Shown piece after piece: positions 1 to 64,000 of a stretch of 64,000 nt of DNA. The stretch's first letter is position 1, and every line of letters begins with the position of its first letter. The stretch is from Sclerotinia nivalis. Taxonomy: Eukaryota; Ascomycota; Leotiomycetes; Helotiales; Sclerotiniaceae. The notes under the pieces are model-generated. The model was not told the origin of the DNA. It made no database searches and saw nothing but the letters and a program-made list of their open reading frames with translations. The stretch is from positions 2,232,001-2,296,000 of the forward strand of contig JAPEIS010000009.1 of assembly GCA_029531795.1 (NCBI GenBank), in the 5' to 3' direction. A program made the translations under genes and the position numbers.

Positions 1-2049
1 AGCTGAGGGCTCAAGTTGATAGGATTCTGGAGTCTAAATCTTCCCGCTAAGCTATTTTTGATAATAGTATCTATAAAGAAAGCAGTAAATGACAGTAAGC
101 CCCAAATATGACGATAACATGAATTTGCTGTCTTTCATACTGGAACTCTTTCACTATCTCATCACTACCATCATTCCATCTCTCACATCTTATTTCAGCA
201 CAACACATATAGCCTACAAAGACCACGAGTTTCTTGGATCTATGCTCAGTCATAGATTGACAGACTCTCCTGCAGAAGTTGGACTTGCGTCAAACACCAA
301 GCCCAGTATCTGCAGACTCGACCCTGGTTTTCCCGTGTCTGTCTCCTGAAGAGTTTGTGCTATCCCTAAGTGAATGGGAGTAGCGTGTTTTATGAATGGG
401 CATGAAGTCCTGTAGGTTGAAAAAGTGGGTTGGGCCCAACAGGGGTGCGGTGGTGAATAAGTAATTGATGATGGGATTTGAATGACTTGTTAAAAGTGGA
501 TTAGCGGGATATATGATCATTATTCTCTAGGTGCTAGGAACTGGATAGGCTTCACATCTATAAAGTGCCACTCATCGCAGCCCTACAGGCTTTCTCTTCA
601 ACTATACACAAAGCGTACAATTTCGAACATGTAGCGAGTACTTAAAGTAACAGAACTTCTCTTCCTTCAACATCCTCCTTATATACATTTATCCTCCCAC
701 AACCAGAAGCCCTGTCCACTTTCATCTTGCATCGTTGTGACTGAAATCATTATAGACAACAATAAAATCTCAAACGACAGCAAAAATTGAACATCGTCCC
801 AAAAACTTGAGCCTGGAGATGACATCAAATATACCACATGAATCCAACGAGTAGTTGACGGTTTTCACTTGCGTTCTAGAATTGACAAAATAGTTGAAGC
901 CGAGCAGAAAGACTCCACTATAATTGTTGGTAGAAAGGGTAAGCTTGCTCGATTTTTGAAGAAGAGAGATGGAGTTCTTTTATAAAGAGGGGAGGGCTGA
1001 GCTTGTGCCGAGGTGTGCCTGGTGCGGAGTTTGGAATCGAGGGCATGCGGGGTACTGAGGGGTAGTTGAGGGGTAGTTGAGGAGCTTAAGAGTGAATTGT
1101 TTTTTTAATTTAATAAATAAATAATTAGTTTATATTTATATAACTTTAGTTTGTTCAAAGGAGTGAATGCACCCCGAAGAGAAGTCTAAGGAATGAGACT
1201 GTGGTTATAATAAGTGAATAGTCTGGGACCCCGGACCTAGCACTGTATATAGCTGACTCAAAGGTAGCTCCCTCTTCAGAGTGGATTTAGCAGGGAGGAT
1301 TGCATATATCTAATATCTAGAGATCTAGAAGTAGAGAAGTATCGATCTAAAGCCGAAAACTCGAGGTTCTTCCATCGTTGAATACAAGATGACAGTGAAA
1401 AGTGACAACAATATCACATTGTCACTGCCGTTATTTCAAGTATTTATATCCACTATTCCTTTACCTCTTTCCACCACCTTCTGCACGTTCGATTTTAATT
1501 TCTACAATTGATAACTCGGTTTGTAGCATTTGCAAGAAACCAAGGCCTTACGACTACTGTTTGTGGTTATTCAGGTTATCCTTGGCTCTGGTGAAAGCTA
1601 CTGATGGATGTTTAAATAGCTAGACCTTCAGAATCTGAGAAAATATTGTTGAACGCTAGTATACATTGTGAGAAAGTTAGATATTGAAGCCAAATACGTA
1701 GCTAGTTCATAATCAATAGGTTATATAATCCTTCGTAATTAAATATAAGGAGAGGGCTTCGCCCTCCCCTTTTTGAATAATCAATCGTTTTCATTAGGCT
1801 TTTTGTATACTCATTGTATACAATACAAACCCATTGTTAATTCCATTAGTCATATATCACGGGATAGTATAAATACAGAGCACTTTCAGGGATCGGGGAA
1901 TAGGCGGTACATGTGATTGATAGAGTAAATAGAATTGAATGATTTGCCCTCGATAATATAGATCTAGGATATTATATATAGACTAAATGGGTATTTATCT
2001 AGTCTGATTAGATTAAGTTTCGAATAGTAGTATATCAGGATCATCTAGT

Positions 2050-2172
2050 CGATCGTAAGGATCGACAAGGTCTAGAAGAGCCTCAAACTAGTGGAGTAGC
2101 ATGTGCTCGGTAGGCTGTAGGCTACCGGGGATCACGAGGTTCTCCGTGATATACAACAATAATAATAATAAA
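2050..2172 (+). mobile_element. Probable 5'-truncated non-LTR retroelement (LINE/SINE) 3' tail
   Basis: A relatively GC-rich block interrupts AT-rich DNA. It ends in a small hairpin (ATCACG 2131-2136 with CGTGAT 2145-2150) and is followed at once by an AAT microsatellite (2157-2170). A hairpin plus a simple-repeat tail is the usual 3' end of fungal Tad-type LINEs and the SINEs that use them. No coding sequence remains. The left limit is a guess. Confidence 0.4.
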
Positions 2173-2322
2173 AGCAACTAAATAACATTATCCAAATCTA
2201 ATATAGATATTCATCTGAAAAATCCATTAGTTTATATCCCCCCTCTCAATCCAAACACACATCTATATCAAATTTCCCACGCCTCCATTTCTCTACACAA
2301 TTTTTTCCCGTAGTAGAAGTTA

Positions 2323-2400
2323 CACTGTGAAAAGCCACATAATCATGCTACTTCACAGTGATTATTCATATATCTAATTACTTTATGAATGGTGAAGTAG
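2323..2400. repeat. Nested inverted repeats
   Basis: CACTGTGAA (2323-2331) is the exact reverse complement of TTCACAGTG (2352-2360). CTACTTCAC (2348-2356) is the reverse complement of GTGAAGTAG (2392-2400). The middle arm can pair with either side, giving two alternative hairpins. This may be a MITE remnant. Confidence 0.4.
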
Positions 2401-4307
2401 ATCTTATATACTATACAAATTCCGATTAATCGCTTGCTTTTAGGTCTCAAGTCACGGGCTTGGCTTGATGCTGTGTGCAATTTTATGCATTGTAAGTGAG
2501 TGAAGAGTGAATACGAACTCACAATTCCCCAGATAAAATGTAGATAAGCCCAGACTCACGCATCCGCTTCCTCAGGTAGAAAGACCGCTCCTTCCCAACT
2601 CCATGTATTTCCCTTTAGTTAGCTATAAAAGACCCCCATGAACAAATTTGACCCGATCAACCGCATCGTAAAACCTTCCTTGGTCAGAGTTGAAGGAGTG
2701 TCCAGTTTACTCAATATCTAGTATATATGACCAGTAATCTAAGTTTAACAAAAATCACAGATAGAATATCGTATCGATTCTCAGCTGATCATCACTATCA
2801 TTAACAAATACCGATCTTCATCATCTTAATTCATAGTAATATATTACAAGAAGTTAGATTGGTAGAGAAGAATATATCTGACGACAATAACGATTTAAAT
2901 GATGATAATACTAGTCTTATTGAAAAATATATAGATATTCATTCATTCTATAATCTCCTCAAAAGAACTTCAGATAAAAAAGTGAGATTACCAATAATCT
3001 TCATGTAAAAACTACATCCGCAAGATTAGAATGCAGGACCACCATGGCTGATATTCTCTATTGAAAGCAACCTTTATGATAATCTCTTCTTACCGATACA
3101 GAAATCAGTTTGTATACCTCGGACCCTCAAAACTTTAGCTTCCAACTTCAGCTACCGCAGCACGCTGACTCCACACTGACTTCCCACAAACAACCTTCCC
3201 ATATCTCCCCTCCTAGATTCCTAGATTCCTAGATTCCTCCACCAAATCTTCTATCAAAGCTATAAAAAGACCCCCCATAGCTATAACTATTCACATCAAC
3301 AAAGTAAACTTTTACGAGAACAACACCGTTTACATGATGGCCATGGAAGAAAGGGGACCAGCGAGAAAGTACGGATATTTTTCTTGATATTTTTCGGTAG
3401 TTGTATCCTCGGTTTTGGTATGAGGGGTAGGAGAGATATATACGCAACGTATACTAGAACTTTAATAGCAAATCTTGTGAGATATATGTTATATAATAAA
3501 AAAGAAAAAAAAAAGTCTGACAACAAAAATCAAGAAAACAATAAGTAAGAAACACAGAAAATTCAAGACGCACAATCACAATAGAGTTATAGCAATAACA
3601 AAGCAAACTTTTCAAATAGAAACACATTCAGAATCGTATCTTCAAGATATCAATTATGGCAAATAGGAAATTATGATCCAGCTATAGAGTAGTATACTTC
3701 CCGTCATACTATCCTGGTAAGTAAAATGCCGGTATTATGTGTGTGTATATATCCTCTCATTTCTTTTCAAAAAACTCCTACCACACCCCGCTCACCACAC
3801 TCGTCTCAAAGCAGCTCATCGACAGTTCATTGGATAGAGTAGAGTACAGACAGCTGAGACGAGTGAAAGAGCGATAGGAGCTGCGGTATGTAGAGTAGGG
3901 ATGGGATTGAGGATAGAAAAGCTTAAGAGGACTATATACCAGTATCAAGCATTGAATTTGGAATTTGTGAATTAAATTAATACTATAAATTCATAACTCA
4001 TAATTGTGTCCATCCCAAAATCAGTACTTTTAGCTTAACCATGAAATTGATATCGTCAGTGATGAGATCGGTGGAAAAGTAGAGATAGCCTTCAAGTTTC
4101 CTGTCCATGATACCTTTTCCTGTTCTTCGTATTGCTCGTAATAGCATACTTACTCCTAGAAAAGAAATAATATCACATTAGTCATAAATCATCATTGCAT
4201 CCCTACCAAAAACCCATACCTTACCCTCCCCTCAATAGTCCCATACCCATCCTCCCACCCCTCAGAGAAACCACCCTCCTACCAACCTAAAAACCATTAG
4301 CACACCT

Positions 4308-5178
4308 CTACTCCCCACTCCCATCCCCAACCCTCCCACCCGCCCTCGTCCTCCCATACCCCCCCTCAGGCAACCAAACGCGTTCCAAAACCCACCTCCC
4401 CACCCCCAAAGAACCCCTCTCTCTCTCCTCAAAAAACGGTCTAAAAGCACCATCCACAATAGACCCCGGACTCATCTTCCCCTCTTTAACCACTCCTCCT
4501 CCCACAATGGGAGCTCCGACTAGAATTCCCTTGGGCTCCATAACTTGTTGGAACATTTTAACGATACATTGACTTGCGCTTTTAGTTGCGCAGAGAGCCG
4601 CGATATTCGGGTCGGGGTATTTATCTAGTAAACCGCCTGGGACGAGGAAGAGTGGGTTTTCACCTTCGGGGATGTGAGAGGTGTTGGCGTGATGCATGAA
4701 CCATTGTCTGTAGATATTTTATTAGTACTTTTACATTACGTTACATACCCCAATCTAATCTTATTTAATTCAACAACGATACAAATCGCATGAATGCATA
4801 CCCAGCAACCAAAGTCCCAGTAGCAGAAATATTAAAATCCTGCACTAGAACCTCAGGTTTTAAATCCAAAAGCTGACTCGGAGCCACTCGCGCAGCATTA
4901 TAGCAAAGAACATCGATTTTCGGTCCTACTTGCTCCGCAGCCCAATCAAGGGCTTCGATGAGAGAAGAGGGAATCGAGGCGTCGCCTGTGTGAACGAGAA
5001 CTTGGGGGGCTTGAGGATGCAGAGTGTTTATTTCGTTGGCGTAGGTGAGGAGAGATGAATGGTTGCGTGAGATGAGAACTATTTGCCAGTTGTGGGAGGC
5101 GAGGTAGAGGGAGAGACTGCGGGACATGAGGGGACCGGCTCCGATGATTATGATGGTGCGTGGTTTTAGGGAGGTCAT
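4308..5178 (-). CDS. Short-chain dehydrogenase-like protein with a degenerate active site
   Basis: Two exons, 5178-4778 and 4707-4308, give 266 residues. The intron uses an unusual GTTGTT donor; it is the one phase-compatible option I found that avoids the TAA after it. The N-terminus is a Rossmann strand with GAGP at 13-16. An NNAG-like YNAA lies at 93-96. These place it in the SDR fold, which normally uses NAD(P)H to reduce or oxidise a carbonyl. The catalytic set is incomplete: Lys176 of the YxxxK motif is present, but the Tyr position is Leu172 and the usual Ser region reads PGGLL. The nucleotide loop is GAGPLMS rather than GxxxGxG. It may be a non-catalytic or divergent fungal SDR. It stands alone, without biosynthetic neighbours. 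Confidence 0.75.
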
Positions 5179-6662
5179 TTTGATGTAGATTTTGGTTGTG
5201 TATTTACTGCGAGTTGGTTGTATTATGTCAAGTAAATTGATGTAGAGAACGTTGTTTTTCTTTCATATACTGGAAATATTGAAGAGAAATTGAAACAATA
5301 GCTAGATGTTGGAATGTGGTATATAAGAAAAAAGGAGGGGGGAGTGCGGGGTAAATTCCAAATTCAGTTGTCTTGAAGCAAATATTATTGGATGATTGTG
5401 ATAGATGAAAGAACTTTCCAATTTACATTTGGCGCATATGCATTAATCTGATTAATCAATCTGCATTTCTATTCGATCAATAGAATTTTGCAAAATAGTT
5501 GAGCTGCATGACTTGTGCAACACACCATGTTCATTATGTTCTTGTGGTAGAAAACCGTGACTGTGAGACAGCAAAAGTATACAGAGAAAAGTACTAAAAT
5601 TGTTAGAAATAACAAAAGTTGTTATACCAAGCCACTCTGCTTAGTATCATATATGTCGTATTCCAACAAAAATACAATAAGAAAGTATGAACCAAACACA
5701 AGATACGAATTTATCTAAATCCAACCTTATAAGAAAACAAAGAATAAAGTATCCATATACAATGCAAAATATAAGATCAAAATCTGAAATAAACTAGATC
5801 CATACCAAACCATACCTAGTATCTTGCGGTATTCTCAATGACGAGCAACTTGGCGAAGTCACCAACGCTACTAGATATTTCTGCCCTTGACATTTAGAAT
5901 CCCTCATTTGACTTTGACTTAATCATTACTGCATCTTATAATCTATTATCCTATTAGCAAATTATAGCAATGCAAGATTTAAGATTATAACAAACCATAG
6001 TACTACAAAAACAATCAATACAGCACAATACAAATCCTCCTATTTCCATCCCCATTCCTAGATTTCTTTGATACCAAGAACCCACTAAGGTATCACTACC
6101 ACCAAAGAACCACCTAATAGCTCAAATCCATCTATCCATCAACCAACCATCCATCTATCCATCATCCAACCAAACCCCTCCCCTATCACAAAAAGAGAAA
6201 AAAGAAAGAAAAATTGAAGCCAATTATAACTTTTTGCAACTTTGCTTCTATAATATAGAATAGCATAATAAATGAACAATTATAAATAATAAGATCAAAA
6301 GTAGATAGATATCTAAATCCATACACCCAAAAAGAAGACTGTATTATATACCGGAGAATATTTCAAGATCGAATGATTAATTAATTAATTGATTGATTGA
6401 ATAAGATTATACTTTGACTTTTCTTCTTTTCTCATCTTATATCGTACTCGCGCATGAGAAAGAATACTAGAATACTTTATTCCCGGGTTCATCTTCTTTT
6501 TCTTCGCTTCACTCACTTCCCTACACTTAAAATCCAATCATGACATTCCAGTCCACTCCAACACATACTCTATCGAAACTAATATCTACACGTAAGAAAT
6601 AAAGTAACATCACCAACCCCCACCCCCCTCTCGACCCACCATCAAACCATCAAACCAACAAC
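5179..6662. other. Intergenic region
   Basis: About 1.5 kb of AT-rich sequence between the SDR start and the glucanotransferase stop. There are pyrimidine-rich and CCATC-type low-complexity runs around 6.1-6.2 kb. No gene or RNA was recognised. Confidence 0.6.
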
Positions 6663-8475
6663 CTACAATAAAGCCAACCCAATCAATCCCAAACCCCCAA
6701 GAACCCATCCACTAACACCCACTCTCAACCCCCCAGCACCACCCTTCTTCGAGCTCGTCGCACTAGCCGCACTACCCGTAGCAGTACCCGTCGCACTCGA
6801 CGATCCCGATCCCGTTCCTGCACTCTTATCCTTTCCAAAGCCACAAATACCCGTGCCATTCATTTGGTATGTAGGGAAGAGGACTCTCGGTTCTCCCTTA
6901 TCCATCTTTAAATAGATGGTTCCCTTTTCATTCGCAACATAGCTGGTGCAAGTGACGACTTCGGTTAAATTGGTACCTGGGTCAGCGGCTTTGTCAATGT
7001 TTAATGTGTAGGCTCCTCCGTTTGAACCTTGGTTACTGAATACCGAGACGACTTGGGCGCCGTTGGATCCTTTTCTAGCAGCGTAGGTAGAGTCGTCGGT
7101 GTACAAGAGAACGGAGTTGTTGGTGACGTAGTTGGAGTTTACGGAGATGGCATGGTTGCGAATGGTGTTGAGGGTGGTTGTTAAGGTGTAAAGGTTGGAT
7201 GTAGTGCTGGGGTTGTTTTCCCAAAGGGCTTGACGATTATATGGGGAGTAGTTACCGGTGAGATGTTGTTCTTGTCCGTAGTAGTATTTTGGAATACCAT
7301 CGGCGAGAATGGTAAAGGCCATGGCGTTTGCTGCGAGCTATTGATATTGTTAGTATTCATGCACAAATGATGAATATAAATTCAAGAAAGGGAAAACCTA
7401 CAGTCTCATCATCATTGTATGATGCAAAACGTGGTTGATCTTGATTCTCAATAAAATTTGCAAGATATTGTGTAGACGTGCAAGCACTTCTCATACTCTT
7501 AATCATAGCAACCAATCCTGCCATGTTTCCTGCAGTGAAAGCTTGAACGATAGTGTAGTACACTGGATAATTTTCCAATCCCTCAGTATATTGTTGATAA
7601 TTGCAAGCGAAAGCTGGATCACCATCCTCTACTTCTCCCAAAGGAAATATGCCAGAGGATTCAACAAATCCTTTGAAGAAATCATAAGTAATCTGTTTAG
7701 CACCATCAATACGAATTCCATCAATAGAGTAATTCGAGACGAGCTCTTTAATCCATGATCCAAGTGCGGCTGCGACAGTTTCATTTTGAGTTTTAATATC
7801 AGGAGTTGCAACACCAGTGTAGCCTAACCAGCAATTTTGATATTCTGTCTTGTTTTGCCAGTCGATAATTGGACAATATGGATTATAAGATGCCTCATCG
7901 TTGAATGGAGCTGGAGCAAAGACAGAGTAATCAATTTTCGTATCTGCTGTCATATTGTGATTTCCTATGTCGACCGCCATCTCACTGGCAACAACATCGA
8001 CTAGGAGATACATATCTCTCTTGTGAAGTTCTGCACTTAAGTTCTTTAAATCATCTGCTGATCCGAAATTTGGATTGAGATCGTAGAGGGACTGTAATGA
8101 GTGTTAGAACTTTTCAATGCCATTTCCTCAACAAGCCAATTGCCTGCAAATAGAAAGTTGCAGGAGAAAACCTACAGTTTGCCAATATCCATGAAAAGCC
8201 TGTCCATAAATCGTCGTACTATTAATATTCAAATTCACCGGACTAATTTGAATAGCTGTAAACCCCATATCCTGAATATAATCCAAATTCTCCGTGATAC
8301 CATTCCATGTACCTCCACAATAATTCGTGATATTACAAGGGGCATCTGAAGTCGATGAACGATGATATCTATCTGTGATAATTTGATAGATTGATCTTGA
8401 AGCCCAATCATCACCAGAAGCTGCTTGGGATAAACCCGCGAAAATAGGAACGAATGGAATGAGTGAGTACTTCAT
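6663..8475 (-). CDS. GPI-anchored GH13 alpha-glucanotransferase (AgtA-like)
   Basis: Three exons (8475-8176, 8091-7402, 7337-6663) encode 554 residues. A signal peptide covers about 1-18. The GH13 barrel follows, then a Gly/Ser/Thr-rich linker and a hydrophobic C-terminal tail typical of GPI-anchor addition. The catalytic residues are visible: nucleophile Asp229 in GIRIDGAKQ, acid Glu253 in GEVEDG and transition-state Asp318 in ENQDQ. Two otherwise conserved histidines are missing: region I reads DVVASE instead of DVVANH, and region IV reads ENQD instead of ENHD. Loss of these histidines together with a GPI anchor is described for Aspergillus AgtA/AgtB 4-alpha-glucanotransferases, thought to process cell-wall alpha-glucan. 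So transferase activity at the cell surface is more likely than secreted starch hydrolysis. Confidence 0.9.
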
Positions 8476-10300
8476 CGTGAAGATGTTCTGTAGAAAAATG
8501 TCGACGGTAAACGAATGTGTGACGAACGAATGTACTGAGTAAGAGGAACTACTCGAAAAACAAGCACGATGCGTATATAATACAAAACAGAACGAGGGAC
8601 TGAATGTATTAAAAGACGCAAAGCAGTGGCAATTATCTTCTAATCGACGGGGAAGGATAAGAAACAGAAAGAGAGAAGAATTAAAAGATCAAAACAAAAG
8701 GAAAAGGAAAACACGATAATCTTAAGCCAAACCTCCCCACAAACCATTCATTGTCTGTCTCATTTAGGAAATCCGTCCTTGAAGCTCCCGCGGCTTTTTT
8801 ACGGGTATTGATATAGAATACGAGGCATTAGGATAAACCCTGAGCCGCCAGGAACAAAAGTATCCCGTTGATATGCAGTATCTGGCGTGTGGTATAATTG
8901 AAGAGTAAGGAAGGTTACATGCACGCACATGCATTGAGGATCATTAACTGAAATGGTATACTTACACCTACGAGGTAGTATTCCATCAAAGATTCACGGG
9001 TACTACATGAGAAGTGAAAGACGGAAGAGCGGCATTGCAAACCCTTGAACTGCGATTATTCGAGATAGAAAAAACGATTGGAAGAATACGAGAAGAACAA
9101 TCAAAACATGGAAGAAATAAATGTCCGATAACAAAGGAATTCCCGTATTCGTAGAAAAAGTAAAAGAAAAAGTAAAAGTAAAAGTAAAAAATCAATCTCC
9201 CAGACTTGCCACCAGGTACCAGGTCCCATCACTCGGTGGCTGCCGAAAACCTTCATCCATCAAATGTTAATCAAGCGTCGATCATGCACGCTGCTTTCCA
9301 TCCGTCCACTCAAATATATTAGTCACTTGTTGTGGTATCTAGAGAATACGAGAAGACTGTTAAAGCAGCACTCATTTCTCTGACACGCGAATATAATTAA
9401 ATTGGGTTGTGGTGGGATTTTTGATGAAAACGAGGTACCTGAACTAAGACCGAAGAGATTCTAAAAGCCGGGTGCGAAGAATATTTCGTATTCTGGTAAC
9501 TCCTATTATTATCCTTGTTATTGATGCTACGGTACTACCTAGGTAATTCAACTATCATAAGAACACCCATAAACTCCCATCAATCAATTAATCAATCATC
9601 CCCAAAATCCAAAATTCCAAAATTCAAGAATCAAAAATCCATCACACACACCAGTACGAAAAATCCAAAACCCTCCCAAAAAAAAATACCAAATCCTCTC
9701 TCTTATCATAATCAACAACCCAAACCCAAATAAACTAAACTAACCATCCATCACATCCATCACATCTCATCTAACCTTGGCAAAAGCTTAGCAGCGCCAC
9801 CCCCGGACACATATTAAAATGAGCTAAGGGAAGAGCCGGAAATGAGGTACGGTACATACCTAGTACCTACCTATCTAGTACCTAGTAGATTGGTCATGAG
9901 GTACAAATGTAATTACAGAGCAGCGAGTACAGAGTAGTGAGTACAGAGTATGTACTACAGAGTACAGACTCTGTACTACAGAATACAGAACATGTGATGG
10001 GAATCTGGGGAAAGATCGGCCGAAGAGGGAGAGGTTCAGGGGGAGTGTTGGCTGGTGATGCGTGGATGGTTACATTTTGTTTTGTTGGTTGCAAATTTGC
10101 GGTATGTAGGTATATAAACTTGGGCCTTTTTGGTTATTTATTGATTTTGGAATTGGATTTGGATTTGAGGTTCTGATGGGTTTAGTGATTGTGTATTTGT
10201 ACTTCTTTTACGATTTGGGAGTTGGTTATTGGGTACCTACTCTTGATTATTGAGAAAGACGGGAATAATAGAGGGACTAGGGAATAATGCTAAATTGCTT
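8476..10300. other. Intergenic region upstream of the AgtA-like gene
   Basis: About 1.8 kb with no convincing gene. It contains a run of AAAAGT-type repeats near 9160-9190, CA/AT low-complexity sequence at 9.5-9.7 kb, and repeated GTACC/CTAGTACC and GTACAGA words at 9.85-9.99 kb. The promoter of the glucanotransferase should lie in the first few hundred bases; I recognised no specific factor site. Confidence 0.55.
9920..9985. repeat. GTACAGA-rich palindromic repeat cluster
   Basis: Several copies of the word GTACAGA(GT) occur in both orientations. The clearest is a perfect palindrome with one central base: GTACAGA at 9962-9968 and TCTGTAC at 9970-9976. Confidence 0.5.
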
Positions 10301-10301
10301 C

Positions 10302-10337
<36 letters not shown>

Positions 10338-10376
10338 GCTCAAAGCTCAAAGCTCAAAGCTCAAAGCTCAAAGCTC
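10302..10376. repeat. TC microsatellite followed by six AAAGCTC heptamers
   Basis: A TC dinucleotide run (about 10302-10334) is followed by six exact AAAGCTC units (10335-10376). On the minus strand the heptamer reads GAGCTTT. Its innermost units provide the last Glu-Leu codons and the TGA stop (10368-10370) of the neighbouring PPOX-like gene. Confidence 0.9.
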
Positions 10377-11988
10377 AACATCCAAATGATTCCTCCCCGT
10401 CAAATTCCCCATCATCCCTCTAACATCTCCAATCCTTCCAACCACACCTCCCAAACCAAACCCTAATCCCTCCTTTCCCCCAATAACACCCATCCAAACA
10501 CCCACCAAAAAACCAATCAACAATCCCACCACCACACCCCTCCACTCCCCCCTCACAATCCTCTTTCCCAAAACCAACACCTCATCACTTCTCACCCTAA
10601 CCACATTCCCCCCAAACCTCTGATTCCTCGCACTTTTCAGTCCCGGAAGTGCATCGAGCGAATAACTATTATTGAGAAGTTGATAATCTTGCATTTCCGA
10701 TTTAGCTACTTTTTGACTAGCCCAGTGACCGAGGGTTTTACGGTTGGTCCAGGGTCCTTGGGAGGGGTTTTCTATTTGGGTGGTGAGGGGTGTGAGGATG
10801 GGGACGCCGTAGCCGCAGGATGTTTGGACCTGTACTCGAGCGTTGTCAATCATTTGTTAGGTATGGTTCTTCTTTACCTTTTGTTTGCAAATCTTCATGT
10901 TTTTGAAGTCAAGAACAAAAAATGGCAAAATGGAATTGTTGCCAGACGTCACGACGTATGAGGCGGGAGGAGAAGGAATAAACACACCTTCCACACATCC
11001 AATAAAATAATGGCTCTTGCACCATCTACATTCGCCTTTCCCATCTTAGACAAAAGAGTGGGGAATTGAGGTGTATTCCATTCAATTGCATGACCTGTGC
11101 AAAAGAAACGCATGATGCGGGGAGTGGAGGTGAAAGAACAGAACATTATTGTTATACGGCCATTTTCTTGGGACGGTGTTAGTGCGGATGAAGAAGGGAA
11201 ATGAGGAGGAGGAGTGTAGGTAGGTAGGTTTGTCATTGTAGAAAAGAGAGGTGGAGAGGGGGAAGAGGAATGAATGACGAACCATATATATGGCTTATTG
11301 TCTCGATACCAGACCCAGTCGCATCAATACTGAGGAATTGTCAGAACTATAATTCCAGAAATCATCATGTGTATACAAAAAAGGAAACTAAGGCGCGCGT
11401 GGCAATACTGCATATAAATCATATGCCTCAAATAGCCGAACAAAACCACAACCATCCCACATGTCATCAGATTCCAATATCTAGAATCACATATCATCCC
11501 AACCACAAAGACCTTATCTCTATCTCCTAACTCCCCATCACAATCCCCAAGCATCTTTCTCAAAGTTTCCTACTAGAACCGAACACATCTGAATTAATCA
11601 AGAAGAGAACAAAAAGAACCAAGACTCACTAAGCACAACTATTCGGTCCCAATATTTTGAACGTCGCATCCCTAAAAATCATCACATCATTAGTAGGCAC
11701 TTCTTTACAACCCTTCCCCTCTCATCTCATCATCCTTCCCATCTCTCCTCCTCAAACCTCCCTAACCCTTCCACCCCCACAAATCCCCATCATTGCCCTC
11801 TCCCATCCCCCATCCCCCTAACCACACACCCGAAAAAGTCCCCCCAAAAAAACTCAAACTCACAACAACCCCTTGGGACTAACATTAACATGCCTCCCAC
11901 ATCTCGGCGCCGACGCCGTAAAAAAAACCGGTTGAGCCATGGCCCAATCCGCGAGTTCCGGTTTGATGGATGTAAAATATTGAACCAT
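10368..11988 (-). CDS. Pyridoxamine 5'-phosphate oxidase-like FMN-binding protein
   Basis: Five exons (11988-11864, 11671-11630, 11329-11283, 11166-10988, 10829-10368) add up to 284 residues. The small exons were found by matching the family pattern and phase. The product carries the fungal PPOX-like signature: HVNVSPKG near 35-42, a YIDATGSG segment, ENGRITIMFCSF, PRIMRFFCTG, then QTSCGYGVP after the last intron. This split beta-barrel family binds FMN or F420-like cofactors; the substrate in fungi is unknown. The C-terminus adds a basic stretch and a hydrophobic segment (about residues 230-250), so it may be membrane-tethered. Four introns are many for so short a gene, but all have GT-AG borders and keep phase. 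Confidence 0.85.
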
Positions 11989-12962
11989 TTTTATTTGTTG
12001 CTTGATGAATTTATTGATTTATTGGTTTATTTTGTTTATTGATTGGTTGATTGGTTGATTGGTTTGTTGGTTTGTTGATTGATTTTTTAAATTTGAGGAG
12101 AGATTGGTTTGGGGGGAGATAGATGGGACGGGAAGGGAGGGGAGGAGGGGAGGGATATTAATGAGTATAGACAGATGTAGATGTAGATGTAGATGTAGAT
12201 GAAGGAAGTGAAGTTGGAAAATAGAACCAAAAAATCAATAGACAAACTTCAATTTCTCAACAATATAATATAATCTTAAGATTACAAAGCCATTGATAGA
12301 AAAGTATAAGAATATAACATAAAAGAGTCATCAATCAAGTCATCAAACGTCAAGCACATGCATTCCGCTGACTGAGCGGGGTAAAGTACTTGGTAATCAT
12401 GCCCATTCCCCCGGATTTCCTCGATACTTAATTGGAGCCCCTTTACGTGACAATACTAGGTACCTATTCAGTACATTATTTAGTCACCTGTAAACCTTGT
12501 ATCTTGGCATGTTATATGATAGGTATGGTAGTCTTATGTATGGTAGGATCGTGGATTTAATCAAATTTACACCCGTGTGGAAGTCATTATATCGTCAAAA
12601 TGCAACGACTCAAAATACCATATCATATCTTCTATGCTGCGCTTTCGTTTACTATGCCATGTATATCTTAATCCATCTCTCATCACTCATAAGGTCTAAG
12701 ATTCATAGATACCGTTCATTTCACACCATTCCCATCTAATGTAGCCAGATCAATCCGAACCAAGCCAAATCCATCATCACCTCGATTTAAATTAAAAAAG
12801 ACAGAAACCAGATTCAACTATTGTTGTACAGGGGTAATTTGACCAAACAGACGCCTTTCGAAAATGCTGACCTTTAAAAACAAACGCCTAGGTGGATATC
12901 CAGTATACATCTCATGAAATATGGAGAATGTATCAACAGTAAAGAACGTATGTGTGGTATAA
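11989..12962. other. Intergenic region with simple repeats
   Basis: Contains TTGATTGG-type repeats just upstream of the PPOX-like start (about 12000-12080), G-rich sequence near 12.1 kb and GATGTA hexamers at about 12174-12201. No gene was recognised. It lies between the 3' end of the PP6 gene and the 5' end of the PPOX-like gene. Confidence 0.6.
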
Positions 12963-14333
12963 TTAAAGGAAGTAATCACCAGCACCTCTTCTACCAGCTG
13001 GAACCGCACGTTGATCCTCTGGCACGGCGCTGAAGATGCTGAATTTAGGGTTAAGATCTTCGCCAACATTCATAATTGAAGCGACATTGCCACATCGATA
13101 ACAGTAGTTAGGAGCTGACCAGACAGTAACAACAGACTTTTGTGCAAAATGGTACTATAAATTGTTAGAAAATTAAAGTAAGGGGGCTAGGATGACATAC
13201 CTTATATCCTTCGTTAACAAGTTGATGAGCACGAGCAATAAGTTTAAGACCATTAACATGATTAAACTCATTGGCAACTTTGTCTCCGAAAAGCCATCCA
13301 GCTCCACGAGGAGAAACAGCCCAAGTATCAACGTCCTCAGGATCACTCCAGACCAAATCACAAAAAGCTCCCTCGTGGGGAATTTCTTGTGCACGTGCAA
13401 CAACTCTGATTTGATCAACAGTTCTAATCTCTGGACTCAAACCACCGTGAACGCAAAGGACCTCTCCATCAACTACGGCTGCAAGAACAAGGAAATCGAA
13501 AACTTGACAGCAAGATTTCCAAACTGAGGCATTCCCGTATTTTTGTTGACATTCTTCATAAAAACCATATACTTGTGTGATTTGACGAGATTCATGGTTT
13601 CCACGGACGAGAGTAATTTTATCAGGGTATCTAGTATTATTAGCAACGGGACTCACTGGACGTAAGATTTTACTCACGTAGCTTTCAAGCACATCAATAA
13701 AGTGAAAGTTTCCAAACTAAAATATCCTCTGTCGACAAAATCACCGAGGAAGATAAAATTTTGGTTCCCATTTCCAGAGACCTGATTGTTGTTGATATTG
13801 ATAGCAGAGTCAGCTCCAGAGCTTGTACTACGATTTGATCCTCCTGCAGTACGTGGACGTCCCCGGGGTTCATCATCATCATCATCTCCTCCACTTGCGC
13901 TTTCCATACCACTATCACTGCTTCGTATCTTCTTCTTCAATTTTGGATCTGTAATTCGTGTAGGCGGTTCGAGCGCATCTGTGTTAATCACAGTGGTGGG
14001 GGCTTGAACATTTGTCTCTCCTGGCATACCACCAGCGATACGGAAAAGCTCGAGTAAATCGTAAAATTGACCATGAATATCACCACAAATAGTGACAGGA
14101 GTTGCGACAGGTTGTATATTTGACTCTGTCGGGGGAAGAATCAGCACGACATGACACCAACGGGGGATTTAGAAAACATTACCTTCCATTAAACACTCTT
14201 TTACCATTTCGCAAAGTTGTTTCATTGCCCATTCTGGTAAATAATGACATTGCTTTGCCTCTGCTAACCATTCCTCAAGACCAGAACGAGGTCCTAGTTT
14301 CGCGGCGCCAGGGCGGGGTACTGTGGAACTCAT
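12963..14333 (-). CDS. SIT4: Serine/threonine protein phosphatase, PP6/Sit4 type, catalytic subunit
   Basis: Four exons (14333-14183, 14125-13678, 13630-13201, 13154-12963) encode 406 residues. All PPP-family metal motifs are present: GDIHG at 65-69, GDFVDRG at 178-184 and GNHE at 210-213. The C-terminus ends DYFL, the class's carboxymethylation-type tail. The segments [15 protein letters not shown] and [10 protein letters not shown] point to PP6/Sit4/Ppe1 rather than PP2A or PP4. In yeast Sit4 acts with SAP subunits in G1 progression and TOR signalling. Human PP6 is about 305 residues. The excess is an insertion at about 88-172, between the first two metal motifs, rich in Ser, Asp and Asn and probably disordered. 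The gene is divergent from UPF3. Confidence 0.9.
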
Positions 14334-15056
14334 TTTGAGTACTTTGATAAGGGCGAGGCGATGGTTTTATCCTTTTTTCTTCTGTAAACGAAAAACGTTG
14401 TATTGTGGCGTGAAGTTTCTCGACTTGGGAGGAATTAAGTGTCTTCCGAATCCTCTTTAAGTTCTTCCAAGTCTTCTAAGTGGTCTCGAGGCTGCAGGTA
14501 TACTTAGTTGAATCTGATGGCTTTGCAACAATTGTGATTCTGCAGTCTTCGCAATAGGCCTGTTCGATGCTCTCTTCAGAGCTGTTGTAGTCTTCTTCGG
14601 AACTGTCGTAATCCTCCTGATAGAATGCACATCCAACTGCTTCATCTGAGACTGTACTTGGAATCATATCACACTATTCCAGATATCGTAGTATAACCGA
14701 AGATCTTGATAGAAGTTGTCTGAAAAGTGACCGTATTCTCGGTGGTTAGATATCCCGACCCCAGGGACCTTTGGTGAATGCCCCACGTCTGACCTTAATT
14801 CCTATCATCGTCAATCAACAATCACATAAAATAAAACGGTTTCTTACTTACACAAACAAAGCAATAGCACAGTGGATGATTCCTCTAATAAATCGTTGTC
14901 GCGTTCTTTTCTATATCCATGTGCTCGTTAATAACTCGCAAGGTCTCGCAATTTGAGGAGCGTGGATATTGATTACCCAGTTCGGTAGACATTTGGCGCA
15001 ATACTTGGTAGAAAGTGAACCTCAAGTCCTATTGATTTTCAGAGCTGTCATTCAAG
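14334..15056. promoter_or_regulatory. Divergent promoter region between PP6 and UPF3
   Basis: The two genes point away from each other with 723 bases between start codons, so this stretch must hold both promoters and 5' leaders. Short frames inside it are poorly conserved-looking and are treated as noise. No specific factor site was identified. Confidence 0.5.
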
Positions 15057-16948
15057 ATGGCTACTACCGCAGGATCTCGCAATCAAACGAACGGTGTTCT
15101 TTCTGTTACAACTACACAGACATCAGGCAGTACTTCCAAGCAAACCCCTAGCAAGCCAGCAAGTTCCAAATTGAAGCTTATCGTCCGTAGACTAGCTCCA
15201 GGACTGACGGAGGCGGAATTCTTTTCTGTTCTTGGTGATGAATGGAAGGTAGGGCAAGGAAAGGTTGATTGGTTTCAATACAAATCTGGGAAAGATTCCA
15301 AAGAGTATGTACTTTCACATAGTATGTGCCGGCAGGACTTACAGATCAATACAGTCCTTCTAAACCATCCCGACCTTCTCGAGCATATCTACACCTAACA
15401 AATAGTGACTACCTCTTACCATTTTCCGAAGTCGTGCGAAAATCTAGTTTTGAAGATGCGAAGAATACATATACAGATTCGTGTCTCATTGGACCGCCCT
15501 CTGTTGAATTTGCGCCTTACAGTAGAGTCCCTGCAGGTCTTAAACGTCGTACAGATGCTCGCGCGGGAACAATCGATCAGGATCCAGAATTCATGGCATT
15601 TTTGGAAGGATTGGCTAATCCAGTCACTACAAAAGAAATTGGCGCAGAAGGCGAAGATCCTCCAACAGGAAAGCCCGAGAAAGTTACTGTAACTCCATTG
15701 GTTCAATTTTTGAAGGACAAGAAGGCCAACAAGACGAAGGAATCGGCAGCAAAAGCAGCAAAGAAACAAGAAGCGCCGAAGTCCAGGGCGAAGGAAGGAT
15801 CAGGTTCTACAGATGATGGTAGAAAATACAACAAGGATCCCAAGACCGACAAAGTCGCGGCCACTCTAGAAGCTGTCAAGATTTTGAACAGAGAAGCTGC
15901 CAAGAAAACAGCTGCAGCCTCCTCCTCCGCAGCTACTTCAACAAGTACTGAAAAGAACGTTCCCAAGCTTGATACTTCCAAAATTCCTGCCAATGAAAGG
16001 CAAGCCGTTGTTGCTGCTCATGTTCGCATGCTACACCGTGATCTCGGACTTAGTCCCTCTCAGGCTCATCGCCGTATCAAACGTGATACAGCTAGTGCGG
16101 TAAAAGCTGAGGCTTCTGAAAAGCCCACCACCACTCCTAATAATACCGCATCTTCCCCATCTACTCCTACAACTCCCACCGGTCCCAAAGTACCTCCAGC
16201 CCAGCCTAGTGCTCAATCAGGTAGTCGAAGATCTAGAAGAGGAAATCAAAAAAATACTACTGAGTCGTCTGCTACCAAGGGGCCAACAACCACTGCTTCG
16301 GCCCCAACCACACCAATGGTCCTACTACGAAAGTTCACCACTCAACAACGACCTGAACAACGGCCAAGTACCGCGACCTCTCAATCTTCATCTACACCTC
16401 AAGCCCCACCGAAAGCAGCTCCAAAAGTCATTCCCCCTGCAGCTCCAGCCGCAGCGCAACCTCAACAAGCCACTCCTAATCGAGGATCAAAAGCTCAAGT
16501 CGATGTTCCATCTAAAGGTGCCCGACAAGCTTTCATCAAACATGCCAATCCATCTCAAGGTGTCACTGAACTACTGTTAAAAGAAGCATTGGAGAAATTT
16601 GGTAAAGTTTCCATGGTTGAGATAGATAAAAAGAAAGGCTTCGCATATGCAGATTTTGAAGATTCCGAAGGTCTAAAGAAAGCAATGGCTGCGAATCCAG
16701 TTTCCGTTGCTCAGGGTACTGTTCATGTCATGCAACGAAAGGGAAATCAATTACCACGTGCTGGTCCAGCTCCTAGAGCTCCTGCTCCGCCACCTGCTAG
16801 TCCGGCTTCTCGTGGTGGCAGAGGTGGAACCATAGGTAGGAGGGGTGGTAGAAATGTTGGTGGAAGAGGTCGCGCGGATGCTCCAGCTGCGGATTCTCCA
16901 AAGCCTTCTCCAGTTGCCGTTGCCCCCGCAGGACCAGCTCCAAAGTGA
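15057..16948 (+). CDS. UPF3: Nonsense-mediated decay factor Upf3-like
   Basis: Two exons (15057-15304, 15355-16948) encode 613 residues. The short intron (50 nt) uses GTATGT and TACAG and keeps phase. Residues about 38-200 match the Smg4/UPF3 RRM-like domain: KLIVRRLAPGLTEAEFF, a KPSRPSRAYLHL segment and the GPPSVEFAPYSRVP block. Upf3 binds Upf2 in the decay complex. A long Lys/Ala and Ser/Thr/Pro-rich linker follows. A second RRM-like unit lies at about 470-545, with AFIKHAN as RNP2 and GFAYADF as RNP1. The C-terminus is rich in Pro and RGG-like motifs (SRGGRGG). Yeast Upf3 is shorter and lacks this second RRM, so the protein may contact RNA through its C-terminal part. Confidence 0.88.
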
Positions 16949-18722
16949 AGAGATAGTGATCGCGAAAGATCTTTCAACATTTCCTACGAAAGCAGATTTA
17001 GGGACAACTCACTAGTCAACGGAGAAATATGAGACTTCATTGCGACGTCTAAAATATCCTTTATAGTGCATTCTCAGCGGCTACACAAGCCTAAGGATAG
17101 TTAATAAGGGATAGCAAATTCTTCTATTCTCCTATTGTCCAATTTTGTTCTCAAGCGCAAAGGCGCGGAAGTATGTGGAGAAGGATCATAATTACGAGTA
17201 TGGGCCAATAGCCATATGTAAGGAGGAGATGAGGAAAATTAGGAAGTATCAGTTCCTTCGCAGGCAGGATCCTTTGACCCCGAATACACTTACGCGACTG
17301 CAAGGTGGAGATGTCGTGTATAATTTAGGGTTACGTAGCAGGTCCTTGAGATAATTACAATTTTAAATTTTTCTTATATGTGCATGTAGTTGATTTGTGG
17401 AAGTTTTATGCTTCGCCGGCAAGTGCTTTAAGGATGTTGCACTTTTATATGTGTATGGTTGTGTTTCCTTAAAATGTTCTCGCTCAATCCGGCGTTGTTT
17501 AAGAGTAGGTAGTCAGTCCTAGCTATTATCGAATCCCATACCTCCTTCTATCTTAAGTACCTCCAAACCACGATATCGGTCCCATTCTACCTGAGAGGCA
17601 TATTTCTCGGGTGGTGTAATCACACTTGAGGGGAAAATATTTTCCGAAGCAGGGCACCTCATGATGGATGTATTTCTCAAGGTCACCGAGAGTGGTATAT
17701 TTTTGACATTGCGGTCCTCCACGCCTGTTCCGTGTTTGTTGTTCATTAGTCATATCCGAGCGTCTGCTGTATTTCTCCCCATTAAGTACTGCCGTCAAGA
17801 CTTGTGTATGGTGATGTGCCTCAAAAGATATATCATGCCGCATTGCTCGCCCTGGATCAAACTGGCTGGAGGATACTGCGTTTACATGACAGACTGGTAG
17901 TTGGACTACCATACAAGAATCCACACCTTTGAGACCATGTTGCAAGAGAGACAAGCCATAAACAAAGGAAGATCCGGACAGAATGGAAATCAGTGTTTAT
18001 TGTGCTGCGTTGTTTAGTGAATTCGAAGTATGAGGTCCGCTCAATACCAACCACCAATAAGATCGAGCCACTCACCTTATGTAAGCGCTTACTTGAGCTC
18101 CATACATCTCCTCTAGCCATTGCAAAAATTGATTCATTGAACCCGACTCAACATCACTTGATGAGTCTGTATCAATTTGGAGGACTTTGTATACTTTTTG
18201 CTTTTACATGCAGAAGTATGGACCATTACTATCTGCGTAGTAACCTACCAATTTCGGGTTATGTCAGTGGAAACAAGGCAGGTTACAAGGGTAACCTCAT
18301 GCTTCATTTTGACAAATCAAATGAGAGCGTGATGTTTGTTCTTCTATTGTCCGCGATGTCGATGTGGGCATACCGAGGATGAGTAATTCCAAGCATTCTT
18401 CCTCAACCAAAATGACGGACCTCGGCATGATACGAAAGACCCGCTTTCAAGCCGGCGGAAGTGTAACCAAAGTGGGACAAATCCGCTGCTCAACAAATTC
18501 CGGATTCTTCAAAATGAGCACTCCTTGAAAACCGCCCAATGGGCAATCTTGATCAGAGTCTCTTCAGCAGCCATTTTAGCTAGATTGACCAGCCGGTAGA
18601 TTCACGGGATGATATAAATTTTAAGTAAAAGATCATCCCTCAGAGTTTCTTCTTTTTTCTTTTTTCTCCCTGCACCTTCATCTGTACCAAAAAGTCAATA
18701 GCAATAGCAAGTGCAAGTCAAG
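16949..18722. other. Intergenic region, no supported gene
   Basis: About 1.8 kb between UPF3 and the DUF829 gene. Overlapping frames on both strands at 17.5-18.4 kb (up to 133 codons) show no recognisable domain and no consistent intron structure. A CT-rich tract just before 18723 (about 18640-18675) is the usual pyrimidine-rich fungal promoter/transcription start element for the next gene. Confidence 0.55.
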
Positions 18723-19583
18723 ATGGCCCAACCAAAATCAAAACCCCTTTCAGCCTTTACCAAACTATCACCTTGCGTCTATCTCTACGAGCCTAGCACC
18801 ACACTACTCTCAACCCACCCAACCACTATTCTCCTTTGCAGCTGGAACAATGCCGCCCCAAAACACATCTCCTACTATACCACCTACTACACCAATCTCT
18901 TCCCTTCTTCCCGCATCGTTCTCTGCACCATGAAAACCTCACAGTTCCTCCTTCAATCCGAAGCTCGCCGACGCAAAGATGTCGCTCCCGCTATCGATGC
19001 CCTATTTTCCGGATCGTCCGACGGAAGTGAGAAATTACTAGCCCACTGTATCAGTAACGGTGGCGGGAAACGTCTTTATGGAGTTGCGGGGTTGTATTAC
19101 TCGTTGAAAGGCAAACCGCTTCCTATATCCACCATAATCTATGATTCCTGTCCTTCCCTTCCATGGTTTAAGCGAGATTTACACGCGCTTCTCCACGTGC
19201 CCGGAGCAAAACTTCCATGGTTGTTATATATACCTCTAGCGATCCTGGCTATCCTAACAGCGTCGATACTATACTTCATTGTGCATTGTTGTCCGCATTG
19301 GGTGTGGAGAGATTTAGTGAGAGGACCTTTGGAGGGTTTGAATGATGGGAGACTGGTTGGTAAGGGAGCGACGAGGGGATATATTTATAGTGAAGAGGAT
19401 GAGGTGATTGAGTGGACTGATGTAGAGGAGCATGGGGAGGTGGGGAAACAGAAGGGGTATCGAGTAGAGAGAATTAAGATGGTTAGTGGGAAGCATGCGC
19501 AGATGTTTAGAGGGCAAGGGGGTGAGGAGGTTTATTGGGGTTTTGTGAGGAAGTTGTGGGCGGATGGGTCGAAAGGGGTTTGA
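18723..19583 (+). CDS. TMEM53/PaxU-like (DUF829) alpha/beta hydrolase-fold protein
   Basis: Single exon, 286 residues from the ATG at 18723, preceded by a purine-rich context and a CT-rich promoter tract. The sequence has the DUF829 order: an LCSWNNAAPKHISYYTTYY block near 43-61, SNGGGKRLY in the position of the nucleophile elbow and a CPSLPW segment. A hydrophobic stretch (about 164-190) may be a membrane anchor or the family's hydrophobic insert. The family includes the nuclear-envelope protein TMEM53 and PaxU of indole-diterpene clusters; biochemical function is not settled. No secondary-metabolism genes flank it. Confidence 0.8.
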   Translation: MAQPKSKPLSAFTKLSPCVYLYEPSTTLLSTHPTTILLCSWNNAAPKHISYYTTYYTNLFPSSRIVLCTMKTSQFLLQSEARRRKDVAPAIDALFSGSSDGSEKLLAHCISNGGGKRLYGVAGLYYSLKGKPLPISTIIYDSCPSLPWFKRDLHALLHVPGAKLPWLLYIPLAILAILTASILYFIVHCCPHWVWRDLVRGPLEGLNDGRLVGKGATRGYIYSEEDEVIEWTDVEEHGEVGKQKGYRVERIKMVSGKHAQMFRGQGGEEVYWGFVRKLWADGSKGV

Positions 19584-22528
19584 GTGGTGGGGCGACGCGA
19601 AGTACTTGGTAGAATGAGTTAATGTTTGACTTCGGGGCTATTTTAGGTGATTTGTGGAAGCTATACACGTTAAGAAATATTTTGAGATCTTAGTGTGTAT
19701 GTGGATTCATCATTAAGCCAAGCTAGTCAATAATTACTGAAGGGTGGTGTTGCTGTAGATGTAGAAACTCCCATCTAAAGTCGAATTGCAACATTGAAGA
19801 ATGTTATGAGGCTTCATACTTAGAGGTAGATATTTGATTATGGAATTTTGATTTAGATACTGAAGAATAGATAGTTCCAGAGGATATTCATCCATAGTTT
19901 CGATGCCTTTGCTTGATTCAGACTTCGACACTTTTCACGAATTCACGGATTAACACAATCCTTTCGCTATACCCTAGCCGATCGATATTACCATTGCTCA
20001 AGTATACACATATAACTGGATGAAACGAGAAGTACCCAATGGATACTCCTTTACGGATCATAATCCCCTCTCCAATTTCACACCCAGACTTCATCCACCG
20101 CTACATCAATGCAAGACTTCTACGAACTGATATCGCATCACCTCGACATTCCTGACATCTCACCAGGGCGAAGTGCATGCATTATCTAGCAAACCGACTC
20201 ATAATTCGCATCAGCATTGGCAAGTACGAAATAGCGGTAAAAAGGTTAACTCTAATGCTTTCTAGGACGCTTCTCCAGAATGTTACACGAGCCTCATCAA
20301 CATTCTCCAGTCTAAAAGATGACCGATTGTGACTGCATCTAATCCAAACTAAAGAATTCGCAATGCAGAAGATGACGACAGGACAATACGGCAACTAAAT
20401 GAATCCTTAATAACCTGCACGACATGGCATAGCGCTGCATCTCACCTGATACTCAGCGTTTGTTTTGCATAATTAGCTGCTTGACCGGCAAATTTTATAC
20501 GAACTTGAGGGGATTGTGGTATGTTGAATTGGGAATTTAAACATGAATGAAAAGCAAGTCCGTACGAGTATGTATGTAAGATTTGGAAATCTGGCTTGGA
20601 TTTCGTTGTGTTGTCAATACATTGAGGGATTTATGCAACACATGCGTGGACTTTGTGTGTGTGTGCATAATTATGCTTCAATCACGTGTGGCTTATGCAG
20701 CAAGTCGACCTGGCTGTTGAGTGCACCATCTCCAAGTTTTCGCATGTAAGATTTCAACAAGAGACGAGTACAGCCTCATCTATCCAACGCCCATTTCTTC
20801 TAGGACAAGAGATCTCCAACTTTCTTCGCATCAGGCAATTTATTCAAGCCAGGTGGTCTGATCGAATCGATTGGTACCCAATGTAACAATACCACTGGGA
20901 ACACAATATCCCTAACTAAACGCCAAAAGAAAAACCTTCGCTCCAGCATTGCATCTCATATCTTATGTCTCGCATGGCAAACGTCATCATATACCGATGC
21001 CTCAATTATCTTCATCACTGCAACTGAAGGCCACATCCACCCAGCATTATCACAAAATCTGCCTTGCAGAAATCTTCCCTCCATCAAGCCACGTTTTTCC
21101 TCTCTTTCTGTTTCTTCTGATGACCACCTAGTCCATCCTGAGCGACCAATCCTGGTATGACTTCGCCGAATTTGTAACCATGTTTACAAGCCACAGGATA
21201 CTTCTTCGATAACGTTGCAATTGTAATGTGATGAGAACTTATTCGTGGCTGAAATGCTAAGGATTTCATGAAGTGGCTTGTTTGGAAAGTTCCGAATGTG
21301 AAATTATGCTTTGAGAAATCTGACATCAGCAAATATCTTTTGAAAAGCCAAGCTTCTCTTGAGAAATTGTTTTGCAAGACATTTCTCAAAGTGTCATCTG
21401 AAAATTCCATGGGATGATCACGCCTCAGCCTTACATTTGGGGTCCGCACAGCCACTCCGCAATTTCATCATTTGGAGCTCGTAACATGATACGTCATGCT
21501 CTGACATTTTTCGTTTTGAGTGAAGGTCATAGAATAGATGCTATTGGATGAGATGAAGCATTAGTTCCCGCATGTCTGCAGGAGGGGTAGAATCCTCTGA
21601 GCCAACCATCTATCCATGGACAGCTGAGTGGCTGGTACTTTTGGGACCTTTGTACTACTGGAGTTGGGTTTCTGTATGGGGGAAGAGAGGCTTGTTTGGA
21701 TATGCATGAAATGTGAAGGATTTGAAAAGAGAATAGGCATGACAAGGTAGGTGAAACTTTCTCTCTTTACCTTGTTTCTTTCTTCCTTTTTTGCACGTTT
21801 CGTTGAAGATTTGGCGAGAAGTTTCTCTTAAACTAGCACATTCAACGGCTTGCACATGCCACACGTACGATATGTTGGCTTTGTTAAGCATGAATGAGAT
21901 CGGATTAGATGAGATTTGGGAAATGAAGCCAAGTAAAAGAACGAGGCGTTTCTTTACTCCGGTCCTTGCAATCCACGGAAAGGAAGGCCGCCGAATCAAA
22001 AATTCTTCTACCATATTCCGAGATTCAATCTTTCTCTCCATAGCCATGTTAATTTTGTTCTCGATACCAAATTCCTATCTAGATTATGACAAAAAAATTA
22101 AATCTTGCCACATGATGTTTTACAAGGCTCTTTCTTTACCTACGCGTTAGCCATACCATAGAAATTTTGCAATTTGCCCATGCCTGGTCCGTTATGCGCG
22201 TGAGGCCTTCCGGATGTAGGCAACTATACATATAATTTAAAGCTCTCCCCTCTTATTGCACAATTTGAGAAGTGCATTGTCCAATTCTGTTTCTACACAT
22301 ACACACGCGCTCCTGGAGCTGCAGATCATACTTACTTGCATAATCATCCATACCAATATAGCAACCAATCATTCCTCTGACCTTCAATACGAATATCGTG
22401 AAGAACATCTCCATATCATCACCGTTGCAACTATCTCATCCTCCGCCAACCCACGCTTATCTATCGAAAGTTATCCTTCATCAATTCTCTTCTTAACTTT
22501 GCAAACGCAAGGACGAACCCACATCAAA
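19584..22528. other. Long intergenic region
   Basis: Nearly 3 kb without a supported gene. Frames at 21.1-22.1 kb reach 119-130 codons on both strands but overlap each other and carry no recognisable motif. The frame open from 22256 into the next gene is probably untranslated leader: its first 91 codons are atypical, and a better ATG lies at 22529. Confidence 0.5.
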
Positions 22529-23185
22529 ATGTCTTACGACCGCCCACAATCCCGCGGCTACTTCGAACGCGACCGCCACGGTCACGAACGCATCATCTTT
22601 CGCTCAAACTCTAACTCCCACCGTCCCACCTCATCACATTCGCGTCGCTCCACCTCTCAACCTCGCACCACCTCCCGGGAAATAGCAAACGAACTTGAAG
22701 AACGCAATGCCGAACTACATGCCGTTACTGAATCACTCAGAACAGAATTAGCGGTTGTGGAAACAAGAAATTGGCAGTTGAATTCTGATAATTCTGCACT
22801 GAGAAATATTGTTAGGGTGTTGAAAGGGGATAAAGAAGTTCTGACAATGGATAATCAGGAGAAGAGTAGGGATATTCAGTTTTTGGAGGGGAGGATAGCG
22901 AAGTTGGAGGGGAAGAGAGAAAAGGCTGAGGTTAGAGGGGAGAGGGCGGAGGAGAGGGTTAGGATGATGAGGAGGGGGTTGACTGGGAGGGGGATTTTAA
23001 GTGAGGGTGGACTGAAAGAGAGATTGGAGGAGAAAGTTGAGGAGGTGGAGAGGTTGCAGGAGTTGGTTAGAGTGATGGATGCGAAGGTTAGTGAGAGGAA
23101 TATGTGGTTGGTGGAAAAGGATAATAAGTTGGGGTTTTTAAGGAGGTGGCTTGTTGCGAGGGGATTCCATGTTGAGGGGGTTTGA
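22529..23185 (+). CDS. Coiled-coil protein of unknown function
   Basis: Single exon, 218 residues from the ATG at 22529 (context CAAAATG). The first 50 residues are rich in Ser, Arg, His and Thr and probably disordered. From about 50 to 205 the sequence is a charged heptad-type helix rich in Glu, Arg, Lys and Leu, predicted as a coiled coil. No enzymatic motif is visible. Layout and composition resemble the plus-strand gene 3 kb downstream at 26319, so the two could be distant paralogues; that is only inference. Confidence 0.6.
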   Translation: MSYDRPQSRGYFERDRHGHERIIFRSNSNSHRPTSSHSRRSTSQPRTTSREIANELEERNAELHAVTESLRTELAVVETRNWQLNSDNSALRNIVRVLKGDKEVLTMDNQEKSRDIQFLEGRIAKLEGKREKAEVRGERAEERVRMMRRGLTGRGILSEGGLKERLEEKVEEVERLQELVRVMDAKVSERNMWLVEKDNKLGFLRRWLVARGFHVEGV

Positions 23186-26100
23186 GTGGTGGTGGATTCT
23201 TGAGTGAATACTTTATTATAATGGGTATTGCATGATCTACGGATTCGGATTCAACAGTCAAGATTAAGACGATGTTCTACGAATCAACGGTAGACAAAAC
23301 GAGCGGTGCACGATTACAGTTTCATATCACTTCATCAGCAACTTGGATATAGCAACAAAAAAAGACACGAAACCTTCTAGGATGACGAACAAAATGTACG
23401 TACAAGAAGCCACACCCACACCAACGTTTACCTTTCAGCATCACGCACTAACCATGATTAGAAAATATTGAAAAAGAAGAGCAGAATTTTCCCATAATGC
23501 ACTTTTCGCACTTTCAATCTTTCACATATGTCAACTCCTTGACTCTAGTCTGTTTGTAGTTGCTTGTAATTTAGTTTATTTCTTCAAAGTGAGTTTGTTG
23601 CAGTTGCAGCTGTAGTGCTGCATAAATGGACTGGTTGCCTAGCTTTAGTTTGCTTCTGCTTGGATTTTTTTGTACTTTAGTTCCCCGGAGAATGGTATGA
23701 TGGCTACTTCCAGGATAGAGGAGGGTAGCTTCCCTGATGTCTAATCATTGGCATGTTTATTCGACCTTGTATTCTAGACTCATCTATATATGCACAACCC
23801 CGTGATCAAGATCAGAAAGCAAAAAATGGTTGCCTTTGCAGAAAACTGGATATCATTTGTAATGCTAATTCTTCTTTTGATCTATTCTAAAGCAAGATCC
23901 CAAATTAACCTCAATTTACCCTCCATCTGTCAACGCCGCAGGTATGCACATACCCGAAGGCAGAACCGCCATGCAACCACTCACGTGAGGTCAATGATTT
24001 CTCATTTCTTCGTTTCTGCTACCATTTTCGAAGCAAGTCAGGCAACCATCTCTTCTTTTGTTTCAGATATGGATTGTGCGGGTCGGGTTTGTACATACAC
24101 GATACCATGGATGCATATGCAAAAAACAAAAGATAGGATATCGTGTATTATTGAAAATTCAAAAGGACTAATTTCGATTATTCAGGCCGAATTTACAATA
24201 ATCGGTTTTCTGGGAAATGAATACCACGCCGAGACAAACAATAGATATGTACAATCATTTCTCCAATTGAACACTTCGAAACGATAAGAATGCAGCAAAT
24301 GGCAGTGTGATAAACGAAATGCTAGTTTGACGTCAAACCTGCATCTCGGCAGTTTTCATAGCCACGCTTTAAAAATTTGACACGTGAAGAATAGGCATGC
24401 ATATAGAAGCAAACGGGAAAAGGGAGTCATAATCTTTTCGTTTTTGTTTTGTTGTGCGTGGATTTTTATGTAGAGGTCCGTGAAATCATGAGGTCAAATG
24501 CAGGGAAAAAGATGGGATGAATGACTGTTTTGTTGGAGGTGAGGATGGGAAATTGGGGAGATAAGAGAGTAAAGATGAAAGAAGGAGTGAGATGAGTATT
24601 CATTGAGAGTGCGTTTCTATGTATGAGTACAAACCAAAAATAATGGATTGTTCAATCGAGATTTTTTTACCCCTTCATGCAGTCACCCCGCATCAGACTA
24701 ACGTGCGTACCATTGTCTAATTTGCATGTCACCACCCCAACTTTCTTTCCTTCGGCCCCATATCCTGGGAGCCATCGCCATCTCCATCTCCATATCGACC
24801 GCTATGAGAAACTTACCACTCTTTGCGGCTTAGCAGTAAGACTACTCCAACCCAGAACTAATTGCAGTAGCGTCGCCACATCGAACAATACCTTATTCCC
24901 ACCCTAGACCAATCCCTCCAACCTTTGTCGAATTAGGCATTCTCCAGCCTATAGTAATCTCAACGACCAATAATATCTGCTTAGAAAATCTAATCATTGA
25001 TTAACAATCACAGAAACCACGTATGAAATCAGCACAGCCTGATTAATCCACAACCACCTTTAATTGCGGTCTGCCCTGGCGTTCTGATGCTGAATCCGGA
25101 ATCAGGATCCCAAGAAAGAAAAACTCGAGAAAAGTAATGTAGATAAGGCTACAGAAACACCTAGACTAACACTGCCCCTTTTTTCTAGTTTTAAGAACAA
25201 GGGCTTTATTTCTTAATGTTTTGTTGGCCAATTAGATGAGTGAAATGTGAGGAAAGCCATGAGAGGTTAGCTGAAGTTTCTTGTAGAAAGGGGTTTGAGA
25301 TTGAGTCATCATTTGATGGTTTACGAATATTCGGATATGAGGATGAGATATTCCTGAAATACAGTAAGTTTGGGGGCCGGAAAAATGGTTTCGTCTGGGA
25401 TGCTATTCATGTGAGAGATTGGATGAGAGAGACGGAAATGGCAAATGGAGTGAGTGAGCACTGAATAATTTACATGCTTAGGATAGTAGAAGTTGTAAGA
25501 TCACACAGGAAGGAATAAACAAAATTCAGGACAACCACACTATCCACATCATCCACTCCAAAAATATGCACGACGGGATAAGCAACTAGGATACTCCTCG
25601 GTGAGATCATTTGGCAAATGCTCTTTTCTATTCCGGTGAAAAGTAATTAGTCCTACGAGCCGCAAAAGCAAAGGAATACTTGGGTGTAAAATATGTGTTA
25701 AACATCCCGGTATGTTGAGGCTGTGATTGGGAGATCGAATCGAGTCAAGGCAGAAAAGCTACTTTTTTCTTTTTGAAACCCGATGTTCGTAGGCAGGTAT
25801 ACTAGTAGACAAACTAGACAACCGGATTTTAAAGAAGAGTCATATGTTTATTGATCCTTCTTGTGTTCAGTTGATCGTTATGGCTATGGCATTTGGTGAT
25901 ATGGCTACGGAGATGGCTTGGGGAATTTTCTCCTATATATCTCTTAAATTTCCGGTGAGGAATGAAGGTTTCTTCTTCAGCCTTATATTTATTTGATTCG
26001 ATTTCTCGATCTCTGATCATCTATTTTATCTGCAAAGCATAATTGTCGAATCGGTAATACTCACACAATTACTCCATATCAGCAAAAGCGAATAGAATAG

Positions 26101-26318
26101 ATTAGTTCTCACTGCATCGATACTCAAATCTATTATCCAATTATTTCCCTTCCCGCTCTCATTTATCCATCACATCACATCATATTCTGAGATCATTAGA
26201 TCGGAAAACACAACGTACGATTGGTACGAGTCGATTGTTTTGATTCGGAGTATATACTGAGGTTACACAAATTGTTACTGTGGTACATAACGTACCTAAG
26301 TACACAACATACTTCACG
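23186..26318. other. Long intergenic region
   Basis: About 3.1 kb with no convincing gene. A 165-codon frame at 23790-24287 lacks domain signs and typical codon use and is treated as chance. The last 300 bases before 26319 are TA/CAT-rich and should hold the promoter of the next gene. Confidence 0.5.
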
Positions 26319-27428
26319 ATGTCTTCAAAACCAGCCAAGAAAGTTCATTACACATCTTCTACCAAGGGATCATCTGTTCACGGCGGTCCATCATCTACAC
26401 CACCTACATCATCCAAACCGGCCTCTTCTACCCGTCGTCCATCTTTCTCTCACCAACGCCATCCCTCCGATTCAGGCGTCGGTTCATCCTCTTCCAATTC
26501 CGCTACTGCACAAGTAAACTCAACATCATTCTACACCGACGCCGAACGCGCCGAGCAAAGACAAAATGTTCGAGCCTTAAACGAAGCACTCAATACACTC
26601 AAAGACCGAGTAAAAACCCTCGAATTAAAGAACCGCGACCTCGAAGAAACTTTAGCAGAGAGTAACCGCGAGAAACGAGAACTCCGTCGTGAACGCGACG
26701 AATTTCTCCGCACGATTGAGGAATTAAAAAAGGACAAGAATAGAGCCAAAGATACACGAGATGGGAAAGATAGTGACGGGATACGAGTTCGCGGATCCGA
26801 TACTAAAAGTACGCCGGAGAAAAAAGAGAGAAGCGATAGGAATCCAGCAACAATGGAGAGAAATACACCACCTATGACACGAAGGGAAAAAGAACGGGAT
26901 TCAGACGCGAGAAAAAGAGAGGAAGAGCGTCTAAGAGCGCAAAATCAGACGAGGGAACGGAGAACTAGTTATAGAGATGCACCGCCTTCTCCAATCTATC
27001 GCGACGATGAACGGGATGTTAATCCCATGAGTCCGAATTCTCGATACCGGGATGAGGAACATGCTCGCGAAAAACGTAACTCGGGAACTCCTCCAACTTC
27101 TAAATTACCAAATCCTTTCACACCACTTAGTCCGATTGGAAGTAGTGCGAGTGCGGGACGGGCTAGGAGGGCAAGTGTTAGTTATGGGACTTCGCCGGGT
27201 GGATATACCAGTGCGCCGCAAGCTTATTCCGGGATGACGATGGGAAGTAGCTATGGGAGGAGGGAACGTGATGAGGTGCCCTATATTAGGGGAGAGGTAC
27301 CGGTTAGTGTTAATGTTGGGGTGGCGGGGACGAGGGGGTCGAGATTGAGTGGAGGAAGTGTGGGAAGTGCGAGTGATGATGTGTTTCCTAATGATGGGAA
27401 GTATCATCCTTATCCTTTAGAGATTTGA
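26319..27428 (+). CDS. Low-complexity protein with an N-terminal coiled coil
   Basis: Single exon, 369 residues. Residues 1-65 are Ser/Thr/Pro-rich. Residues about 70-150 form a strongly heptad-like, charged coiled coil with repeated LKDRVKTLELKNRDLEE-type spacing. The rest is rich in Arg, Glu, Ser and Pro and probably disordered, with SP motifs (PPSPIYRDD, TPLSPIG) that could be phosphorylated. No known domain was recognised. The protein probably acts as a scaffold, but nothing here says of what. Confidence 0.65.
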   Translation: MSSKPAKKVHYTSSTKGSSVHGGPSSTPPTSSKPASSTRRPSFSHQRHPSDSGVGSSSSNSATAQVNSTSFYTDAERAEQRQNVRALNEALNTLKDRVKTLELKNRDLEETLAESNREKRELRRERDEFLRTIEELKKDKNRAKDTRDGKDSDGIRVRGSDTKSTPEKKERSDRNPATMERNTPPMTRREKERDSDARKREEERLRAQNQTRERRTSYRDAPPSPIYRDDERDVNPMSPNSRYRDEEHAREKRNSGTPPTSKLPNPFTPLSPIGSSASAGRARRASVSYGTSPGGYTSAPQAYSGMTMGSSYGRRERDEVPYIRGEVPVSVNVGVAGTRGSRLSGGSVGSASDDVFPNDGKYHPYPLEI

Positions 27429-28137
27429 GGGGTGATCGTTTGATTGGTTGTGCGTCTTTCGGGATTTCGCGGTTTGGGCGATTGATTTTTGATGGCTGGA
27501 ATTAAAAGTTCGTTGGGATGGATCGATAGTGTATTCTCTTTTTTCTCTTTTGAACTTTATTTTGCACAGCGAGCGCGGCTTGGTTGGATGGTTGAATGAT
27601 TGGTAGGATGAATAAACGGTCGGATGGATCAACCCAATCCTTTGAAAGAGAAACCAAAGGGAAGGATAGGAAAGGACAGGATGGAATGGAATAGGATACA
27701 CAGTACATATATGAATGGCGCGAGCCTGGAAGGAAAGAATTGGAAAGGGTCGGATGGGTTGGATTGATAGTGAGTCTAGGTTAAAAGAACTCCAGTAGAT
27801 AGCTGTTATCACTTATCTGAAATATTAGGCGTTGATTTAATAGCAATCAAATAGATATTCTTGATAAGTATTTGTATTTGAGCGCCTCAAATGTGATATC
27901 TGTTTGCCTATCTCTTAAGATTTGTGAGTTGACTGGGTGAAAGAATGAATTACCCACTCGGGTTGCTCTCACAGGACATGGTGAGAGTCGAAATCATAGA
28001 AAATAGTTATTAGATTGAATGAGTTCAGCTCTCATCATCACGAAGACACAGATAGACATAACCTAGAATTATGTGTTTGGACTGTATATTGGAATTGAGC
28101 ATATGGCTTTCTGTATCCACTAGGAATTTATATGCCA
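27429..28137. other. Intergenic region between convergent genes
   Basis: The coiled-coil gene and the luciferase-domain gene converge here. The sequence has GGAAAGG/GGATGG-rich low complexity at 27.6-27.8 kb. It should contain two 3' untranslated regions; no gene was recognised. Confidence 0.55.
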
Positions 28138-29062
28138 TCATTCTTCCACAGGTCTCGTCGCACCCGTCATAAACCCAATTGCAGCTTCCAAGATATTTCT
28201 CACGACCTTTAATTCTGATTCTGATCTCGGAGTATATATCATCAGATATTCTGCAGGCATTTTTAATGTGCCAGCCAAGGTCATTTTTTCACCCCATCCC
28301 TTTTCAATTACTTCTTTGCAATCCTTGGGCGAGAGTACTGCGTGCATTGAATAATCCACATTCTTTCCTTCTGTATGAACGTGTGCGATTTCTCGTTTCG
28401 TTTTCTTTGCTGGAAGATGGGGCGTTGGGACTTTGTCCGCTATTAAGAGGGCGTCGCCATGTTTTTCGAGGGCAGATGTAGTGAGGGTTATGTGTTCGGA
28501 ATAGGTTTCGGCTAGGGCAATAATGGTTTGATCGATGAGCTTATGCATATCTTTTCCTCCGAATTTGTCAACTTGTCTATGGGGAACTACCTGTTAGTAT
28601 ATTAGTATCTAGTCTGATATTTTAGAGGGTTGCCGTACCCATTTCGCCATTTCAGGTCTGCGCCCATCTCTCATTTGCAATGATTCTTTCAAAAAGCTTC
28701 GTTGACCAAGCGCTCCGCATTTTGCGATCTCTTTAGGATCATCGTAGCAAACAGTATCAAAGGGTTCACATTTAAAATATCGTAGAAAGTATTGGACGAG
28801 TAGGTAGCCGAATATATTGCTAGGAAGGGCATTTTCTTTGAATTCTAACCAGCCATGATAATCTGCGCGAAATGAATTGAACATCACGACAGCAAGTAAG
28901 AGTCGATTGAGCCCAGGAGAATGTCGTAAAAAATCATGTCAATGTACTGTATGCATTTTGAGATTGAACAAAGGTGAATTAGCTTAGAATGCGACAGCTA
29001 CTTAGTGCTTACATACAGCTGAATGCCCCTGTAACCGCCAGCCCTAGAACGGTGCCCCTCAT
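28138..29062 (-). CDS. Fungal luciferase-domain (former DUF5519) protein
   Basis: Three exons (29062-29017, 28862-28639, 28590-28138) give 240 residues. Exon 1 encodes a short hydrophobic N-terminus (about 1-15), joined to YYHGWLEF, then GYLLVQYFLRYF, and after the second intron VVPHRQVDKF. The C-terminal half has the family pattern: HVHTEGKNVDYSMHAVLSP, VIEKGWGEK, LAG, EYLMIYTPRSE. The name is historical; light emission is not implied and function is unknown. The start codon overlaps the stop codon of the upstream methyltransferase as ATGA, which is unusual for a fungal nuclear gene. The two genes may therefore share a transcript, or the true first exon may be elsewhere. Confidence 0.75.
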
Positions 29063-29859
29063 TGCAACTCCAAGAGATCCACATAAACACTATCAACCGA
29101 CTTGTGCTGGTTCAAATGCTCTAATTGACCGGCTTTGTGGCTTTTACAAGTAAAAAAGGAGGGCGATGCCCTTGCTCCAGCCCAGTTTGGATATTCCTGT
29201 AGCTGCTCTGGCGTCGGTCCCCACTCATCAATTGCAGATAGAATAAACCCGGCATGGAGAAGCATCATGATATATGTAGTAATCGAACGGTGTTGTTTAA
29301 CTACACCTTCCGCCAACCAGTTTGTCGTCCGAGGACCCTCAAATAAATAACCATCTAATGGCCAGACCTCATGACCTTCCGCATCTTTGATCCAGTCGGG
29401 GTTTCGTGGAGCAGTCCAGATAGGATGTTCGACAGAAAAGATAAATGTTCCTCCAGGCTTCAGTGATTTGTGAACTTGAGCGACGAGAGCTGGTAGATTC
29501 TCGATGTAATGTAGAGCCAGAGAGCTGTAAGCAACGTGAAACATATTTGGAGGTAGTTGTAGGGTTTCAAGGTCGGCTTTTAAATAATTAATAGTAGCGT
29601 CTTCTGGGTATTCTTTTGCTCGAGATAGCATATTCTCGGACACATCTATACCTTGAACGACTTTCGAACCATTCTCTCGCGCCCATCTAGACATCCAACC
29701 AAACCCACATCCAAGATCTAGGAAATTTGATCCTTCAAGGGTTGGTATCCAAGAGCGAAGTACTTGAAATTCAGGAGCCTTTTCCAAGCCATGAAGGGAA
29801 CGTGGAAGTTGAGCATATGCTTTGAAGAAGTCCTCTTGGTCGTAGATGTTTTGTGCCAT
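29059..29859 (-). CDS. Class I SAM-dependent methyltransferase
   Basis: Single exon. The start was taken at 29859 (MAQNIYDQEDFF), where homologous small methyltransferases begin; an in-frame upstream ATG at 29952 would add 31 residues of poor quality. That gives 266 residues. The SAM-binding motif I is FLDLGCGFGWMSRWA near 45-59, followed by an acidic VVQGIDVSENML strand, a YLKADLETL motif and LHYIENLPALV with the LKPGGTFIFS motif. This is the UbiE/BioC-like group that methylates small molecules; substrate unknown. It is co-directional with, and overlaps by four bases, the luciferase-domain gene. Confidence 0.85.
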   Translation of the reverse strand: MAQNIYDQEDFFKAYAQLPRSLHGLEKAPEFQVLRSWIPTLEGSNFLDLGCGFGWMSRWARENGSKVVQGIDVSENMLSRAKEYPEDATINYLKADLETLQLPPNMFHVAYSSLALHYIENLPALVAQVHKSLKPGGTFIFSVEHPIWTAPRNPDWIKDAEGHEVWPLDGYLFEGPRTTNWLAEGVVKQHRSITTYIMMLLHAGFILSAIDEWGPTPEQLQEYPNWAGARASPSFFTCKSHKAGQLEHLNQHKSVDSVYVDLLELQ

Positions 29860-30311
29860 GATAGGTAGGAATGTGATGAGGAAAATTTCAAGCAATGTGG
29901 ATTGTTTCTGATGATTTTGTTTCGAACGACAAGTATAATTACTTGTGGACACGCATCAATCACGCAACATTCAACTTACCTGATAAATAGGCTGTTAAAG
30001 AGAAAAGTAACCTCTTCCCCAGGTCCCCGGTGCTGGGCCATAATATATCATCGCTTTGCAATGTAACTTTGGATTTGAGTTTCTTCCATCAAAAGTTAAT
30101 CACAGTATTAGAATTTGATTGTCTCATGAAAGATCCCTTCAATTGGGATCAAAAATGTTTGATATATCGCTATGTTGATATTGACTAAATGTTGAAAGAC
30201 TTCCGCTGGGCAGATAAATTTGGCGGGGCTGCGGAGGGGACACTAAATGGTGGGGCATTGTCCCCGAAGCCGGAGTGATGTTTTAAGAATTTATTTCGTG
30301 ACATCCATCCT

Positions 30312-30318
30312 TGAGTCA
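30312..30318 (+). promoter_or_regulatory. Gcn4/CPC1-type binding site (TGAGTCA)
   Basis: A perfect TGA(C/G)TCA palindrome core lies 53 bases before the threonine synthase ATG, in the 512-base divergent region shared with the methyltransferase. Gcn4/CpcA/CPC1 activates amino-acid biosynthesis genes through this motif. Placement before THR4 fits cross-pathway control. A 7-base match alone can be chance. Confidence 0.55.
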
Positions 30319-30371
30319 ATATTTGTCTCAATTGAAGCTATTCACATCCATTTCCATATAACTTATCCATC

Positions 30372-32031
30372 ATGACTGATCATACTCCTTCGCAAAGGTA
30401 TTTATCTACTAGAGGAGGCGACTACGGATTGTCCTTCGAAGAAGTTGTCCTAAAAGGTCTCGCTGCTGATGGGGGACTATTCATTCCTGAACAAATCCCA
30501 TCATTACCAGAGAACTGGGAGTCGAAATGGAAGGACTTGTCATTCTCTGACCTCGCATTCGAAATCCTTTCCCTTTACATCTCTCCTTCCGAAATACCAC
30601 CCTCAGACTTGAAAAATATCATAAATCGAAGTTACTCTACATTTCGCGCCCCTGAAACTACACCCCTTGTTCCTCTCAACGAGAAAGATAATTTATATCT
30701 TTTGGAATTGTTTCACGGCCCTACGTTTGCATTTAAAGATGTCGCATTACAATTACTTGGAAATCTTTTCGAATATTTTCTCGTTAGACGGAACAAAGGC
30801 AAGGAGGGAAAAGATAGACATCATCTTACAGTGGTTGGGGCTACAAGTGGTGATACTGGATCTGCTGCTATCTACGGTTTGCGAGGCAAGAAAGATGTTT
30901 CCGTCTTCATTTTACACCCAAAGGGTAGAGTAAGTCCCGTACAAGAGGCTCAAATGACAACAGTCTTGGATGCCAATGTACACAATTTGGCAGTTGAAGG
31001 AACTTTTGATGATTGCCAGGTGAGTCATACATCTCCACATACTTGACATGTCTAATTGTGCTCAGGACACCGTCAAAGCCTTATTTGCGGATCCGCAGAT
31101 CAATGAGACGATGAACCTAGGAGCTGTCAACTCTATCAACTGGGCAAGAATTTTGGCACAAACCACATATTACTTCCATGCATACTTCTCTCTTCAAAAG
31201 TCGCCTGGATATAAATCCGAAAACAAAGTCCGATTCATTGTTCCTACTGGCAACTTTGGTGATATTCTGGCAGGATATTTCGCAAAACGCATGGGTCTAC
31301 CAGCTGAAAAGCTTGTCATTGCGACGAACGAGAATGATATCTTATACCGCTTCTGGAAGACAGGACACTACGAGAAAAAGGCGGTTCACGGCGTCGAAGC
31401 TGAAGGTGGTCTTGCTGAGGACGGAGTAAAAGCACATGAAGATGGAGTCAAGGAGACCCTTAGTCCAGCCATGGATATTCTTGTCTCGAGTAACTTTGAG
31501 CGATTACTATGGTTTTTGGCCTACGAATTCGCATCTGCCGCTGGTATGGATGATGAATGGAACAAAAAGCAAGCTGGTCAGGAAGTCGAGGTCTGGCTCA
31601 AACAATTGAAAACGCAAGGGGGATTCAATGTCCATGATGAAATCCTCAAGGCTGCGAACAGAGATTTCGAGAGCGAGAGAGTCAGCGACAAGCAAACCAT
31701 CGACACAATTAAGGATTTCTATACTAATGGTTCATATGTTTTGGATCCACATTCGGCCATTGGTGTAGCTGCTTCATTGCGATCCATTTCCCGTTCGCCA
31801 GACGCATATCACATTTCCCTTGCAACAGCACATCCTGCTAAGTTTGCAAATGCTGTTGATCTTGCATTAAAGGATGAAAAGAGTTTTAGTTTTAATACCG
31901 TACTCCCAAAAGAATTTGTCGGTTTGGAAGATAAGGAAAAGCGAGTCAGAGTTGTACCCAGCACTTCTTGGGAAGAGGTCAGGGCGATTGTTGCAGAGGA
32001 GGTCGAGGCAGAGTTAAAAGGCACCCGATGA
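30372..32031 (+). CDS. THR4: Threonine synthase
   Basis: Two exons (30372-31019, 31066-32031) encode 537 residues. The 46-nt intron has GTGAGT and CTCAG borders. Threonine synthase converts O-phosphohomoserine to threonine with PLP. The PLP lysine lies in HGPTFAFKD (Lys122). The phosphate-binding loop TSGDTGSAA and the PTGNFGDILAGYFAKRMGLP block are intact. The N-terminus YLSTRGGDYGLSFEEVVLKGLAADGG is the fungal/plant type 2 pattern. Length is normal for the fungal enzyme. It is divergent from the methyltransferase gene, with a Gcn4/CPC1-type site upstream. Confidence 0.95.
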
Positions 32032-32322
32032 TATCCATTTTACTGTAGTATAATAGGCTTAATTGCCCACACCATTGACCGTTTGCGCCCTGTATTCCGG
32101 TAACATTGTGACAGGCTACACCGCAGCTATTGCCTTGCAGGCGTGCCTCCCTTTGATGATCGGTGCACTGGTTGCGTTGGGGCTATGTGTTTTCGTGCTG
32201 AACTCAGCACGCCACTTCAAATTTACATTTATCTCGAATCACTCCTTCTCTGCAAAGAAAATACTATTTATCTACCGTTCATTGCTTTCAGGCGTATATT
32301 CCAACTGACATCGTACTTTGGC

Positions 32323-33684
32323 ATGGATCCTGTCGGTTTCACAGCAAGCGTAATCAGTATCGCAACTTTAGCCGTCCAACTCGGGGTTGCACTAAGGAAA
32401 GCGGCTGCATTCTGGGAGGCTATCCAAGATGCTCCTTCGGATATTCGTCGACTGTCTAGAGAGTTGATGCTTGTGGCTAACGTTTTCCATGCGATTCGAG
32501 TTGAATATGAAGCTGGTAGCGTACCTAAAAATTGTCAAAATATGATCAAGGCGGCTTTGGATCTAGCAAAGGACGATGTTGATCAGCTTTCAAAGTTTAC
32601 CTCAGAATTGACGCGAAAACTATCCCATACAAATGGCAATTTCGGTACACAATGGAGAAAAGTCCAAGTGGCTCTGAGAGCTAGCAAAATAGAAAAGTTC
32701 AAGGACAATCTGAAGAGCGTGGAAATAATCATGACCTTGCTGCAGGCAAGTAGAAATCAGTAATGGAAGGCCTTGCTAGTAGATTGGCATTTGATTGACT
32801 CATTGGTTACAGGTCTTCCATGATTCAAGTCAATAGTAAGCTCGATATCCTGGACACGAAGATCAGCTCGATAGCGGCCACCACCACAAGCTCATCCCTT
32901 CAGATTACACACCAATCCTCACTGCAACTCATGCAGAATCGCCCAGTTTCTCCCAGGCACAGGTCAAATTACACGAACGGCGTTTTTAAGTCTATCGATC
33001 AACACCGGACGAACTTCTTCTTTGGCACTTTCAGTTTCAGAACTATTTCTACCACTTACCGATATGATGATAACGATTCCCCGAATGATGCAGATAACTC
33101 GACAACTACTAAAGATTACCTAGTTGAGTTCCTCATAGGATTCACAACCTGCCGGAAAGGTTTCAGAGTAACGGCAACAAACACTTTTGATCATTACAGG
33201 CTTGATGTGATTCGACGACGACCAAACAATTCAGAGATTTTTAAAGTCTGTACGGAAGGCGACGCAGGAGCAGTGAAAAGGTTGCTTGATCGTGGCGAAG
33301 CATCTATTTATGATGTGGATGAATATGGGGAGTCTCTTCTACATGTAAGCGTTCAAAAACATCCGCGACTTTCGTAGAAATTACTTATTATTTTACAGAA
33401 AGCTGCGTCATGTGCCGACCCAAAGCTTTGCCAAATGCTTCTTGATCTTGGGGCTGACGTATATCTAGAGAACAATAATGGGAGGTCGGTATAGCATACC
33501 CAGAAAGTGAATTATACTTACATATCATAGCTCGCCTATGGTCCATACAATAGGATGGGAACGACCGGAATCATTCATCTTGATATGCGAAAGTGGTTAT
33601 GATCTTTGGCCCTCAGATGAATTATTAGCCTTCAAAGCCCGTCATATTTGCAATACCATTAGTGTGTGGCGATATATATACCAG
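32323..33684 (+). pseudogene. STAND/ankyrin-type protein gene, truncated at a Rep-element repeat
   Basis: Four exons (32323-32759, 32813-33344, 33399-33484, 33531-33684) keep one frame. The N-terminus MDPVGFTASVISIATLAVQLG is the helical N-terminal domain common on fungal NLR/STAND and ankyrin proteins (about 1-120). A variable linker follows. From about 300 there are ankyrin-like units: GDAGAVKRLLDRGEA, DEYGESLLHKAAS and CQMLLDLGADVYLENNNG. The frame then meets the GC-rich left repeat of the Rep element 11 bases after the last normal codon. CAG|GTTAAC at that point could also be a weak donor, so insertion in an intron cannot be excluded. No further ankyrin exons were found downstream. Such proteins act in heterokaryon incompatibility and innate-type recognition. 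Confidence 0.6.
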
Positions 33685-33695
33685 GTTAACTCAAA

Positions 33696-33800
33696 GGGGG
33701 GGGCCCCATCAAGCGGATGGGGGGGGATGTATCATCCCATCATCAAGCAGATGATTTTGATTGAACAGATAGTGAGATTGTATGAGTGGAGCAAGTGTGC
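33696..33800 (+). repeat. Left terminal repeat, copy 1 (L1)
   Basis: A run of eight G is followed by a perfect hairpin: CCCCATC 33704-33710, loop AAGCG, GATGGGG 33716-33722. Downstream, GAGTGGAGCAAGTGTG and the AGCACATTTACACCC region match the L2 copy at about 70 percent by eye. Confidence 0.7.
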
Positions 33801-34330
33801 GGATAGCACATTTACACCCACTATGATGGGTGGATCGATAGATTGTTCGGACCTTTTGGTATTCGTAGAGGGGTTCACAACGGAGTTGATGATTTTGATT
33901 GGAAGTCGATTGATGGGATAAGTTTTACATCTCGATATTCATAGGATATTGGAAAGCCTGTAGAACAAGTGTTTGTAAGTATTGATGGAGGGAAGCAATG
34001 GAACTGTGGTAAGACTTTGAATATGCAAATGAATATTTCTTCTCTTATACGTACTATTGGGTTTGATAATCGGATACAACCTTCACCTTTGGGATCTTTA
34101 TAGATTGCGATGTGTTATTACATTATTGAAATTTATATTTAATTGAATAAAATTGTTGAGTATCGATAAGGTGTTAATGTGATTCTTGTATTTGAAATTC
34201 CTTTTGACTTTTTTTTGGTTATTGATTGTCCTAAATCATTGAATGAGGCTGGTAAGCTTGTTGTTGTTGGTGGTGCAGTTATTGCGATGGATTACGAAGT
34301 GTATTATCAGTAATAGAGTTATTTTCCCTT

Positions 34331-34455
34331 CAGAGGTAAAGTTATAGAACGAGGGGGGGTCCCCAGAGTACGAGAGTGGAGGGCCCCCCAGAGCGGAGCG
34401 AAGGGAGGAAGGGTTCCCTTCGACGGATGGGGGGGAGTCCCTTAGTATTAGAGTA
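34331..34455 (+). repeat. Right repeat, copy 1 (R1)
   Basis: Nearly identical to R2. Shared blocks include GTCCCCAGAGTACGAGAG, GGGTTCCCTTCGACGGATGG and CCCTTAGTATTAGAGTAG. The first part corresponds to the last codons of the Rep gene in the other copy, so R1 retains a fragment of a former Rep 3' end. TAGTATTAG sits at 34443-34451. Confidence 0.8.
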
Positions 34456-34655
34456 GTTAGATTGAATGAAAAAAAAATTTAAATTCCTCGCAGAGTACCG
34501 GGTTACGCCCGGAAATTAAAGTCACGTGAGTGATTATGTATGCATAGGCGGTGGCCACATCTGTCGTTTTATAGGTTCAAAAAAAAAGGTAGGAGCCCCG
34601 CTCCTTATAACATTGCACCTTTTTTTTTGGAGATCCTGAGTTTACTCAATCTCGA
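34456..34655. other. Inter-copy spacer with hairpins, candidate replication origin
   Basis: Two hairpins are clear. One has CCGGG 34498-34502 and CCCGG 34508-34512 around TTACG. The larger has 12-base perfect arms AAAAAAAAAGGT (34579-34590) and ACCTTTTTTTTT (34617-34628). It encloses a second hairpin, AGGAGC/GCTCCT around CCC (34591-34605), and the single-stranded segment TATAACATTGC (34606-34616). CRESS-DNA origins are stem-loops that display a nonanucleotide. This is the best candidate, but the loop does not match the canonical TAATATTAC. Confidence 0.45.
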
Positions 34656-34790
34656 GGGGGGGCCCCATCAAGCAGATGGGGGTGGGTCTATGACCCCATC
34701 AACGGTAGGTTGATTTTGTGTGAGTGGAACGAGTGTGTGATTAACACATACGCACCACCTGTGGATCGTGCACGGAGTAAATTGGGTGGG
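34656..34790 (+). repeat. Left terminal repeat, copy 2 (L2)
   Basis: Seven G are followed by the hairpin CCCCATC 34663-34669, loop AAGCA, GATGGGG 34675-34681. It is the counterpart of L1 and lies about 250 bases before the Rep start codon, so it is in the Rep promoter/leader. Confidence 0.75.
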
Positions 34791-34929
34791 GACACCCAAA
34801 CTCACGAAGTGAGATTCGGTTGAGATTAGACGACAATCAGCCATCAGCTGACGGGTTCGCTTACTAGCGTTGCGCCAGCATAAGAAGAACATTTTTCTTC
34901 TCTCACTTTCAATCCTTAATATTCTCGAC

Positions 34930-36114
34930 ATGAGTTCGAGGATGGATGAAATTATTTTTTCGGATGCTATTAGCATCGCACCTAGTGATGTTTCATCATC
35001 ACGAAGTTCCGCACGTAGTTCTCGCAAGAGAACGTACGAGATACATTCTCGGTGGGTTTTCTTAACTTACGCGCAGAGTAACGTTCAATCAAAATCAGAT
35101 TTTGAGTTATTATTTATGCAAATGCTGTCACGCATTGGGTATGACGGTAGTTATTATGGATGTTTGGAACATCATCAGGATGACAATCCTGGAATACATT
35201 ATCATGTATTGGTTCATTTTGGTAAGCAGCCATCGTGGACGTTGTCCACGGCACGGAAGTATCTGTGCGTTGAAGACGACGGAGAATCACATTCTCTTAA
35301 TATCGTGTCACGAGGACAGAAAATTAATAATTTTATTGAGAATCATGTTTCGTATGTTGAGAAATATGGAGACACTTTTGGTGTACGACCATTGGTGGGA
35401 GAAGGTCGACGAGAGGAGAAGAAACGTAAGTGGGAAGCGGTGAGCGCGGAGAAGACAACAGTTTCTAAGTTGCAGAAGGTGAAGGAAGAGTTTCCTGATT
35501 CGTATTACAAATGTTTTAACAGCATACAGTCTGCTGTGAAGTATGAGCATCGTGGGGAAGATGCGTATGAGGCGTTTGAATTGCCTTCGTATATCGATAC
35601 GAGTAGGTTTGTTGTACCGGAAGTTATACTCCAATGGGAGGTGGAGAATTTAATGATGCCGGAGCCTGGGCGTCGTAAGAGTTTGTTAATTATTGGCGAA
35701 TCCCGGACAGGGAAGAGCACCTTGGCGCAGTTTATAGCGTCACGCTACGGAGTTTTTTCGGAGTTTGACACGGAGTGGGACTTGAATGGTTTTCGAGAGG
35801 GGCAGGTATGTGCCGTGTTTCATGATATTCAGAAGGGATTTCCTCATTGGAAGTCTGTGTTTGGTTGTCAAGCGTCGGTGACTGTGCACGAATGGTATGC
35901 AGCGACACGTCGCATGCGTTGGGATGTACCATCGATTTGGGTTTGTAACCGCGACGATGATCCTCGGGATTGGGGTGATGCCCAACGTAGATATATATCT
36001 GGGAATGCTGTTGTGTATGAAGTTGGTTTTGGAGAAACACTTGTTTCTTCCCTCGAGGCAGAGTTATGGAACAAGGGGGGGTCCCCAGAGTACGAGAGTG
36101 GAGGGGCCCCCTGA
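34930..36114 (+). CDS. rep: Rep protein: HUH endonuclease plus SF3 helicase, genomovirus/geminivirus class
   Basis: Intact intronless frame of 394 residues from the ATG at 34930. The N-terminal 40 residues are Ser/Arg-rich and may hold a nuclear localisation signal. HUH motifs follow: I FLTYAQ (44-49), II HYHVLVHF (90-97), III YVEKYGD with Tyr142 as nicking residue and Lys145 (142-148). Helicase motifs: Walker A GESRTGKST (256-264), Walker B VFHDIQ (296-301), motif C IWVCN (336-340). The helicase region resembles genomovirus Rep (GxxQ, W..P.IWxCN.D). Walker B has His at the first acidic position. Such proteins start rolling-circle replication by nicking an origin and joining the 5' end to Tyr. 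The last about 14 codons lie inside repeat R2. It is longer than the usual genomovirus Rep of about 330-350 residues. No capsid gene accompanies it. Confidence 0.9.
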   Translation: MSSRMDEIIFSDAISIAPSDVSSSRSSARSSRKRTYEIHSRWVFLTYAQSNVQSKSDFELLFMQMLSRIGYDGSYYGCLEHHQDDNPGIHYHVLVHFGKQPSWTLSTARKYLCVEDDGESHSLNIVSRGQKINNFIENHVSYVEKYGDTFGVRPLVGEGRREEKKRKWEAVSAEKTTVSKLQKVKEEFPDSYYKCFNSIQSAVKYEHRGEDAYEAFELPSYIDTSRFVVPEVILQWEVENLMMPEPGRRKSLLIIGESRTGKSTLAQFIASRYGVFSEFDTEWDLNGFREGQVCAVFHDIQKGFPHWKSVFGCQASVTVHEWYAATRRMRWDVPSIWVCNRDDDPRDWGDAQRRYISGNAVVYEVGFGETLVSSLEAELWNKGGSPEYESGGAP

Positions 36115-36173
36115 AGGGAGGGAGGGTTCCCTTCGACGGATGGGGGGGACGGAGTCCCTTAGTATTAGAGTAG
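36050..36173 (+). repeat. Right repeat, copy 2 (R2)
   Basis: Overlaps the 3' end of the Rep gene and continues about 60 bases past its stop. A G-run/C-run stem (AGGGGG...CCCC with GGGG CCCCCT) flanks AGAGTACGAGAG. TAGTATTAG lies at 36160-36168, where similarity with R1 ends. Confidence 0.8.
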
Positions 36174-36504
36174 AAATTTTAATTTTATGTTTCAGTGTTA
36201 TCTGTTATACTGTTATCTAACCTTTCATACTACAAAAACACTTAACTGCGCAATGGGTCCTGCACGGGCCAGAACTTTTCTCGAAAATATCATATATAAC
36301 CTTTCGAAATTCTTTAAATTTAGTACAAATCGAGAAATAATTGAATAAATTGAAAAATAATAATAGTGAAATAATTATAAGAATTAGGATTTTCAAATGA
36401 TATAATTATTCCTTTGGAGGACAAGCTGCAAGGTAGGTTTTGAGGTGCCGGACTCAAAGCTCGTTTGCGATACTGTAAAAGTATTTGTAAGTTAGATAGA
36501 ATGT

Positions 36505-36827
36505 AATTTCTATGTGAAGATGGCCGACCACGTCGCGAGACCACTGATGCAGGTCGATGCATCTCAAAAGTCGATGAAACTTTCATAGAGAATGGAAAGT
36601 TCTCTATGAATATGCCTGGACAATGGGAGGAGCCACTGATTCCAAACTCGAATCTTGTCCTTTTTCTTGCTCTCGACACACTGCGGTACCTTTATCCGGG
36701 AATTTCTTACAGTGTGTATCGCGAGCTGTGTCTCTATGATTCGAATAGGCTTGTTACCGAGGCCAAGATTCAGCAGGTTGAGGAGGATCTGCGAAATGGT
36801 ACTCTGCTTGGTTTGGGCAAGGATTGA
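36505..36827 (+). pseudogene. Orphan exon-like reading frame downstream of the Rep element
   Basis: A frame running from about 36505 to the stop at 36825-36827 encodes about 107 protein-like residues, including GQWEEPLIPNSNLVLFLALDTLRYLYPG and a helical VEEDLRNGTLLGLGKD end. No clear start or acceptor was found, and upstream frames are broken. It could be the last exon of a gene disrupted by the island, possibly the ankyrin gene, or a separate relic. Not recognised. Confidence 0.3.
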
Positions 36828-38486
36828 CCAGCATCCGAGAAGAGTTATGCGACAGCTTCACTGACAGAAAATTATCCTTTTCATGATTGCACAATCGATC
36901 AAGAACGGAGTCACTATCAAAAGTTGAAATGAGAGCACAAAGCTTTCCATCTATACGAATTTATTTTGCGAGTTAGGAACGAGATTCTTGCTTTTGCTTT
37001 TAGGTCTAATATATCTCAGTCTTTTGATGTAGGGAATCAAATAGTGTTACTGGGATGTCGATTTTTAATTCAGTTTGGCTTTGATAATTCATTTGGGTTT
37101 TTTAATGCTTTTCAATATGCTAGTTTAGATTCGATAGTACTTTTCATTGTCCCAATTTTGATCTGATAGTCATCTCCAATGTTACGATTCAGATTTGGCG
37201 ACCATCTTCAACTTTCCGGTTGCAATTCCACAATACTTTTCATCGTCCCAAATTCCGCAGTTGAAATACCTAGAAATTAGATTTCCAAAAGAGATGACTT
37301 TTAGCATAGGATATATATCGTACACCACTTTTCCCATGAATAAATACTCCCACGCCAAATAATTAACTCATCAACAATAGTTTAAATCATGATATACACT
37401 GCAGACTATCCTTCACTCGGCCCCATGGAAATAAATCCTCATCAATCGATAATAAACGCCTGAATCCATCTTATTACTTCTGATCTCGCCTAGCAACTCT
37501 CGCAATAAGCTTTCAAATCTTATATACCAGTATATCATTTAATGTTACAAAATATACATTATGCGCAAAAATGTCGATGAGCAGAAATTGAAATATATAT
37601 TTTATACTCGTAATATCGTTTATAATACATAACCGGCGAGGACGGTCTGTTTGACGAACGCCAATAGGCGACATCCGCGGTCTGCGCGACAGAACGGCTC
37701 CCTCAGGTTTACAGAAATGAAGGAAAGTGGAAATGGACCAGACCTCTGTATATAAACACCCTCAGGACTGCCCGTCCCTATACCATTCGGGAGGTTCGGG
37801 ACCCCTTACGGGTCCCCACGGACGTTAAATACTATCATCATCATCATCATCATCATCGTTTATAATAGTAGCTGGTATTTTAATCCATTAGCTAAATCCA
37901 CCTTTCACTCAAGATATATAAAGATCTTATACCTCGAATCCCAGTTATAATTCATCAATCTCTCCAGACCGAAAAAACCCTTCGATATTTTTATATTTAT
38001 ACAGAAAATCACGCGAAATTATATACCAGGTAGAAACAACTAACGGGATTAAGTTTATGATTATAGGAGTCTGGTTGCGATTTTTGCCTTTATGATATTT
38101 CTTCCATCGATCGATTTATAAATAAATAAATTAGGTAGGTAGGTAGATGACTCCTTCCCAATGATATATTAGCAGAATTCAATCGTTAAGGTAAGATATT
38201 ACTTTCGCATTTATCAAGGTGATCTAATTAGGTTAGGCCGTTCAGCTGGCCAGGGCGTTCAGTTGGCTAGTCCTAGTTTCAGGTATATCATCATGCATCG
38301 CAGTGTCTCTTCCCCACCTGTTGAGCCACCTCGTTGGCTAGCTTGAAGATAGGCAACCATATACATCTCATTCATCTCATATAAGTATATATGAACCATA
38401 CACAAACAAACATATACACGACCTAAGATAAAACATAATCCAAGGCTCAAGAAATATTCCCTATCACCCATCAAACAATACTCAGC
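36828..38486. other. AT-rich island flank
   Basis: Apart from the LINE-like tail at 37.6-37.9 kb nothing gene-like is seen. Sequence at 37.3-37.6 kb and 37.9-38.2 kb is very AT-rich. Confidence 0.5.
37635..37858 (+). mobile_element. 5'-truncated LINE-like (Tad-type) 3' end
   Basis: A sharply more GC-rich block of about 200 bases ends in a hairpin (GGGACCC 37798-37804, loop CTTAC, GGGTCCC 37810-37816), then CCACGGACGTTAAATAC and an ATC microsatellite (to 37858). This layout is typical of the 3' end of fungal Tad-clade non-LTR retrotransposons. No reverse transcriptase coding sequence remains. Confidence 0.6.
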
Positions 38487-39463
38487 ATGTACACAGCCCA
38501 AACATCAGCTCTCACTGTCCCTGAAATCCTCACTTCAATCCTTTCCCATCTCGATATAAGCACTCTCCTCTTCTCCCAACGCGTTTGCAAATCTTGGTGC
38601 GAAGTAATTCAAACCTCTCCTATACTTCAACAATGTTTATATTTTACTTCTTCTTCTTCGTCTTCTTCTTCCTCCAATAAAAAACCCCCACCGATTTTAA
38701 ACCCACTACTAGTAGAAAGATTCCCCGCATGGTTCACGACATTAAAAATGGGCATATACGACATGAATGCCTTCGAAGAGCTCGAATGGTGCGACGGAAT
38801 TCGAGATGAGAATATGAACATCAATCTGGATTTCTGGAACCAAAATCAGAATATGGAGATGAAGCGGAGCCCATCGGAAAAAGCATTTACGTATAGTAAA
38901 GCTAGTTGGAGGAATATGCTCGTGGTGCAACCTGCCGCGAGGGAAATTATAGTAGATGCGGAGACGAGTTCTATGGGTGGGGGTTCGGGGGGTGTGGCGA
39001 GGGTTGGGGTTGCAGGGGGGGTGAGGATGGGGATGCTGTTTGATTATGTGTGGATGGTTGTTGTGAGGCCGGTTAGTGGGTTTGGGTTTGATTGGAGGGG
39101 GTGAGTGGGGTGAGGGGGAATGCGGATGGAGATGTTGATGGAGGTGGAGATTGGGGTGGAGATTGGGGTGGAAGGGGGGAGATTTTTAAATATTTGGGGA
39201 GGGGATGGAGGGGGAGGGGGAGCGAGGGGTTGGGGAATTGGGATGGTAGGGTTCGATTGATGACGAGGTGTACGATGCAGTGTTGTCCGAGTGATGAGGA
39301 TGCTTTGATGCAAAGGGTGGTGAGTGATGGATATAGGAAGTGGGATGTTAAGTGGAAAAGGATTGAGCGGGAAGAGGGGCAAGAGGGGTATAGACCGTGG
39401 GGACAAACAGATCTTGAGGGGAGTGGGGAGTGGAAGGTTGAAGAGGAAGAGGAAGGGAAGTAA
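38487..39463 (+). CDS. F-box protein, model uncertain at the 3' end
   Basis: Exon 1 (38487-39100) starts MYTAQTSALTVPEILTSILSHLD and has a full F-box (about 10-55: LFSQRVCKSWCEVIQTSP), a Ser run from a TTC repeat at 38646-38670, then a variable C-terminal part. The frame ends at a strong donor (GTGAGT at 39101). A second frame with plausible continuation (VRLMTRCTMQCCPSDEDAL) runs to the stop at 39461-39463. One phase-compatible acceptor lies near 39174, but it is purine-rich, so the junction is uncertain. F-box proteins recruit substrates to SCF ubiquitin ligases through Skp1; the target is unknown. Confidence 0.6.
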
Positions 39464-40408
39464 TTGTGGAGGGTTTTTTGAGGTTAATGAATTAGGATAT
39501 TGGAAGAATTAGGGGATTTCATATTTAATAATAATGGAAAAAAAAACAAATTTAATTTATCATTGTTATCATATGCATTTGATCAGCTAATATATTGATA
39601 TAGTTAGGGATAATTTTAATTTTTAGATGATTATATAAAACGATTATATGATTTATATCTATGGGTGATTCAATACCTAGGTGTTTTATAGGGTAATTAT
39701 CCTATGAAATTTTGATGGGTAAGGTACACTACCTGTAGAGGTTAAATACACCTGATAGGGTACGGGTGCCCATGCATGGCACTGCCATGTGTTCTACATG
39801 TGACTTTTGCTCTTCGATTGGCATGCACAATGGATCAGCTTGAACGTGGTGATCACTTTAATCAACCCTTGAATACCTCACAACGGGCTCAGGTGAACTC
39901 CCGCATCTCCATTATCTTATCTGGGGCTACTTCACGCGATGAGTACACATGGCCATGCGGCATAGTTTGAATCGCAAGTTCTTCGAGAATACTATATTCA
40001 GCTAAGTATCCACCCCAAGAAGCGGAATAAGGTTGCATCTCTGTGCTGTTTTCAGCTGATGTTTGAGGAACAGCTTGTATATTGAAGCTATACTGAAAGA
40101 TTTCACAAGCCCTAACGTAGGAAAATTGCCTGGCGAGCTTTCCAGAAAGAGGTATCCGGCCCGTCCCAAAAGTTGAAATGAAAAGTTCCACGCCTATACC
40201 ATAACGGGTTCACCTCATTGTGTATCTGCGGATTAAGACATAATAGTCCCGGATAGCAAGAGCTTCCATCCTTTCTTCTTTCTTAACAATCTCGAGGCAA
40301 GTATATATATAGGGCAGATCGTACCATCCGGGATAAGGTGGCTTTGTATCAGAAAGTGTATTTCCGAAGGAAGTCGCAAGAATGGACAAGATGCCGTTGA
40401 TGGTTTTA
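39464..40408. other. Intergenic region with a possible out-of-frame continuation of the minus-strand gene
   Basis: 39.5-39.75 kb is AT-rich. On the minus strand, 40479-40210 has a protein-like frame (LQSWNFDKRLSKTINGIL, PPYPGWYDLPYIYTCLEIV) that overlaps the end of the neighbouring 2EXR-like gene in another frame. It may be its true C-terminus after an unseen intron or a frameshift. Confidence 0.4.
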
Positions 40409-41670
40409 CTAAGTCTTTTGTCGAAATTCCAACTTTGTAGTCTGAAGCATATCGAGCTCAAAAGCATCCAAATACACACGTGCTCTTTTCTTCGCCACTA
40501 AACGATAGTTATTCATAAGATCTCCTCGATACCGGTGGTTTGTGTTTATTGGAAAGCGAATCGTAGTAGTCATTTTTGATAATCCTGATATATCTCGAAA
40601 AGGGCACAAGGTAGATTCCAAAAGGCTGCTTAGATCCTCTGAAGAACCTTCAAGGGCTGACAACCATGTTGGCATGTGTATTGAGAGTTCAATCCTCAGC
40701 TGTTTAAGGGTGCCACTCTTGGCTAAATAGTCTCCCAATCCTGTTAAAAATTCATGGTTGTTTTGTCTGCTTGATGTTGATGTTGATACCACATTAACAC
40801 CCCGAACATAGATAAATACACGAAGTGATGTCACGAATTTTAACACATGCGGTACGCTTCCTGATAGGAGTGTTGTTTGGTCCAAGAAGTTCACCACATT
40901 CGAGATCCACAGGTGAAATCTCCCGGTTCCGTACCACAGTGGAATGACCTCATAGTAAATCTGCCAATTCAAACGTAATATTTCTGGGTAACAATAATCT
41001 CCATCTTTCCTTAAAAGACCCCATGGACTGAATGTCTCCCATGTAGCAAAATGTGTTCGATTTCTTAAACGACCAGGAGTGATGTGGGATGAAAAATTAG
41101 ACCGAATGTATTCATTTGGAATGAGTTCATTGTAGATCAAAATTCGCAACTCCGGAGGAAGTCGTAAAAATGGAGATTGATTGGTAACAGGTAGGGTATC
41201 ATTTGGATTCAATCTTTCCCTATTTGTGATCTACCAAAGTCCCGTCAGATTAGGTAGACCTTAACAAATGAGAAGTACGGCAATACCTCTTCGGGATCAA
41301 ACCAGTCTTTCCAAACACTCCCCGAAGTGAAAAACTGCATTGCTTTTGAGAGAACTAGCTTGAGGAAATCGGACCCTTGATCATTTTCCATACTGCGAAA
41401 ATGTGCTATGTGTGAGAACTTTGTAATGGTAGCCAAGTATTCAATTAATCCGCGTTCGCAGCCCCAGGGCGGAATATCAAGTGGACAATTTGTGTGCAAA
41501 CAGTCGCCTGTCAGTGGATAGTATTTTCAAAGCGCAGGTATTTTTACCGTTCTTCACATACGCGATGCTGGCGACCGAAAGATAATCGTAAAAGGACAAT
41601 CAATATTAGCAAAGATGGCAGTAGATAACTTTTGGGCGTTTGAGGTAAAGTGTGACCTATTGAATCAGGC
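40409..41670 (-). CDS. 2EXR/F-box-like fungal protein of unknown function, multi-exon
   Basis: At least three exons fit one phase. The first ends TCGC at the GTATGT donor (first intron base 41563). The second begins after an ACAG acceptor with DCLHTNCPLD and runs to DPEE at a GTATTG donor. The third begins ITNRERLNPND and holds FLRLPPELRILIYNELIP, the fungal 2EXR-type motif, and ends at 40409. The middle exon has CERGLIEYLATITKFSHIAHFRSM and SGSVWKDWFDPEE. The N-terminal start was not found; the segment near 41600-41660 reads as coding. These proteins are abundant in Leotiomycetes and their role is unknown. See also the out-of-frame extension downstream. Confidence 0.5.
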
Positions 41671-44440
41671 TGACACCAAAAGCAATTGCCAACAGGTTCG
41701 GAGCGATGCAGGCAACCCTTGGCAGGGTAGTACTCGCTCAGACGTATCATTCCTCGTGTGATGCAGTAACATTGATATACAACAGTACGAGTTCATGGTA
41801 ATGAATAGTCCATAGCATAAAAAATAATCACCTTGGCACAAAAAATAATGTGAAGGAGCATAAACCCGGAGAAGCAGACGAAAATATTCATCTCCGAGGT
41901 ATACCCCCACCCACCCATCATCAAAAATTTTCCACACTAAAAAAGGCAGTTTACACCATTTGCACCATTTGCACCAATTTCTCACTCACACTAACCTAGC
42001 ACAGACCACCCCACCCAAACCTATATAATCCCCTCTCCCCCAGACCCTCAGGGAAAAAAGTATCGACAATACTTCAAAGAATCATTTCTTTAGTAAACGT
42101 CCTTCTTCTGTGTTCTCTACAAGAGCCACAGACTCCAACTGGGAAGATGAGCCGATCCTCAATGTCCTAGAGTGAAACCGTTTTGCTTTCGTTTTATTCC
42201 TCTCTCTTTTGGGAGGAGTAACGTCGTGTTTCTGGAAACAGATGTGATGTATAGAAAGTGGTGATGATCTCGACCCTTTTTTGATTGACTTCGGTCGTTG
42301 GATTTGGGTGGGCGTTGATGGACGTCTGACCAGTTTTTGAAACACTTTTTTTTCATTGCATATTTGGCCTGGTGCTGGGTTGTGAAGAAGATTTCGTTTT
42401 TCATTTTGCGCTGTATTGGTGACAGAGTTTTCATATGACGCTATCCATAATTTCGGATGGATTCAACCGTGAAAACCCTGCCACTTTAATCACCTCGGTT
42501 TACCTCGCGACATCAATCAATCAATCCTGCTAGCCGCTAGGTATATTCAAGAACTCTGATTGCTATCCATTACAATCAACCATACTCCACACAACAACAA
42601 CAATAGCAACCTCAATCCCGTCGCAACAAATCACGTCCAATCCCACAAAATCTCGCAATCTCTAACCTCACGAGAAGAATACGCCCGCGATCAATTTTAT
42701 CCATCCGACAATTCAAAACAAGATGTTATTTTGCAGTTTCAATAATGGTGATATTGATATTGGTTTGATGTATTGATGTATCCTTCTGAATGAACAGAGA
42801 GTCTGAATGGATTTTGGATCGCTGGTACCAATGTGTGTGTTGGGGATTGATGATTGGGGATTGATTTTGGATTTTGGATTTTATTGTTCCATTGTACAGG
42901 TAGGTGTATGTTATCTAACTTTGACTTCTTACAAATATCCACAACATCATCGCATCTCGTACTGCTCGGGTATAACTTCACTAGAAATCGATCGTGTCCA
43001 TCGATTCCCCAACCTTGCAGCAACCTCCCATCTATACCTATCTAACAATCCCTACTGTTACCTTCTCCTTTTTACCAACATCCAAACTCATATATTTTCC
43101 ATCTTCTCCCTCCCTCTCTCCCAAAAAATATCATTAAGACGTCGACAGTGTACAAACTATTTAAGGATCTTTCGAGTGGTGTTGTGTCAGGCGCGAGGTG
43201 AAAGAAAGGGCTGTAGGGTTGTAGAGCTGCAGGACTACAACAGTACTTGGAAACGAGAAGGTATGGAGAGGAAAAGTGACGATGAATGAAGAACAGCAAA
43301 GGAAACAAGTTGTGTATAGTTATAGGCTGGAGTTAAGAAGGCCTCAAATAGATATAGGGATGTGAGGAATGAGGAATGAGGACAGAGTGGTGAATATAAT
43401 AAATTCGTGGGGTGGGTGATTGGGAGATAGAGGGGGGAAAATAATAGTTGGTGCAGGTGAAAAGAAAGCGAAAGTAATGGATATGAGTACGTATTGGATT
43501 TCGATTCTTGCTTTTGGTTTAATAAATGTTTATCGCCAATTGCGGTAGCGACGTCATTCAAATCGGTCGTCAGTTTTGGCTACTGGGTATATTTATTATG
43601 AATGGGCATTGGAAACATACAGGAGATACTGAGGTTTAATTAATTGAAAAGATGGCAATTACTAGCTAGTGCCAAGTACATTGCTCTGTTCCATGTTCCC
43701 TCATAACTGCGTGGTTTCAATGTTTGGCAACTAGTCTACTCTTTCAGATTTGGTTGCGAAGATGGCATTTGTTAAGATTTAGTAAGATGGGTGTCTGGCT
43801 CATTTATTTATTGGATATTGAGTAGTCATCTGATATTTTGTTGCAGTTACGATTATTGGTAAATATCTCCGTCGTTCGAATCTAACACGCGTGATAGTTT
43901 CAAGAGTAAGGAGCTTCACGTCACCGAGAATGATATCTCATGATTTCATTTAACTCTCATTTATGTGGCCTATGCTTGCATTTCATGTCCCAATTTCATT
44001 ACATCATCCCAGGTTGCCAATTCCAGACATACTGTTCCCCAGAGTCTATCTTATCATTCTTTGGGCCATTTCCCTACGACATATGTTGAACCTCTATAAT
44101 CACCTAATATCTGCACCTCTCAAGTTTCATACATGCTTCCCTCGTTTCTTTAGACATTCTCCAATGCCTTAGCTCTCTCCTCAAACCATGCGATCGTCGG
44201 TTCTGCCAAGTCGAGTTTCTCTTCTCTCATTTGTCTTTGGGGTTTGGAATTTGTAGCTGTGGACTCTGTAGGTATGTCATCCTTGACCTCAAAGACTTGA
44301 AAAACTTCTAGAGTCTTCACTGTTTGTAACTTTCGAAGCTCTCCTTCGAGAAGAGAGAAAAACTTCTTTGAAACAAACTCTTGAGCGAGCCCGTAAGACC
44401 CAGAGTGAGGGATGTCAAATCTGTTGCCAGAGGATCTTCC
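41671..44440. other. Long region without a supported gene
   Basis: Short frames on both strands at 42.1-42.4 kb and 42.8-43.6 kb overlap and lack domains. The minus frame around 42470-42082 is open for about 130 codons and basic, but has no ATG. Nothing else was recognised. Confidence 0.45.
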
Positions 44441-44460
44441 TCTACTTCAATAACCAATAA

Positions 44461-44896
44461 CCGTACCAAAAAGGCGTACCAAGATTAGCGTCATATTTCA
44501 TACCGTACTACGTACTACGTGCTATGTTTTATCATGATGAATAAGTCATCAACGATGTATCAGCACTAGTACCTCGTACGGCTAGAATCATACATCTGAG
44601 CAGGTGAGTTTTACTGTACCAAAGAGCCGCACACAAAAAGCCGTACCCGAAATTAGCAACACCATTTATGCCGTACTGCATGTTGCTGTTAGTAGTTATG
44701 AATTGGATATTAATAACTGATTAGCACTAGTGGCTTCTACGGCTCAAATTATGAGCGTTAATGGAAACTTCTCGCTATACAAAGGAAGTTATTAAGATTA
44801 GCGCTATTATTGATGCCGTACTACTTATTGTAATGGATGATGATGATTTAGACACCATAATTCATCAGTGCTAGTGCGTTGTATAATCACGATTAC
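44461..44896. repeat. Three degenerate tandem repeats, about 145-168 bp period
   Basis: Three units share an ordered set of words: ATTAGC (44484, 44652, 44797), CCGTACT (44503, 44671, 44816) and GCACTAGT or AGTGCTAGT (44563, 44724, 44867). Units 1 and 2 start near GCCGTACC or GCGTACC and end near GTACGGCT or CTACGGCT, so each is bounded by short inverted ends. The spacers between the words differ. This may be a decayed satellite or nested MITE. Confidence 0.65.
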
Positions 44897-44959
44897 ATAA
44901 TCTAAACCATCATTTATATAAGATCTGCGATCCAAACTATGTCTGGTTTATAAACAATA

Positions 44960-45312
44960 TTAGAATCTAACCGTACTGGCATGATGTGGCTCTCGAATGA
45001 GTTCTGTTCCCCCTTATGAGAACCCCTGTACTCGCTTGGGGAGTGCTGTGACCCACTACGGATTGATTGATTGATTAAATTAACGTCTACACTGAGTCTA
45101 AGACTATCTGAGACGGCTGGAGGCTCTTTCAAACCCCTAACAGGTAACATAATGAAGGTAAGCTGGCTTATAGGCCTGGCTAAATACATAATTTGAACAA
45201 TTGAGATTGACTCAATCTTTTGAATTGAATGGAGGAAGTGAAAACTAGTCCTGGGGAATGATCCCAAGACCCACTACGGAGTGTAGGGCTTTACAGTGTG
45301 TTAGCACTGTAA
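44960..45312 (+). mobile_element. Two LINE-like 3' tails of one family
   Basis: The word GACCCACTACGGA occurs at 45050-45062 and 45268-45280, each preceded by a GGGGA(G/A)TG block with a local C-run/G-run hairpin. The first is followed by GATTGATTGATT, a simple tail of the kind non-LTR elements leave. The second is followed by a perfect hairpin (TTACAGTG 45291-45298 and CACTGTAA 45305-45312). Both are probably truncated retroelement ends. The left limit is approximate. Confidence 0.4.
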
Positions 45313-47112
45313 TACACTGTATTTCAATTTGTCAAATCGACCCTGAAATTTAGTACTTAATTAGATTCAAAAGTATCTATTCAACCCTGTAATTTCATTC
45401 GATCAATTAGGATTAGAATAATGTGAAATTTATTGTGTGCTAATTCTTATAGGCTCGTTTAGCCTTGGTTAAGTAGTCCGGGTATAAAATTATAGGCCTT
45501 TTATAGTTCTAATACCCTATAAGACCCTATAACCGCATCCATACGTGGTGCGACATTCTACAGCCCAGATCCAACATCCGTGCAATGAGAATATCAAGAT
45601 GAGCTTAGGAAGCAACTGCTCGATTGAATTTAGTGAATATGTTTACTGTATGAGGTGTTAATAGTCTGTACTAATAGACTAGATGTAGAATTTTCAATGT
45701 TTGCGTACAATTTGGTGATTCGAATGAAATCGATGTATTGAATGCTTTAAATGGATATCGATGTGGTTGGTCACAAATCTCTCATTTTAGGACTATAGTC
45801 TGTGATATCCATTCTGTGAAAGTACAAGACACTGAGTTGAATAGAGGTAAGACTCTGATGACTTTCTACTCTCAAGAGTATGGTGTCGGTCACTTTTTTG
45901 TAGATCACCTACACTATATCGTGGGCAATCGTTATGCATTATTGAGTTTTAAGAATTGATATGAAAATACCTAAAAAGAACCTAATAATAGATTAAATTT
46001 AATAACACTCCCAGAAAGGCAAAAACCAAAAAGACATCACCGCGTGATATTCCCCTAGAACACCTAATAAATTCCGCCAACAACACCTCGATGCTGAGCT
46101 GCTCTCCGCCATGCTATTCATAAACCATTGCATTGTCTCCACCGTGATAGGGAACTTCATTGGCACATAACTACCATTCAACGAAAGCCCAACCTTAATA
46201 CTATCAAACAGCACGCAAAACCAAAGCCTTGACAGTTTTCAGCTCTGGAACACGATGCTGCAAGAATGACTCTAGAGCCTCTTCAAATTTCTTACCTCTG
46301 TCTTTTTGCCAATCCTCATCTTCCTCTACATATCTGGATGAATATTCAAGGCAGTCTTAACGATATTTGAACCTAATTTGTTAATGAACTGGATATATAG
46401 GCGTATGTTGAGTCGCATATCATAAGACATGCCTTACAACCCCACCTCCTCCAGCAAAGTTGTTGGCAGAAATCAGTTTTGATTCTTCCGGTAAACTGTA
46501 ACTTCCTTAAAAGGGCAACATTTTCGGGTCTATCGTATGAAGAAATCGAAGAAATGGGTTGTTGAAATATCCAATCCTTTAACTCCGCAATGGATAATCT
46601 AACAATATACAAGGATATGATCATATACTACCAGAACGGATACTAATTGATATGAAAATACATTATTGGAGATTTTCCTAACTTAATTAGTAAATCCTAT
46701 CATGCCAGCTCAGAAGAACCTCATGTCCAGAAAAAGTTGGACATTCATCAATGCTTCAATTTTTGAATTGAATCACAGCATTAAGGGCTAGTTTTCATTG
46801 TACAATTTGAGCTGGAATAATACATTCGCTATGGCCTATCTAAATCACTGTTTTGGCTTATTTGAAGCTTGTGGTGTGATATGGCTGCTTTTCATTGAAT
46901 TTGAAGTCTAGAATGAAAGAGTGCGAGCATACGGAGACCATGATAAAAATTCTGGTGTTGCTCAGATAAATTTGCGTCAGAAGCTTTGGACCTTCTATAG
47001 CTTTATCATCACGTACAATAGTCCAGCAAGCTTTCTGTCATGAATTTTGCCAACCGCATAACCAATACAAAGTTCAACTACAGCCTATGAATCAAGCTCC
47101 AATCATTGATCC
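45313..47112. other. Gene-poor region with a possible gene relic
   Basis: On the minus strand, 46624-45999 carries two protein-like but broken frames: ELKDWIFQQPISSISSYDRPENVALLRKL and SYVPMKFPITVETMQWFMNSMAE. They are separated by stops and have no consistent splice borders. This may be a decayed gene of unknown family. The rest is AT-rich with no gene recognised. Confidence 0.35.
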
Positions 47113-47847
47113 TTAAAATTTAATCCCTGTCCAACTTCTTCCTGGCTCAAGTATGGCGGTGCCCGGTACATCATGGATTGGCTTGGACTGAAAGTAAGAT
47201 TCAGGTGTATTATCAATACCTTCAGGTGTTACTCCGTTCCTCCAGCATCTCCCAATATACAGACCGCATCTTTCCGCCCATTTCTTGTCATTTTTCTGGT
47301 TTCTCTTCTCGCGTTCTTCTTTTGAAATGTCACTATTTCCTGATCCAACATCAGACTTAATGTTTGTAATTTTGTCTCGCTCCTTCTTGTAAATTCCATA
47401 TGCAGCCGAAAAATAGCTACGGTAAACCATATGGGGGCTTCCTCTATATTTCTCTTCTTTCTCCCCATCGATGATTCCATTCAAGAGGGCTATTTCCGAT
47501 CTGTATGACAGAATGGCGTTCTCCCATTCTTCCCTGTAAATCTCATTGGGAGAATCTGTTGGCATATCAAGAAGTTCTTTTTTAATATCATTTTCCTTCT
47601 CCACAAGAAAGAGACAGCGTGCAGGGAGCGTTGTCGTCGTAAGAGAAGATTCATCTTCTTTGCCATCGCAGACTGGGCAAATGTCTTTGGAGAGAGTATA
47701 CAAAGTTCGACGTTCCTCTGGTGCTCCTAGTATGAGAAGATGATTGTCTCTGCCCACAATATGACGCAGTTGACATGTAGCGTAGATAGTAAACTCGCTA
47801 GTGCTGAATGAGATTGAAAGCTTTGATCCTGGTTTTTTTGAAGGCAT
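47113..47847 (-). CDS. Hypothetical protein with a CxxC pair
   Basis: Single frame of 244 residues starting MPSKKPGSKLSISF. The first half has a strand-rich look, an LLILGAPEERRTLY segment and an ICPVCDG motif (about 56-62) that could be half of a zinc site. The second half is a charged helical region (EEREKRNQKNDKKWAERCG). The family was not recognised. The length and even composition support a real gene, but it lies in an accessory region and could be lineage-specific. Confidence 0.45.
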   Translation of the reverse strand: MPSKKPGSKLSISFSTSEFTIYATCQLRHIVGRDNHLLILGAPEERRTLYTLSKDICPVCDGKEDESSLTTTTLPARCLFLVEKENDIKKELLDMPTDSPNEIYREEWENAILSYRSEIALLNGIIDGEKEEKYRGSPHMVYRSYFSAAYGIYKKERDKITNIKSDVGSGNSDISKEEREKRNQKNDKKWAERCGLYIGRCWRNGVTPEGIDNTPESYFQSKPIHDVPGTAILEPGRSWTGIKF

Positions 47848-48933
47848 CTTAATCGAACTTGCTTTTCGTTTTGGTATCTCTTTGTAAGGATTGTCTCTCT
47901 TGGAAGGTCATGGAGCTTGTTGGTTGTCCTTTCAGGTATCGAGAGCTCAGATAATGTTGAAAGGATTTTATATGAATCTCTGTAGCAAGTCAAGGTTAGG
48001 CACTGCTGGATGTGTGCTGTTTATGAATGGCACGGCTTTGAGCCTGGGTAGGAGTATGGCTTCGCACCCTTGGAACGCTTTTGATCGTAGAGCTGCGGAG
48101 AAGATAACCTCCACATAAATAACACAATCCTTCTTCTTTCGAAATATCAGGCTGTTTGTGCTTGTTAAGCTTCCAGATTTAAAATCTCTTAAATAATTTT
48201 CAAGCAGAATTATGCATTTTCCGCTCCTTCTCTTATAAAATGTGGGAATGGACAGTGTTGCTGGGCTCACTATCACAAGTATGAGGGAGTAATTATTCTT
48301 TCAAAATATGTGGAATGATCATTTTTCAACGAGTAGAAGTAAAAGAAGTAGTCGGCATTTTCTTTATTGTCGAAGGCGGGAAGAGAGGGAAGAGATGGAA
48401 AGAGCTAGGGGGCGACGGGGAGGAACGATCGCTGACACTGGTTGAAGTTGAGGAGATCACAACTTTCTACAAAGTTCCACTTTGGCATATTTTATGTTAT
48501 CAAATGTTCATCATCAAAAGACCAAAGATTTCACAATTCAAGAATTAGGCTCTTATTTGTGTGTAGCCAACTTTATTCATGTATAACCCTCGAGTTTAGA
48601 AAAATCTCACTTCATAGCCCCAACTTTGTCGCGATATAACCCGCGCATTCTCCTCTTAAATTAGCTGTGATTTGGAGGTATTGGGAGAGATGGTAAATAA
48701 TAGCGTCTGCGACTAGCTGGTTGATTCACCTCAATGGCTATAATGAATTCCAAAGTTGTTGGCAGAGTTTCCTTTCTAAAAGCTTGTTCCTGATCCTGGA
48801 CTGCAAAAGGCTTATTTCGGAAGAATCTTTAAGCTCGTTGGCACATATGTCCCACAATACCCATCTCGCCATTTATTTCTTCAGAATTCTCTCAATATCA
48901 CCATATCTTTCAGAGCTTCTCTCCCTCTCTTCC
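47848..48933. other. Intergenic region
   Basis: Short overlapping frames on both strands; none shows a domain or splice structure. It should hold the promoter of the 47847 gene. Confidence 0.5.
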
Positions 48934-49287
48934 TCATTTGACCCTAAATATACCCGGAAACAGCTTGGACATCTTAAAAAGTGTCGATTCTGATACTGGA
49001 ACATTTCCAGCCCTAACTTTGTCTGCCCATATCTGTTGATTAACCGTTGGTATGTTCTCAATGTCCATGTGTGACTTGACGACAGGCGGCTCGACCCAGG
49101 TATCATCCTTGAAAGATTTTATGGAAGGACGACTTGCCACCGTGGATCTTGTAATTCTGCTGACCCGTTTTTCGGTGTCATGAGTCGTTTTTTGGGACTC
49201 TTGTACATATCTGTCCGAGGGTCTGTTATATGAGAGAAGTTTCTGTACATGGTAGGGAATGCAAGGTCTAGGTTTTGATCGACCCAT
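48934..49287 (-). CDS. Hypothetical small protein
   Basis: A 117-codon frame starting MGRSKPRPCIPYHVQK, basic and Ser/Thr-rich, ending LFPGIFRVK. No domain recognised. An alternative frame over its 3' end (CPSCFRVYLGSNEEERERSSERYG, to 48873) looks equally protein-like, so a missed intron is possible. Weak support. Confidence 0.3.
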   Translation of the reverse strand: MGRSKPRPCIPYHVQKLLSYNRPSDRYVQESQKTTHDTEKRVSRITRSTVASRPSIKSFKDDTWVEPPVVKSHMDIENIPTVNQQIWADKVRAGNVPVSESTLFKMSKLFPGIFRVK

Positions 49288-51699
49288 GTCTATTGTTGTA
49301 TTTTTGGATTTCTCTTATTTAAAGGTTCGTGTAATTTTTCGATGTGGTTGCAATTGTGGTTGTAAACGTGGTTTCGGAGTTTGTTGTAGAAGAGGTTAAG
49401 AATTAGAAGCTGAGGATCTATGGAGGAATATTGAATATATGATAACCAGGACCGCGTTGACGATACCAAATACTCGAAACAACACAGCTCACTCGTATCC
49501 AAGAAGATAATTTTTAAAAGTGGACTTGTGCAGATGTTATGTCAAGAAATGTACTGTTTCTCAGGCGACCACTCCTGAAATCATCCGAATGGCTGGTCAT
49601 GACGCCTTTTAGAAAGGGAAAGAGCTTCCTACCTCGCCGCAAAAAACTACGATTGGGGATGGACTCTCTGGTTTAGATCAAACTTACGTGACGGTTTGTG
49701 CACCTGCCAGCTACAGAGGGTTTCCCTCTTTCTTATGGAAAGAGGGGCTTACCATTCAAGTTTCTGTCTCAGAATGAGGGACACTTTAATTTATGTTATA
49801 GGTTTTGTCCCCTCTTTTAATCCTATCGTAGAACTATCAGACGCAAATGCTTGATAGTACTTTTCCCTTCTAACCTCTCCGAACTCCGACGCAAGCAGCA
49901 CCCCAAACAGTTATTAGGGTTGAAGTATCCTCAAATACTTTAAGCCAACGATAATAGGATTGGCTCTCCTCATTAGTAGTAACGTGGGGAGATGGAGAGC
50001 CTGCTCTTCTCAAAAATTTTACGGCCTTTGTTTAAGCTCTGATAATTTGCTACAGCAAGATGTTATTAATTATCGATTAGATCTTCTGGTCATATTACCA
50101 GCACAGCTATTGGTTAACAGCCACACCACTTTAACAGTGTGTCGTGTCGATCTTGCTTGACAAATACAATATCTTAGAAATCATATCAGTGTTGCAAGAA
50201 ATGAACGTATCAGATGATGAAAAGAAATCTCATTTATATGAGTTACACGATTGATATGCGTCGATATCTAGAGGCATTAGCTAGTAAGTCATTGTCCTCA
50301 ACACGCATATTACCCCTATATTCCCGATATCAGGTTGGGCGATTATGTCATAACGAAGATGTCATCCAGTAACAGACTTGCTATTGAAAAACATTGTATC
50401 TATATTGACACTAAATTCCGGCTCATGCCAAAGAAATAGCAATTATACGCAATGATGCTGTGGCAAGCAGTATATTATCGCTTATAAACATATATTCAGT
50501 CCTGAAAAAAGCGTAAGTATTTCATATCCCCAACATCACCTTTTCCATGCTTGCAAATATTAAGGAAGAGGTAAATTCCGAGAAAGACAAGAAAAAGAAG
50601 AGGGAAGAGGATTAGATTCTCGAAAAATACCAAGCAAGATGAAAATAATTTCTCTTATTCTCATCACTTACAAATCTAGCATCTAATAATCTCATAATAA
50701 GCGCTGCAATCTCTAGTCCGTTCTTCAGGCTATCATATATTCATATTTATATACTATCAACAAATCAATTTTCTATTATCTAGTCTGGGCAGGTTGAACT
50801 GAACTTCATTTAAACTAGAGAACCACCGTCTCATATCTCCGCATCAAGTATTCTATACTATCTTAATATCAATTAAATAATCGATAATAAATAATTCTAC
50901 TATACATACTATCCTCAAAACATTGACATTGATATTGACATTAACAAAGATAATTCCAGACTCTGATTCAATAGCCCCTGAATTTATAATATCTTTTAAT
51001 GGTATCTTAATTCTACGTAGATAGAATAAATATAAAGGTATGTTTAGATTATTATAAAGTGTTTTGTATCTTATATTCTTTTAAGTGATTTATATATCTA
51101 GTAGTTATATACGGTTTTTCATACTCAATTTCATACTTAATTTCATACTTAATTTCATATTCATATTCATATTCACATCCTCATTCACATCCTCATTCAC
51201 ATCCTCATCCTCATCCCTATTCATAATTGATCATTCACAACCAAGAACCTTCTCAATCAAAGTAATTTTTCATTTTCGAACTATTCTATCATTCCCACTA
51301 TCTTTTCTCTCACATCGTTTTGACTAAATAGCTAAATAGCTGATTATTGTCAGCTTCTTGACTTTCTATCCATTTATCCATGAATTTCATTTCATCCATT
51401 TCATCCATTCATAATATCCATCCTCCCAATATTCAATTTCACACTTGCCAATCAATCTATCCACTCAATAAGTAACCCCAACCATCTACTCCGCTCCTCA
51501 CATCCACCAAATCTATGAATCTCCAGCAATATCACCCATCACCCATCACCCATCTTTCATCACACACCATCCATCCCAGCATACTATCCAGCTCGCATAT
51601 ATAGCCCAGCCCTTTTGAACCCACCCATTTTCATCCACATCCACATTCATGCACCCTCACTCACTCACTCAAACCTCCCCCCAAACCCCAAACCACACC
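49288..51699. other. Long AT-rich intergenic region
   Basis: About 2.4 kb without a supported gene. CATATTCATATTCACATCCTC-type low complexity lies at 51.13-51.23 kb and CCATC-rich sequence at 51.4-51.7 kb, near the 3' end of the next gene. Confidence 0.55.
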
Positions 51700-53667
51700 T
51701 CAAACCCCCTTCCCACCCACAAATTCATCCTCCCACTCAAATTTCGGCAAAATAAGTGATTGACGATAACTCCGTCTTCTTTCTGCATCTGTTTATTTTC
51801 ATCCATCATTAGTATATATCCACTTGTACGATTATAATAAAAATTAAAATTGGGGGATGGGAAGAAGTAAGGCAATGGAAAAAGGGGAGTTGAGTATACA
51901 TACCCGAATCAATTTTCTCCCTCGAGCTCGCGATATCTTTCCCCATTCCCATTCCCATTTTCATACCATCTCCCGCATATCCACCTACACCTCTAAGATA
52001 CTCGGAGGGTACCGTATTAGTACCGTATTTTTCCGCATTTATTCCCAATCCTTCCATTCCCTCAACACATCCAGAACCACCCCCACTCGAAGTCCTCATA
52101 AACCCCATCCCCTGCATCCCCCTAAAACTAACACTCGCCCTCCTCAAAAAGCTTCCCGTTCGCGATCCCAATCCCATTCCCATCCCCCCCGATCCAGAAG
52201 CCGAAGTATTACTATTCCCACTATACCTATCTCTCGCAGTACCTCTTCCCATTCCATTTATATCACTTCCACCCCCCACATCTCCCATACCTCCTCCTCC
52301 TCCTCCTCCTCCCATGCCCTCCACACTATCATCCCCCTCAACCCCATTCCCACCAAACCCCATGCCCACAAAATTAAACCCATGAATAGGCGCCGTATAC
52401 GAGCGACGAAAAGCGCGAGATTTGGAGTTGCAATTGATGGAAGGGCTAGAGGTGCAGGTGTAGAGGGGACTTGTTGTGGGGGGTGTACCGTGCGAGATTG
52501 TGGTGGGTTGGATAGGGTGGGAATGCAAGGGGTTTTCGTGGTGACTGTGAGGGAGGAGGTTAGTGTGTGATCTTAGGGGAGGGGGTTTGATAGGGATGAG
52601 CTGGGGGAACGTATGGAGGATATGGAAAGATAGACAGTTTTAAATATAAATAACGAGAAAGCTTGACAACGAAAAGAGAAAGAAAAAAAAAAGAAAGAAA
52701 GAAAAAAAACTTACAGATCCCTCCCACCCCTCTCCATCCTCTCCCTCTCCAACCTCACACTTCTCTCCTCCTTCCTCTCGCCAACAACTTCACTCTTCAA
52801 ACTCTTCACACTCTCCACGCTCTTCAATCCCTCTCCTCTTTCCCCCTGTCTCCGTCCCCCTCCTCCCCTCGCACACTCCAACCTCTCATTAATATTTCCC
52901 CCATACTCAGTCTTCCAATCAAGATATTCCCGTCTATTAGTAACCAGTGGTTTGCGGGGGATAGTAAAGGCGCGATTTCTAGTCCCGATATGTCCTGTTT
53001 CGGATGTTGTGTTTATGTTTATGTTTGTGCTCGAGGCCACACTTGATGGAGAAACCTGGGTGGAGATAGGAGTCGCGTCAACGCCGCCGTGCTTCCTTCC
53101 TCCAGTTTCTAATCCACCTGCGATAGTATTTTCCATACCACTTCCTCCACCTCCACCTCCATCCTTCTCATCTACACTTCCGTCTCCACCCCCAACTTCC
53201 CCAACTTCCCCATTAAACCCACCCAATCCATCCGTAGGACTAACCTCCGCATCCAATACATCCAATTCATCCACAGCCTTCAAACACGGTGTCGGAGGAA
53301 GATTCTCATTCGGATTTGTAGCTGTTGAATTCGCTGTATCGATTGGATTACAATTCTTGCTTTTTTCGCTCATCTTGCTGATTTCCAATGTAATTTCCGT
53401 TGTAATTTCCGTAAGAGATCCCGGTGTCTTTTTGATTTTGGATTCCGTCGCAACTTGAGAATCGGAGAAGATTTGGGTCTCTCGACTAGTAGCAGCTCTT
53501 TCCGAAGTTGGACTCTCAGTCTGGGGTTGATCTTCTCGCTGAAGTAAATTTCGATTCCGATTCCGATTTCCCTTCAGACTATTAGAATGCATATTCACTG
53601 CATTTCCCAAAACGTCATTTGCAACCCCAGCGGCGGATTTGAAGAAGGAGGTTAGATGGTGAGGCAT
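51700..53667 (-). CDS. Low-complexity fungal protein of unknown function
   Basis: Three exons (53667-52715, 52544-51904, 51788-51700) keep phase and give 560 residues. The first intron follows a GTAAGT donor with a long pyrimidine tract on the coding strand. The N-terminus is MPHHLTSFFKSAAGVANDVLGN. The middle is rich in Gly, Ser, Thr and Asn, with a poly-Gly run from a TCC repeat near 52295. Conserved-looking pieces are FTIPRKPL with REYLDWKTEYGG, SRAFRRSYTAPIHGFNF and the end AERRRSYRQSLILPKFEWEDEF. The short last exon was found because it supplies this ending. The role is unknown. Confidence 0.75.
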
Positions 53668-54658
53668 GATTGTGGTTGTAGTTGAAGATTGAGATGATGA
53701 GGATTCCGCTGAGTTGAGTGTTGCTTGCGAGATGAATTGATGGATAGTTGGACGGTGTGATCATTGAATGAAAGGACGGAAATCTTCAGTCCGACCTGGG
53801 ATTCAGATGGAATTGAATTAAGTTGAAGTATGATAGAAATCCCGTGAAAGAATCCAATCCAAATTGTCTCCTTGAATACCTGGACTTGACTCTTAACTCA
53901 AAATCCTCTCAAGAACCCCTCTCGATCTTCTCAATCCTTCAATCCAATCTTCCCAATCTTTCCTCCCTCCCTTTCTTCAAAAGAACCACCCCCCTCTCAC
54001 AGAAATACAATGCGTCAACTCGTCAAGTCGTAAAACCCGTACAAAATATAAAAAATCCTCCCATCTATCCCCTCTCCTCTCAAACTCAACTCAATCCAAC
54101 TCAATCAGTCAAGTCAAACTCAATCACCTCAAACCCCAACTCAATCACCTCAAAATCCACCTCAAAACCCAGAACTCTTTTTTTAAAGTGTAACAAAAAC
54201 CCCGATAAATAGCTCGAAGAAATCTTTTCCCAAATAGACCAACCAGATTGAGTTTCCGTTACCTACTGATTGGTAAGAATTTACTTTGAAGAATTTAGAA
54301 TCAAGAGTTCAATTGTATTCAATTCAATTTAATTCGTAGAAGGGAAAAAGATAGATAGAACGAGTCTGTAACCAATTGTGTAATCTTACTATATGAATTA
54401 TTGAGATTAAATTTTTGGAAAATATTACATTGTATTTGTGTGAGAAAGTGAGAAAGAAAGTGAATGAGGGAGGGTTAAGAATTGAGAAAATGAGAAACTA
54501 AGAAAATGAATCAACCTCCTTCAAGGCAGCAAGCATCCTTCAGGTTGAATACCACCGCCACTGGAAAAGTAATCAATCAATCAATTAAACAAAAAAATAT
54601 ACATTCCATACCTACATACAACAAATCATCTCCCAATAAAATACAAATAAGTCATTTA
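53668..54658. other. Intergenic region
   Basis: Contains CTCAATC/ACTCAATC short repeats at about 54.08-54.17 kb and AT-rich sequence at 54.2-54.5 kb. Holds the promoter of the low-complexity gene and the 3' end of the transhydrogenase gene. No gene was recognised. Confidence 0.55.
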
Positions 54659-56592
54659 TTAATTCCCCATCGCATCCTCAAAAAGCGCTCTTAACTGTTC
54701 CCTCTCCTCTCCAATTTCCTCGGCCAAATTCGGTGCCAACATCAAGACTCTCTTCTGAGGAATCGTACCCTCAACCAATCCATCGATATGTTCTCTCTTG
54801 AATCCCAAATCCTTGAGTCCTTTTGGTTGATCTCCTAATTCTTCCAGGAATTTCTCTAGAGCTTCTGCTAAGACTGCACCAGCACTTTCCTTTTTGACAT
54901 TAGAGATATCAACACCGAAGCATTCGGCTGCTGCAAGATGTCGTTCGGGGTTGGAGGCACCGGTAAAGCGGAATACTGCGGGAGCAGAAACGGCGACTGA
55001 TACACCGTGTGGAATGATTGGAGTTTTGGTCACGTATCCTGGGTGTGTATATCCTGGATTCTGACCAGAAATTGGATAAGACATTCCTACATCTGTTAGC
55101 ACATGACTCAAACCAGAAGGAAACTCTGCTCATCTATCTGGGGCTCGAAAACGATAAGTACAGCTCGCATAACATCCACTGCGTCCAATAGTGCAGACTG
55201 CAGTCGAATTTAAGATCTTTCAGGCTTGAGAATCATTCAAAATCTTCAGTATTCACGAAGCCTTCATCTTCGGATTGCAGTCCAGACTATTGGAATAGTT
55301 CTCACTGGAATCACCACTCTCGAATACCAAATCACGAAAGAAAGGAAGAAAGGAAGAAAGAAAGAAAGACAAAACAAACCATGACACAAATGCACCCCCG
55401 CATTACCAAACCCGACCCCGGCCAAAGTAGCCGCAAGCAACATCTGACTCTGCGCCTCATGATCCTCAGGATCCCTCGTCGCCCTCGGCAAATACTTCGC
55501 CGTACTCTTCAACGCCTGCAGGGAAAAAATATCACTAATAGGATTCGCTCCCTGATACGCCGGTCTCTCAATCGGATTCGTAGGACGCGGCGTCCTCTCA
55601 AAATATGGAATCGCCGTCCAACTCTCCAAGCTGTGACAGAGGACGTCAAGACCCGAACTCGCGTGTACGGCGGAAGGCATGGTGCGCGTGTTTAGGGGAT
55701 CGCAGATACCAAGGAGGGGTTTGAGATTTCGATGCGCGATGCCCGTTTTGGCTTTGTGGGAGACGAGGTCGAAGATTGCGGTGCCGGTTGTTTCGGAGCC
55801 GGTTCCTGCTGTAGTGGGGACGGCGATGAGGGGTAGGAGGGGTTTGTCTATGGGTCTACCTTTTCCGAGAGGAGCGTTGACGAAATCCATAAAATCGGCA
55901 TCTGGATAGCAGGTGTAAAGGTTCATGAGCTTAGCAGTGTCGATAACTGAACCACCCCCAACTGCTAGAATTGCATCTGGTTGATAGGTTTTGGAAAACT
56001 CAATTGCTTCTTTGACGCTGTCGTGTTTGTCAGGAATTGTCTTGATTTTGAGTCCGTAAAACATCAGAAATACCACCAAGCATGTCAAACTCATGCAGTT
56101 GCTTCACTTGAAGACCACAACCCTCGCTTGCACCAAAAGTTGTGTAGATAAAAATCCGATGAATCACAAAAAATATCAAACAACACCCCCCAAAAACACT
56201 TACGAAGTATCCTTCGGTTCCACCCTACAGGCATCAAAAACCCTAAACTTAATACCCTCCCTATTCAACCCCTCCACAACCTGCCTCATCGCCTCCAAGT
56301 CCTTAACCACCTGATCCGTAACCACCAGCACCCTCTTCGAACCCAAATTCTTAAAATCCATGCCCACTTCCTTGGTCACTCCCGGTCCAAATCTAATACT
56401 ACTAGCCGCCATTTCAAACGCATATTCTTTTTGTCTGGTGGTATCGAGCGGGGTAGCGTAATTTCTTTGAAGGTTTCGTTTGGCATGACTGAGGAGATTG
56501 GAGGTTGGTTGGTGGTGGTGGTGGTGGGAAGGGTTGCCGTGGCAGGGACAGGTGGGTGGGTGTGTGTATTGGATTGTGCGGAGGAGGTTCAT
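54659..56592 (-). CDS. Hydroxyacid-oxoacid transhydrogenase, mitochondrial (iron-type alcohol dehydrogenase family)
   Basis: Three exons (56592-56204, 56017-55380, 55086-54659) encode 484 residues. The first about 50 residues are rich in Arg, His and Ser with LQRNYATP near the end, consistent with a mitochondrial presequence. The Fe-ADH fold is clear: GVTKEVGMDFKNLGSKRVLVVTD, nucleotide loop GGGSVIDTAK (about 150-159), PTTAGTGSE (about 197-205), and metal-site histidines in SSGLDVLCHSLES and GVHLCHGMSYPISG. In animals the enzyme (ADHFE1/HOT) couples 4-hydroxybutyrate oxidation to 2-oxoglutarate reduction. The second intron spans a GAAA/GAAG repeat. Length fits the family. Confidence 0.92.
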
Positions 56593-58176
56593 CGCCCGAG
56601 CGGCTTTCTGGTTGAGGTTGTTAGTTTGGGATAGGAGTTATTGATTAGGAAATATGGGAGTAGGGGTCGGCTGGGTAGAGCATGGTAGCCAATCTATCAT
56701 TGTCGAGGGATTGAATATCTGCTTGTCGATTACGGGAATCCCTGATATAGAAAGGGAAGGTAAAAACTGAGATGAATACTTACAGTTGGAGCAATCCGTA
56801 TAGCAGACATATTGAAGGTATTCCTGTAGCTTTCGTTATAAATTATCCAAGTATTGGTAATTATCTGCAATTCATATGGTATTGCCGATGTTCAAACCGA
56901 GAATGCTAATGTAATGTAATGCCAGCCGAAGCTATATTGTAGTGACAAGGTAATGCTGAATTGCTAAAGCGGTTTTATGTTGTAATTGATTCACAATATT
57001 AATCAATCAGTATAATTCTCTCTTCTCCAGCTTAATTGTTCTCCAGAACAGAATGAAGTATGCAAACACATCATGATTTCAAACCATCAACCCGGTATTG
57101 TTGTCGTCTCATCTAGCTCAACTCGTGCGGCCAGAAAGTCTACAACACATTCCTATCCTGGTTTAGATTTGGCGGGGTAAAACCTTAATATAGCCAATAG
57201 AATCCATCGAATTACTTTTCCTACCTATCAATTAAGAATTTGACACAACAAAACCGATTGAACATTCGCTTATATTCAATTTACTCCAAAAACAATCCTG
57301 TGTCCAGTATAAATTTACAAAATCTAAACCTTTTTGACATCTCAAATAGCCCTACCCGTAAAATTTAAACCAGAATACGGTAGGAATGTGTTGTGGACTT
57401 TCTGGCCATACGTATGCGGGGAAAGCTACCCATGTACTCTGCTCTATATGCCGAGGGGACCTCGGATCTTCGGAAATGTACTTAAACCCAACTCGATTTC
57501 GATTGGATAATATTTCCACCTCAAAATTTGTGGGGAATCGGTGAGTGAGTGAGTGAGTGAGTGAGTGAGATAAAAGAAACATTCAAACTTTCAAACAGAA
57601 TTTATAACTCCAGAAACACCACTCACCACCCATTTCATATTAATACCTCTGAATTTATTACAAATATGAGTGAGTAGAGTTTCTCCATAATATAGATATT
57701 GTATGTGAATATTGAATATTGAATATTGATGTTTGATGTTTGATGTATGTATTCCATTCGCCTTACACACACACTCCTTATCCATTCCCTCCCTATCCAT
57801 CCACCAACTCTTAATAACACCAAGGTATCAAATCCAAACCCATCCGAAATAAACTGCCCATTCAATTTATGACCGAACCTCCCCTTTCCTTGAAGCATCA
57901 GCATCAGGTTAAATAATTACAAGACGAGATGCACCAAAATAAAGGAAATCAATGTCCCATTTGCCATCCCAGAAAGAAGCAATCGGTAAAAACATTGTGA
58001 TGGAAGAATTAAACCTTGACTCCATCCGATGGCTATAAAAACAAATCGACGCGCACTTCGCTATGTATCTCCAAACTATACAGCATATCTTATAATCGTA
58101 AATGACGTGTAATGCATCAATTGTCGAAACGTAGTTGGAATCCTGTCTCAATACTCGTTTCGTAAGTTGGAATATA
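56593..58176. other. Intergenic region
   Basis: No gene recognised. A GTGA tetranucleotide run lies at about 57541-57570. AT-rich TATTGAAT repeats lie near 57.7 kb. The minus-strand frame ending at 57909 is a shadow of the ATG13 3' region. Confidence 0.55.
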
Positions 58177-61153
58177 TTACCTGCCCCATCGGCTACCTCT
58201 ACGACTGCTTGAGCCAGAATCACCTCCCCTACTTGCCTCGTATCCTCCTCTGGGTTCGTCAATGCTTCTTCGGGAAATGTCTCGCCCAATCTCACTCATA
58301 TCGAAGAGAAGTGGCTCATCATCTGCTTCATATGTTCCCATACCTCTACTGAAGCTATATCTTCCGCCACCAGCTCTTTCGCTGCCACTTGCACTTCCCC
58401 TATCTACTAGAAGACTAGAGAAAGAACCTGTTTGTGGTGGAGTAACTCCACGTCCACCAGTTTTACCGATACGTGGTCGATATGGTGAGTTTGCAGATCC
58501 TGGGCCACTAAATCGAGAAAGCTGAGGAACTTCCGAATCATGAGCTTCCAAAGATGACGAGGCTTGACGAGACATGGCAGTAGAGCCTTCGGAGATGCGA
58601 GGAGCTGGTTGAAGTAGGGATGGTGATTGTCCAGTTGGTGATTCCACATCATCAGAGGCTTGCCCTATATTCAAAAGGGTACTTAGGCTTGGTGGTTCTC
58701 GATCATCGGCTCCTAAGCTAATACTTCTATGTACTCCAAATGGAAGATCGCCCAAATCATCGTCAATTGCCAGTGATCTGTGTTGCTGAGCGACGGAACT
58801 TGATCTTCGAGCGTGGGGATAATAAGGTCGTGGAGAGGTAGGAATATCGATGGCATTTGTACCAGCATCATTCGAGTGATCATTATCTTGGACATCTTCT
58901 AACCTTGCCTCTGTGGTCCTACTTCGTCTAGTCACCCTTCGTGGTTGGTCATACTCAGCTATTGAATTTGCACTTAATCGTGAAGGTATGGCTGGAGTGT
59001 GAGGAGTGTGTGGCGAGATGGGTTTACCTGGGGAGGATGCTGCTGAGATCGAGGTGGCAGCAACCATAGGAGGTACACTAGACAGTTGTCGACTCGAAGA
59101 GCTTGAAGATCTTTGCAGTATACTTGAGGACGCCATAGAATCGGTCAAAGCATTATGTGAGTCCCGCATTGATTGAAATTTGGATAATTGTGCAGTGGCT
59201 CTTTTTTTCGATGCTTCTCCGGAAGGCTCGAAGCTTTGTAAGGTCTTCTTACTATCCAGAAGTTTCAAGAAATCGGATATATTGTCATCATCGGTTTGTA
59301 AAGATCCGGAACTTCCTCCTGCTCCAGCTTCTGCAAGAATACCAGAACCTGGCTGCACAGAAGATGAAAGACTCTGTTTGCCACTGCTACCTTGATCATC
59401 ATCAACTAACTTGCTAGTTCCTCCATAAGATGGTCTGCTGCGACGGTGTGTGAAGCTGCTGCTGTATCGGGCGATTGGGGCAGGTTTTGGTGAGCTTGAG
59501 ACAGATGTTGGAACAACATTATCTGAAGTCACGGGACCACCTCTCAAAGTAGCTGGCATTCCAGCTGTAAGAGAAGAACGATTTCTTGCTTGCGCAAGTG
59601 CACTAATCCCTGATGCTCTAGGTAGAGATCCTGGAGATGCAGGTACAGTTTCACCAGCATATGTAGCACGACTAGGGGAGGAAGATAGAGAGCCAGCCTT
59701 AAATGGCTGAAATGACAAGGATGGTCTTCTCGCCATCGCGATACCTTCAAATGACTTTAAAGAACCTTTCGATGTGGGTGATGGTCGTGAGTGTGGTAGA
59801 GATCCTACAGGCGGAGAACTTGTATCTGATCCGATGGGTCTTTGAGCCCTCAAGGCGGACATTGGGGATGAGCCTCTTGGTGGAGCATTTCCATGGAATG
59901 TTGATAAACTTCCATATGTTTGAACCGGCCCAGAATCATCTGTAAGATGCTTGTGTGCTGGAAGTGACCCAATTTCGGTTTGCTTTGTTGACCTTCGCCG
60001 ACTTAAATCTCCTTTAGCGGCCAAGGAAGGCGTGAAAAAATGTTCATCTGCACCCATAAATCTCGAACTGAGAATAGATTCGGAATCATCAACACGAAAG
60101 TTACAATCATTTCGATATGTTACTTCTGCAAAGATTTGACCAGCTGGGGTATCAGTAGTTCCAAGAACGTAAGTTGAGGTGACTGGGCCACTATGATCAA
60201 ATATGGGTTGCTTTAAGCCATCGATTCGACGTGGTTGAGTATCACCGGTTGTAATACGGCAATTGATAATTAATGAGTTTGTTGGTGATCCATTCTTCCC
60301 TAGGTTCTTCTTGAATTTCCAAGCTGGCACAAGTTTGGCTGTTGAATATAATGAGCGGAAGAAGACAATGCACTTTTTGTAGATAGTGGGTAATGTAGAC
60401 CCAAAATCATAAGGCTGCTCCCCAGGAATGTCTCTGAGCTCAATTCTCCAACGTTCTAGTATGACTTCGCTACGTCCATCATTCGAACCACAAGAATTAC
60501 TTAAAGCATCCAAAGCATCCCATCGCTTCCCCAAATCATCCACGATAACCAATCTCTGACTGCTCGTTAAGTGTGAAGTATCGAGATATGTTTCTATTAT
60601 CAGTGGCAATGGTCGATTCTGGAAGCCGCCGCACATTCGCCAAGTATGAAGCTCATCTCGATATGCATCGGTATCATCGGTTTCGATTTGAAACTATCAG
60701 AGGGAACAGTTAGCTACGGCAGCATCAAAATGAAAGAATGACACCAAAACATACCCATTTGTTGACTTTCTTGGTTCCTTCTTTAGTGAAGACTACAGGA
60801 AGTCCTACTCTTGATCCTAGAACGATGATCGCAGCTTTCGTATGGAAGTTCTAGAGGGAGTGTCCACGTTAGCTTTGTCTCAAATGCAGGTCGAGGATAA
60901 ATGATGATTGAGTATCACTGACTTGAATGATTTGATCCATTTTCTTGACCGCTTCTCGACTTGGGCCAGTAGCAGCCATGGCTCCACCATCTCCACTAGC
61001 ATCATCTACCTCTTGATAATGTGGCATATCGGACACTGATCTCGAATGACCCGTTCGACTTTCTTCTCTAGGGTTGTTTGTTCGAGTTGGATTTGTTCGT
61101 GGTGATGAGGCTGGTGAGGCCGTTATAGGTGATGGCCGAGGATGCTGATGCAT
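58177..61153 (-). CDS. ATG13: Autophagy-related protein 13
   Basis: Three exons (61153-60923, 60850-60755, 60693-58177) encode 947 residues. The start at MHQHPRPSPI fits the usual Pro/Ser-rich N-terminus. The HORMA-type domain spans about 65-320: KKMDQIIQNFHTKAAIIVLGSR, FQIETDD, PLPLIIETYLDTS, LERWRIEL and YKKCIVFFRSLYS. The rest is long, Ser/Pro-rich and disordered, with the region that binds Atg1 and Atg17 expected in it (SDFLKLLDSKKTL is the conserved Atg1-binding-like stretch). Atg13 regulates the Atg1 kinase complex and is dephosphorylated on TORC1 inhibition. The first intron donor is GTCAGT, slightly atypical. Confidence 0.93.
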
Positions 61154-64000
61154 TATATGATAATTGCTGACGTAGATGTTGAATCGTAGCACGCTGTCGC
61201 CTCAGCAGATGCAAGATGCGCTGGTATTTGCAGAAAGATAATGCTCGTACGCAGGTTTCACACTTCAACAATCGTAATTCTAGATGATAAATAAAGCGGT
61301 TTCAAGATACCACATAACTTGGGCATCCATCGTAGTTCAAATAATATGATAATTTCGAGGGTTCTAGAGTTTTATCTCTGAGTATGGTTGTAGTTCAAGA
61401 TTGTGGAGGTCCGTATCGGTATCCTCCAAGGTACTGAACTGGTAGGTAAGAAGGCGTTGTTGGGGGGAAGGTGCTTGAAGTGGGTACTGAATTTAAGCAA
61501 CAAACATCTTTACGAGTAGGCTCTCAGTGAGGCGTAAGGTTGGACAATGAATCGAGTTAATATCTTTCGTTGAATTGGTGAATATCAAACGTCTTTCGAG
61601 TGTTGATTGATGAAATTATTGCGCAAGAATAGTTTGGATGGGATAAAATTTAGAAGTTTAGAAGTTTAGAAGTTATGGTGGTACAATGAGGTTGAAGCTC
61701 AGATGGCGATCAAGAGTCATGCAGGTAAGGTAAATAAATGGTGGGTACTGTAAATTGATTTGGATTTACTTTTGATAGTAGAACTGAGCCTCGTGATACA
61801 GTGATTATATTAACCTAATTGATTTGATAAGGATTCATTCCAAAGTGAATCAATGATAAGGTACAAATTATAAAATGAAGATATTCCATATTCCATTCAA
61901 TTACTGAACAATGAAGTAAGAAGGGGATCTCAAGCTTTAAAAGTCTTTGGGACGTCTGTGTTAAGTGAAGGTTTGTATGGTTTGTATGGTTTGTGTTGCT
62001 TTGCTTCTGCTTTGCTTCTGCTTTGCGTTTGCTTTGCTTTGCGCATGTGTATGTAGTAATAATCAAGGTAACAGGAATTAAGCACTGCACCAAGCATCAA
62101 GCATCAAGCACCAATAACCAATAACCAATAACCAACCAACCAAGAGAGTAAGGCATTAGGTAGGTAAAAAGTAAAAGCTGCATTCAGTGCTAGTTGGAAA
62201 ATACCTTTTCCTCCGATAACAAAATATCGGCTAACCGATAAGAAATTGAAACCTTTCACAACTTCCAGCTAATCATCATTAGAATTAATCTTTCATTTTC
62301 TCTTTCAAAATGATGTAAACATCAACATAATTGGACAATCAATACTACATCTCCGCACTTTCTGCATGCCGTTACCATCATTGCCTAACAGATAAAATAG
62401 ATGGAGGGATCGTATTTTGCTCTAATATCCTTGGAACATCCATACATATCACATATTAAAAATTGCGGTCATTGCATAATGATAACATGTAACTCCAAGG
62501 ATTATCGTCTTTTTCATCAAGGATATAATGATTCATTTTATAAGGTACAAAAGGGGCCATTTCAAATATATCATTATACTTTCATGTTGACCGAGTCACC
62601 GGCTATCTGTCCGACCCCTTCCGATTGAGTGATAAAGGTATAAAAAATGCATCTAGATGTATGAGTGAGTACAACATCCCTTTGTCAACTATGCCGACCA
62701 TCGAGACCAATCATTCTAAATTCTAAATACATCTCCAACAACTGCTGCAGTCTGCCGCCTACAATATCATGTATTCATCGTTGTACTACGATGCCTACCT
62801 GCTACCTAATATATGAATCAAGCATCATGCATTAACAGAGGTCCAGAAAACAAAATGAGTCAAATCTTAAGAAGGGTAACCAAAACAGTTATACCCGCCA
62901 CGATTCAGCCACAGATTTATCGGTACCTAGGGTGGTTATTCAATATTGGTTGGATTCAACCGATCATCCTTCTTTTTCGCATCGGACTTTTTTACCTTCC
63001 TCGATTTGTTCTCAATATAAGCAAAGACGTAGCCTCGTTACATCTAACTGGTCTCTATCGACCCACTTCTACACTGATAAGGCTTTCTCACTATCAAGAC
63101 GATCTTTGGGCTTTGTATGACTTGAAACTTCAAAGTTACGTGTCAATTCCGGACATACCGCACGCCTTCTAGACATCGAATAGGGAGATACAGAGATTCT
63201 CATCATCTATTCTATTTGCTAAGATGTTTGGATTTCCAATTTCCCATATCCCATGTCTATGGTTATCTCTAGTGCGTTCGACCGACATATCTTCCTTCCA
63301 TTCATAGCAAGCAAAACATACATTATACGAATGTATGTACATCTCATCTCGCGTTAAGAGACGACCTCATGATTGATTCATATCATTGTTGGGTATTCAA
63401 GTGGTTCGAATGGAAGGTGATAAAACGCAGGGTCACCACTCTTATCAATTGAGGGCAAGTCACTCACAATACTCGGGTCAGTCGGGTCAGAGAGTTAAAC
63501 CTAAAGATATGTATTGCTGACTCGAACTCTTCTCTTCGTAGATAATGAATGTGCATTGTTCATTGTTTGGCCGCCCTTAAGATACCCTTAATCCTTGATC
63601 ACATGTCAAATAACCTGGCTGTGATAGACATCTCCGATGGTAGATATGTATTATATCACGTCAAGGTAAGGATGCCAAGAGATAGCAGTTTTGGTCAATT
63701 TGATCCTAGCTCCAGAAACTTAGCTTAAAGTTTTATGGCCGCAACTGAGGACCATTCAGATTTGATCACATGACCGAGTCTTCTGACCCACAAAAGGTAT
63801 GCGACCGTTGAAGTCCTACGTACAGTCGCTACTTTCTAATATTAGTTATTATCACACCATCTTGAACCATCAAGGTCGTACGTAACCTTCCAAAGTGGTA
63901 CAATTTCATTTCATCAAGGTGCAGAAATTTTAGAGTTTCCGAATGAATTGAGCCACCAACAATATTCCTGTTGGTCTCAATTTCAATCACAACATCCATC
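61154..64000. other. ATG13 promoter and distal region without a supported gene
   Basis: Contains GTTTGTATG and TTTGCTTCTGC short repeats near 61.97-62.03 kb and ACCAATA repeats near 62.11-62.13 kb. A plus-strand frame at 62813-63172 (119 codons, one hydrophobic stretch) has no recognisable domain and no clear promoter. The right edge holds no partial gene that I can recognise. Confidence 0.5.

What the first reader, a model, noticed from the sequence alone, without database searches (positions are those of the whole stretch)
34930..36114. Intact genomovirus/geminivirus-type Rep gene inside a fungal chromosome
The frame has all HUH endonuclease motifs and SF3 helicase motifs in order, no stop codons and no introns over 394 codons. 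Genomoviruses such as SsHADV-1 infect Sclerotinia, so a fungal host is in line with known biology, but an uninterrupted endogenous Rep suggests recent capture, domestication or an element that still moves.
Basis: partly seen in the sequence, partly recalled or inferred. Interest (0 to 1): 0.92.

Follow-up and report, generated by a model that had tools for sequence, protein, structure and literature searches.

The report
Endogenous two-part ssDNA virus-like insert
A chromosome of the plant-pathogenic fungus Sclerotinia nivalis carries an intact viral-type DNA replication gene beside a decayed second gene that shares its flanking sequences, as if two segments of a small single-stranded DNA virus had been caught together.

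Summary
Confirmed: window 34930-36114(+) is an uninterrupted 394-codon frame with HUH motifs I-III and SF3 Walker A, Walker B and motif C. One copy was found in the 50.3-Mb host assembly; a neighbouring gene names the host as Sclerotinia nivalis. Pfam and fold comparison place it in the geminivirus/genomovirus branch of CRESS Reps. Its nearest relatives are ascomycete proteins; a Botryotinia convoluta protein is its sister (70%). Membership in Genomoviridae itself is not shown.

New here: the Rep is part of a ~2.48-kb insert (33690-36173). A ~125-bp block recurs 1722 bp apart around the Rep unit. Upstream lies a second unit with diverged copies of both noncoding blocks but a non-Rep interior that looks like a decayed gene: codon periodicity in one frame, four premature stops. 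Different genes between shared blocks is the plan reported for the multisegmented Botrytis genomovirus BcssDV1 (PMC10731770, passages). Best reading: an endogenized multipartite-type CRESS replicon whose Rep stayed open while its partner decayed. Selection on Rep, or later arrival of the Rep unit, could explain that. Endogenous fungal Reps are known (Liu 2011); the multipartite reading is inference.

The parts
33690..36173 (+). Whole insert (2484 bp) as defined by the shared blocks; the true left edge may lie somewhat further out
   Evidence: Shared blocks; GC skew +0.27 against +0.02 and +0.10 in the flanks, though 18 of 567 other windows are as extreme
33690..33910 (+). U: diverged copy of the noncoding block that precedes Rep
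   Evidence: 141/173 aligned bases equal to 34651-34837 with many gaps; part after the hairpin reached by 0 of 500 shuffles
33911..34316 (+). X: decayed second gene, same direction as Rep; its frame may begin in U (counted from 33807)
   Evidence: Codon periodicity in one + frame, 0 of 2000 base shuffles; four premature stops in 168 codons and a closing double stop 34311/34314; unlike Rep
34324..34456 (+). L: left copy of the GC-rich block
   Evidence: 115 of 122 aligned bases equal to 36048-36173, four gaps; hairpin
34457..34650 (+). Spacer between the two units
   Evidence: No codon periodicity (|z| at most 1.2); no second copy in the blastn self-comparison
34651..34837 (+). E: noncoding block before Rep, with a 7-bp-stem hairpin at 34663
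34930..36114 (+). Intact Rep, 394 aa (possible start also at 34942)
36048..36173 (+). R: right copy of the GC-rich block, overlapping the Rep 3' end
36159..36167 (-). TAATACTAA, candidate origin nonanucleotide; same in L at 34442-34450
   Evidence: Only one of 11 consensus matches in the insert that recurs in both blocks; 6 bp inside the right edge; no stem-loop round it; consensus recalled

Best explanation
A ~2.5-kb piece of a small circular Rep-encoding ssDNA (CRESS) replicon of fungi was captured in a Sclerotinia nivalis chromosome. It consists of two units joined head to tail that share two noncoding blocks but carry different genes: unit A the intact Rep, unit B a second, now decayed gene. 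This is the plan of a multisegmented genomovirus such as BcssDV1. Mechanism (inferred): Rep's HUH-domain tyrosine (Y142) nicks the origin in the GC-rich block and starts rolling-circle replication; recombination or template switching between the shared blocks of two co-replicating circles gives a molecule longer than one unit; host end joining integrates it, with one edge near the origin. After integration unit B decayed as neutral DNA while Rep stayed open, either because it is still of use or because unit A arrived later through the shared blocks. Shown: gene, motifs, fold class, repeats, second unit, unequal decay. Inferred: segment nature, origin, order of events, selection.
For: Intact Rep of the gemini/genomovirus type. 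Two shared blocks round two different interiors: X is unlike Rep (156 of 200 shuffles score as well) yet coding-like, with the periodicity score reached by 2 of 472 windows of the 64 kb and 0 of 2000 base shuffles, and its frame closes 7 bp before L. Repeat period 1722 bp against 1690 nt for BcssDV1 DNA-A, whose segments share a ~260-nt and a ~38-nt common region (PMC10731770, passages). Ten of the 14 relatives of 340 aa or more have a longest contig of at most 3352 bp, nine of them 1325-1845 bp. Unequal decay: four premature stops in 168 codons of X, none in 394 of Rep (P about 8e-5 if equal).
Against: X has no recognised relative: PDB search of one piece gave nothing at E<=10 and of the other only scattered low-scoring sialidase matches, best E 0.015; Pfam best E 0.077 and 0.18, below cut-offs; IMG/VR none. 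With host-trained codon frequencies 6.8% of windows reach the X signal, and the mirror frame on the minus strand also scores (z 4.8 against 5.1). No stem-loop round the candidate origin. Unit B spans 959 bp (33697 to 34656), shorter than a 1.7-kb segment, so a loss must be assumed. The small contigs of relatives could be transcripts; their DNA could not be read. No genomovirus sequence was available for a tree.
Confidence: 0.55

Rival explanations
1. A capsid-less Rep-only plasmid (a circle of about 1.7 kb) integrated as a longer-than-unit molecule; unit B is a defective or satellite circle, and there was never a multipartite virus.
For: Repeat period 1722 bp and the 1.3-1.85-kb contigs of relatives fit Rep-only circles; no capsid gene recognised.
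Against: X looks like a decayed gene of its own between the same two blocks, which a Rep-only plasmid does not predict.
Confidence: 0.2
2. A rolling-circle (Helitron-like) transposon: Rep copy 34651-36173 is autonomous, 33690-34456 a non-autonomous partner with the same ends.
For: Both pieces start with the U/E block and end with the L/R block; a hairpin stands near the right end; a geminivirus-like transposon is reported in Tuber (PMC3198968, passages).
Against: No copies elsewhere in the genome were found (lower bounds). The Rep has the short CRESS plan, not the large Helitron protein (recalled).
Confidence: 0.1
3. Domesticated gene: Rep is now a host gene kept by selection. This can be true together with the best explanation.
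For: Intact beside a decayed partner (P about 8e-5); a B. convoluta chromosomal relative is also long and open (374 aa).
Against: L/R substitutions alone would leave the frame stop-free in 15-23% of neutral runs; unit A may be younger than unit B; no dN/dS or expression data. B. convoluta identity is 70%, and no shared site was shown (one search found no B. convoluta neighbour).
Confidence: 0.3
4. Assembly artefact: a free viral contig joined in error.
For: None positive; raw reads were not available.
Against: Internal position on a 2.65-Mb contig; decayed unit B and drifted repeats; a relative on a 50.5-kb contig of B. convoluta.
Confidence: 0.02

Closest known systems
[quoted passage not shown] abstract and passages)
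   Same: One gene per ~1.7-kb unit (DNA-A, Rep only, 1690 nt); two common regions shared by units with different genes; host in Sclerotiniaceae
   Different: Free virus, no integration mentioned in the text searched; Rep 321 aa or 380 aa after removal of a putative intron; sequence kinship to the window was not tested; nonanucleotide reported in a stem-loop
Endogenous geminivirus-like Reps of fungi (Liu et al. 2011, PMC3198968; abstract, outline and passages)
   Same: Same kind of gene in ascomycete chromosomes; an Aspergillus nidulans Rep is in their table, and an A. nidulans protein is a relative here (P0015)
   Different: The passages seen do not describe a repeat-flanked intact copy with a second unit; their Tuber element is a transposon with 37-bp inverted repeats
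Botryotinia convoluta BCON_0274g00050 (P0002)
   Same: Sister in the tree (100/99), 70% identity over 93%, on a 50.5-kb contig
   Different: Its surroundings could not be read; same or different site unknown
Genomoviridae Rep A0A858NF32 (BFVD)
   Same: Best viral fold match, E 2.6e-21
   Different: 24% identity, 310 aa; whole-model TM-scores low (0.36/0.46)

Membership tests
CRESS-DNA Rep (HUH endonuclease + SF3 helicase) | HUH motifs I-III then Walker A, Walker B, motif C in one protein | tested here: met
   All present in order; fold matches to CRESS Reps
Geminivirus/genomovirus branch of CRESS Reps | Gemini_AL1 and Gemini_AL1_M domains | tested here: inconclusive
   In the window protein AL1_M is just below its cut-off and AL1 is not listed; across the family AL1_M 9 of 11, AL1 6 of 11 at E<=0.01
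Geminivirus/genomovirus branch of CRESS Reps | GRS motif between motifs II and III (recalled) | tested here: inconclusive
   A conserved stretch stands at aa 113-127, but no reference motif was compared
Genomoviridae | Rep groups with genomovirus Reps in a tree | not tested
   No genomovirus sequences were obtained; best BFVD fold match is a Genomoviridae Rep at 24% identity
Genomoviridae | Capsid protein gene | tested here: inconclusive
   No capsid recognised; X is a decayed gene without recognised kin
Genomoviridae | Nonanucleotide of the TAWWDHWAN type (recalled) | tested here: met
   TAATACTAA in both blocks, on the strand opposite to Rep; 11 matches in the insert, so weak alone
Genomoviridae | Nonanucleotide in the loop of a stem-loop | tested here: not met
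   No perfect stem of 7 bp or more spans it; folded segments leave it unpaired, outside any hairpin
Multipartite genomovirus plan | Two or more units with different genes sharing common regions | tested here: met
   U/E and L/R blocks round X and Rep; X decayed and unidentified
Multipartite genomovirus plan | Units of about 1.7 kb | tested here: inconclusive
   Rep unit period 1722 bp; unit B only 959 bp (33697 to 34656)
Helitron / rolling-circle transposon | Several dispersed copies with fixed ends | tested here: not met
   Only this locus found (the tool calls its counts lower bounds)

The most novel reading that the evidence does not exclude
The locus is a chromosomal fossil of a multipartite ssDNA mycovirus from a Rep lineage outside the described genomovirus genera. 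Two segments were captured as one recombinant molecule, and Rep alone has since been kept under selection as a fungal gene while the partner segment rotted beside it.
Probability: 0.25. Interest if true: 0.75.

Novelty: new variant of a known kind. Interest (0 to 1): 0.5.

Why it matters
The endogenous fungal Reps in the passages I saw are described as single Rep genes or a transposon. An insert that keeps two units with shared blocks would be a record of how multipartite ssDNA mycoviruses recombine and enter chromosomes. Because one unit decayed and the other did not, it carries its own neutral control for asking whether a fungus keeps a viral Rep. It also points to a Rep family in Sclerotiniaceae, Aspergillus, Penicillium and Paecilomyces that two pattern scans of IMG/VR did not find.

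Tried and rejected
Tandem copy of the same Rep unit as the source of the left block: rejected, since the stretch 33860-34332 shows no similarity to the Rep region and the family profile finds no second Rep piece above noise in the window. Capsid identity of X, suggested by the look of its last residues: not supported by searches of the separate pieces. X as the rest of the upstream PigL_N/ankyrin-like host gene: unlikely, because U lies between them; those host-gene matches are themselves weak (PigL_N 9e-5 under its cut-off, Ank_4 0.05). Relatives among phage records: one weak hit (E 0.8), none with P0003. Plasmid records: six phytoplasma plasmids with P0003, 20-25% identity. IMG/VR: no relative; hairpin pattern 0 hits. 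The Gemini_AL1 family search of the own genome did not ring even on this Rep, nor in the 14 control genomes, so it says nothing on absence. A neutral-decay test from L/R substitutions alone is weak (15-23% survive). Synteny with B. convoluta: the one search spent on a neighbour gave no B. convoluta protein. Nearness of TACTCT in the block to the BcssDV1 nonanucleotide was noted and set aside as too short.

Full report
Observation. The frame reported at 34930-36114(+) exists, is 394 codons long without a stop, and carries the HUH and SF3 motifs in order. The protein matches PF23343 at its cut-off and, just under the cut-off, the geminivirus Rep central domain. Of an 11-member family alignment, 9 members match Gemini_AL1_M and 6 match Gemini_AL1 at E<=0.01. 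An AlphaFold2 model (mean pLDDT 76, pTM 0.44) has a Genomoviridae Rep as best viral fold match (E 2.6e-21, 24% identity). Among solved structures the best is the Vientovirus Rep (E 3.3e-11), followed by AAV Rep68 chains; the wheat dwarf virus Rep domain is at rank 42 (target TM 0.63). Whole-model TM-scores are low, so the placing of the two domains is uncertain. The second ATG (34942) lines up with the B. convoluta start.

Host. The neighbour ORF 40412-41230(-) is 100% identical to OCU04_008583 of Sclerotinia nivalis; that protein and the window's Rep are listed with the same longest contig, 2,654,634 bases; lineage. Upstream of the insert are threonine synthase and a weakly matched PigL_N/ankyrin-like gene. 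The held assembly is 50.3 Mb in 31 contigs. The Rep, the repeat block and the upstream unit were each found at this locus only (the tool calls such counts lower bounds).

Anatomy. A GC-rich block of about 125 bp (L 34324-34456, R 36048-36173) recurs in direct orientation with 1722-bp spacing; 115 of 122 aligned bases agree, with four gaps. The agreement stops abruptly after CCCTTAGTATTAGAGTAG. As single-stranded DNA both copies fold better than shuffles (z -3.3 for L on both strands, -2.1 and -2.2 for R). R overlaps the end of the Rep gene. A second block, the noncoding region before Rep (E, 34651-34837), has a diverged copy upstream (U, 33690-33910; 141/173 with many gaps); for the part after the hairpin 0 of 500 shuffles reach the score.

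The second unit. Between U and L lies X. It is unlike the Rep region: 156 of 200 shuffles score as well, and the family profile finds nothing there above noise. X is coding-like: with codon-position frequencies from Rep, one frame of the + strand scores 3.6; 0 of 2000 base shuffles reach that, and 2 of 472 windows over the whole 64 kb do. With host-trained frequencies the signal is weaker and 6.8% of windows reach it. In an earlier version of the test the same frame had z 5.1, the other two + frames were negative, the spacer and flanks stayed within 1.2, but the mirror frame of the minus strand had z 4.8, as it also does for Rep (6.2). The same + frame leads in each of the eleven sliding windows that start from 33640 to 34240, though only weakly inside U. 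That frame holds four premature stops in 168 codons and closes with a double stop at 34311/34314, 7 bp before L. So unit B has the order U - decayed gene - L and unit A the order E - Rep - R, with one spacer (34457-34650) between them. The insert's GC skew is +0.27 against +0.02 and +0.10 in the flanks; 18 of 567 other windows are as extreme, so this is supporting only. X itself has no recognised relative.

Relatives. The single-sequence search gave 15 proteins including the window's own, the profile search 31. Named relatives are from Botryotinia convoluta (70%), Paecilomyces variotii, Aspergillus tubingensis, A. nidulans and five Penicillium species. Of the 14 proteins of 340 aa or more, the window's own included, 10 have a longest contig of 3352 bp or less (nine between 1325 and 1845 bp; one of the ten, P0014, has a broken end). 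Of the 17 shorter ones 2 do; the others lie on longer contigs and most are pieces with the nuclease domain only. This looks like full genes on small molecules and broken ones in chromosomes, but the DNA of the small contigs could not be read and transcripts would look alike. In a tree of 13 of these proteins the window and B. convoluta are sisters (100/99); 3 of 10 inner branches are well supported and 4 are open.

How it likely works. From the family: Rep nicks the origin through Y142 and unwinds DNA with its SF3 domain (established for CRESS Reps, recalled; not tested here). The origin is likely in the L/R block: TAATACTAA, on the strand opposite to Rep, is the only one of 11 consensus matches in the insert that recurs in both copies, 6 bp inside the right edge. 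No stem-loop surrounds it, and the consensus is recalled. Two co-replicating circles that share both blocks can recombine into a head-to-tail molecule and be captured by end joining; only a 4-base word is shared by the two flank edges, so no target duplication is evident. BcssDV1 in Botrytis shows the same plan in free form: four circles of about 1.7 kb, each with one gene, sharing a ~260-nt and a ~38-nt common region (PMC10731770, abstract and passages).

Why Rep is intact. If X and Rep entered together and both drifted, about nine stops would be expected in Rep; none is seen (P about 8e-5). Either Rep is under selection or unit A is younger. The L/R substitutions alone would leave the frame stop-free in 15-23% of neutral runs. 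Indels point more strongly to selection (P 0.026 even at one fifth of the L/R indel rate, 0.16 at one tenth), but they lie partly in G-runs that slip easily. I do not claim domestication.

Novelty. Endogenous geminivirus-like Reps in fungi are published, Aspergillus nidulans included (PMC3198968, abstract, outline and passages). PMC9603141 (passages) cites further endogenous elements. Nine searches of the held library (only the listed top rows were read) showed no title or abstract start on a two-unit multipartite-type insert or on this S. nivalis locus; most subscription papers are not held. I rate it a new variant of a known kind.

Noticed in passing
window 42062-42334 (+): Fungal U3 snoRNA gene (Rfam RF01846, 166.7 bits), the only gathering-level Rfam match in the window.
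   Followed up: no
P0017, P0019-P0030 (Penicillium and unnamed contigs): Many relatives are short proteins with the nuclease domain only, several ending near the same residue just after the linker; shared decay, a gene-model effect or a kept nuclease-only form could explain this.
   Followed up: no
P0005 and P0013: By eye the Aspergillus tubingensis protein P0013 has the same start as the 394-aa P0005 over about 295 residues; its annotated end looks like a wrong splice, so that copy may be intact too.
   Followed up: no
window 39001-40000 and 51001-52000: Very strong GC skew (+0.54 and -0.55); open frames there are low-complexity.
   Followed up: no
window 32104-33690: PigL_N/ankyrin-like host gene pieces end where the insert begins; the gene may be interrupted by it.
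   Followed up: partly
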